Origin: Fomitopsis serialis
Taxonomy: Eukaryota; Basidiomycota; Agaricomycetes; Polyporales; Fomitopsidaceae
Direction of reading: 5' to 3'
Length of the DNA stretch: 64,000 nucleotides
Assembly (NCBI RefSeq): GCF_022376445.1
Contig: NW_025954983.1
Span: 248,001-312,000, forward strand
Shown here: piece by piece, positions 1 through 64,000 of the stretch
How the letters are laid out: each line of letters opens with the position of its first letter
Position numbering within the stretch: position 1 is the first letter of the stretch
Made by a program: the position numbers and the translations under genes
The notes under the pieces: generated by a model
The model's input: only the letters and a program-made list of their open reading frames with translations
Told to the model about the DNA's origin: nothing
Database searches by the model: none

Positions 1-1645
1 CTTGATTTCTGTGCAGTTCTTGCAGCAGCACCTTAACCGCAGTCTCAAGCGCTACGCGCGCATGACCGGGAACATCCAGCCAAGCAGGCGCTCGCTCGAA
101 GCAAAACTACACAGACGTATGGAAGCCACTGAGCCTCTCATCGGCCGTGCGAACCGCAAGCGGTCCCGTAACCTCACGAAGAGGAGTAGCAGCGTCGTAG
201 GCGCGGCCGCGAACAGTTCGTCGTCCGCAGCAAATGCGTCCGCCACTGGTGCGGCGGCCAGTGCAGCTAACTCAACGGCTGCCGCGGGTAGCGCTGCACC
301 TGCTGCCACTGGCGCCGCCTCTACCGCCCAAGGCTTCCCCGAAATTGACCTCGAGGCTCAGACGAACGGTGGACTGACTGCCGCAAACACGCCCACCACT
401 AGCAACACCCTTGGGCTTGATATTGAGTGGGCAATGGAGCTACAGTAAGACTTCTTGCATGCCCTGACGTCGATTTGCAGGGCGAATGATGTGGGCTACA
501 TCGCGACTGTGCAGATGGGTACCCCCGCGCAGGACTTTAAGTTCCTCATGGACACCGGCTCTGCAGACATGTGGGTAGGCTCTGAGAGTTGCACGACGCA
601 AGGTACCACCCAAGGCTGCGTGCGTATACACAACTCTCGTTCCGGAACCTTCCGTTTGACGTTGCATGCTTCATAGGGCAATCACACATTCCTGGGCACG
701 AACAGCTCCTCAAGCTTCGCCGAGATTGGTCAGCAGTTCCAGGTCACATACGGTACCGGCGAGGTGCAGGGCGTGACGTGCAGTGACAACGTCAACATTG
801 CCGGCCTCGCGTTGAACAACCACACCTTTGGTGTTGCGAACGTCGAGAGCACTGATTTCTCAGCCGATACCGTTCCCTTTGATGGTCTGATGGGTCTTGC
901 GCAGTCCGTACGTGCAACGATTTCGCTCTGCTCTCGCGGTCCCATGTAATTCATCACGCCACACGCAGGGCCTCTCCGAGGAAGGTGTGAGCACCCCACC
1001 GGAGTCGCTCGCAGCCGGCGGCCTCATCGAACAAGCGATCACTTCCTTCAAGATCTCGCGGCTCGCCGACCAGCTCAACGACGGCGAGATAACCTTCGGG
1101 GCGCTCGACACGAGCAAATTCGACCAGGCCTCGCTCGTCACCGTCGCCAACGTGAGCCCGCAGGGGTTCTGGGAGGCGGCGATGGACGCGGTCACCGCGG
1201 ACGGGCAGGACCTCGGGCTGCAGAACCGCTCCGCGATCCTCGACACGGGCACGACGCTCATCGTCGCGCCCCAGACGGACGCAGACGCGGTGCACGCGGC
1301 GATCCCCGGCGCGCAGAGCGACGGCCAGGGCGGGTACACGATCCCGTGCACGAGCAACACGAGCGTCGCGCTGGCGTTTGGGGGCGCGCAGTTCGCGATC
1401 GACCCCGTGGATATGCTGTTCACGCCTGTGGACCCGGCGAACCCCGCGGGCGACTGTGTGTCGGGGATCTCGGCGGGTGAGATTGACGGTGCGACGACCT
1501 GGCTGGTGAGTGGTGGTGACACGCCTCGTGGTTGAAGACTTGCTGATGCGACGTGCCTCTGCAGGTCGGCGACGTCTTCCTCAAGAACGTCTACATGTCC
1601 GTCAACCAGAACACGAACCAGATCTCGCTCGCGAAGCTCGTCTGA
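1..1645 (+). CDS. Secreted aspartic protease, pepsin family A1 (5' end outside window)
   Basis: Exons <1-426, 481-619, 677-907, 969-1505, 1565-1645; all four introns are 54-61 bases. The product is a pepsin-fold endopeptidase resembling polyporopepsins. Both catalytic aspartates are visible: DTGSADMWVG at 551-580 and DTGTTLIVAP near 1242. The flap region with YGTG is around 750. The alanine/serine-rich stretch at 200-360 fits a propeptide linker ahead of the mature enzyme. The signal peptide and start codon must lie before base 1, because the frame is open at the window edge and the first visible Met is not followed by a hydrophobic stretch. The first intron uses a weak donor (GTGGGC at 427); a nearer GTAAGA at 445 also keeps frame but would insert six residues before the conserved DVGYIATVQ strand, so 427 is preferred. 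Expected to act outside the cell in protein degradation. Confidence 0.9.
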
Positions 1646-3104
1646 GCGTGCCCTCACCCCGCCCCGCCCCGCCACACCCACACTGACCCCCACTGGCGCC
1701 TCCACGTCACGCGTCACGATTCACCTACCTACACGTACCGTATCGTTCACTGCTCTGCACGGACTCGCCTGCTCGCTCTCGGACACTCGCTCACGGACTC
1801 GCTGCTCTCTACACTAGCCACTGACTGCGGACTCTTCCGGACACTGCTGCCCCGACGGACATCGCTACTGGAGCTAGTAGTACTTAGCGCACCGCACCCA
1901 CTGTACTACTGCTGCTGACTCGGATACACGGATTGGGCGTTCCTTGCTCCCCCCCTTTCTCTCCCCCTCCCCCGCCCCGACTGCTTGCATTCGTGTTGTT
2001 CTCGCTGTCGTTCCCTTCGTCGTTACATCATACGTTTGTCGTTGGTGCTGCCCCTCTGTTTGTCCCCTTTCTGTGCAGGGGCGGTACCATACGCACAAGC
2101 ACGCGCACATCACATTGCAATACAATGAGAGCAAGGCCCGCTGTAGCGGGGAAGCACAGATGAATCATTCTGGGTGCGCGAGAGCCTGCTAGAACGTACG
2201 TACTCGTGGTAAAACGTATGTATATGCTCGTGAATGCCTCCGCATCCGTCGATGTCTTTGCGGCTAGGGTGACGCGCTCACGTGCGTGTGACGGAGCGCG
2301 TTTCTGCCCGTCGGACTCGGATGGGTCTGAGACGAACTGTCGTTATTATGCATTGATGTGAGTACGTTGCTGTGACTCGCATTGTACAACGCGATGATGA
2401 AGTGACGGTGCTCAACTGAAGCTGTACACTGAAAGTGCAGTACAGCTTCGGGGACGCGATGTTTGCCCGGGCCTGATCATGACGCCTCTGGCAGGTCCAG
2501 GACTACTGCTACGATTCACTTCTCTGTCGGATTGGGGACACTCGATAGACCCACTGGCATTGACAGGTTCTGTGATATCGATCAAGGCAAAACGGAATGG
2601 GTGAACAGTCTCATACGTTACGGTCGGCGAATCGAGAAGCTTAGGGCACAACGTTTTCGTCTGCCATACAATCGAACGTCGGTTGTAGAGCGCAAGGCAA
2701 TATATTGTGCACATTAACTGAAGTACATGACTACCGTGACAAGCAAATTTTACCATTGAGCTGACAGGTATGCAAGACAGCTACGTCTTGCCACAGAGAG
2801 CAGCTGAGACGCGCTTAGTACACACCGGTTCATTCCCCTGGTTCCCGAGGCTACCTTGCTTTGCAGCGCGAAGCCGCGCGGACCTATGATGGTGTATGAT
2901 AGGCGATACCGACAAATGAATCATGCTCACCGAACGACGCTGCACCGCAGCGACGACGACTATTCCTTAAGCAAATTCGGCGCGAGTTGGTTTCCCCTCG
3001 CGCTCGCGTTGAGCGGCGCGAGGGTACTTATCCCGAGGACCACGTAAAGGTCCGCGCCCGGACGGACACCGCACGAGTGCAGGTGCCCGCCCGCCCTCGA
3101 GGGC
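1646..3104. other. Gene-free stretch downstream of the protease
   Basis: Short overlapping open frames occur on both strands but none has a recognisable domain or a consistent intron pattern. The first part is pyrimidine-rich (1930-2000). No RNA gene was recognised. Confidence 0.6.
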
Positions 3105-3900
3105 CTCTTGTAGGCTCTTGCTGCAGCCTCGCTTGCGGCGCTTGACCCTTGAGGCCTTGAGGTTGAGGTTGAAGTTGACGCGGCTCAACTTGCAGCGCTT
3201 GACGTCGGCCCCCCTTGACGCAGCCCCCGCTTCCGGCGATTGACCCTTGACGTTGCTGTTGACGCAGCTCAACTTGCAGCGCTTGACGATCCGGACGGCC
3301 CACTCCTTGACGCAGCCCTCGCTTCCGGCGCTTGACGGACCTTGAGGTTGACGCAGCTCGTCTTGCAGCTCTTGAGGCAGCCTCCCTCCTTGCGGCGCTT
3401 GACTCTTGAGGTTGAAGTTGACGCAGCTCGACTTGCAGCGCTTGACGGCCCGACTTGAGGCAGCCCCGCTTGCGGCGTTTGAGGCCCACCTTGAGGCAGC
3501 CCTGCTTGCGGCGCTTGACAAAGGCCCGCCCCGGCTTGAATCAGCCCGTTTGGGGCGCTTGAACCTCGGTGTTGACGCAGCCCCGCTTGCAGCGCTTGAC
3601 CCTTGCCCTTGCCGTCGTCACCCGCCACGACTTGAGGCTGCCAACCTTGCGGCGCTTGACGGCAGCCTCTTTGAGGCAGCCCCTGCTTGCGGCGCTTGAC
3701 ACTAGAAGACCTTGCACTGGAGGCAGCTACACTTGCAGCGCTTGACCCTTGAACTAACTGACGTGAGCGACGTTAGCAGGGAACAACGGAGCGAACAGCT
3801 GAATTACGTACCAACAAGTAGGCGAGCTGCGACTCGGAGAGGCGGCCTCGAGCAACATCTTGAAGCAGCGGAGTTGCAGCGCTTGACGACCCGGTCTTGC
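3105..3900. repeat. Degenerate minisatellite, 15/30-base units
   Basis: The core GCRGCGCTTGA recurs about 14 times on the + strand (for example near 3138, 3187, 3278, 3327, 3393, 3437, 3510, 3592, 3650, 3690, 3737 and 3878). Copies alternate with a related half-unit CTTGACGCAGC or CTTGAGGCAGC, so that two 15-base halves make a unit of about 30 bases. Spacing is irregular (roughly 30-60 bases) and units are diverged. On the - strand the array reads as basic peptides such as VKRRKRG, but in several frames at once, which argues for repeat-driven open frames rather than a gene. Confidence 0.85.
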
Positions 3901-4849
3901 CTCAGAACTTGACTATGTAGCCAAGTATTAGTGTATGAGTGAGGACGATAAACGAAGACCTGCTCACCATTTACAGAGCCACATAAACTTGCGGTGATCC
4001 CAGTAATCAGCTCAACGTATACTAGACATAACATATAGCGCAGGCGAACATGCAGAACACAGACAAGCAAGAGAAAAGAAGACACAGTACAGAACAGGCA
4101 CAGCGACACGTTCTTAAGTGGACGATCTTGCGGCTGACTGGTGGCTGGGAGTGGCAGAGGCTGACAGCGAGTGTGGCGGCGAACACCGGATAGGACTTGT
4201 GGCTGACGAACGAGACAACGCCAGAGAACGTCAGGATACACTCCTTGACCGAGGGGTATAACATACCTTGACGAGTGGCGTTGGTGGCGTACACCCCTAC
4301 GCCCGCAGTGGCTCACTACACGGCGATGTCAGTAAGCGGGGACCTAATATCCCGTAGCAGCTACGAGTAAGTTACAAGACAAGGACACGCCCCAATGACA
4401 TGACATGGGAGGGGGGATGAGAGGAAAGGGAGATGATGGGACGAGAAGAAAGACGAACTGGGCGGAAGGTGCGGATAGCTGCTTCCTTTATACGCACGGG
4501 CGGGAGTGGCACACTTCTTGCACACGGCCCAAATCCGGGCATGGTCCACGGAAGCTCTGTTTCACCGCGCTATCGATGTGCTCGGGCCAATCAATCACTT
4601 GCAGATCGCCTCATGGGACTTTGTGGGTCCACACCGCGTCCAAATGCGGAACAATGGACGACTGGAAATGGCAACTGCTTGGCGCGCGCCGCCGCGCCGG
4701 TCCAGGCGTGTGGAAGAAGCAGCCTGCACAATAGACAGCGGAAAAGATTTCCAACGTCTGATGTGCGGTTTTCTGACTGCAGAGCTCTCCGGCCAGGGAG
4801 GCAGGAGGGCCATGGAGGATGGGCAAGATGACTCGAGGAGAATCCGGAT
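3901..4849. other. Gene-free stretch
   Basis: Only short overlapping frames without recognisable domains. Nothing further is seen apart from the dispersed repeat that begins at 4850. Confidence 0.55.
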
Positions 4850-4907
4850 CCGGAAGCGCTGAGTCCCGCTGGCATCGATCTGGATCTAAGGAAGTGCACG
4901 GTCCGGA
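4850..4907 (+). repeat. Dispersed repeat, copy A
   Basis: Shares ordered blocks with 7292-7370: CCGGAAGC(G/A)CTGAGTC, CCCGCTGGCA, CATCGATCT, and AAGGAA(G/A)TGCACGGT(C/T)CGGA. Copy A is shorter, with small deletions between the blocks. The flanks have not been aligned fully, so the true edges may lie further out. Confidence 0.7.
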
Positions 4908-5235
4908 TAGCGCGCCATTTCGCAGCGGGCCGCTCCCCCGCAGAGCTCGCCCGCCGGCACCTCTAAGTTGAAGTTCCACTCTCTGTTCCCTCCACAAATG
5001 TCAGTAATCCACGCCTCATAGAACGCCATTGTGATGCTAACATCTTAGTAGACTGTCCGCCGGCGCAACGCGATGACCGAGGTAGCCCTCGGAGGCAGCT
5101 CTGTTTCTCTCATCCTGCATGAAGGATCCGGCGCGTCCAACCCACTGCGCTGGGTTCTCTGCAGCTGCCTTCAGGTGCTGGATGGTTCAGAACCAAATGA
5201 ACCCACGCGCTGTACCAACCCTACCTCATGTTTAA

Positions 5236-6665
5236 AACGAAGCTTACGCGGACATCCGTGGGATATACCCCGAGGGCCTGAATGTATCCGTCGCATTCCT
5301 GAGCCTGCCTCGTTCAAACAAGGAGACCTCGGACCTCGATGCCTTCCTCAGTACGTGCTCATGCTCATTCTCGTCGGCCAATAATGTGACAGAGCTGAGC
5401 CTGTTGCTGTGGCTGCACACATTCGAGACCGCTCGTCGGTTCACCCTCCGGGACTTGGTCGAAGCGCTCATCCGCCACCTCGGCGGTGTACTCAACCATG
5501 CAGTCGACTCAAAGACTGTTGGGGGTACTACTGCGATAAGCGGCCTCACCAAGCACCGCAAAAAGCATGCCGGAAAGCCTCTTTGGCCCACGGACACCAG
5601 CCAACTCATCCCTTACGGCCTCGAGCAGTCAACAAAGGGATACGTCACGTCTTTCCGCTTGTGTCGCGACGATAGATTCCAGGAAACCCTTCTACTCGTC
5701 ACCAGAATGCTTGCTATCTGTGGTGGAACCATTATCCATCATCTACTCCGATTCCAGCCTGAATGGCCGTTGAAAGTCACCCGACTCACTACTGCTGTTT
5801 GTGAAGAACGCAACCAGACGCTAGGAGAGCCCATCGACATCGTCACCCAGGCAAGCTGGGTGTACATACTCGTCCTTGTCATGCAATTCTCTGGACATAT
5901 CGCGGACTCCGGACAGGTGGATCCATCAGACCTCGTGCTCTTCGTTCGCACGATCGTTAAATACGAGGGCTCGGACGAGGCCCGCATCCAAGGCATTCTC
6001 TTCGTATGCGACACCATCCTCAAACACCTCCCGCTCTTCCGTGAGGGAACGACTCTTTTCACGGAGGATATGATCAGCCAGTTCACCCATTTCTTCGCCC
6101 ACATTGGAAATACATGCTACTACGTCAGGCTCCCAGGGGATACAACAGCCTACCACCCAGCGATCCTCCGCCAGTACGCGAATCTGTCACCTCTATTCAT
6201 GACCCATTGAGCATGGCCTTCAATGGCTTCGGCTGGGCATCCAGGGCGCGGCACTGCTGCGCGCCAGAGTGCGGTGAAACGTTCGCCACCGCCGGACGCG
6301 CGTTCGCCCGCTGTTCAGGTTGCACTGGTGTCCTACGCTACTGCTCGCGTCCGTCCCAGTCACGCGCCTGGAAGCACGCGACGGTCCCACACAAGGATGT
6401 CTGTACGAAGCTGCGCGTGTTGAGGGAGCGGACACACCTCCCGCAGGATCGAGAGTTAAACCGCAATAGCGATCGCCAGGCGTTTGTCGATGCGTGCAGC
6501 GTGGATGGGGAGCTTGCGGTGTTTGCGCAGGACTGGGGGAAGCATTGACACGAGTTGACCATCGCGCGGCGGAACCACGGTGAGGGCTTTGACCCGGATG
6601 CGTACCGGGCGTGGCAGATATCGCCAGCTACCGGGCTCGGTGTTCAGATCGCTGGTTCGAGCTGA
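5236..6665 (+). pseudogene. MYND zinc-finger protein gene, disrupted
   Basis: Resembles the large agaricomycete family of MYND-finger proteins with a helical N-terminal half. The first segment (open from 5236) ends at a TGA at 6208-6210. The frame then continues one base out of phase into a MYND-like finger (RHCCAPEC, ARCSGC, YCSRPSQ, AWKH, HKDVC) up to a second TGA at 6546-6548, and family-like sequence (HELTIARRNHGEGFD) runs on to 6665. The Cys normally found in the CQ position of the finger is Ser (YCSRPSQ). There is also an in-frame TAA at 5233-5235 just before the recognisable part, so the 5' end is unclear. The shift at 6208 is what one missing base would give. It is either a decayed gene or a gene damaged by assembly error; the lost Cys favours decay. 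No function is inferred. Confidence 0.65.
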
Positions 6666-7291
6666 GCGTTTCATATACGCATGATGTTAGCGTCGCTCAG
6701 AACCGCCGCGGTATGACGATGTTATCCTCAGCAACAAGCATCGTGTGTGTTACGGCTGACGGTATTTTAGTTACTCATTTAGATCTTGGCTGCGTCGATG
6801 ATAACTCCTGCAGTTATTCCTGCTGGCAATTTGACCACCGGAGTCCTGCGAGTTAGGGACGAATGTAGTGTGGTTATGCCTCATGGGCACTCCAGGTCAC
6901 CAGTAACACCCCCGGATATCACACACCGCTTCACCCAGGTTGTGGGCTAGTAAAGGTCGAGTACAAGGTGAGTTATGTCAGTGTTTAAGGCATTCTGGGC
7001 GCTCAATTTACATTGTGAAGTTCAAACTCTACACCGTCCAGATGTTGGACGTAGCCTCGACCAAAATGCAGGATACCGCGACGACGTCCCGACTCCTGCT
7101 CTCCCTCCCGCGGGGGTCGTTTATCGTCCGACTACCGTACCAGTTTCTAGTTTAACGACTGAACTCGGGGAGCGTGCCAGACCGAGACACCGTGTCTTGG
7201 TGAAAAATGTCTGGAGCGGGAGTCCTTCTGCACTCGAGGTCGCCGGCGCCACACTCGACACCCGCCACGGCGTGCGCGTGAGGCCCGGGAC
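6666..7291. other. Gene-free stretch
   Basis: No gene recognised between the MYND pseudogene and the dispersed repeat copy B. Open frames are short and overlap. Confidence 0.55.
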
Positions 7292-7370
7292 CCGGAAGCA
7301 CTGAGTCAGCCTCCCGCTGGCAAGTCGAACGCATCGATCTAAATCTATGTAAGGAAATGCACGGTTCGGA
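7292..7370 (+). repeat. Dispersed repeat, copy B
   Basis: Longer copy of the element at 4850-4907, same orientation. It lies 65 bases beyond the stop codon of the reductase gene on the opposite strand, so it may be transcribed as part of that gene's 3' untranslated region. Confidence 0.7.
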
Positions 7371-7434
7371 AGGCCAGTACGTCCTGTGTATAATACATGT
7401 TCTGGCTGAATACATCACTTATGAGTCGATGACT

Positions 7435-8776
7435 TCACTGCTGCATCGACCACCCGACGAATCTGCCCATCGCCTTGGGCAAGATTTTCTCGCTCTCGAG
7501 CTGGTCGAAAACCTTCTCGAAGCTCTCCCACGTGTCGTGGTACCCCGTCCACCCCGCAGCTCTCGCCTTGCTCATGCTGACGATCAGGTCGAAGTTGCGG
7601 CCCAACACGAAGCCCGTGAACATCCACGTCGCCTTGCCGAACGCGTCCTTCTCGAGGCTCTCCCGCTCAGCGAGGCGTTTCCAAGCCGCCTGCACCTCCG
7701 GCTTCTGGCTCCACTTCGCGAGGTCGATCGTCTGCTCGACGTGCGACTGCGGCGTCTTGCCCTGTAGCCCCAGCCCCTTCGCCAAGATCGAGATCGGCGG
7801 GTTGTCCGCCATGGGCACATCGGACGCGTCCGGTGCGGGGCGCGAGAACTGGTCCGCGGGGACATTCATCCCGTAGCGCGCGGCGAGCTTCGGCCACATG
7901 TTCGACCAGCTCTCGACATCGCCGTTCACGACGTTGAACGCCTGGTTCTTCGCGCCGGGCGCGGTCGCGGCCCACACGCAGAACTCGGCGTGCAGCCGGC
8001 TGTACGTAAACGAGTCGAACTTCTCGTAGAACGTCGCCCCGCCGGGGAAGGGCAGCCCGCCTGTGCCGAGTTCGCGGTGCACCGCGGCGTAGAGCCCGAT
8101 CGACGCGGCGAGGTTCATGAAGTTGCCTTTGGCGAAGCCGATGACGTCGTTTGGGTAGGTGACGACCCACTCGATGTTATGCTTTGCGCTGAAGGCGTGC
8201 AAGCTGCGCTGTTGGCGATAGTAGAAGTTGGGTGGGTAGGGCGGCTCGGGGAGCCAGGGATCTGATTCAACCATGGGATTCTTGGCGCGACCAAGGTGGA
8301 CGCCGTACTGCTTGCACCCAGTGACCAAGACAATGCGCTTAATACGCGAGACGGTATTGTTGATCTCAAGGGCCTTGAAGAAGTTCTCCAGCATATCACC
8401 TAAAGTCCACATTGAGTCTCGTTCAGCGCGACTCAGATGTTAGCAGCTCACCGTTGACTTTGGTGTTGTCCTCCTCCGAATCCTTCTGTAGATACGCAGC
8501 GAAGAAGACATAATCAGCAGACACGTCCTTCAGCTCCTTCGCCATCTCCTGCGCATCCGCAGTGAGGTCGATGAAGTTATGGACGACGTTGGATGGGTAC
8601 GCGTCCTTCTTCGAACGTGAAAGCGCGTGAACCGTAGTCCATTCTTGTGGATGACGTCCGAGCTCGTAGACAATCTCGCGACCGAGGATACCTGGAGCAG
8701 CATGAATGACAATACGACCTCTTCGAGGGCTCATATGAGACTCACCAGTTGCGCCAGTAACAATTGCGGTCGGCAT
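7435..8776 (-). CDS. PRISE-like short-chain dehydrogenase/reductase
   Basis: Exons, reading 5' to 3' on the - strand: 8776-8746, 8691-8452, 8399-7435; 411 residues. Splicing the first intron restores a Rossmann GATGILG motif at residues 8-14, which fixes both the start and the intron. Further family signs are VTGCKQYGVHLG, the FYYRQQ segment that matches the tyrosine region of progesterone 5-beta-reductase/iridoid synthase-like (PRISE) enzymes, and WVVTYPNDVIGFAKGNF. Such fungal members are NAD(P)H-dependent enoyl or carbonyl reductases of unknown substrate. It is annotated as an oxidoreductase only; the substrate cannot be read from sequence. No signal peptide or membrane segment is seen, so it is likely cytosolic. 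Its stop is close to dispersed repeat copy B. Confidence 0.88.
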
Positions 8777-9200
8777 AGTGAGAGAGACGATTAATTGTAA
8801 GGGTCTGCAGTCCGCACAAACGAAGGGGCTAAAACAAAGATGGGTAGTATAGCAGACCTTATAAGCTCAGACGAAGTGGAGATGTGTATTCAGCAAGAGG
8901 CGGCGATGTTACAGCTGTATGATGTCATAAGTTCGCTGCCTCCGAGACGGCATCCAGGACAGAGTTGGTCTTCTTTCAGCTGACTCTCGTTTAATGTACT
9001 GTTTATGTGGCGTCCCTCGGCATAGAACGGTGGCCATGAGCTACAGCAGTCGCACGTTATCCGTGCGGAAATATCAGGTTGCTGTATCTGGTAGTTCACC
9101 TTCCTAAAGCGGGCATATAGTGGGTGCGGAGCCATTGAAGTGTCAGTATCACAACGGTCAGTGCTAAATACAACTCCCAGCAGATATAAGTATACTGTGT
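8777..9200. other. Intergenic stretch between two - strand genes
   Basis: 424 bases. It should hold the promoter of the reductase and the 3' region of the isomerase gene. No distinct motif was recognised. Confidence 0.6.
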
Positions 9201-10365
9201 TCATAGCCGTGCCTTCGCGGCTGCATCATCCGCGTCAATAGTCTGCAGAAGAATATCTCTCGCAGAGGCCTCCAAAACATCCCGGTACAGATCGCGCTGC
9301 GGACATGCGACCATCAATTTGGAGTGCCGTGAGTCATGGCTGAACCGCTCATACCTTGATGACACCCCATGCCCCAGCTGAGGCCATCTGTGCAACCGAC
9401 TCGCCTACCGCTCGGGCCTTCGCGATGACAGCCTCTGTGTCGCCCTTGCAAAGATGATCGACAATGCCAGCTTGCAAGGCCTCCGGAGGCGTGAAGCGGT
9501 GCCCCTCTAGCGCGACCTTGCGTTGCGTGCGAGGGTCCGGGACTTTCGCGCGGATGATGGCGGCGAAGGAGAGTGGGTAGGCGGCGCCGAAGTGTATCTA
9601 AGGACGAAGGTCTGTGAAGCGATCTTATGTGCGGGGTGGCGGTCGTACCTCGTTCATGCATATCCACGCACGCTTACTGCTCCCGTCCGTCATCACTCGA
9701 TAGTCGCAGCAGAGCGCGAGGATCATAGCTGCGGCGAAGCAGTGGCCGTTGATTGCGGCAACGGTAGGGACTGAATCATAACTTTAGCTCTCGACGAACG
9801 TGAGCATGAGAGTAGTGCGCACTAGGGAATGCCAGAAGCCTCCTGAGGAAAGGATTGTGTACGACTGGCGACCCATCGGCAGGGGTGAGCAACGCCTCAA
9901 CTAGCAACCGCCCCAGGTTCACTCACGAGGCGTGAAGTTGTGCGCAGTGTGCGGGTTACTCGTGAGCTTGTCGAGTTCCAGTCCTACGACACGGTTCTCG
10001 CGTTACACACAAGACTGATTCAGGGCTAAACCGCTGCGTACCATTGCTGAAGAACTTGTCCTGGCCCCTCTTCCCGACGATGATCAGCGCACCGCGTCCG
10101 CCCTCCTTGTCCTTCGCGTTCCGCGCTGCGCGCCACCCCTCGCGCCAGTCGCGTTCAACGATGTTCAGCGCGGGCTGCAACGCCTTGTCGATGAGGGTCT
10201 CGTTGATCCGACTGTCCTCGCCGTTGTGCAGCTCAAGGATCCATATGATCGGTGTCGCTGCAGAACACCCTCATCAGTAAACGCTCTCCTATCGTATGCA
10301 AGGAACGTACGATGGGTGAGCGTGACAATTGGGTTGTCGGACGGCAGGCTCACAGGGTAAGACAT
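9201..10365 (-). CDS. Enoyl-CoA hydratase/isomerase family protein, likely peroxisomal delta3,delta2-enoyl-CoA isomerase
   Basis: Seven exons: 10365-10311, 10257-10042, 9983-9927, 9864-9823, 9770-9649, 9597-9355, 9296-9201; 276 residues. The crotonase core is clear: the oxyanion-hole segment PTVAAINGHCFAAAM, followed by ALCCDYRVM. The C-terminus is Ala-Arg-Leu, a type 1 peroxisomal targeting tripeptide, so it likely acts in peroxisomal beta-oxidation of unsaturated fatty acids by moving a double bond from position 3 to 2. The assignment to isomerase rather than hydratase rests on similarity to fungal Eci1-type proteins recalled from knowledge. The fourth exon is only 42 bases. It is divergent from the complex I subunit gene at 10800, with 434 bases between start codons. 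Confidence 0.88.
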
Positions 10366-10799
10366 GGCTGGAGAGGAACAACCGGGGAAATGCAGAGCGC
10401 GGGACCACGACGTACGAGCCTTGGCAAGATTTGCGCGCGGCAGTCGCAAGACCTCACCTCACAGGTTAGTCCGTCCGAAGACAGGGTGCATGACCGTACT
10501 TAGCAACAGTGGGTTTGATGATGACGGGCCGGCGCCATGACCAGAAAACGACAAGCTGAGGATGCCATTAAGTATTCAGTCGGATACAGCGTCGCCGTCA
10601 GAGAACGCCGAGCAGTCGACATCGCTGGTACGACAGAGCGAGCACACTGGCAAGATGCAGGCTGAGGGAGCCTGGAGGATCACTTTCCTCCGATGCTAAG
10701 CGCTCGTTACTCACATCGGGCCAGTCGGGCGCTTCGATGCAGCCGTGCCGCGACGACCGACGACCGCCCGCCAGCTTGCAGCCACCACGCACATCTACC
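10366..10799. other. Divergent promoter region (isomerase / complex I subunit)
   Basis: 434 bases between two start codons pointing away from each other. No TATA box or clear factor site was recognised. Confidence 0.5.
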
Positions 10800-11173
10800 A
10801 TGGCCATCGACGAAGCACGGGCAGAGGAGCTCAAAGGTGCGCCTTCCCCGCTTCCGTTCTTTGTACTTCTCTGAACAGCGTGCTGACGGGGATGGGCAGC
10901 GCGGCTGAAGGAGCGCGAGGACCACATCCGCGAGTCGTGGGTGCGTGCGATGGAGGCGAAGATCGTCCGGGACAACATGCAGAAGTGCTACCGCGTCGAG
11001 GGCGTGAACCACGGCGAGAAGTGCAAGCACCTGGCGGAGCGGTATGCGACGATGCTCCAGGAGAACAAGGTGCGCTTTTACGGTACCTGCTGGGCTGAGT
11101 GTCGCAGAGGAACTGACTGCTGGCTGGCCCTTTGCGACAACAGGTTCAGGGCTACAAGCACATTGATGTATAA
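10800..11173 (+). CDS. NADH:ubiquinone oxidoreductase (complex I) accessory subunit, NDUFB10/PDSW type
   Basis: Exons 10800-10836, 10900-11069, 11144-11173; 78 residues, a usual size for the fungal 12 kDa subunit. The core reads REDHIRESWVRAME followed by a Cys-x11-Cys pair (KCYRVEGVNH...KCKHLAERY) and a KVQGYKHIDV tail, all typical of the PDSW/NDUFB10 family. The protein is a single-helix-hairpin accessory subunit of mitochondrial complex I, exposed to the intermembrane space; the cysteines normally form disulfides. It has no cleavable presequence, as expected. The start was chosen because MAIDEARAEELK splices in phase into the conserved core. Confidence 0.88.
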
Positions 11174-11380
11174 TGCTGCCCGCCCGACATTGTATGCTGA
11201 AAGCCTCATGTAATACGTCTGCCTTTCTCGCTCAACCACCGAGACATCATAGCATGCAGTCATTCGAGAGGGAATAAGCGATGAACCAACGCAGATCACC
11301 AAAACTACGATAGCAACACGGATGGTCGTACGTTAAATACACATGCATCCTTTTGTGATCCCTGACATGCAAGATGTACC

Positions 11381-12541
11381 CTACTTCTTCCCTTTCCGCT
11401 TCCTGCCCTCCGTGCCGCTCATCTCCGTGCCACTCGTCTCGTCCCCGCTCGTCGCCACACCCGAGGCCCGCGTCTTCCTGCCCTTCGTCTTCTTGAGATG
11501 GTGCTCCGGGATCCACTCCTCCTGGTAGCCGCCTGCGCCTGTTGCGGTGACGGTGCCGACGGGTGCGCTGACTGCGGGCGTCCTCTTCTTCTTTGGCTGG
11601 GGAACGAAGGAGAGGTAGGCGTAATAGCCGAGACCACCGAGGAGCAGGGAAACAACCAAGTACGTTGAGAGCCTGCGATGCGATGAGCAGCGGCCGCGGT
11701 GGCATGTACACGCGTGTTACTCACATCTTGAAGTCGAGGAATGCCGACTCGGGCTCAACAATGGTGACGACCGAGTCGTATGCGGTCACGCGATACCTGT
11801 TGCCCTGTAGCATTGCTGTCAATCACGACACGCCCATACGACCATGTGCATTAGGACGAACGTCAGCTTCGTGTTCCATCCAGATGTTCAGCCTGAGGTC
11901 TCCTGGCTACATTTCCATGTCAATATGGGCCCTGATCACTGCGCCCAGACACTGCCATACCTTGAACCTTAATGTGAATGAGTATTGTGAACTGCGGTGA
12001 ACAGAATGGAAGGTCGCTCACTCGCTATAGAAAGTATAAGGGAGTTGCATCTTGGCGCCCTCAAGCAGCAACACGTCGTATGCCAACGCGGTGGTCTGTC
12101 ACGAAGCGGGCTGAACGCTGCGCACAACTGAGAAGCGAGACACACTCACGTTCTTGACCAAACCATGAGACTCCGGGTGGTGGAAGGAGCCAGCGACGCT
12201 CTTGACGGTGATGTTGCGGTCGGACTGATTCTCCACGTTCAACAAAATCTTGTTCCGCTCCCCGTTCACGACGTCTGTACGCCGAGCCTCAGCACCTGTT
12301 CTCCATACCCGCGGAGAACGACTGCTTACGTCCGAAAGCATTGTCCTCAGGAAACTGCGCAATCGCCAGGATCACAGGCTCCTCGAGAGTAACCGGTTCA
12401 GGAGCTAGGGGCCAGAGGTCCGAGTCCTCTCAGCATTTCGGTACCAGGACTTCGGGGAGACGGCGCAGACGTACCAGCGAAGGCGAGCTGCAGCAAAGCA
12501 GCCGCAGCGACGGTATAGCGAATAAAGGACTGGACACGCAT
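11381..12541 (-). CDS. Translocon-associated protein alpha subunit (TRAP-alpha / Irc22 family)
   Basis: Eight exons: 12541-12475, 12404-12330, 12274-12150, 12095-12022, 11967-11961, 11906-11862, 11804-11725, 11672-11381; 254 residues. It begins with a signal peptide (MRVQSFIRY plus a hydrophobic stretch ending LAFA), followed by an immunoglobulin-like lumenal domain (KILLNVENQSDRNITVKSV, RYRVTAYDSVVTIVEPES), one membrane segment (STYLVVSLLLGGLGYYAYL) and a very basic cytosolic tail ending KRKGKK. This is the standard layout of TRAP-alpha, an ER membrane protein beside the Sec61 translocon. The fifth exon is a 7-base microexon (11961-11967); without it the frame to PGDLRLNIWM is lost. An upstream in-frame Met exists, but the start used here gives the signal peptide. 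Confidence 0.86.
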
Positions 12542-12951
12542 TGTACCTGTACCGATGAAGAATGTCCGGGAGAGAGAAATGTAGAGGGGAGCTTGGAGAA
12601 CGCGGCGGCGAGTGACGTTGGGATCTTTGCCACGTCCGCCTTCCATACGTGGCAGCCCCGCCCTGATCGACCCCTGGGGTTAGGGTCGACGCGTTAAATA
12701 CTCCAGACGCGTCCTCGACGCGCATCACGTATTGGGGGGAGCACATCACACCATATATATACGTGAATAGTACGAGTACTGGTGCAATTAAACCAACCTG
12801 CAATGGTGAGGGTACGTGCCCCAAGAACGAACTTAAAGCGACAGTCTTTGGTGCAAGATGCACACTCTCCAGGGCCCGGTAGTATACAGCACAACGGAAC
12901 GAGGACTAGCATAACAGATAGGTTACAGGAATAGCACAACAAGGGAGCAAA
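12542..12951. other. Intergenic stretch between two - strand genes
   Basis: 410 bases, including a run CCATATATATACG near 12750 that is TATA-like, about 210 bases before the TRAP-alpha start. No other feature recognised. Confidence 0.4.
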
Positions 12952-14332
12952 TCAGCTTGCGCCCGTCTTCTTCTGCAAGAACTCTTTTGCGAACTCGTCA
13001 GGGTCGCCGGACTGGTCCGGCAACCAGAACGCCTGCACAGTACTCGTCAGCCAACGCGACTACTTAGATGGAGTGTAAGCTCACCAACTCTGGACCGGCA
13101 GTACACATCATGGCAAAACGAGGGTTGAACCTCACACATCTCGACGGGCCCGGGTGTCCCTCCAGCGCGGCCATCGGTCTCAATAGAAGAGGCGTGTCCT
13201 TCAGATTGATAGGGCCCTCCTTCACTGGAAGGTTCTGCACGTCCCACATGACCACTTTGCCGTCAAGACTCCCGCTCACAATGAACTTGCTATCGGGCGT
13301 CCATGACACTTCCTCACCACTGCACCCTTGTTCAGGCTCGATCTTCAGTGGTGTACTCAGCTTCCTACGCTCCAGCCCAACGTGGCCTTCCAGTTTCGCG
13401 AGCAGATGTCCTTCGAAAGCGTCCAAGATGTAGTGCGCGGCCCCGGAGCAGCCTACCAGGAGATACTTCCCGTTGGTGGAGAACGACAGTGAGGTCATGT
13501 AGATTGCGCGTGGCGGGAAGCTGATGAGCGCCAGCGTCGGGTCCTCCAGAGTGATTACGAGGAACGGAGCCTTGTCGAAGTTGGCTTGGTCGTAAAGCAG
13601 GATACGGGAGTACACGTTGACGGCGACGGCGAACACCAGCCCTGACGCGTCGTATGCCACTATGGGAGAAGCAGGGAGGTTCAGAAGGCCTCTGCATGTC
13701 GGTGTGCGTAGATCCCAGAGACGCACAGTCTTGTCCATCGAGCCGGACATAAACCCATCATCGACCGGAGACACCTCGAGGGACACGACTCTCCCCTTGT
13801 GTCCCTTGAAGTACTGAAGGTACTTGTTGTCGTGGAGGGAGTGATACCGCACCGTATCGTCCTCCTTCGTCGACGCGTGCACGATCGCGGTGTTCTTGTG
13901 TGTGAAGCGCGGTAAATCGACGCCGTATTTCTTGGAGTATAAGGTCTTCAGATGCCTGTGCCACGTCGATCAGTTGAAGCGGACACGAGCTGCGAATCGA
14001 GCGGAACTCGCTTGCCGCTTTTGCAACTGTACAGGCGAAACGTCTCGTCCTCCGACGCCGTCACCACCTGGTCTCCTCTATCGTCAAAGCTGATGCCAGT
14101 AATATGCTTCGGGCCCGCGTTGGGTGACCGCGGTGCTGGCGTGCCCGGAGACGGTGGCGTCTGTGGTTGCTCGACCGCGGCTTTGAAGATTTTTGCGGGC
14201 TTGAGCTTCGTCTGAGAGCGCTATATGAGAGTCGAGCATAGGGTATATTGATGTATAGATTACCATAAGCTGCGGCGTCAGCACCAGCGGCGCCGACGGC
14301 GGTGCGCTCGCCGCGTCAGGAGCGGTCGACAT
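12952..14332 (-). CDS. SWD2: WD40 protein Swd2/WDR82, COMPASS and cleavage/polyadenylation factor subunit
   Basis: Exons 14332-14264, 14220-14012, 13955-13085, 13032-12952; 409 residues. The order of family blocks is intact: LTPQLM + RSQTKLKPAKIF at the N-terminus, ITGISFDDRGDQVVTASED, SLHDNKYLQYFKGHKGRVVSLEVSP, GSMDKTVRLWDLRTPTC, and the C-terminal FNPRFAMMCTA...LAFWLPDQ. Swd2 is a seven-blade propeller shared by the Set1/COMPASS histone H3K4 methyltransferase and the 3'-end cleavage factor, and acts in the nucleus. The second intron (13956-14011) has a GC donor (GCGAGT) with a normal AG acceptor; it is the only junction that joins the two halves in frame. The start is 136 bases from the divergent Rpb5 start, so the two genes probably share a promoter. 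Confidence 0.93.
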
Positions 14333-14468
14333 CGTCGGAGGCAGAGAGCAGAGCGCGGGCGCTAATCGCGTCGAGCAGACAGGCGGTCCGGCGCCGCGGG
14401 GTTTCAATCACGTTGTGAACAATTTTGGCGCCCATTACTTACTGGACCTTGTCTTCGACCACTTCGCC
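14333..14468. promoter_or_regulatory. Compact divergent promoter, SWD2 / RPB5
   Basis: Only 136 bases separate the two start codons, which point away from each other. Both products act with RNA polymerase II, so shared control is plausible. No TATA box was recognised. Confidence 0.45.
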
Positions 14469-15388
14469 ATGTCTGAGGGAGACGAGTCCGCAAAACTATG
14501 GAAGGTTAACCGCACAATACACGAACTGGTCAAAGATCGGGTGCGTATAGCCGTCTTTTCTCCACAATTGAATGCTCAAACGTCTTCTGTGTCGCGTAGG
14601 GCTTCCAGGTCTCCGACGATGAGATCAACATGGACCTGACCACCTTCCGGAGTCACTATGCGAACAACTCGGGGAGTGTAGAGTACATTTGATCTTCTCC
14701 TGCGGAGAGTGCCTGCATGCTGACGAATGCGCAGCCGGAGTCAACTCAATTTCTTCACAAATCACAAGAACAACCCCATGACACAGATCTTCGTGTATTT
14801 TTCTGAGGAAAAGAGTGTCGGCGTGAAGACTATGCGAAAGTCAGCAACAAACAATTCCATGTCGAGTGTGTGTGTTTCTGATGAGTTTGGAACGCGTACA
14901 GAATGCTTGGTATTCTGGAAGAAAAGAACATCCAACAGGGTGTCATTGTCTTCCCAGGGAACATGACCCCGTCCGCTCGGAAGGTACGCAACTGAATGCT
15001 ATACCCCTTCGCAATTGAGAAGGAGGGTCCTACTCTATATTCACTAGGTGATCGCGGCGATGGCATCGCAATACAAGTTGGAAGAATTCTCGGAATCTGA
15101 CTTGTTGGTGAACATCACGCATCACACCCTGGTGCCTAAACACGAGGTCCTGTCCCCTGAGGAGAAGAAAGAACTCCTGGAAACATAGTACGCCTCCATT
15201 CTCCAAACGTTATCCATCGACGCGCTAACGCGTTGCGGTCAAGTCGGTTGAAGGAGACACAGTTGCCTCGGATCCAGCTCGCGGACCCTGTCGCCCGCTA
15301 TTACGGCCTCAAGCGAGGAAACGTAGTCAAAATAACGAGACCAAGTGAAACGGCTGGACGTTATGCCAGCTATCGCTTATGTTTCTGA
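14469..15388 (+). CDS. RPB5: RNA polymerase I, II and III shared subunit Rpb5 (RPABC1)
   Basis: Six exons: 14469-14540, 14600-14682, 14735-14839, 14902-14983, 15048-15187, 15244-15388; 208 residues, close to the family norm of about 210-215. Visible family blocks are [67 protein letters not shown] and the highly conserved C-terminal assembly domain [34 protein letters not shown]. Rpb5 forms the lower jaw of all three nuclear RNA polymerases and contacts downstream DNA. The start is fixed by [11 protein letters not shown]; in-frame sequence upstream is taken as 5' untranslated. The gene is complete and undamaged. Confidence 0.96.
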
Positions 15389-18300
15389 CATATCTGTATT
15401 TGGTGGGTGTGGATCGGATGTTCCAAATCGGAACGTCGCGCCACCGTCTGTGCTTTCTTCTTCCTGGAATGCCCTTTGTATCCTCGCTCTGTAGTATTAT
15501 AATGTTCATTTCCCGCTCTCAGCTATCTTTCAAGAACTCACCACCGGGAAACCTTGAGTAAACGCATGCCATGATTGACATTGCCTTTGATCCTATCCTG
15601 AAGTGGCGTCCCTCCATGACGAATCGCGCGAAGGAGATATCGGTGAGTTCACTCCCCTGCTCATATGGGGGGGCTATGCCCAGATCCTCCGACCGACGAT
15701 ACTGACACCTCAAATATTGGCAGGCCGAACTGTTTCAGCCGAACAAGCGGAGGGTATCTTGGATCTCGGCATAATCTGTAGCACTTTTATGCGGCGTGCA
15801 AATGGAAGTCCAGCATTGCTCTGCATTGACAGGTGACACGCGGTGAGTTTTCTCCTGTACAGCGAACAACAGCGTCATTGGCCACTTGGAAGAGTATCGC
15901 CGTGTTGTTCGTATGTTCAAGGAGGTGGCTTATCCCCGAAGTCTATTTCGTTTCGGTTTGAACGACCCCAACAGCGGGGATACCTGCCTTGTCTGGTTCG
16001 TTGCTCTCACCGCTCAGATGCTCCGGTTCATTGTAGGTGACTTGCCAAAGGACTGAATACGCTGCGCTCCCATTCTGCTAGTTCTGTATTCATCGGTCCT
16101 CGCAATGCAAAAGCGGGTGCAGTAGGACACCGGTCTCCTTTCCCCTTCATGAATACCTTGCTCTCAATGTACGACCCCCGGTGTCCTGATTATCCCCGCA
16201 CTGGTATTGCCGTCGACATCATCCGGGCGTACTGGACTGCGTCCAAAGGTTTCATGTGTACCGATCTACGTCACGGAATTATCCTGGATCGGACTCAACG
16301 CGCGGCTCCATCTACACGCAGTGGACAGCCTTTACTGACCTTCACAGTATCTTCTGATGGACCCAGGCAGGAGGGGCTTGCGCTCTCAGGGGAAGCAGCT
16401 GTGAATTATAGCAAAACTCGTCAACGTAACAAACTATACCGGTCAAATGCTCATTTTGGATTCTAGCTTGGAATCGCGCAGTGACTCGGGTTAACTGTCT
16501 AGGACGAAAAGGGTCATACTGCCCGCCGCAACACAGTCATTGACTTAGTGACATGTATGTCTGTCATTCTATACAGTATCCTGGGTTTTTACTGAGGCAT
16601 CCTGCGGTCCTCGACGCCGCCGTCTAGGAACTCGAGTACGCACCGTCAGCTTGATTTTCATCGGGTGAGTTGGATGCAATTCCGATTGACATCTCTGCTT
16701 GCCGCTGACTATATTGCACCATCCTCAGATTATAATTCAAAAATACAGGCAGCCTAGGCGTGGTACACACAGGGGCCATAGTGCGGCATTTGTGCGGCAT
16801 ACCGGTCGAGTGCTTAACAGGAATCCTTTTGTGAGTACTCCCAGACGTCGTCGGAGTGTGCGACATGTCCACTGTACTTATTGCATCAATAGGATTAAGC
16901 ATACTAATGCTGTCGCACCGCTCAACTCGCTGTAAGTGGTAATGTATTGCCCGGCTATTAGCTGTCGGTGAAGTCCTGCGGCGTCGGGTGTTGCTGGGCC
17001 GGTTGACGCGCGGTCATTAGGTCGTAGCTCACCTCAATCGACACATGTGGTTGTGGGCGAACGTCCAACATATCCTAGTGAAGGGACATAGGTTGGAATA
17101 CATTCCAAGCACCACGGACAGGAGCTACTGCCCAGTCCCTGCTGCCCGTGTGGCATCCAAGATGTCTAAAATTGCGTGTGGCCCCCACAGCCTGGTTTAG
17201 GCATCCAACGGTCACTCAACAATGCGGTACGTGGAATGGCAGCACCGCGTCCAGAGGTTCGGGATCAGTGTTACCTCCAATGGGCGGCAACATTTCGTTG
17301 CAAGCTTCTTGGTCCGGAACCAATCGGTCATCACGAGCTTGGAGTATGGCAACTTGTTTGAACGCCTTAGATAGGTGTCCAACATTTCGTACGTCTGATT
17401 AAGACTCATAGAGCTGTACAGAGACGCTGCCATGCATGCGGACTATGCTCGGATCATGCATAACACCCCGTAGCCAGCTAGAAGCACAATGGCTGCGAGC
17501 CTTCGACATCGATCCCACCGTTCGATGCTTTCAGAACAGTGAGCCTCCATCCCCTGAGTGTAGCACCGCTCGATCAGGCCGTTTGTGCAACAGTTCACCC
17601 ATCACTGACCACCGCAGCCCTCAAGCTAGCGCTCATCCCGTACAGCGCGACGGGAGCAGCGGATATAGTTCAGTCATCGCAAGACGCTGCACTGTGCGTC
17701 TTGTTCTCTGAGACTGAGGAGGCTCGGACCTGCGGAGGAAATTGTCTCTGGTAAGCCCTGCATCCGAAGCGGCGGTAGGTGTGGCACGTGTGTTCGGATC
17801 GAATGATTGACTCGATCTGCCTTGCCTGGATCTTGTTTACCATTCTCAGATGCGCCGCTGTGGCGGGACGTACGTTGTTGAGCACAGCAGCCGAATAGGT
17901 GGTAAGAATTGCATCCCAATGACCTTGCCAACGTAGCTAAGGTCGCGAGTTTCATCTTCATCGGAGGTTTCGAATGCAGCAGTCGTGTACGGAGCATCAT
18001 CCCGAGGACCAGTGTCAGTGCACTTCGATGACCCCGGGCTGGTATTCACCGCACTATTTACAATCCGGACGCGATTCTATGCCTGCTCCGATGTAATCCG
18101 GCGGGGAGCTGCAACGATCAGTATAGTACTGTTTTCGAACCGCCGTTGAATCTAGGGGGAATCACCGCCGCCTGCCACGGGCTCTAAGGCAAGAAATGGC
18201 CATTTCAAGTTAGTAGTTACGTGGTCATCTCATGTAGCGTCTCTGCGCTAACAGTGATCAGCTTTCCAGTGATTCGTTGAACGCGGAGGATATCGTGAAT

Positions 18301-18577
18301 TGGATATCTGGGGTCATGGTGGATTCTACTGCGGTCTCTGCATTTCAGCCGGTACCGCTTTACTCACCACCAAGCGCGGGTGTGTCGTGGGCAGTGTTCC
18401 TTTGCTAGTGCGTTTCCGCGATTTTTCGCTCAGGGACAACACTCCATTCTGGACCAGATCGAACGACAATTGTATACCCCATTCAGGGCTTCAAACACCG
18501 GCAAGTCTATCATGTTGTTCAGCCGAATTTGTACTAGGTCTGTTGCGTCAGCGAGCGCATCGCACACGTCGAGATCG
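15389..18577. other. Gene-free or decayed 3.2 kb stretch upstream of the terpene synthase
   Basis: The + strand shows short open pieces broken by stops (for example near 15570-15640, 15860-16040, 17180-17440) with intron-like GT..AG signals, which suggests one or more decayed genes. No family could be recognised with confidence. Composition is AT-richer than in the neighbouring genes. No tRNA or transposase motif was seen. Confidence 0.5.
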
Positions 18578-18585
18578 TATAAAAG
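18578..18585 (+). promoter_or_regulatory. TATA box of the sesquiterpene synthase gene
   Basis: TATAAAAG lies 72 bases before the start codon at 18650, a usual distance when the 5' untranslated region is short. Most other genes in the window show no such clear box, which fits a regulated rather than constitutive gene. Confidence 0.6.
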
Positions 18586-18649
18586 GATGGTCCATCCAAG
18601 GTACTGTAGCATCCGCATCCTCAGTCGCACCAAGTATTCTGACCACGCC

Positions 18650-19772
18650 ATGTCTGCCACCTCTCCCCGCTACTTCGTTCTTCCTGACCTCTGTTCTCTG
18701 TGCCCCTTCGAGCCGTCCACAAATCCCCACTACGCCAGCGCCGCAGCCGCGTCTTCAGCCTGGATCAACGCCTACAATGTTTTCACCGACAGAAAGCGCG
18801 CAGCCTTTATCCAGGGGTACAACGAGCTGCTCGTCTCCCACACCTACCCATACGCCGACTACGAGCAGTTCAGAACCTGCTGCGATTTTGTGAACCTTTT
18901 GTTCGTCGTCGACGAAGTCAGCGACGAACAGAACGGTGCCGACGCCCGAAGCACCGGCGAGATCTTCCTGAACGTCATGCGCGACCCGACCTGGGACGAT
19001 GGCTCCGCGTTGGCCAAGATGACCAGGGAGTGAGTGTCTGACCTCGTCCTTTCCTGCTTCCGCGATTGACCCAAAGATCAGGTTCAGGGACCGGCTGCAG
19101 CAATTTGCGGGTCCGGGCTGCATGCGCCGCTTCCTGAAGCATTGCGAGAACTACATCGACGCAGTGGCCAAAGAGGCCGAGTACCGCGAGCGCGGAGTGG
19201 TGCTCGACGTGACCTCTTTTGAAACGCTGCGCCGTGAGAACAGTGCCATCCGCCTTTGCTTCGGCCTGTTTGAATTCTGCTTCGGTGTCGATCTCCCGGA
19301 TGAAGTCTTCGATGATCCGACGTTCATGGCGTTGTATTGGGCCGCCGCGGACATGGTCTGTTGGTCTAACGTAAGTCAATCGCGATGTCTTGGTGCCCAT
19401 CAGATTCCTGACCCTGCTCCTCTCTCCCAGGACGTCTACTCCTACAACATGGAGCAGGCGAAGGGCATCGGCGGAAATAACATTGTCACGGTGCTTATGC
19501 ACGACAAGGGCGTCGATTTGCAAACCGCGTCGAACCTTGTGGGAGATCGCTTCAAGAGCGACATGGCCCGCTTCGTCGAGGCTAAACGCCGGCTGCCTAG
19601 CTGGGACCCTGCCGTCGACCAGACGGTCCGGAAGTACGTGAAGGCCATGGAACACTGGATCGTCGGAAACCTGGAGTGGAGCTTTGAGACCCAACGCTAC
19701 TTTGGGCCGCTGCACGCTGAAATCAAGAAAACCCGTGTCGTCCACGTCCGTCCCCGTGAAGAAGACAGATAA
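18650..19772 (+). CDS. Sesquiterpene synthase (fungal class I terpene cyclase)
   Basis: Exons 18650-19029, 19082-19370, 19431-19772; 336 residues, a usual length. The N-terminus [15 protein letters not shown] is typical of agaricomycete sesquiterpene synthases. The aspartate-rich metal motif is DEVSDE (Asp88), the second metal site NSE triad is N223-DVYSYNMEQ with Ser227 and Glu231, and the pyrophosphate-sensing RY pair is in ETQRYFG near the C-terminus. It should cyclise farnesyl diphosphate in the cytosol. The product cannot be read from sequence; the clade may be the protoilludene/pentalenene-like group but this is only an impression. There is no cytochrome P450 on either side in this window. 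A TATA box precedes it, and a mevalonate kinase domain is encoded about 7 kb downstream. Confidence 0.94.
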
Positions 19773-20734
19773 GGTATGTCAGTCTAGACTACATCCGCCA
19801 CGACACCGTTAACTGAAGGCCATGCAGCGTCTTCGCTCACCGGCTCGCCGTGCTACTCCCACTGGCCCTCACGTAGCATATTATACGAGTTACAGTATTT
19901 ATTGCGTACCAGCGTACTAGCCTAGTGTTTCTTGGATATATATCGTGTCTATCATTCAAACCATCCTGTGCCGCCGCCTGACCGGCGAACTTTTTGCTGC
20001 CGCACATAGCGCCACATTGGACTGGTCGACGTCCGAGACCGCACTGTGCAGGCTCCACGACGCCTATTCAGCAACTGGGACACACACGCGAGCCGCGTCG
20101 ACGAAACAGGCAGCACCCGCTTCTTAGTGTCTCGTCTTGACAGACGTCCAACGAGTCGTCCACCGGAGCGCGTATGTGCTAAGTTCCGATGTTGCAGCCT
20201 AGAGGTCCGACAGATGAGATGCGGCGAGGCTGGACGCTGAGATCGATCATACAGCCAACACCCGACACAGATTACTACTGACATGTACGACTAGCGCGGA
20301 CCACCCTCTGTCAAGCGGCTTCTCCGCCTGGCCCTAGTCTCCATTCGGCAGGCTCTGAAGAACAATCAAGCCTTTCCGACGGAGCTTCGCACTGCGGCCA
20401 GTACAACTTGGAAATGATACATGGATTCCTGTTCAATTCGAGGATGTCCCTTTGACATCTTTTGCTGCATTACATACTCGTACATGTGACGCATTACACA
20501 AAGGAGGGGAAATTAATGACAACTGCACCAGCGAAAGGAGTTAGACGATGCAGGTATCAAATGCCGGATGCATCGTACGCCGGTGTACATGCAGGAAGGA
20601 GCAGGTAGATCTGTCAGGGCTCACAATGCTACCCACTCTTTTTGTGGTGGATATCATAAGCCAACACCACCGACGGACATGAAGAGTTCGCCCTGAATAG
20701 TCCCACGTTGCCGCCAGATCCACCGGGAGAGAAA
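19773..20734. other. Intergenic stretch between convergent genes
   Basis: 962 bases between the ends of the terpene synthase (+) and homocitrate synthase (-) genes. No gene recognised. Confidence 0.6.
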
Positions 20735-22595
<1,861 letters not shown>

Positions 22596-22732
22596 GCTAT
22601 TTTGTTTGATCGGAGGTAGTGAGGTCGGTCAGGAGCAGAGAAAGGGGCTGCAGCACTGTGCGGGGGAGGACGAGGACGAGTAAAGAGATGGAGATGGGCG
22701 GGCGGCTTCAAAAAGCAGTGATCCATTCAAAT

Positions 22733-22756
22733 TGAGTCATTGAGTCAGGTCACGTG
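22733..22756. promoter_or_regulatory. Tandem TGAGTCA plus CACGTG upstream of homocitrate synthase
   Basis: TGAGTCA at 22733-22739 and again at 22741-22747, followed by GTCACGTG at 22749-22756. TGASTCA is the classical Gcn4/Cpc1 (bZIP) site of general amino acid control in fungi, and CACGTG is an E-box bound by bHLH factors such as Cbf1. The group lies 138-162 bases upstream of the lysine-pathway start codon. The role in this fungus is inferred. Confidence 0.65.
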
Positions 22757-23954
22757 CATCTGCTGGACAGTGAGAGTCATCTCATCACGAGAATGGCAAC
22801 TGCCCCTCTTGCCACTAGCGCAGATCAGCAATGTACGGTCCGTAATACGCCCATGCCAACACTGCCGTGACAGGAATAAGTCTGTAGCTTCCTGTCTTCC
22901 ACTGCTTTCTCCCGACTCATTTGCTGGCAGTTCCGCTGTCTCACGCATGGATTTTTGCTCTGACCAGTGGCGGCCTGTTCATTTCATGTTGCCTGGCCGT
23001 GGGCCGCCGCTGGTGTCTTCGGCCAGTAGTCCGAGCCGCTTTGTACAGGATAAAACTCTATGCGGGGAAACTGGTTGTCCCGCAGAGCCGGGCATACTTT
23101 CCCCACGCGGGTACCCGGGAACTGAGGTCAATGTCGAACACGGCAGCCCAATTCTTGTCTACCTGCAGTACACCACTACACGTAAGTGCAACTGTACTAC
23201 GGACTGCATTGGATGACGGCAAGTGATGGCCCTTGCACTTCCTAAAGCAGTATGTGATTATATGAAGAGGTGATCATAGCGAAGGGAGATGGGCGCCCCT
23301 CCCGGACAGATACCATTCTCGATCCATGATCACTCTCGCGACGGCGTTGCTAGTGTGAACCTTGTCTGCATCAGACGAATACCCCGAAAGCTTTCAACGA
23401 GTCGTTTCTTTTTCGTTTTGAATCCCTTTATTGTCCGCGAGGGCCGGGCCTTATGTAGACAAGGCTCGAACCTGGAATTGACGGATCAATGGGCCTGGGA
23501 AGATTGACAATTGATGGCGGGCCGCCGCGGCGTGCCCTATGTAGACGACCAGCGTCCCTCAGCCCCGCCTGTTCACAGTCTACGTCCTAGGAGAGATCAG
23601 CCAACCTCTAGGATCTGCTAGCCAACGTCGGACGGAATGATTGCCACAGCACACTAGCATGTAACCCGTTTCCCATCTCAAACGCCGCTCTGTTGCCGCT
23701 CTGAGAACTGGATTTTTCTGAGTTCCACCGGCTTGCAATGAGCGCAGTGTGAACGGGCTCAATGGCGCTTAGTAGCGGGTTATGACATGTTGGCAACCTG
23801 CTACGCAGCTAGGCTGTGCATTACTCCTGTTTGCGAGCTATTATGTAAAGCACGCCGATCACCTTGTCTACCACTCCTCCACTGACTGACGCAATCCCCT
23901 CGAGGTACATTCGGGTTCTGCGAAGACGAAGCATCTGAGATCTCAACCTGCACG
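22757..23954. other. Intergenic region between divergent genes
   Basis: About 1.2 kb. An open frame of 158 codons at 22740-23216 has no recognisable domain and overlaps the promoter sites, so it is not called. Nothing else recognised. Confidence 0.55.
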
Positions 23955-25410
23955 ATGTCTCGAGCGACAACTGAGTCGAAATCCGTCGTCAGGGAAGCAG
24001 GTGAGCTGTTTCGTCCTCTCGCCTCGTCTCTTGTGGGCCAACGGTAGCTCCACAGGCATGCTAGAACGATGGCATGTCGCCCGTCAAAACCTGGGCGTGC
24101 TCGGTGCTGTCGTCATCTCCGGACGATACACACGTGCCGATGGGAGCATCCTCGACAAGGCCCTTCTCTACGCAGCTCTGGAGAAGGTCATCCACAAGCA
24201 CGGAGCCTTGAACGTATGCGTAGCAGGTGAAGCGACGCCCACACCTGCTTTCGTTCGCTTGGATCGCATCGACTTGGACGAGGTCGTCACTTTCGTTGAC
24301 GGAGACTTGCGCGAGGTCCTTGAGGCCGAAGTTGCCAAGGGATTCGACATGACTCGGCCTCTCTGGCGAATCCTGGTGGTGCCAGATGGCACTGTTAACT
24401 TCAGCTTCCACCATGTGATCGGGGACGGACAGAGCGGGATCGCCTTCCACCGGACACTGCTCGCCGCTCTGAACGAGATGGGCGAAACCTCCCCTCCTCA
24501 CTCGGCTGTCGTATCAACTTCGGCTAAAGTCACACTTGTGCCACCTATCGAACAGGTCGCGAACCTTCATGTCTCGCCTTTCAGGCTCATCCGCGAAATC
24601 ATCAAGATGCTTGTCCCCGCTTCCTGGACCGCGGCCTATTGGGCGTGGACCGGCTATCCCTGTCCATCAGAACGTAAACTCACGGCCAACCTACGACTCC
24701 TGTACCACAAGCCGGAGGCAGCGCATCGCATTTTGCAAGTCTGCAGGGCTCATCAGACGTCGCTGACGGCTCTCATGCACACTTTGGCAACGCTCATCAT
24801 CTCCGAGTACCTCGCCGAAGACCCGTCAAATACCGGCAGGTACACTTCCATATCGACATCTATACCCGTCTCCCTGCGCGCTTTCGCCAAAGCACCCCCG
24901 GGCGTGATGTGCAACTATGTCTCGACCCACTTCTCATTCCCTACTCTCATAAAGCGGACGCCATCTACCGATAGATCGTGGCTCAGAGAGTTCCCCTGGG
25001 ACAGCACGAGTGAGCTATCGAAAACACTGCGCAAGCAGCAAACACACTCCGCCGAGAGCTTAGGCATGGTCAAGTTCATCGGGGACTTCGAAGCATACCA
25101 CATGAACAAGCTCGGGAAGAAGCGCGACTACACCTTTGAGATCTCCAACGTCGGGCGGTTCCCGGGTGGTGCTGAGACTCCAGGGGGGGATACGGGATCG
25201 TCGGCGTGGACCCTCGACGGTGTCTATTTCTCGCAGTCGAACCCATCCTCGGGAGGCGCGATTCACGTGAACGTCGCCGGCGATCCAGCCGGTGGGATCG
25301 GAATCTCAGTGAGCTGGGCCGAGGGCGCGATAGACGATACGTTCGGGGAAGCCTTCTTCGAGGCATTCAAGGAGGGACTCGAGGAGGTCGTTCATCATGA
25401 CATTGCATAG
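23955..25410 (+). CDS. Alcohol O-acetyltransferase-like protein (AATase / condensation-domain superfamily)
   Basis: Exons 23955-24000 and 24056-25410; 466 residues. The first exon gives MSRATTESKSVVREA, then splices in phase to GMLERWHVARQNLGVL, matching the N-terminus of fungal Atf-like proteins. The catalytic HxxxDG motif is FSFHHVIGDGQSG near residues 130-142. The C-terminal half carries GVMCNYVSTHFSF and YTFEISNVGRFPGG, comparable to the NVG-type motif of the superfamily. Family members transfer acetyl from acetyl-CoA to alcohols or sterols, often making esters in the cytosol or at lipid droplets. The acceptor here is unknown; a terpenoid alcohol is one possibility because of the nearby sesquiterpene synthase, but this is inference from distance only. 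Confidence 0.85.
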
Positions 25411-26248
25411 GCGCGGCGCACGGCGGTAGGTTCCCCATGCTCCCCGCACGCTCTGCTCGGCCGGCTCACCCCTTCCCCCACGACGCAGGTCGTCGGCGGG
25501 TGTACACTGCTTCCCTTCCTCGGGCTTCCGAGCTTAGACACGTTCTCGCGCCCTCTCCTGAACCTAACTGCATGGAGAACTTCTTTGCGGCAGGTGATGC
25601 CTGTGTGTCCTACCGAGTTGATCTCGGAGGTTTCTCGAACTAAATAGTGATCCAGGTTAGTGCTGATGCCCGCATTCGGACCTATAGACACCTGCATTGT
25701 ACGCGACAGGGCGATCTAATCAACCTTGGAGAACCATTGCTATTCTGCCGACCGATCAGTTGCTCCGCTTCGATTGCACAATCATCAAACGACAACACAA
25801 CGAACAACACAACGAACGCATCAGCACAGTGATTTGTCATATCCGACATAAACTCTACACGCGGCGTCGGAGACTTTGAACAATTAGATCCCTCGTGTCT
25901 TCCAGCAGCTGTCTGCTGCGCGAACACCTCCGGAAGAGGTGGCCCCGCTTTATCGACGATGCCGTTTCAAAGGCGACCCGGAGGGAATACGGCTGGAGTA
26001 CCCGCATTGCAAGCATTCGTGTCAGATTAACTCTGATATAGCCGTCTTCTAGCTCCAGAAGACAGTACATTGGAGCTTCGGGAGCACCTCACGTCTTCCC
26101 TGGGCAGGAAGTCCATGAACGCAATCATCTCCTATGAAGGGCATGCGGAAACCGCGTGCGTCGACCGCAGACCGAACTATATTGGTCTGTCTGAGAATCA
26201 CAATCAACAAGTACAACGCACAGTGTTATCCAAACAGAACCGTACAAC
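25411..26248. other. Intergenic stretch between convergent genes
   Basis: 838 bases. Contains a short direct repeat of ACAACACAACGA at about 25790-25815. No gene recognised. Confidence 0.55.
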
Positions 26249-29200
26249 TCATAAATACAGCATCCGGCCAATGTAATGCTTTTGCCAACACGCATGGCGC
26301 GCATTCAACGTGTCCTCCCAGCTACACGTACATCCAACGACCAAGGTCCTCTGCCCACCCTGACAGAGAGCCAGCGTCGACGCCCCGGAAGTTCTCCTTA
26401 AGGGACTTGCGCACAGAAGGCACAGCATGTGAATCGTCCTCGAAAGGAGTCTCGGGGGCGTGGCCAGACCAGCCTCGTCGTACTCCTTGTTGTATGGCGA
26501 GAGGATGCCGAGGCCAGACCCGCCGACGGACGTCGTGTAGGTCCTGAAGCTAGCGTCCTCAAGCGCGGAGACCAAGGCCTGCAGGGCTGTGTCGCTGAAA
26601 TCTGTAGGGCTTCTGTGAGCTTCATTCATTATTGTCAGCGGGATGCGACTTGCCGTCTGGGACAAGCGTGACCGCGCATCCACCACCGCCGGCACCGGTG
26701 AGCTTCGTGCTCAGGCCAAACTGGTTGGCGGCAGTAGTCGACCGAATGAGCTCAAGCGACGGGTGCGATACGCCCAGTGACACCAAGTGGGCATGGTTTT
26801 CATTGATCAATGCCTACAAAGAGGTCACTTAACTGTTTCACCCAAGGGGAGTAAATGTCGTACCGAGAGTGCGTCAAGCAAAGACGATCGAGGTAGCTCA
26901 GGATCAGCCAGAGCTCGACGTGCCTCATCGCTGATAGCTTGGATGGCATCCATGATCTTGTTGATGACCTCGGGCTCCTGATGATAAAAACACCTGTAAG
27001 TCATACCATCTCCGGGCGATTAAGGGCACTCACCTCCGCCTTCTTCAAGGCGACGCCCGCCACAAGCTTCTTCGTATCACGCGGGACCCTCGAGTCAACA
27101 AGCAGGAAGCGCAGCGACTTGAAGCTGACGACAAGCACAGAGAACAAGGGTCAGCACCTCCTTCGCCTCTAATTCATGCACCACTCACCCTTGAATCTGC
27201 TCCATCCCGCTCTTCTTCCCGAACCCAGGACGTGTATACGCCAACGCCCCACCAAACACAGCCACCGAGTTGTCGACGCCGCTTGGGTTCCCGTGCAGCA
27301 CCTTCTCAGCGACGAACGCCCAGCGGTTCACCTCCTCAGCGGTGTCTGGCGGTATAGCACGACGACCCTGATGCGACATGTGCAGGTGTCCCGGGTCGTC
27401 CGCGCCCGCAGGACGCGTGGGAGCGGGGAGGGGCGGGATCTTGATACGCTGGTGCAGGAGCAATAGCGCCGTAGCAATGCACGCAGAGTATGACGCAGAT
27501 GACCCAAGACCCGCGCCGACAGGGAGGGTCGAGCGCACAGCGAAATTGAACGACGGCCTCTCACCGCCATGCGCCATCATCATATACAGGTACAAGAATG
27601 CGATCCCAGCTGCGTGCGCGCCTTTCGGTATGTCTGACGGCGCTGGGAGCGCACGGGCAATGATGGCATCCACGAGCTTCTGATCGAGCAAGTCCGTATG
27701 ATGCTCTCCTGGTAGCACCGGCGTGACGGCGTCCCAGGGGAGGTCGTCCAGGTCCCACTCGTGGACGTAATCGCCGATGTCCGTCATCTGAAGCGACAGC
27801 TTGTTATCGTGTCGGGGCGACGTCACGCCGTAGCAGCGGAGATCCACCGACGCTGCGATCGCCGTCTGCGGGTGGGCATCCGAATCAGTCGGGGCTAGCA
27901 AAGTGCGAGAGTGGCTGACGTACGACTCCATGCACGACCGCGTGCTCGCCGAAAAGGATGACTTTGCCCGGGGCGCTGACGAACCACTCCCGGTCTTCCC
28001 TGGGCCTGTTCGTGAGCGACTGGTTGAAGGCAAGCTTCTCGACGGCGCGGCTGATGGGGTTCGGCAGGCGGACATACTCATCCGCGGCATACGTGATGGC
28101 GCCGGCTCCCATAAGAGCGTGCTGCAAGTCGTCCAAGAGATCCGCAGGGTCCTCGATTCCAACGCATAGGCGAATCAGGTCCTCAGGAAGACCGCGAGCG
28201 GCGCGCGTAGCAGGGTCGATGGACGCATGCCTTGTGACGAGCAGTGAGACCGGGGATTTCGCAATGCACATAACGAAGGGACTCACGACATAACGCAGGG
28301 CATGCTGATGAGGCTGTTGACGCAGCCGAAGCTAACACTGATCCCCCACAGACGAGTAGCACCGACAATGCGCTCGCTGAGCTCCTTGTCACCGGTCTCA
28401 AAGGAGAGCACGGCGCCGTACCCTATTGAATGGCGTGAGTTGGAATGACTAACAGACCGACTGAACACACGCACCATCAGCGATGCGCTCGTGGATTTCC
28501 CTGCCAGGGTGGTTTGGTAGACCAGGATAGTGCGTGACGAAGCCAAGGCGGGAGAGAAGCTGGGCGACGAGCATAGCGGTCGACTGCTGACGGTCCATTC
28601 TGATAGCAAGTGTTTTGACACCCCGCAGGAGCAGGAAGGAGTCGAAGGGCGTAAGAGCATTCCCAACCGAGTTGATCATGAACGCAATTTGCTGTAGTGC
28701 CCATGTAAGTAGACAGAACCAATAGCACGAAGAATGTGTGTACATACCTTGCCGAGGTCGTCTCGGTTGCAGGTAATGATCCCAGCCATGAGATCATGAT
28801 GTCCGCTAAGGTACTTGGTCGCACTGTCATAGACGATGTCCGCACCGTGCTCGAGCGGACGCTGGAGGTACGGGCTCATCATCGTGTTGTCCACCACGAT
28901 GACCGCATCCTGGCACTTCTCTTTCACCATAGCGCTGATCCGCGCAATGTCCACAATCTTCAGTAGTGGGTTCGTAGGTGTCTCCAGCAGTACCATAGCG
29001 ACCTTGGGGGTGAGGTGAGGCACAAGGGTGGTGGGGTCGGTCGTGTCGACATGGTGCACTGTGATGCCCATGTGCGTGCGCAGGTAGGTGAGGAGACGGT
29101 GCGTGCCGCCGTAGATGTCATCTCCGGCGATGAGCTCATCCCCGGGCTTGAGAATGCGGGTGATGATGTCAAGACAGGCCATGCCGGAGGAAACAGCGAA

Positions 29201-29606
29201 AGCATGTTCAGCTGAGGAGATCTTGGCAATGTGGTGTTCTATGGGGGTGCAGTTAGAGGGGTATAATCAGACATCGCACAAGCAGCAGACGCGAGAGAAC
29301 AGCGCAGTTCACACTCTCGCGTACAACACAAGGTGCATTCCACTCACCCAAATGAGTCCTAGTGGGGTTCCCACTCCGGGTATAGTCATACTGTCCACCT
29401 ACACCCTTGAAGGTCGCCGTCTGGTAGATGGGTACACTGGAGCTCCCATGCTGGTCCTTATGGTCCGCGTTGGGGGTCTCCACCGTCGCACACAGCGTCG
29501 AGAATCTATAGGGCTGCCTCGCGCGGGGCAGTGACGGCGACTCCGGCTCAGGCGTCGGGAGGTCCTCAGGCATCCTGAGCTTGTGCGGCGTTCCGTCTGC
29601 AGACAT
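26249..29606 (-). CDS. In-frame fusion: cystathionine beta-lyase-like domain followed by mevalonate kinase
   Basis: Ten exons: 29606-29348, 29238-28748, 28691-28475, 28422-28287, 28230-27924, 27865-27189, 27124-27034, 26977-26864, 26813-26654, 26601-26249; 934 residues as read. Residues 1-407 are a PLP lyase of the Cys/Met metabolism family: DDIYGGTHRLL, the Schiff-base Lys228 in YDSATKYLSGH, and SLISMPCVMSHAS + GIEDPADLLDDLQHAL, closest to cystathionine beta-lyases (cystathionine to homocysteine). Residues 451-934 are mevalonate kinase: SAPGKVILFGEHAVVHG, the GHMP ATP site PVGAGLGSSASYS, and TKLTGAGGGGCAV. Both sides of the junction lie in one uninterrupted exon (28230-27924), joined by about 43 linker residues with no stop. 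The only nearby Met that could start a separate kinase is Met408. One intron (26602-26653) has a GC donor. The last about 60 codons read out of family frame, as if one C is missing at 26454-26458. Confidence 0.85.
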
Positions 29607-29770
29607 AGTGGACGGACAAACAGTCGTGCAGCGGAGAAGGGAGACAGTGACGATAAGGCAAAGGCGGTGGGATGACTCGTTTTAATGCTTCCCGCTGTGA
29701 GATGGTGTCGGGTGAGCAAAGTGGTTTTAGCGGGGCAGTCGAGCCACTCTGCAATACATGCCCATCCCGA

Positions 29771-29785
29771 TCACGTGTGACGTCG
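29771..29785. promoter_or_regulatory. TCACGTG and TGACGTC sites in the shared promoter
   Basis: TCACGTGTGACGTCG lies 165 bases before the lyase-kinase start and 74 bases before the Vps71 start; only 252 bases separate the two start codons. TCACGTG is the classical Cbf1 core of fungal sulfur and methionine genes, and TGACGTC is a CRE-like bZIP site. A TGACTC half-match to the Gcn4 site is at 29673-29678. Confidence 0.55.
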
Positions 29786-29858
29786 ATCGCGCAATCGCGC
29801 GTCCTCAACGCGCTCCCATGATCGCGCTCTCCCTCCACCGCGTCTACGCCTGACCGCC

Positions 29859-30522
29859 ATGGCTCCGCGAAGACAACGTGAGTACTCTCTCAGGTCTCGT
29901 GTATCTCATATGCTCAACTACGGTGGCAGACAGCACAACGCCAGACACAGGTAGCTGCGTCGTACCTCGACCCAGAGGTCATCGCAAAGCGCACGAAGCG
30001 CCATCTCGACGAGCTCGAGGTACGTGCCAGAGTGTCTCCTCTTCCTACACCTATTCAACGCTTGTGACTCCAGAAATCAAACTATGCGGAACAGTCTGCC
30101 GGCCTTGAAGATGACGACGACGCCCCGGGCGGCCGCTCCGTGAAGGGCAAGGCGCGCCAATTCGTCATCTCCGACAAACGCGAGTGGCCGGGTATGCCCA
30201 AAAAGAAGTCGAGCCACAACGTCCGCACGGCCGTGCTCTACAAGAAGAATCTGGAGAAGCTCATCGACGAGTCCGTGAGTGTTCATCCAAGCGACCCCCT
30301 AAGCCATGGTTCACGGTGACTCAGGGCATCGCGAATTACCCGCCCGAGGTGCCCACATATCTCAGTGCTGCAGCACCTCCGCCACGGGAACCTCCACGCC
30401 TGATTTGTTCGGTTTGTGGGTATTGGGGCAAGTACAAGTGCAGGAAGTGCGCAATGCCCTACTGTGACCTCAACTGCGAGGGCGTGCACAACGAGACACG
30501 CTGCGAACGCCGGGTCATGTAG
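29859..30522 (+). CDS. VPS71: SWR1 complex subunit Vps71 / ZNHIT1 (zf-HIT protein)
   Basis: Exons 29859-29877, 29934-30019, 30074-30274, 30325-30522; 167 residues. The C-terminal HIT zinc finger is complete: CSVCGYWGKYKC, then RKCAMPYCDLNC and HNETRC, giving the expected Cys/His pairs. The middle has QFVISDKREWPG and KKKSSHNVRTAVLYKKNLEKL, typical of ZNHIT1 proteins. The protein is a subunit of the SWR1 remodeller that loads histone H2A.Z, in the nucleus. The first intron ends at GGCAGACAG rather than the earlier AG because only that acceptor keeps frame. The gene is divergent from the lyase-kinase fusion and convergent with MET2. Confidence 0.92.
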
Positions 30523-30891
30523 GTCTGGCGACGGCAGCATATGCCTTGTCGCACAGTCGAGAGTTCCCCCCGTTGCAAGCTGCGGGATGGACTGTTGCAG
30601 GGTTCACATGACGATATCTCGAGGTGATGAGAAATCCCGGACGCCCACTCTGCGCGTTCACCAAGCAGCTGCCACCATTCAAGAGGTGGCTTGTCTATTG
30701 CGGCCGTAGCTCTCGCTTTTCTGTGATACAGCGCAGTATCACTTAATGAGTGTGCATTGAAGAGACGAGAGGATTACTTTGCTAATCAGGAACGAAGGTG
30801 GAAAACAAGCGCTGTGTAATATCTAGCCATGTTGAAGACGTGATAGATAACCTCGTTTATACGACAGTTGGGTAGTCGTTCCATATACTTC
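30523..30891. other. Intergenic stretch between convergent genes
   Basis: 369 bases between the stop codons of Vps71 and Met2. No feature recognised beyond expected 3' untranslated regions. Confidence 0.6.
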
Positions 30892-32333
<1,442 letters not shown>

Positions 32334-32655
32334 CCTAGAACGGTCAAGTTTCTTCGCTGTGCGCGCTCGTCGACGTTCGATGGTTGTCCGAGTAACTCGG
32401 AGTAGTAAGAGTAGTTGTTTAGTGGTGCTTTGCGAGACGGGATGCTATACGAGCTTGGTCTGATCTCTACCGTCCAATGGCCTATGGCTCATATTACGGA
32501 AGGGCTGGGAACAGTGCGCGAGCAGCGAGTCTGAGACTCTGGGGAGGAGAGAGGTGAGTGACGACGCGCGCGATGGAGTCACTTCGATGGGAAATCTGTG
32601 AATTTGACGACCAGCCCATTCGCGGGCCGCCGAAGCCCGATCACAGTCAAATTCA

Positions 32656-33766
32656 ATGTTGCCCTTCGCCTCCCGCATCCACCTCGGCACGGGTTCTGTC
32701 CTCGCCATCGCCCTCTCGGTGCTCTTCGTCTCTCGCAGGCTCTTGCGACGCGCGAGTCGCGCGAAGAAGGTCAGGAGAGAGGATGAGCGGGTCGTCATTC
32801 TGGGAGCGTCGAGCGGCATCGGACGCGCCCTAGCACACGAGTATGCACGCAAAGGCGCGCGAGTGTGCGTTACCGCTCGCAGGCACGATGAACTGAAGAA
32901 GGTCGTCGACGAGTGCAAGGCACTGCAGCACACTGCAGACGTCGCTGATCAAAAAGATGCAACAGTACTCAGCGTTGCTGCGGACTTCACAAACGTGGAC
33001 GACATGGTCCACTTGCGGGACGTGTTAGAGCATGGTACGCCTTACCGTCGCATCCGTCAGTGCGGTATCGATACTATGGTGATGCATCAGATTGGAGCGG
33101 GCTTGACACGCTAGTTGTCTGCGCGGGCGTGAGCGCACTTCGACCGTTGATGGAGGTTGCCGGTCTCGAGCGAGACGGGCGGTCATTCACGCCCTCCCAA
33201 GCGACAATGGAAGGCATCAAACACACAGTAGACGTCGCAAGCAAGGCTGTGAACGTCAACTACATTGGACCACTTGTGTCTGCAGTCACACTGGTACGTC
33301 ACCCTGCAGCTCCCCATACTCACTAAGATTCATAGCGCGTCTGCAGCTCCCTCTCCTCCAGCGTAGCTCACCCTCACCCTCCGTCCTCCTGTTGTCCTCT
33401 CTCGCTGCCCTCGTCCCCGCTCCCACACGCGCCCTCTACGGCTCCTCCAAAGCCGCCTCCCTCATGCTCTACCAATCCCTCGCCATCGAGCACCCGGCCG
33501 TCACCTTCACCTTCGCCATCCCCGCCACCGTCCGCGGCGACTTCCGCGCGTCCGCCGTTGATGGCGGATCTGTGCGTGAGGCGAATCCCAACACACATGG
33601 TGCGAGGCCGGAGGATGTTGCACGGAGGTGCGTACAGGCTGTGGACGCGGGGGAGAAGTTTGTGTGGATACCATATATGTTCAGCAAGCTCGGGCAGCTC
33701 TTATATTGGGTCTTCCCGGGCTTCGTAGAGGGAATGGCGAGTAAGAAGTACAACTTCGCTGCATGA
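32656..33766 (+). CDS. Membrane-anchored short-chain dehydrogenase/reductase (DHRS7-like)
   Basis: Exons 32656-33034, 33091-33293, 33347-33766; 333 residues. A hydrophobic N-terminal anchor (SVLAIALSVLFVSRR) is followed by a basic stop-transfer stretch and the SDR cofactor motif VVILGASSGIGRALAHEYARKG. The catalytic YxxxK is YGSSKAA, preceded by VLLLSSLAALVP with the active-site Ser. The C-terminus has a second hydrophobic patch (LGQLLYWVFPGFVEGM). Such proteins face the cytosol or lumen of the ER and reduce steroids, retinoids or keto-lipids; the substrate here is not known. The acceptor of the second intron is the CTGCAG at 33341-33346, because the earlier AG gives a different frame. It is divergent from MET2 with 322 bases between start codons. 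Confidence 0.85.
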
Positions 33767-34242
33767 TCGTATGTAATATATAGGATGCATGGCCACAGAA
33801 TCCACTGGGTGCATACTGCCTACACACGGATTTGCCCTCCCTTACAACAAGATAACCTCGCGAGATGCGGTGCCATACGATTGTGCACTGTCTGGGATGG
33901 CACGGACCACCAACTGCATGAAATGAAGACGGCGATCACATCTATTGCAATGGTGCTTCGGCATCAAGAATCCGTATTGTATCATAATATGTGGCTAGAA
34001 CGAGGGCTAAGTGGCTACAGTGGTGTGAGGATGCAAAGGACAAGAGCATGGGGCGACATCATTACGAGGAGCAAGCAGCGATAGAAGATATGCTGTACAT
34101 AGTGTGCGTAGCAGTGGTGTCATGAGACAAAAACAAGGGGGTATGCCCGAGAATACTATATAGGATGAGCAATGCGACAGGGATGGATACCGATGTGACG
34201 GTGTACGTCTTCGCCAATAGACATTCGAGTAGGATAGGGCCT
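33767..34242. other. Intergenic stretch between convergent genes
   Basis: 476 bases between the SDR (+) and the histidine kinase (-). No feature recognised. Confidence 0.6.
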
Positions 34243-37200
34243 TCACGAGACGATGCCTAGCTTCTGGAACATGGTGTCCAAAGTTTTGAATGCAACTGGC
34301 TTGACCATACTGGGGCAAACTCTCTCAGTGACACACGCGCCAAGTCAGATAAGACTACCCACTAGCCATCCACGCCAGCCTCAAAGGCGCGTCGTTTGTC
34401 TTCCAGAGACGACATGCCAGTAAGCGCCAGAATCCGGGCTGCAGGTAGCTTCTGGTCAGAACCTTCTGATGACGGGTTAGCAAGCTTTCGCGTAGTCTCG
34501 ATCGATCGCATCTGTATAGTAGCGCTAACGCCTGAATAGAGATCTGTCAGGAAGTAAGTTCACCGGAGAAACATATTGGACCCACCATCAAGCACCGGCA
34601 TAGACAAATCTACTAAAACCACGCTAGATGCATCGTCAGATCGCGTACGGGAAAAGCGGTCAAATGTCCTTACTCAAAATGACCGTCGGTCTCGAATATA
34701 CGAACACCTTCCAGCCCGTCAACGGCCTCGCGAAATTCATGGCCCTATCCCGTTTTCAGCCTTATGTCAGAGCCCCTCAAGCATAGTTCTCACCTTGTTC
34801 CTGAGCCATTTTATTCTGTTGGAAATGGTCAGTGTCGTTTAGTGTGGACACTATCTCCACACTCACAGCAAGTTTCGCAATATGCTGTTGTCTTCGATAA
34901 CTAAGACGCGCAAGGCACTTCGGACGCCAAGTGAACCAATAGACGATTTAAGCAGCGTTCCACTTGTACCGATGTTGACCGTGGGGCTAGCCGAATTTGG
35001 CGAGGATGGTGCCGAGTCCGGAGGTTCAGGCTCAATGCCGTCCATGTCTTCTGGAGGGGTCGTCATATGCGACCAACTAGCTCCTGGATGAGCCGTCGCG
35101 GCGCGCAGGCCTAGAGTTGGCCGTGCCTTCTTGTGCACTTGCATAGTGGTCTCCTCTGAGAAGCGGCGAGGTAGCGTAGAGTAGACACCCTCGTCCGAGA
35201 GCGCAGCTGGACTGACTGGCTGAGGCGATTCTGGCCGGCCGTGCAGCGCGGAGTTCTTCTTGGTACCTTGACCGAACGTCAACACATGCAAGCACAGCTT
35301 CAGCGCAGCATGTAGTCGAACGGGGCCGACAGGCTTGTACACAATCCTGCAGAAGCCTCCGATGCGCTCGTACTCGCCAACCATGTTCATCAAACGGGGA
35401 TCACCCCGCAGCGAGGAGAGAATAATGAATGGCCGGGATCCGTCCTTGTTCTCGATAGCTTGCGTAATCGGCTCGAGGACCTCGTTCACAATGACGAGTT
35501 GACCAGGTTGATCGTCTTCAGCGATGTCGAGGCCCCACCGCGAAGACAGATATGACGTGGTGACGGTGCGTAAGAGTTGCACCCCGCGATGCGGGTCTGA
35601 GAACCCGAGAAGGGAAATCAGAGGACGATTGAGGGACTCGTACACCTTGATCAAATCTTCATCGGCTGCTCGAGCGTGAGCATCCTCGAGCACCTCGGCG
35701 GCAAAGGTGATCTTAATCTCGGTACCAACGCCCTCGGCACTCCAGACATCTACCTTCCCGTCAACGCTCTTCGAACGAACAATGCTGTTGACAATTGCAA
35801 GACCCAATCCTGTGCCTGTCTGCAGAGGATTCTCTTGAGAGAATGGGTGGAACAGTTGGTTCTGGGTCATAGTCAGTAAGTTTCTATATGCGAACACAGG
35901 CCAGGTATACCTTCAAGAAATTTTGGCTGATCCCCTGGGAAAAGTGTCAGACGGGTGGGATATGTACACGGTGCTAAACTCACCTTCCCGGTGTCTATGA
36001 CGGAGAGCTCTACCATGACTTTGTTCTTCGCATTATCGTCGCCTGTTGGAAGCTGACGAAGCATGACATGTACATAGCCATCCTGCAGATAGTATGCATC
36101 GGCACCTCACAAGCTCCACGGACACCACACTTACAGTCGTAAACTTCAGACTATTCCCGAAAACGTTCATCAAGATCCGACGAATGCCACCCTTCTCACA
36201 GAGAAAGGTCCAACCCTGGAAGCGAGCATGTGAACATCGGCCGGATAGAACATGACAAGACTCTCACAGTTTTACTATGCCCAATGTCGAGAACGGTCTC
36301 GACATGACGCGGACGCGGGTCCGCAAGCGCACTTGAGCGGTCCGCCTTGGGAGGTGAGTACACGCTGCCAATTTCAGACGTGAACATTCTCGCTCGATGC
36401 CCAATCCAGCATCCCTCCGTAGCCTCCTCGACCAATTGCATCAAATTGACTCTGCGCTATAAGTCAGGGTCGGCACCAAAAGTGATTGTGACAAGACGAC
36501 ATACCGGCTGTGATGAATGGTGTGTTCTACGCCTCCGGCTTTCGAGTTGCCGCTCAGCTTCGTGAAGTCTAACACATGGTTCACGGTCTCGACCAAGGAC
36601 GTCCCACACGCCTGAACCGTCTGTAGGAAGGACGCCTGGCTGTGATCCAGTGGCGTGTCCGACAGCAACTCCGCAGACGCCAGGATCTGGGTCAGAAACG
36701 AAGTGAGCACGGCGACCTTTAGGCGCTGAAGAGCTGGCTACATACACCGTGCAACGGGGTTCGCAGCTCATGCGATATGCTGTAAGTCGAAGCTCAAAAA
36801 ACGGAGCGCTCTCAAACAGGCGATGAAGAACGTACTTGGAAATGAAGAGGCTCTTAGCTTTGTCGGCAAGAATCATCCTGCGCTTCAACACTGCCGAAAG
36901 GATGATGACACCTGATACGAAATGTCAGTGAACAAGCGGCGTCGCTTCACGCAAGGAACCTACCTATCGCACGAAGGTATGACAACTCATGACCCTCAAG
37001 CTACGCCGTGAGTCAGCAAATGCTGTCAAAGCCTCGAACATAGTTCCACTTACGAAAGGTGTCGTGCGTTCACCAGTGCTGTACGCGCAGAGCAACGCGA
37101 ACGGCTGCTTGTCGATGTTGAAGATAGGGACGACTGTCACAAGATCAGATCTCGCCAATTGACAACGTATAACCGTGCTAAGACATACCAAGTGCATACT

Positions 37201-40200
37201 GTATACGCTGCGGCAAGAATGGCCTAAGTGTTGTCGGTACGATGCCTTCGCAAACCTTGCCATCTGGGTTTTTTGTGAAGAATTCTTGCAGCCGCGAGTA
37301 CTCCTCTTTGCTGAGCGACTTGCTGACCGTAGCACTGCCCGCGATCCGATCTGCGTTGTGTACTGTCACGGCCATGGCACTCTCCGCGCCCACGGTCTCG
37401 ACGACGTCGACATGGGACACGTCTAGCACAACCGCGCCTTCCACGTCGAGCGTCCGCTTCACGAGCCGTGCAGCACGCAGGTAGACCTGCTCCATGGATG
37501 TACCCACAAAGACGCCCTTCTCGCTCTCGACTTCCTTGTCAAGATCGAGGCAATCTCGCGTGAACTGCTCCATCTACACGTGATGTCAGTAGCAGCATCA
37601 CACATCGCCCAGGGACACCTACAGAATTTTGGATGCGATCGCGAATGCGAAGCTGGATCTACAGAAGCCTGTCAGATATACCACAAAATATCCATCAGAA
37701 ACCCCGTACCTTATCTTTCCACAACTCCAACTCCCTCATGGCAACTTGCTGTCAAGAAGTCAGTCACGAAGTGACTATCCTGATAACTCAACACTGACCG
37801 CGAACTCCTTGAGCGTGTGCCTTTGCCGAGGGCTAAACTCACGTCGTGGAGTGTCATCGATGATCGACAGCCTTCTCGAGTGATCAGAGCCATGTTGAGA
37901 GTCGCAAGGAGTATCCTCAGACTTACGTGCCAATGTTGTACCCTTCGTGCGTGCGCAGTGGACACGCAGCGTAAAAGCGAATGTGAGGGTCTCCGATGAC
38001 GAGGGGCTGCAAAAACTGGTGTGAAGACCGGCGACATAGTCAAAAGACAAGATCCCACATTTTTGGCGAATCTCCAGTCTTCCGACGCGTCAAGGACCAC
38101 AGTGGGTTCGTCATCCCTTACACATCACCGCATCGTCAATTTCACAGCTAGCAACAGGAATGGTGACTTACCTTTGCAGGATCGTATGTGCGTCAAAGCA
38201 TATCGTCCTCGACATGTTCTGTACGCCCAGTCCCGCTGACACAACAGCACTGAGTCAATCACGCCCGTCAACCAAACGACTATTTGCGAATATCACTTAC
38301 ACTCTGATTTAAAGAACCTAGAACAGTGCCCGTCAGACGTCTGATCAAACAATGCCCTAATGGCAGAGACTTACTCCTCTGTTCCGTCCACCAACGAGAT
38401 CGTGACGATCTTCGTATTGAACACAAGTTTGACGAGGTGCACGATCCGGTCGAAGTTGAGGTCCCTTCCCGTGCCCCAGATATTGAACCTGCGTTCAGCG
38501 GCACGCGTCAAAACGGCACGAGCCGCGAAGCATACGAAGCAATACGTACTTGTAGAGCGCTCTGCGTCGTTCGAGCTCATCAGGGGGGTTAGGCGGTGCG
38601 AGGTAGCCCAACTCCGAATACATCTGCTCCTCCTTCGCCGCCCTCCCCGTTGAGCCACTCACATAGCTCTCCGACGCCGGCCGCGCCGAACGTATACGCC
38701 GCTCGTACAGTGATTGCGTTGGCAGTGGCGCAGAAGTCTGACGCGTGAGACATATCCTCCTGGGAAGTGCAGGGACCGTCTGCGGGTCGACGTCGAATGG
38801 GGGCGCGGAGACCTGGCGTTCCGGGTGGTGATCCAGAATGATGTTGGTAGGGAAGGGAGGCTCGCCTGCCTGAATGAGCGTCTCGACTCGCGTCGGCTCA
38901 ACAGGCCCGAAGTAGTCTTCATCGGGCTCCTGCGTGTTGTATTTGACGGGGGCCGTAGCAGGCGGTACTGACGCGCCTATGATTGGGATTGGTGGGTGTG
39001 TGTCGGGCTGCTGAGCCGCAAAATCTGGCTCTGTGCGCTCGCTTTCCGGCTGAGAGTCGACGGCGCCCTCACTTGGCTCTGGCGGGCTTTGCTCGATCGT
39101 CGGTAGACGCCCATCCTCTACGTCCTGAGTACCCTGCCAAAAGCTACTGAGACGCGACTTGCGCAGCGTGCCGGGAGAGTAGAGGGGCTGGTTGGCCGGC
39201 AGCGTGAGGTACGTGCTGTCTGAAGGATGTGACCCCGGGATGGTAGCCGTTACGCCGCGCATAGGATCGGTCAGTTCGTGTTCTGGCGAAGGAAGTGCCA
39301 GGGGTGCCACAGAGACACCCGCTCCCGCCCATCGCATTGCAGCCGCCGTCGTAGCCGCGTCCGTTATTGGAATTGTAGCATCTCGTGAGCTGTCGCTAGC
39401 TGCAGACGGGGAATAGGACGACCCCGCGACAGAGGGACGCAGGTCTGTGAAAGAGCTCCGGAGTCGATGCGAGAAAGCCCCCAGGTTGAACGGAACGTTC
39501 AGCCTTTTCGGCTTCGATATGGCACTGCGCTGGACAGCAGGTGCAGACTGGGAGACGGGGAATGTATCTGGGGGACTGTCAGCGCCTGACATACCACCGG
39601 CGTCAAGATCAACACCGTTTTGGGTGGTAACATCGCTGGAAGAGCCAAGAGACTGAAGACCCAGAGGAAATGATTGGCCTTCGAGCGGGTCGTGGTCCGG
39701 CGAATCACAGATCTCCTCAATTGGTCGATCGAGTATGGATGCGGCAGACTCCGACCGTACCGCTCTTGAGTGCGTCGGTGCGTTCAAGCACGACCGCGGC
39801 GCGTTCGGAGTTCTGAGAGGATCCCAACGACCCATCGCATAGGCACTGACGAACGTCGCCCAGTCATAGTCGCCCTCTTGGTCGCGTTTCTCGTGCGTGG
39901 ATTGAGTCGTGGAAAGCTGATCCTCGGCTGGCGAAGGATCAAAAGGGGATTGCAACATGTCGACTGGACGCCTCAGCTAGGGTGCAAGACACGCCGAAGC
40001 AGCGCATACCACTCACCTGAATAAGCAAGACGCGACGCTTCTTCTCGGAGGCCCTCCACTGCTGCATGTGCGCGCCGGTTCATCTCGAGGATGCGCACGT
40101 CGTCGGCTATGTCAGACTTACGGGGTTCCGGCTCCGCCACGCACTCCTCGCCATCGGACGCAGGTGTGACTGCAGTAGTAGATAAGTCCGTAGTAGACGG

Positions 40201-40224
40201 GGATGCGGAGGAAGGTAATAGCAT
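34243..40224 (-). CDS. Hybrid histidine kinase with two GAF-like domains and a C-terminal receiver
   Basis: 26 exons can be joined in phase from 40224 to 34243, giving 1546 residues. Layout: about 540 disordered Ser/Pro-rich residues; a first GAF-like domain ([19 protein letters not shown] to [18 protein letters not shown] sequence, about 541-690); a second GAF-like region (about 700-855); the HisKA phosphoacceptor [10 protein letters not shown] (His near 895); an HATPase with [18 protein letters not shown] (N box), VIDTGKGIS (G1) and [11 protein letters not shown] (G2); and a receiver with VLVIEDN, phosphorylatable Asp in [19 protein letters not shown] and MVKPVAF. It should signal through a phosphotransfer protein to a MAP kinase. 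No membrane segment is seen, so it is probably cytosolic. Several exons are tiny (17, 22, 24, 30, 34 bases). The start is uncertain: 40224 is the first in-frame ATG, but the frame is open and protein-like back to 40629. Confidence 0.85.
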
Positions 40225-40843
40225 GCCTCGCTCCTCCGCAGAGGAGGCAGTCGAAGGTCTGCGCAGTGGGCGTTTCCTGCCCGGCAAAGCGATGTTCGGG
40301 ATTGGGCGCAGAACGGCGTACGGCGTCGGCGACGAGGAAAGCGACAAAGATATGTCGTTGAGGGAAATATTGGAACCAGAAGCAGCGGAGAGGATGTCGG
40401 TGTTCCGCTGTGCTTCAGGAGATGATCCATCAGCCCCACGCTCAAAAAAGGACAGTGGGGAGGACAGCTGGAGCAGAACACCGCGTGGAGGAGATCGCTG
40501 TGCAGGCTGAGGGGGATGGAGGACAGATGGAGGAGACGAGCGACATTGGACGCCCTGGACGACTGGAGCGGGTGGTCGCTGCAGAGGAGTGGAGGCGTGT
40601 CTGGGCGCTGCACGCAGGCGCCTACGAGACTAGATCGCCCGATTTGGCAACTGTCCTCTTCTCCAGCAACCCTCGGACAGTCGACGTCATCCCAATCTCC
40701 GATCGCTCAATTTTGCGCTCCGCGACGATGTAGAAACGCCAGGCACCAGGTGAAGCGGAGGTGAAGTACGGGCGGTCCGCGTCCAGCCACTCCGAGCCAG
40801 TTCCAGGGCGAGGTACCGTACATACAACAGATGTACATTTTGT

Positions 40844-43800
40844 CTACACGTCCGCAAATACAAGCATGCTCCACATATACAGGGGCAGCAGCACATTGTC
40901 GTTCTGCACCGAGAACGCCTCCAGAGCAGAAGATAGCCCAGCGACCACCGAGTAGCGCAGTATCTGCACGCCCAGCCCCTGGATTAGTGTATGCTCCGTC
41001 CGAGAGCACCAGCAATGCACGTACCGAAAAGTGCTCCGAAAGCCCGCACAGGCGCAGCATCCACGCGCACGCAACGATGGAAACCACGAATGCAGCACTC
41101 CCCTCCAATGTTTTCGGGCTCGTGGCCAGCCAGCGATGCCGCCCCAGCCGTTTGCCGGCGATCGAAGCCTGACTATACTCAGAATGGTATCTTTCGTTTG
41201 CGTGGAACATGCCTACCAGAGCATCGCCCACTCCAAGCACCAACGTACCAGTATACTGGAGCATCGAGACGGCCTTGAGCCCCACAGCGTCGCATCAATG
41301 TCCCGGTCGGTATATACCACTAAATGCGAACTTACCCTTCGAACCACACCGTGCCCGCACACCCGATCAGGAGGTAAAAGTGGCTGAGAATGGCCGTGCC
41401 ACTGTCCTTCTGGTCGAGGAACTCGTTCATGAAGAGATGTACCGACGCACCGAACGGATACAGCGCAAATAGCGTACGTACTCCGCAAAGACGAACAGCG
41501 CAAAGGCCGCGCTGAACGCCAAGTGTGTGAATGCTGGCTAAGTCAGTCGACCATTAGCTGAATCGCTCGTGAGCATGCGGAGCTGCATAGCTCCTCATGA
41601 AAATGGACGCTCACATCGATCGCTATGCCTGGTAGAAACATCGCCACAGCCAGTGCATGGAAGAACTTGCGCCGCGCGTTCACGCTCAACGTCGGTACGT
41701 GTTTGTCCGCTGCGTCAAGCCAATCCGCAACATTCGACATATTCGCCCCATTCGGCAATCCCGACAGGTTCGACAAGTTCGGGAGGTTCGAAAAGCTCAA
41801 GCCCAGCGGACCCGCTGACTCCGGCGGTGGCGTCGGTGGCGCACTGGGGTCGCTAAACTCTACAGCGCCGCCTTCACGTTGGCCCGCGTTCATCCCGCGG
41901 ACCCCGCCGTCGAAGCTACCGTGGTGATTCAGCACGAACTCTCCCGCGGCGTTGACGACGTTTCTGTGGCGATACCGTCTTGACCGCGCGAGCTGCCTAC
42001 TCCACCCCGCTACACTGATACTTCCCAAAGCCGCCCAGTACGCCAGGAGAGCCGGCCGGCTCCACTTCGTCTTGCCTTCGAGAATCCAGAAGAGCGCCCA
42101 GAGCCACGGGTCTCGGCTGCCCAGAAGCCAGCGGGTCCAGAGGCCAATGAGGCCACCCACGATCAACACCGCGCCTGCATAGAAGCCGAGCGCGAGTAGC
42201 CTGCGGTGCTTCTGCTTTTGCTCGGGGTAGCGAAGTCGGCGGACGGGCTGCTGGGCGATGTGGCGCGAGAGGTAGAGTAGTGGGGAGAGCAGAACGCCGA
42301 CGAGAAGCGAGCCGGGAATGAGGGCTATTTGGTAGATGAGAAGTGGGGTGGGAAGACGGTAGGTCTTGATAAATGACGTGGTAATGGGCGAGATCTTGGT
42401 GAAGGTCAGCACGTGTAAACCGGTGTTAGCGAGGACAGTATCACAGCACGTACACGGGCGATAGTGAGGCTCAACGCTTCCATTAAGAGCACGGTGGCGC
42501 CAAAACACACCACTGCAAGTTCGCCGAGGGTGAAGCCGTGATGGCCATGCGGATGGCAACATATAGCGAGAATTGGAAGAACATAGCGCATACCAAAATC
42601 TCGTAGTAGTTGATGTCTAACAAGGTTGTCACCCTCGTACCTCGCTCGAGCCAAAGGAGGAAATCCCGCTACGCACTTTGCCATATTCCCAGTCTCATCT
42701 CGGACAGGGCGATTCGCACACACAACACCCATAGACTCACGGACACCGTGAACAGAATGGAGAGATATGTCCTTCGACTCTCCTTACGCGGAACAGAGCT
42801 CACTTCGCCCTCGGAACCTTCAGCTTGCGGCGATGGCGGCGTTCTGTCATCCAGGATGCGATCACATGGACGATAATGATGGTCGAGCACACCGTCGCCA
42901 TGTCTACCAGGTTTCTCCGAGACAGGACGAGTGCCTGCAGCGCCGTGAGAGGATGATTGGACCCGTCCAGAACCTTGGGCTGTTCGATGATCCAGCTCTG
43001 CGGGAGCGGATCCAACGGCGGGGTTGCGGCAGCAGCCTTCTCGGAGAGATACAGCAAGGCTGCGGACATCAGCGGTCCCGTCAACAGGCCAAATAACATG
43101 CCGTCGTCTGCAGAGTCCCTGGATACCCGAGCTTGAGCCAAAATGCAGCATGGAAGACAGCGGTCGCATTACCTATAGTTTTTCGGCACCGTCATCCACA
43201 CGAAGCCGAAGTAGCTTCCCCTCGACGCCGCATTTGGAATAAGGTTCGAAGTGCGTCTGTTGTCACGGACAACAAGGCCAGGCGATGCAGGCGTGTCCTG
43301 GGGATTAGTCTGTTTTGTGGTCGTCTCATCACTTGGCGGTAATTTGTTCCAATAGATGCGAGTGACGCAGAAATAAATCATAGATGCAATGATGAGAAGT
43401 GCAAGCTCTGCGGAGCAACGGTTAGGTTGTGACCGCTGCATACGTGGAACGATTGTTACCTATTGAGATCCACATCTCTGGCGACAACTTGTCTCGTGCA
43501 TTCCACAGATCTGGAGGCAAGCGTTCACGCACACATCCCCGCATTTTGGTGGCGCAGTATCCAAGAGAGCAGATCAGCAAGGAGGTTTCGAACGTTTGCC
43601 GTAAGTCAAGGGTAAGCTTCCAACTGGTCGACGAAAACGGAGGTCGGAATGTAGCGTGAACAAAGCTCGGCAAGAGATGGCGTATCTCAAACTGAGCGAT
43701 CTTCTGACGACTGAAGATGGAGGACGGGCTGTTCCCTGGCATTGACATCTGGTTAGAGAACGAGAACCCATTTTGGTCGGCATTAACTGCAGGTGATCGT

Positions 43801-44465
43801 GAACGAGTGAATGGTCTCCGTTGAAGCATTGCCGGACTGCTCTGCCTTGCACTTCCTGGACCAGCCGAAGCAGGGGCTTGCTGCGGGGTACCGGGACGGG
43901 CTGTCTGTACAGCAAGGCCTTTCACATTCTTCCCAGTACTGCCGATCGCGTGCTGCACGTCTGGTCTCCCTCGGGACTGCCGGAGGCCTTCGTCGGTGTC
44001 GTCGGAATCGTCGTCCGTGCTGGTGCCAGATTCGGAGCTGAGGCAGGTAAGTTGTTCCGGTGATTACGAGTCGAAAGAGAGAACACACCCGGAGGACCCT
44101 GCCTGGTAGCTCGTGCTCCACCCCTGCTGCTGCTGAGGCTTCTGCTGCACGGCGACATTGCCGGAGCCCAGCCTGCGAACCTGCGGACGACGAGAAGCCT
44201 CGGCGCGGCCAGAAGCGTGTCTGGCAGCGGGAGGAGAGGGAGATGATGGTGACCGAGGCAGCTTGGCAATGGTAGAGGGGGACGTTGCGGTCAGTGCATG
44301 GAGCGAACAGCGCTCGGTGGCTGCGACTCGGAGTCGTCGAACGCACTCGCGGCCAATGCCCGGGCCCAATGCCGATCGAGTCCGCCCACGTGGTCGATTT
44401 AACCTTCCAGCCAACCAGAGCCCTCGAGATTGACGGACCGTCGGACCCAAATCGAGCGGCCCCAT
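40844..44465 (-). CDS. SEC59: Dolichol kinase (Sec59 family), one exon frameshifted
   Basis: Exons: 44465-44089, 44037-43460, 43407-43173, 43118-42804, 42771-42677, 42599-42454, 42394-41615, 41537-41336, about 41282-41217, 41168-41025, 40978-40844. This ER multi-span enzyme uses CTP to phosphorylate dolichol for N-glycosylation and GPI anchors. Family marks: FTLGELAVVCFG, RKFFHALAVAMFLPG, HKDSG-like DQKDSGTAILSHFYLL, and the CTP-binding GVGDAL joined to ASIAGKRLGRHRW. The N-terminus is long, disordered and acidic, and its start at 44465 is a guess. In the exon at 41336-41537 the frame changes between AEYVRY and ALYPFGASVHLF, as if one T is missing at the AAA run 41467-41469 (+ strand). The acceptor of the next exon lacks an AG in phase, and one intron (42772-42803) would be only 32 bases. 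So the gene is real, but its sequence here probably carries errors. Confidence 0.8.
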
Positions 44466-44654
44466 TTCATCGTTCACTCTGCCCGCTACTTACGCTGACC
44501 ACGACCGCTACCAGGCGAGTGACCCGCGCAATGCACTCTCGAGCACCTCGGCGCCCTCTGGCACACGCCTTCTGGCCTGAGCGCCGTCGAAGCGCGTGGA
44601 CCACGTGCTCAGCGCGATCGGGGCTTTTGTTCGGGCGCTCGACGCGTCGCGTTG
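44466..44654. promoter_or_regulatory. Compact divergent promoter, dolichol kinase / uracil-DNA glycosylase
   Basis: About 190 bases between the assumed start codons, pointing away from each other. A CCACGTGCTC E-box-like site is near 44600. The role is not known. Confidence 0.35.
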
Positions 44655-46352
44655 ATGTTCACCACGACGCGCTTGACTTCCACCTTCCCGGCATCTTCAC
44701 GCGTTTTCTCCACTGCTTCGCGTCCGTGCCTTACCATGTCAGCCAAGGAGCGTGTTGTGTACCTTGAAGACCTCGATGGTTCTGCTGAAACGAAGGAAGA
44801 CGCAACAAATGCTGTGCAAGACGCCGCCCGGGAGGGCAAGTCCGCCGGCGCCACATCCGCGCTCATAGTCGAAACCAATGTTGCTGTCGCCGAGCAAAAG
44901 ACGTCCTCGTCGACCGCGGTAAAGCGACAGAGGACACTCGTGGACATGTTTTCCGGCGGCGCGTCTGCTAACGCGCCTGCAGCCAAAAAGATCAAGGTCA
45001 CCAGGACAGCGAGCAGTATAGCGTCGACCGCGTCTACTTTGAGCTCGCAGCCGTCCCTGAACTCCATTCCCTTCTCCATGTCGGAATTTCAGGCCGCTTT
45101 GTCAGACGAGGAGCGTAAGCTACTCGCCCTCGAGTGTGAGACCCTTGGCAAGAGTTGGTGAGTTGGCCACTGTCAGTCAAATGTTGCTCCGCTCATGGCG
45201 GAACTGATGTGCCTGGCAGGTTCAAGATGCTCAAAGATGAGATTCGGAAGCCTTATTTCCTAAAATTAAAGCAGTTTCTGTACGACGCGGGCGTCCACGG
45301 TGCGAAGGACAGCGCCCCAAACCTCAAAATCTATCCCTCGCGTGAGTCACAGCGTCAACGGTCACTTCGATATCCGACTCTCAACGGAGGTTACATAAAC
45401 GCACAGCGAAGAATATCTACTCTTGGTCCAATCTTACTCCCCTTGGCCGAGTGAAGGTCGTCATCATCGGCCAGGATCCCTATCACGGTCCCGGGCAAGC
45501 CCACGGTAAGCATAAGCATATCAAGGCCTCCGACATCTTCCGTCTGATAGAAGTGCCCGACTCGTGCCAGGGCTGTGCTTCTCCGTCCCTCCAGGCGTGG
45601 CCGTGCCTCCGTCTTTGCGTAATGTAAGCATTCATCTCCACCGGGAAGACCATGCACGCCCATTGACCGCACCCGGTGGACAGATTTACGCAGAAATCAA
45701 GGCGGAGCACCCGCAGTTCGAGCCCCCCAAGCACGGGTAAGCACACTCACCCACTGCCTGACTCATCGCGCCGCCACAGGCGCGCGGTCCGTCTTCCCAC
45801 TTACACGCCGCTCCACAGAAACCTGACGGCATGGGCCGAAAACGGCGTCCTTCTGCTGAACACATGCCTCACCGTCAAGGCAGGCGACGCTGGTTCCCAC
45901 TCCGGGAAGGGCTGGGAAGAGTTCACCGACAGGGTGGTCGACGTCGTTGACAGATACGGCGGCGCCAATCTCGCGAACCCGAACGGCGCAGGAGGGCGCG
46001 GCCGGGGCATCGTCTTCCTCGCCTGGGGAGCCTGGGCCGCGAAACGCGTCGCGAAACTGGACAAGGTAGGCCCCATTCAGTCTGCGGTTCCCGCCCTTCA
46101 CCGCATCCCGCGCGCCTGACCCGTGCGTCCCTCCGCCAGAAAAAGCATCTCATCCTGAAGAGCGCGGTGAGTGGCGTGTTCCTTTGGAGTGGTCCGGAAG
46201 GTCTCACATAAGCACTGTCTTCTCATTGGCAGCATCCGTCCCCGCTGAGCGCGAGCAGAGGCTTCCTTGGTAACGGGCACTTCAAGCAGGCGAATGAATG
46301 GCTAGAACAGAAGTACGGTCCAGACGGCTGCGTGGACTGGTGCAAGCTTTGA
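44655..46352 (+). CDS. UNG1: Uracil-DNA glycosylase, family 1
   Basis: Eight exons: 44655-45157, 45220-45341, 45407-45505, 45571-45623, 45684-45736, 45819-46065, 46140-46166, 46233-46352; 407 residues. It excises uracil from DNA for base excision repair. All catalytic blocks are present: the water-activating [40 protein letters not shown], and the leucine/histidine loop [13 protein letters not shown]. Two starts look usable: 44655 gives a basic, Ser/Arg-rich mitochondrial-type presequence ([19 protein letters not shown]), while 44736 ([10 protein letters not shown]) removes it and would give a nuclear form. The N-terminal part also holds a PCNA-binding-like box, QRTLVDMF, and basic KKIKV. The frame is intact. 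Confidence 0.95.
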
Positions 46353-47347
46353 CACCAAGCGCGCACTATTCATTGTCGGACCTACGAACACACATCGTAA
46401 GCCGACCTCGCTCCCATCTTGCCTGGACGGGCGTTGATGAATGACGAGAAGCGTGATGCCCGCCCCCGTCTTGGGAGGCCCATCGGCGCGAGTGTCATAT
46501 GTGCCATATGTACCCTTTGACGGCCGGACATACGGCGGGCTCTTGCTTCATATTTAGCTACTCACCTCGCGGCGTCGGCGCTGCCCGTGCGCCGCCCCCA
46601 CTTGCGCCTGACGGGGATAGCGCCTCGGGCGGATGCGCCGACGGAGTTGATACCATCCCTGCGGGCTGGGAGCTCGGTGCACGGCATCAACCGCGGGTGG
46701 ACCCTGTATGCCCACAATGGTCAATACTATTCCCGGATACATTACACTAGCAACCCAGTAAATGCAGACTGTGTATATACAACCTCGTAACTCGCATCAT
46801 TACGCAAGACACGCCCCGAGAGACAGCGCGCTCAGCGCGCCACGGACTCACATGCGTCGAGCGTTGCTGGAGACTGATCAATGCAGAAGGGCCGGCTCCG
46901 GATGGCGCGTGCGCAGAGCGCAAGCAGTGCCTGCTGTACAGTTTGCGTGCATTGCGCGAGACACCCCCCGAGACGTACCCGATCAAGCCCGCACTCGACG
47001 GGGGCGCTTCGGCGATGCGCACGCCGCTGCAGACATCGATCCGCAGTTTGGTGGGACGCGAGGCGGGTCTGTCATCACGTTCAGGCTCTGTCAGCGGTGG
47101 CGAAGGCAACGTAGACGCGCCGCACCTTGATAGCATTATTACGACGGGGCTTGCCCGGACATGTGGTAGATTCTAAGTAGACAGATGCTAGTACACGTAT
47201 ATGCAGGAGAGCGGATGGAAAGCGGCTGCACGAACGAGAGCGTTCGGTTAGAGTAGCGATACAGTAATATGCTTTTGTGATGCGGAAGTCCTGGAGAGAG
47301 GTGCGACGATATAGATCCAAAAATATAACCTGAAGATGCAATTAATT
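46353..47347. other. Intergenic stretch between convergent genes
   Basis: 995 bases between the uracil-DNA glycosylase (+) and bZIP (-) genes. Open frames up to about 130 codons overlap each other on both strands and have no domain; none is called. Confidence 0.55.
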
Positions 47348-48457
47348 CTAGCGCAGCCTGTCGAGTTTCCGCTCGTCGCCGTACTCGTAGCCCGGGTGTA
47401 GCGGCGGTGGCGCGCCACCCGCCCCAGAGAGCTGGTTGGGGGACGGCAGGCGGTTTGGCAGATTGGGCGGCTGCGGGGCGCGCATCTGAGGAATGGAGCC
47501 AAGCTGGATGTTCGACCGATATCCCTGCGGCTCGGTCGCTGACCGACGGTGAGCGTATGGTGAATGAATGTGCTGGCCTCCTCCAGATGGCATCGAGGGC
47601 GAAACAGCAGAGACCGGAGAGGAATGCGCATGAAGCTGACCGGCATGCGTGGGAAATGAAGGCTGTTGATACGTGAAAGGGCGGCGCTCGTCCCGCAAGA
47701 GAAAGCCCGAACCGGTGATCCCAGAGTAAGGGTCGGAGGCCATTGATCTCTCTGGAGAGTATTGATAGCTCGTAAGAGGGACGTACGATTCGTCCAGCGA
47801 CTGGCGCGATGTAGAAGATGCATACGCGGAGGAATGCGAAGTGGATGGGCCGGGTACGGGCGGGATTGTGTAACTGTTGGAAGTGGAAGAGGGACCAGGT
47901 TCTGGCTGGTCCTTGCCCATGTACGCAGAGCTGTCCCATGGTGAGGAGTCCATCCCCGACATGGGGCCGGCCTGCCCGAGCGAGGGATTGAAGGCGGTCG
48001 GGGACAAGGAGTGTGTCCGGGTCGACGCGGACGACGGAGAGTCGTGTCGACTGACGGGCATGGAGGGAAGTGAGTTGGTCGGCGATACCTGCGGGAGGAA
48101 CTGTATTGGTGGCAGCGTCGAAGAGCCGGGCTGGGAGGCGGTGTTTGACTGCTGCGGTTGCGACAGAGACTTGGGCCTATCCTTGCCGGTGGGGCCCTTG
48201 CCGAGTGGCATGCGGTTCGCGGGCGGAAGATTGAGCGCAGCACGCAGATTGTTGTTCTCTTCCTCGAGCTCCGTCACTCTGCTCTCCAAAGCCTGCAGGG
48301 CGGAATACGGCGGGCATTAGCAGACATGCGAGAGTATCGGATATGTCGGGCGCACCTCGAGATGTGCTGCGCGGCGGGCGCGGAAGGCTCTCTGGACGTC
48401 TCGTGCACGATTGGGAGGGAGGTTGTCATTCCGCTTGCGGCCCCGTTTGGAGGACAT
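47348..48457 (-). CDS. bZIP transcription factor
   Basis: Exons 48457-48356 and 48292-47348; 348 residues. The single intron splits the bZIP: the basic region (KRGRKRNDNLPPNRARDVQ, RAFRARRAAHLE) is in exon 1 and the leucine-zipper start (ALESRVTELEEENNNLRAALN) in exon 2. The basic region carries the Asn and the FRxRR pattern of fungal Yap/AP-1-like factors but departs from the usual NxxAQR, reading NRARDVQRAF. The zipper is short, about three heptads. The rest is Ser/Pro/Gln-rich and likely an activation region. It is a nuclear DNA-binding protein of unknown targets. The start is the first Met before the basic region. Upstream lie 2.1 kb without a gene, a long promoter by the standard of this window. 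Confidence 0.9.
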
Positions 48458-50200
48458 TCAGTGAGGGCGGACGGTCGAGCGAGGCGGGTGGCTGGAGGAA
48501 CGAGAGCGAGCGGGGAAGGGGATGGGGAGAGGATGCATGTGACAGATATAGAGGCGCTAGCAGGGCTTTGAGGGAGCTTGGGTTTGGCGCGTCGATCAGC
48601 ATGCGGCGCGGGAGGCCAGAGGGGCCTGACCGAGACAGGTAGGCGCGGCCACGTCGCCAGGAGGATGGCCCGGCTCTCCCAGCAGATGTGTTTCGTCTCA
48701 CTCGCCGACGACAGTCGCCGTCTCGCGAGCCCGTCGCCACCACGAGGGCCCGCCACCCGCCCCCGACCCAGCGCCCCCACCCCGCCCGCTCGCCGCCCAC
48801 AGCCCCCCGTCGCGTCGCCCCCCCGCCCGCGTCCAGACCAGTGCGCGCACTTCGAGACCGGCCGCCATGTGACGCACCCTCCGTTTAGGTCACCCACATC
48901 GGCCTCATCGCCTTGCCGGCGGCTTATTTGGCGCCTGTACGTTAGCTTCCCGCTGCTTCCGGCTCCCAGCCCACGGGCCAGGGTCTTCCCTCTCTCCATC
49001 CCTCGACGCCCAGCGCTGCGCGGTAAGTACACACCCATCACAGCCCAGCAGCCCCCGTCTTCCGGTGGCGCTCGCACTCTTCATCCCCGCTACAACACGT
49101 CCAGGAAGCCCCCTCGCCATGTGCGACATATTCGGAATGATTCGAAACCCAGGCACCCTCAATCGCTCAACAACCCGTTACCGCATCGTCAGTGTCACCG
49201 ATCCGGCGTGACGCCAATGCCATATCCGGCAATTTCCCGTCACGTGCACACCAATCAATTATCGTCCAAGATCCTCCGGTGGCTGCTCGTTCGCCTAATT
49301 CTCAGATCCGGCTTTCGCGTAGGGCGATTGCAGAAGCAACTCTTGATCACGATATCTTCTCCCGGGCTGCAGCAACGGCTGCAGCTACTGGAAAGGTAAC
49401 GACATGTACCGAGTACTTGTCCGCAGCAAACGGTCCAGACAACGGGGTCCGGGCCAAGAATGGCCTGGCCAAGCCGATAGTCACTGGCAGACCCTCTCAA
49501 CGGCGGAGATGGCGCCGCGAGCACTCTCACTCCAGCCTGAGCCAACCACGATTCAGTTTGCCTATTGTATGTAACCTCTGCCTGGCTGGTGTCGCATTCC
49601 CTATCTCCGGGTCATACCTGGATTCATACTGCACTCCAGCAGCTGCCCGATGCACCTGCAGTGTCTTGGTACCAGCTGGTACTGCGCCGCGTAAACCCTC
49701 GTGCGCGTAGTGGTTCGGAGAGGCTCCAAGTCGGTGTGGTTGGGCCGCCGTATGTACAGCTCGCAAATCTTTCCATGCTGTGCAATGCCGTGCTGCTCTT
49801 CAGGCTCCGGTTCTAGGGTGACAACCATAAATTTTATTCTCTACCGCAGCCAGCCTTGGTTTTTAGTCTCGCCGAATCGTGTTGCTCCGTCCGCACCATA
49901 CACGAGGTGCTCCAGACCGCTAATCCGCGGCCTTCCTTCACAAGCAGTACTTCGCTCGTACGGCCGTCATGTTGCCCAGTCCCTCGTCTCGTCACTACTG
50001 ACCAGCCGTCAGAAGATTTGCCCTCATGCAGCCAATCGTATTTTCGCGACTGGCCGTCGCTGTGGACTATAGGACCAAGATGACCGCTGGACGTAGTCCA
50101 CAGATTGACGCACTGGTGCGCATTGGTAATTCCGAGAAATAACAAATGTGAAGATGTATCGGGAGGCGGGGAAGCAGACGAATTCGCATGAATAGCGACT
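48458..50200. other. Gene-free region upstream of the bZIP gene
   Basis: GC-rich and pyrimidine-biased near 48690-48900. Open frames on the + strand at 48578-49399 (273 codons) and 49192-49710 (172 codons) overlap in different frames and have no domain, so they are not called. May hold promoter and 5' untranslated sequence of the bZIP gene. Confidence 0.5.
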
Positions 50201-50230
50201 TTTGTCTGCAAGTTTGTCTGCAAGTTTGTC
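50201..50230 (+). repeat. Short direct repeat, 12-base unit
   Basis: TTTGTCTGCAAG occurs twice in tandem, followed by a half copy (TTTGTC). It is intergenic, about 340 bases beyond the XPB stop codon. Confidence 0.8.
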
Positions 50231-50569
50231 CCAGCGGAACACATCCTGTCTGTCGTCGACCCGCCTCGATCAGCGGGCTCTGCCCGGGGTGGGCCCGGAG
50301 CGACCGTCTTACGTCGCGCTGTTGATTCATTTCTATTCAGCCTCCAGAGTCCCAGGCTTTGAGCGCGTTCAGATCACCGACGTCGGACCTGGCCCGTGGA
50401 GTACGTCACGAAGCCTGTTCTCCAGCAATTTGTCAAACCGCCGACGTCCGACGTGCACACCTGATCGGACCTAGTGCATTAAACAAGGTGTACAGTATAC
50501 AATCCGTAGTATACATCCAACTACCAGATACGCCGCCGAGCCTGAGCCACAGGAGCGCCGTACCCACGA

Positions 50570-53964
<3,395 letters not shown>

Positions 53965-54234
53965 AACAAAGACAGTGGCACTCAACGAAGTCAGGCCAGA
54001 TACTAAACTGCACAGGAGACCAAGAGGTAATCCGAAGATGGCGGAGACGAGCTGAAGCAAGGCTGGTGAGTAAGCGCCGTCACAAGGCACTTGTGCCACC
54101 GCCACACCTTGTTCAATCGGAGATCGAAATGCGTGGAGAGACGCGAGATCTGGAGGACGGGTCTTTGCAGAGATCAATCATCGTCTCGCACGTTTTCTCC
54201 GTCTTGTCCTCTTCCCCCTTCCTGCTCGTCCAGC

Positions 54235-56086
54235 ATGTGGAGACCTGCTACTCGCGAGGTTACGGGAACCAACGAAAGTGTGTTTTTCATGTTTTACTCG
54301 TCATACACTTGCTGACAACGCTGTAGCGCCGTTGGGCAACCGTCGTCGCTTCGGACCTGCACCTGCGGAGGAAACTGCCCCCCCTCAGCTTGCACAGCCA
54401 TCTCCATCCGCTTATCCGCGTCCCCCTACCCAGATTGACAGAGATGGCTCGAGGAGTGACCGAGGAGAGACACCGCAGGCTACTAATGGTTCGGGTACGT
54501 GTCCATTCTTCAGCGCGGACTGGCCGTGTGCCTTTCCTAATCGCAGCAGATCGTGCAATTCTACGATATATCTCGCATGCATTTCCCTCAACCTATATCA
54601 CTCGTTCATACTGACTTCTTACTAACTTGTGACCTGGTGTCGTCTTCTATGTGTAGCTGACCCTAACGCACCTCGCAAGCGCCGTAGCCGCTGGGGTGAA
54701 GCCAAGAACGAGATCCCTGGATTGCCGACGGCTATCAATGCCAATGGCGTCTCGCAGGCTCACCTTGACAACTATGCGATCCACCTCAGGCTGGAAGAGA
54801 TCAATCGCAAACTTAGGCTGAACGACTTCGTTCCTCCGGAGCGCGAGAGGTAAGTAGACATTAATATATGCGGGCTTGCCATCTGACGAAACCGCGGATC
54901 AGATCTCCTTCCCCGCCGCCGACTTACGACGCGCATGGTCGCAGGACTAACACTAGGGAAGTCCGCTATCGTAAGAAGCTAGAGGATGAGCGCATTCGCC
55001 TCGTCGACCGCGCCATGAAGAACGATCCCAACTTCCGACCTCCTGTTGAATATCACCAGCAGAAGCGTTCCCAGCGCCCTTCGGAGAAGGTGTACATCCC
55101 CGTCAAGGAGTTCCCGGAGATTAACTTCTTCGGTCTCCTTGTAGGCCCCCGTGGTAACAGTCTCAAGAAAATGGAGAGGGATAGTGGCGCGAAAATCAGC
55201 ATTCGAGGCAAGGGCAGTGTGAAGGAGGGCAAGGCGAGACCAGAACAGTACGCTGAAGATGCCGAGGAAGATCTCCACTGTCTTGTTACTGCTGAATCAG
55301 ACGAGAAAGTCACTCTCTGCGTTAGATTGATCAACAGGGTCATCGAAACGGTACGCGGCCGTGTCTCATTAACATCAGTCTTTTAGCTAATATCGTACTT
55401 AGGCTGCTTCTACCCCCGAAGGTCAGAACGACCATAAACGTAACCAGCTTCGCGAGCTTGCTGCACTGAACGGAACTCTTCGTGATGACGAGAACCAGAT
55501 CTGTCAGAACTGCGGCGGTGTTGGTCACCGGAAGTATGACTGTCCAGAGCAGCGTAACTTCACGGCCAACATCATCTGCCGCGTTTGCGGGAGCGCAGGG
55601 CACATGGCCAGAGACTGTCAAGTTAACAGAGACCCCAACGCTATCAACAACACTCCTCCTTCTTCTAACTCGATGGCGATGACGAAGGGCGGTTTCGACT
55701 CCGAGTACGCAAGTTTGATGGCGGAGCTCGGAGAGGGCGGAAAAGGTCCTGGAGACGGTCCCAAGAACCCTTGGATGGGAAGCGCTGGGCACGATATCAC
55801 TGCGGGCGGCTCCAACATTCCTCCCTGGCGCCGTCCGGAAGTCTGGCAGAGCAGCGCCGTACCTCCTCAGCAGAACAACGGCTATCGCCCACCGCAGGGT
55901 TACGGCGGCTATGGCGCTGCTGGCTACAGTGCCGCTCCCGGTCAACAGTGGGGCGGCGCCGCCGCTCAAGGCGGATATGCAGGCCAAGCCGGCGGTTACT
56001 ACCCCCCACAGGACTACTCAGCCAACTACGCTCAGTACTACCAGGGCCAGTACGCTCAGCAGCAAAATGGCACCCCGTCTCACTAA
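54235..56086 (+). CDS. Splicing factor SF1 / branchpoint-binding protein (Msl5)
   Basis: Exons 54235-54277, 54327-54494, 54657-54849, 54903-55350, 55403-56086; 511 residues. It binds the intron branchpoint with U2AF early in splicing. Domains in order: [11 protein letters not shown] start, a U2AF-ligand-like basic KRRSRWG motif, the SF1 helix hairpin, a KH/Qua2 RNA-binding domain with [13 protein letters not shown], and two zinc knuckles ([14 protein letters not shown] and [14 protein letters not shown]). The C-terminal third is Gly/Tyr/Gln-rich, as in animal SF1, and low complexity. The second intron (54495-54656) is 162 bases, the longest confident intron in the window. The frame is intact. 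Confidence 0.95.
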
Positions 56087-56411
56087 CCCGATTCGTGCTC
56101 TAACGGTCACTCGTCCCCTTCTGACTCTGCCTCTCGCTCTCATCGTCCCGCGGCCTCATCGTTCAGTCCAGGTCTTGAAGCCGACTCCAGCTCATTAACA
56201 GTTCCCACCGATGCATCCTCATCCTCATTCCTCATCCTCGTACCTGCAATGAGGTTGGTCTGCGATAAAACTAACCATCGCCAACTGACATGTGCAGTCG
56301 ACCGCTTCCGCTCTCGTCCGATATGTAGCCTCGACTCTTCTGACTAGCGTATGACGATCTGTACTCCCGACGAATAAAACCTGGTATTGGGTATTCATGT
56401 ACTACTCGGGA
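56087..56411. other. Intergenic stretch between convergent genes
   Basis: 325 bases between SF1 (+) and the rRNA methyltransferase (-). An AATAAA signal lies near 56374 (gacgaataaaacc), suitable as the SF1 polyadenylation signal. Confidence 0.5.
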
Positions 56412-58263
56412 TCATGACGCTCTTTGTGCATCAGAGACGGCTTTTTTCCGGCGTTTGTGACGCTTTTTGTGTGTCGTATCGGTGGTTTCATCCTCGATCC
56501 GCCGTTTGCTGGTGACGGCAGGTGCGTCGCCGCCGGCGGCCCTCTTTACGAACAAGCATACAAAGAACCCGTTCGTCGCATCCCCATCGGGAGAACACCG
56601 CACGAGTGACTGTGCATCATCTGTGACCGCCGCCGACGATCAGCATAGCATTGCACTCCTGTTGACCATCCAACCTACCCGGACTGCTCATCTCCTCGGT
56701 CAGGCCTCGCCGATGCCATGTTGGTAGGACGTCCGCCTGCGGAGCGAGGACGAAGTGGCCATCAAGCGCTTCAGGTGTCTCGAGCGACTGCCGGACGACC
56801 CGCTCGTTCTCGATGGCATGGATGCTGCATGTTGAGTAGGCGATCCGCTTGACTGACGGAACTGTGGATTTCGTTAGTCGCTCGGCGATGGCGGACATGA
56901 GAGAGGATTACATTTCATTGCGTGTCTGATCATCATGAGCTGGAACGAAGCAAGCTTGGCCAGTCGCTTCTGCCCTTCGTCGTTCTGCGGTTCTTAAGTG
57001 CCGGGACGTGCGTTAGCGTGCTCGAAGTAGCTTGAGACGCCCACGCGTACGCATACCTGATTCCAGTAAATGGTCCATTCGGTTGACAATACCGGACCCA
57101 CTGCACGAGGGATCAAGTAGGCTGTCGGAACGCTCAGCATGGGTCAATTCACTGCGTGTGACTACGCACATGTGGGTCACTTTGCTGAACTTCTCGTCCG
57201 TCGGGCTCGTCATAAGGAAGTCAGCATTGACGGCCTCGACGTTCCTACATCGAGCTTTGGACAGCATCATCTTCAACGTGGAAAAGCGCTTGCGGTCGCG
57301 TTCGAAGGCAAAGAGCTTACTCTGCGCGTCAGCTTTCTGCGCCATCGTCGGTCATAGGTGTCGCACGCACCTTGCCTTTGTTGCCCATCAATGCGCTCAA
57401 GTGCGAGGTTTTGTTTCCCGGCGCAGCGGTAGCGTCGATGACGACGCTGCCTTCGTCAGCCGGCGGAGCGAGGACGTGTGCCGGAAAGCACGAAGCCTTG
57501 TCCTGCAGTATAATCTTGCCTTCCTTGTACAACGCGTCTTCGACGAATTGCACTTGTGGGTGGAAGGCGAGGAGGTCCGGGATATGTTTATCCTTGGCGA
57601 ACGCCTTGCTGCAGTCAGATTAATAGCAGAACGCAGGGGGGCCCAGGCGTCTTACATCGAAGTAAGCGGGTCAGCCAGCTCGTACCCACGGGAGCCGAAC
57701 GTCTCAATCGCATCTTCTACTGTCCAGCAATTCCGGTTGACACGCACGTAGCGTGGTATGTGTGCTGCGCAACTGCCAGTATGAGCACGCCAAAGCAGTC
57801 GAGATGGGATGCGGGCTGACCAGCTCTGGAATCGTCAGTTTGCGCGAGCTCGGCGTTCGTCTTCGCGCCCCGCTTGATCTTGATTCTGGTGAACTCGCCA
57901 TGTAGTCTCGTCTTATGTCGCAGTACACCTTGTTTGATAGGCCCATCCCCTGCCTGTATGCCATTCGCGAGCAGGAGGTCGTGTATAAGCAGCAGCGCGA
58001 GATTCCTCGAAGTGATCTTGCGCTCTTCTTTCAGAAGCTTCGTAGCATCGAGTACTTCATTCAGGACAGGCTTGTCTATTAGGAAAGGGTTAGCCTTGGA
58101 AGCTAGCGACGACACTACGGGCCTCACATTTCAGAGTCTCGATGACCAACGCGGCTGTCCTCTTTCTGTCTTTCTCAGCTACCGTGGCGATGATGCCCTT
58201 GATCGAGCCCTTCTTGGAGTCAAGTTTGTCAAGTACTTTGGCAGCCTCGAAGTAGAAATTCAT
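56412..58263 (-). CDS. RCM1: 25S/28S rRNA cytosine-C5 methyltransferase, NSUN5/Rcm1 family
   Basis: Nine exons: 58263-58128, 58075-57821, 57764-57656, 57608-57371, 57336-57170, 57121-57057, 56992-56912, 56861-56679, 56620-56412; 480 residues. It methylates one cytosine of large-subunit rRNA using S-adenosylmethionine, in the nucleolus. The RsmB-like N-terminal domain starts MNFYFEAAKVLDKLDSKKGS; ARIPRYVRVN-type AHIPRYVRVNRNCW follows. The SAM pocket is VIDATAAPGNKTSHL, the motif IV cysteine is in LLDPSCSGSGI and the catalytic cysteine in YSTCSIH. The C-terminus is a lysine/arginine-rich tail (KKRHKRRKKA), a likely nucleolar signal. The start was chosen for the conserved MNFYFEAA. The frame is intact. 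Confidence 0.94.
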
Positions 58264-59255
58264 TGTATAGTGCTAGTACAGGGCGTAAGTCAGCCTGATG
58301 CAGGACTGAGACAGAGCTGAGTGTACACGGCCAGACAGATCAAAGTCAATGCCAGCCCAGCTGCCGTGCCACCGGAGTCGTCTTGCTTTAGAGCACTCTG
58401 TAGACGTTTGAATCAGAATGTGTGTTGAACGGTCAAATGGAAAGAAGAGGAGAATCAGTGCACGTTTCGTCCTCAGTTGGGGAGACCCAGTCGGACAATG
58501 TAGATAAGTATGTGTAGAGACATCATGTTCGCCTCTTGACTGATGAAAGCACGTACCAGTGATACACGCGACTTCGGCACGTACTTAGTGAATACGACAC
58601 ACGACTAGCGAAGCATGAAGGAACGGTTCAGGTCGTCTCGACTTTCCGCGCGAGGAATTTTGCCTTCCAGACCACGTGAGTAGGGATCTCGATAAGCGCT
58701 CAGCCACACTCGGCGCGACCGTCCACTGGATGATGCATGGAGGAACGCTTTCCGTGTCGCGCAAGCCCGTACACACCGGACAACCGATGTCGAGCTAATA
58801 GCTAAATGCAAGGCGTATATAGAACAATGAATCCAACATGGAATAATTAGAAATGACGATTCGAACATAGAAAAAAAACAATCTAGAAATTCAAAATGGC
58901 GAAAAAGAATCCATTCCTATGTAGAGTCGATAGAGCGTAAAAATAACACGTCAATTAATACATGTGAGCTTCGCAAACGGTTGTCCGCAGTGGCAGTTGT
59001 GTATAATGCTTCTAGCACGCATGTTTTGAGATACTTCGCGCTACGGAGAGACCAGATACTTTATTTTGCGGTACGACGCGCTCCGACGTGCTGCGACGCG
59101 TTGCCACAAACGCGACGAAGGCTGGGCGCGTGCAAGGCGCGTGCTTCGACGTGCTTCGTTCGGTGCTTGGCTCCTACTGTAAGCTTGTCACTCCCACCGA
59201 CTCGCAGATACCGTTCTCAAGAGTCCACTGCCAGAGCTCGACCCTTTTTCTCGCC
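58264..59255. other. Divergent intergenic region (RCM1 / WD40 gene)
   Basis: 992 bases, AT-rich around 58840-58960 with an A-run at 58870. No gene recognised. An open frame runs from 59088 into the WD40 gene but is taken as 5' untranslated. Confidence 0.5.
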
Positions 59256-61372
59256 ATGTCTGATTGGATGCAACAGCTCGATGCTCTCGACGAACGTCTA
59301 GATGCACTAGGCGACGGTGATGAGACTGACGAGGAAGAGACGTCTGATGGCGGCGGCGATGGCGACGGCGCGGTGTTGAAAGCGACTCTACGGCGGGTAT
59401 GCGAAGTCGTGCGCAATGCTTCGGCACAAGGCGCAGGGAACATGGACGAAATCGTAGTCAAAGCGGAGGCTATCATCAACAGAGGTGTCGGGATTGCCTA
59501 CGGATCGGATGATTCGGAGGGAATGTTTGACTTCATCCCGTCATTTGCACATGCAGCGATGCGGACTTGGTGGAGGACAATACCAGCTTTCATGGTCTTG
59601 GTCAGCGTCCAGCTATGTAAATACGCAGTCCTCTCACTGATCTTTCGCAGGCCAGGGACTGATTGATTCTTTCGTATCCCATTTCAAGGACTTCATCGTG
59701 AGCGCAAGTTCGTATTCAGCGTGCACAATTGAACTTATGTCTGATTCAACTTTTCGTTGCAGATCCCGGTGGGATCCCTGCTGAGCTGCTGGGCCCTGCC
59801 CCGTGGAGGCCTGATATGCAACCTCACATCAAGAGCACCCGCCTATCGCGCTTCCGTCCCGATGTCAGCACCTCAGTCACCGACGCCACACCGCTTGCAC
59901 AGGCCATCCACCAAGCTCGCTGCGAAATCACTGATGACGACATCACGGTCCCCTCGAAGATGCTCATATCTCCCGGGCAAACATGCCTTGCCATTATCGG
60001 GGCAGGTGGATGGAAGAACCGCAATCCCACGCTGGCTTGCTACTTTCTGGACAAAGACGACCATATGCAGAAAGGGAGATCCATCACTCCTGGTCTCTCC
60101 GACCTCGCCTCTACGATGGCGATGGATGAGGAAAGGAAGTTGGTTTTCATCGCGGACAGCCACAGGGTAAAATCGTACTCCTGGGTAGCGAATCCCAACG
60201 CATCACGCCATAACAAGCTCCCCGCAGTCCACACACTGGATTCCGATGAGTGCTCTGGGTGTTTGGCCGTCCTCCCAACGGGCGCGTCGCACGCGCAGGA
60301 AAGGGGAAAGCGCTTGTGTGGAACATAGATGCTCTCCAACAACATGGGCCTGAACACAGACGGATTGGGAGGGGGCGGTTCGATGTCGAGGACAGCTGGC
60401 GTGACAACGACGGCGACGACATCGAGGATTCGACGGGAGCATTCCGCACGCTTCCATTGCCTTTGCAGACCCGACATTCTACCCTGCTGTCTGGCATCGC
60501 CATGCGCCGAGCGGCAACATGATCTGTGGGACTAACGGACGCCGAGATAGTAACGAGTATCTATGCGCATCAATCGACTTGGAGCATGGCGGACAAACCG
60601 TCGCGCGATACCTTGGCCATGGCGGGGACGTGGAGGTCATTTCTACGAGCGAGGGCGATCCGAATGTGTTCGCGACGGCTGGTAGTGACGGCTATGCGCG
60701 ACTCTTCGATGTACGACAGCCCCTCCCGGTCATGACTTTCAACCACGGCATCGACCTGGAGTATTGCTCTTCGGTCGTCCTCGTCCACCCAGATGGAGTG
60801 CCCAGTACGTGCCCTTGACTCACTTGCCTGGCGATGCTAATGTGCGTGCGTGCCAGCTCTCTTCACATCCGGACAGCAGAGCGAGCACATCAAATTGTGG
60901 GACATCCGTGCTAAAGCAGCGGTGTACGAGCTGTCTACCGGGAACAACGCGGTCGCATCCATGGCATGGGACCCGAAGCGCTCTGCGCTCTATGCTGCGA
61001 CGGAATGTGAGCGGATGGACCGCATGGGGATCAACCACGACTATCGCCCTGCTCGTATCCCGAGGTGGGCTGACATAGAACTTCCAGATGACCCTGCAAA
61101 CGGACCGGGCGAAGATGACGACGAAGACGACGCAACGGACGAGGACGAAGAGGACGACTTCGATCGGTGCTGGCCTCGAAAGGCGCACCACAATGAGAAG
61201 TATTTCGGCTACGCCTTTGATGCAGGCGAGCATAGGCTCTGTAAGAACATACATTCTCTGGTTGGCAAGTGTGACTTAATGCCGTACAGATCGATACGCA
61301 TTCAAGGAAGATCCCGATCCCACCCAATTGCCTGCCTATGGTGACGCTGCCATGGACGGGGGGTATTTTTGA
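59256..61372 (+). CDS. WD40-repeat-like protein of the agaricomycete-specific type, two frameshifts
   Basis: Exons 59256-59600, 59656-59707, 59763-60804, 60857-61240, 61290-61372. It starts MSDWMQQLDALDERLD with an acidic Asp/Glu segment. A helical region follows (EGMFDFIPSFAHAAMRTWW), then GGIPAELLGPAPWRPDM and beta-propeller repeats (LARYLGHGGD-type ARYLGHGGDVEVISTSEG, DGYARLFDVRQPLPVMTF, HIKLWDIRAKAAVYEL). Many mushroom genomes carry related proteins of unknown function. Exon 3 changes frame twice: between LAVLP and GRVARAGKGKALVWN at the GGG run 60280-60282, and between EDSTG and IPHASIAFADPTFYP at the GGG run 60435-60437. Each shift equals one missing G, and the exon length is exactly two bases short of keeping phase. 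No function is assigned. It may be intact in the organism. Confidence 0.75.
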
Positions 61373-61880
61373 AGGCTCTCGCGTTGGAGAATGCCCACAT
61401 GGCAAATGTTGCTGTCTCGCTAGCGTGTGTGTATGAGTGTACTGCTAAATCGCCTGATGATCTTGAAGTAATCATTCAAAGCACTGCGAATGTCTATGCC
61501 TTAGAGAAATGGCAGTGGCACATAGGCCCGCTGGGCTTCTGCCGCGTATACCCTATTTCTCGCTCATATTGAAATCATGAACGTCTGAGCCCTCGAGCGT
61601 ATCTGTTCACCTTCATTACTTTCCTTGATAACATATACGGTGCGATCGATGACCACTTGAAATCGGAAGCTCGGTTGCTGAGTCTGTGCGCACTAAAACA
61701 TTATTTGAAGTGCTTCTCAGTGAGCCTCCTGACTATTGTATCATAGCGAACCACCCCGGAGGTCGGTAGCCCGCATCCTATTTGTGATGACCTCATGACC
61801 AGGCTCATCACCTTATCTACAGACAAATCCGAACCTTTCAACTCACTGTTCTACGGTCTTCTCGTTCCCTGACTCACATC
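61373..61880. other. Intergenic stretch between two + strand genes
   Basis: 508 bases. No feature recognised. Confidence 0.6.
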
Positions 61881-62871
61881 ATGAAACTCGCTGTGACGGG
61901 ATGCACGGGGGACGTTGGCAAACGCGTCGTGATGGTCGCCCTGAAGCAGGGGCATTCGGTCGTTGGCATAGATCACATCGCTCCGAAGGACTTGCAATTC
62001 ACCACGGATCTAAACTTCAAGTTCGTTCAGGCGGACCTCCGAGACTACGATGAGACATTGAATGCGATACGAGGATGCGATGGGGTTGTCCAATTAGCGG
62101 GAGTGCGATGGCCCGCAGACTATGTGGCCACTACTCATAACACGTATGCCACCACGTAAGTCGTATTGAAGGGACGCTAAGATTGGTATAGGAATGTAGC
62201 CATAACGTGGAACGTTCTGCGAGCGGCAGCAGAGGTGAGGTAGCGAGACGACGACGGTCCACAGGAGCTGAATTACTGCGCAATTAGCTAGGGATTAACA
62301 GGGTTGCTCAAGCCTCCTCCGTCAATGTAATCGCTCTCGTGTTCAGCGTGCAACCACGATTCAAGTACTTTCCTATCGATGAGGATCATCCTGCTGAACC
62401 GGACGAGCCATATGGCTTGTCAAAATTGTAACAGCATATTATACCGAAGCCGATCCATTTTGACGACCCCTGTTTAGGATTTGCGAAATGCAGGCGGACA
62501 CGATCGTGCGGCGATATCCATCAATGCGTGTTGCCAGCATTCGCTTACACTGGTCCGTCCCGACACGCGAGGCAGCAACGCGCGATGATCCCGCGAGAAG
62601 AGCCAAGGATCTTTGGGGCTGGGTGCAAGAAGATTCCGGCGCGGAGGCATTCCTGCTCGCGGTATTCGGGGAGAATGGCAGGTGGTCGGGTCATGAGAGG
62701 TTTTTCGTTGCGGCGCCCGACATAGCAACAAACGAGGAGACAGTGGAGCTGAAGAAACAATTTTGGCCGGATGTTCCGATTCGAGATGGGCATGATCTGA
62801 GCGGGAGGAAGGGCTTCTTCGACTGCTCGAAAGCGGAGCGGCTGCTTGACTGGGTGCACAGGGTGCCATGA
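61881..62871 (+). CDS. NAD-dependent epimerase/dehydratase family protein (extended SDR)
   Basis: Exons 61881-62143, 62192-62234, 62288-62427, 62478-62871; 279 residues. The Rossmann nucleotide motif is at the N-terminus (MKLAVTGCTGDVGKRVVMVA), Asp/Asp contacts in ADLRDYDETLN, VVQLAG strand, SSVNVIAL with the active-site Ser, and the catalytic YxxxK in EPYGLSKLICEMQ. The C-terminal part (RRYPSMRVASIRLHWSVP) matches a fungal clade of NAD-dependent epimerases whose substrate is not known. Length is normal and the frame intact. The stop codon is only 7 bases from the stop codon of NPR3 on the other strand, so the two transcripts must overlap at their 3' ends. Confidence 0.87.
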
Positions 62872-62878
62872 GTGGAGG

Positions 62879-64000
62879 TTACGATGGGTGAAGGAATGTT
62901 TGCAGCTATGACATGGATGTGAGTCTACATGCGCGCAGTGACAGAATGATAGGACGACTGACGTATTCATCGTAATGGTGCAGTACCTCTCGGAGTTGTT
63001 TCCTAGAAATCTCTGCTCGGAATAGAATCTCATCATCCGTACACTTGCCATCGAAATATTGATTGATCCTAGTGATTGAACAATTTGTGAGTACGTGCAG
63101 CTGTATGCTTCCTGAGAAACGAACTTTTCAAATCGTGTGGCTATGTAAGGATCCTTTCCTTCCGACATGGCGGCAAGCCAGCGCCTTTCCAACCGCGAGG
63201 CACGCGCAGGGTCAGTGATCATAGACGAGTACGGGTTGTTATCGTCTCCATTGCCACGGTACCAATCTTCCACATCCTCCGCTCCTGACGAGCCCACCTC
63301 TTCATCCAAATCATCGATTCCGCGCTTCTCCGCCACATCAGGATGTGTCTGCACGCTTCCCTGATTTTGCGCACTAACAGACTGTCGCCTTGCGAGCGCC
63401 CTAGCCGTCTTTGGTGAGAACGACAGCCAGTTCGTGCCAGGACTTGACTCGGAGGACGTCTCGATACTGGGTGCTTCTTTCGACGCGACGGTCTTCTGTG
63501 AGTCGTGCGAGTTTGACTCCTTTTCTGCCTGTGCCGACCTAGCCTGGATGCGCTCCCGTTTCGCGCGCGCCATCTCGTATTTCATTCTTACGCGATGCTT
63601 GAGTTCCTCTGTGGCGACGATCCGGATACGCAGGTGGAGAGTGATGAGCAGGTCACGCTTGAGCATCCACACGACGACGTTGTGGTACAGCTGAATACGC
63701 TCCTTCGATCCGACTACGGTCCCGTAGAAGTGGTTTGCGCTTTGTTGATGTGTCGACATCGAGACCATGGCGAGAATCTTCGGAAGAGGGCTCACATCGT
63801 GCTCCGCAAACCTCCGGTCGAAGTCAGCAGTCAGTTCGGACATCCTAAACACAATCAGCGCACGCCACGAAAGACAGTCCAGGCTACATACGGAGTGTTG
63901 AACTTGGGCGGAACAGTGAAGACGGTCCTTAAACCAGGATGAACGATATCGACCACTTTGGCTCGTCGGTGATGGACCAACCAGCGCACGGTTGGGTATA
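62879..64000 (-). CDS. NPR3: Nitrogen permease regulator 3 (Npr3), SEACIT/GATOR1 subunit (5' end outside window)
   Basis: Visible exons: >64000-63892, 63844-63125, 63068-62963, 62905-62879, ending LQTFLHPS. Recognisable parts are TVRWLVHHRRAKVVDIVHP, KFNTPMSELTADFDRRF, and the C-terminal winged-helix end YFDGKCTDDEILFRAEIS, RKQLREVLHHYDEY. Npr3 with Npr2 and Iml1 forms the GATOR1/SEACIT complex that turns TORC1 off when amino acids are short; it acts at the vacuole. A charged, disordered insert sits in the exon at 63125-63844. About two thirds of the protein is probably missing beyond the window edge. The last exon is 27 bases. Its stop is 7 bases from the convergent neighbour's stop. Confidence 0.88.

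Follow-up and report, generated by a model that had tools for sequence, protein, structure and literature searches.

A cystathionine beta-lyase–mevalonate kinase fusion gene of the published metC-MVK type in Fomitopsis serialis

The 64,000-nucleotide stretch of the Fomitopsis serialis genome analysed here (hereinafter, the window) carries a gene that is almost certainly the described fusion of cystathionine beta-lyase (CBL) and mevalonate kinase (MVK), with one mRNA yielding one polypeptide in which a spacer separates the two enzymes (Table 1). The combination, which the initial annotation regarded as undescribed, was in fact named metC-MVK in 2012, in 12 basidiomycetes (Liu et al., 2012; PMC3342255), and was reported again in 2013 and 2014, once as a unigene of Pleurocybella porrigens (PMC3720577) and once as GME67_g of Lignosus (PMC4129116); all comparisons with published work, here and below, refer to excerpts of the cited papers. 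Given that the metC-MVK fusion occurs widely among mushroom-forming fungi and has been in print since 2012, the copy in the window is ordinary. What is added to the published record is a fusion in a tremellomycete, Vanrija, and an intron just downstream of the junction that is probably shared among relatives.

In the 10-exon model, the nine introns, which total ~550 bases, all keep the reading frame, eight of them with GT-AG and one with GC-AG borders. The end of CBL, the linker and the start of MVK had been placed within one exon, and this is indeed the case, as the 307-nt junction exon reads, in this order, SHASIDP, GIEDPADLL, SAPGKVILFGEH and VVHGV without a stop codon. The flanking introns preserve the phase, as had also been proposed, the exon beginning in phase 2 and ending in phase 0 between two GT-AG introns. 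A Pfam search with the first 862 residues of the window protein matched PF01053 (Cys_Met_Meta_PP) at residues 48–407 with 432 bits, followed by GHMP_kinases_N at 568–609 and GHMP_kinases_C at 760–824, all above the respective cut-offs.

Table 1. Features of the CBL-MVK fusion gene in the window and relatives with transcript-like contigs.
Feature	Position	Strand	Evidence
Whole CBL-MVK fusion gene, 10 exons	26322..29606 (3' limit about 26322)	-	Gene model, Pfam, second haplotype
Exon 1: start codon and CBL N-terminus	29348..29606	-	Gene model
Exon 2: CBL core, PLP-lysine signature SATKYLSGHHD	28748..29238	-	Gene model, signatures, 1ibj alignment
Exon 3: CBL	28475..28691	-	Gene model
Exon 4: CBL, SFGCVNSLISMPCVMS	28287..28422	-	Gene model, 1ibj alignment
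Exon 5 (junction exon): CBL C-terminus, linker, MVK N-terminus with SAPGKVILFGEHAVVHG	27924..28230	-	Gene model, haplotype comparison, linker alignment
Exon 6: MVK core, GLGSSA and EKVLHGNPSGVD	27189..27865	-	Gene model, signatures, rat MVK alignment
Exon 7: MVK	27034..27124	-	Gene model
Exon 8: MVK	26864..26977	-	Gene model
Exon 9: MVK, KLTGAGGGGC; GC-AG intron next	26654..26813	-	Gene model, second haplotype
Exon 10: MVK C-terminus; frame change near 26460 in the window copy	26322..26601	-	Gene model, second haplotype
Relatives with transcript-like contigs: P0015, P0030, P0033, P0057, P0067, P0083, P0092, P0108, P0115			Contig-length arithmetic

The assembly (66.2 Mb in 806 contigs) contains the locus twice: the window lies on contig C146, and contig C191, representing the second haplotype, carries a 97%-identical copy of the stretch with the same fusion gene, which rules out an assembly joint between CBL and MVK. 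The second-haplotype protein is 910 aa long and open to its stop. Splice dinucleotides and exon lengths are the same in the two haplotypes throughout exons 1–9 and in as much of exon 10 as was compared. The copies differ by 26 synonymous and 3 non-synonymous changes in 863 codons, distributed as 9 and 0 in CBL, none in the linker, and 17 and 3 in MVK. Owing to a one-base length difference in the last coding exon, the window copy is read in another frame than the second haplotype for its final ~48 codons, which may stem either from an error in the assembly or from a true difference between the alleles.

The 862-residue window protein matched 956 database proteins, with scoring covering the 7996 candidates that share the most words with the query. 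The two domains co-occur in other proteins too: all of the best 120 of the 956 matches cover both the CBL and the MVK halves, at identities from 94% (Rhodofomes roseus, Polyporales) down to 70%. Half-only queries exclude full-length fusions by length, yet some of the matches listed still cover both halves. With the MVK half, 20 of the 120 proteins match both halves and 100 match one; with the CBL half, 19 of the 119 newly listed proteins match both, and the other 100 are without an MVK match, many of them being named as ascomycetes or relatives of Mortierella. Lentinula detonsa P0142 and its relative P0155 are divergent CBL-MVK-like models, 52–55% identical in the MVK half, and possibly represent a duplicated or poorly modelled copy. 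The Phaffia MVK entry P0223 (315 aa) matches the MVK half only and is uninformative with respect to the fusion because its sequence begins inside that half. Nine of the best 120 matches to the full query reside on contigs that exceed their reading frames by only 146–424 bases, less than the intron total of the window gene; judging from these lengths, the contigs look like spliced transcripts that span the join.

The identity of both halves could be assigned with the help of the closest relative among the matches listed (P0001, which shares 94% identity with the window protein) and of solved structures. The eukaryotic CBL model TIGR01329 exceeds its cut-off on P0001 (532.7 versus 487.5 bits), and the CBL half of this protein aligns with the Arabidopsis CBL 1ibj over residues 45–405, including the PLP signatures. 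The half is similar to stand-alone eukaryotic CBL and carries its PLP signatures, the difference being that the 464-residue Arabidopsis chain stands alone, whereas here CBL is joined to MVK. The best solved relatives of the MVK half are 1kvk and 2r3v, the rat and human MVK, respectively. It aligns to 1kvk over residues 2–402 of 412, and the residues aligned to the catalytic K13, S146, E193 and D204 of the rat enzyme are identical. Compared to rat MVK and, more generally, to the stand-alone MVK chains of 395–396 residues, the fungal half contains an insertion in its central part. This insertion may correspond to the 16-residue one found in the MVK of 7 of 12 species by Liu et al. (PMC3342255).

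Catalytic signature motifs in both halves (PLP lysine, PLP Asp, PLP-phosphate Tyr/Arg and others) are largely kept among the best 120 of the 956 matches. The PLP lysine, the MVK Glu/Asp block and the GAGGGG block are each present in 120/120, and the CBL motif SFGxVxS, the N-terminal lysine loop of MVK and GLGSSA each in 119/120. The PLP Asp signature was found in 113 proteins, the remaining 7 missing the VxDN[TS] pattern, and the PLP-phosphate Tyr/Arg signature in 110, with 10 missing the strict pattern. The second-haplotype protein has all eight signatures. Peroxisomal targeting through a C-terminal signal of the SKL type was considered and rejected, as no such signal was found among the C-terminal tripeptides of 117 relatives, the commonest of which is LYV (82/117).

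When the genome was searched in six frames, without introns, the MVK half gave 12 matches, every one of them on C146 or on its haplotype C191, and a second MVK was not detected. PF00288 matches five further places in the genome, none of which is matched by the MVK half. Further PF01053 genes are present; in the only one that was typed, a fragment on contig C250, gamma-synthase/lyase models score better than the CBL model. The view of the initial annotation that the locus represents a true fusion rather than read-through is therefore well supported by the copy in the second haplotype, the presence of both halves in the 120 listed relatives, the lack of a detectable separate MVK and the preserved signatures, and the fusion appears to be an old one. 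We infer that F. serialis produces a single mRNA and that both activities reside in one protein; the fusion presumably arose once and was inherited vertically.

In these respects, the gene closely resembles the published metC-MVK fusions, with which it shares the order of the domains, CBL followed by MVK, and the lack of another detectable MVK (PMC3342255, PMC4129116, PMC3720577). The length is also similar, 910 aa in the second haplotype versus an average of ~886 aa (PMC3342255) and 918 aa in published fusions, and no essential difference was seen in the excerpts compared. For the basidiomycetes that they analysed, Liu et al. report no MVK homologue and no best CBL match other than the fusion, with Laccaria bicolor as the one exception without the fusion; work on the reason for the fusion and its function was stated to be ongoing (PMC3342255). 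In excerpts of other papers, one lists the MVK of Xanthophyllomyces and leaves the fusion unmentioned (PMC4393869), and another includes MVK in a pathway legend without naming the fusion (PMC11121823). In the excerpts of the open-licence literature, we recognized no functional study or enzyme assay of the fusion. A comparable case is the spermidine synthase-saccharopine reductase chimera (PMC10051792), likewise a basidiomycete fusion across pathways of proteins that are separate in ascomycetes, although the enzymes involved are unrelated to CBL and MVK.

The linker between the two catalytic domains, ~41–44 residues long in the window protein, is more variable than either of them. Across 42 aligned sequences, the most frequent residue has an average share of 0.52 in the linker, compared to 0.86 in CBL and 0.77 in MVK, so that of its earlier description as rich and protein-like, the first term has to be corrected. 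Given this low conservation, the linker is mostly spacer. A better kept patch, ISRAVEKLA, has a majority share of 0.83 in the same alignment; among the best 120 of the 956 matches, 56 contain the patch under a strict pattern and 65 under a looser one. Both the GIEDP-type and the SAPGK-type motifs, which bracket the linker, were found in 117 of these 120 close relatives, at a distance of 57–76 residues. The distance ranges from 55 to 107 residues in eight fused relatives with MVK halves 42–50% identical, and from 39 to 136 residues in the 15 measurable among 17 hand-picked further relatives. The structure model of P0001, built from the 42-sequence alignment that includes P0001 itself, is of modest quality (mean pLDDT 69.8, pTM 0.50), with pLDDT under 50 at residues 425–443.

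Two adjacent genes could have been merged by prediction or misassembly, with MVK having its own promoter and starting at Met408, which sits just ahead of the linker and, as noted initially, is the sole Met in the stretch from GIEDP at residue 392 to SAPGK at residue 453 of the window model. However, the join falls inside one exon that is free of stops, the two haplotypes do not differ in the linker, both halves are matched in every one of the 120 listed relatives, and the join is crossed by the transcript-like contigs, as judged from their lengths, and by the fused P. porrigens unigene (PMC3720577). Furthermore, the GIEDP-to-SAPGK stretch is devoid of Met in 84 of the 117 relatives, the other 33 having at least one, and an internal start at Met408 is hence rejected as a general mechanism. 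Taken with these observations, the merging of two genes appears extremely improbable. A single protein that is later cleaved, or of which one half alone is functional, and which would hence not be bifunctional in the cell, is also unlikely. The variable linker, with its low pLDDT in the modest model of P0001, could conceivably be a protease-sensitive hinge, but both halves retain their catalytic signatures, and neither our genome search nor the excerpt of Liu et al. (PMC3342255) points to another MVK, or, in the latter case, to another best CBL match. Because the signatures are preserved on both sides, the sequences are best read as encoding a bifunctional enzyme whose spacer varies, most likely with the two catalysts working independently on the one chain.

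Under the preferred, bifunctional reading, the gene of this polypore, a close relative of Rhodofomes roseus, would give rise to one mRNA and a polypeptide of ~910 residues. The N-terminal half, a predicted PLP enzyme, would convert cystathionine to homocysteine, and the C-terminal half, a predicted GHMP kinase, would phosphorylate mevalonate with ATP, with a loosely conserved stretch of ~40 residues as the spacer between them. Whether the join has a role of its own is a separate matter. A regulatory link, in which shared dosage or cross-talk between the domains balances methionine and SAM with sterol and terpene output, is conceivable but not likely. Retention of the fusion in all 120 listed relatives and its presence in a tremellomycete are consistent with such a link, as is the use of SAM for sterol C24 methylation, and a homoserine O-acetyltransferase-like gene, encoding another step of the methionine pathway, lies ~1.3 kb upstream. 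Conversely, the varying length of the linker makes a precise domain interface unlikely, and a neutral fusion that is hard to split again would leave the same pattern. The stronger proposition, that the halves sense each other or share dosage, whereby the supply of SAM and methionine and the flux to sterols and terpenes are adjusted jointly, and that the fusion is for this reason widely retained in mushroom-forming fungi, is doubtful. If the fusion is the only MVK, whole-gene deletion or overexpression in mushrooms investigated for their triterpenes would also touch methionine synthesis. In addition, the fusion may be useful for tracing common descent among basidiomycetes.

The tremellomycete fusion is that of Vanrija humicola, in which a 506-residue model extends from CBL into SAPGKVILFGEHAVVHGV and stops within a few residues of it, where the sequence resembles an intron. 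Among the 359 fetched proteins, 13 diverge from the family straight after GEHAVVHGV and 2 more have odd residues there, as read by eye from the list of 359. Since these models depart from the family right at this point, the intron just after exon 5 is probably common to the relatives.

As for the neighbourhood of the fusion gene, the homoserine O-acetyltransferase (MET2-like) frame is located at 30892-31884 on the minus strand; it represents only part of a gene, and its best NCBIfam match is MetX_acetyl with 272 bits, below the cut-off. Between the two methionine-pathway genes, a HIT zinc-finger frame is found on the other strand (30115-30522, plus). Downstream of the fusion, an alcohol acetyltransferase-like frame (PF07247) occupies positions 23890-25410 on the plus strand.
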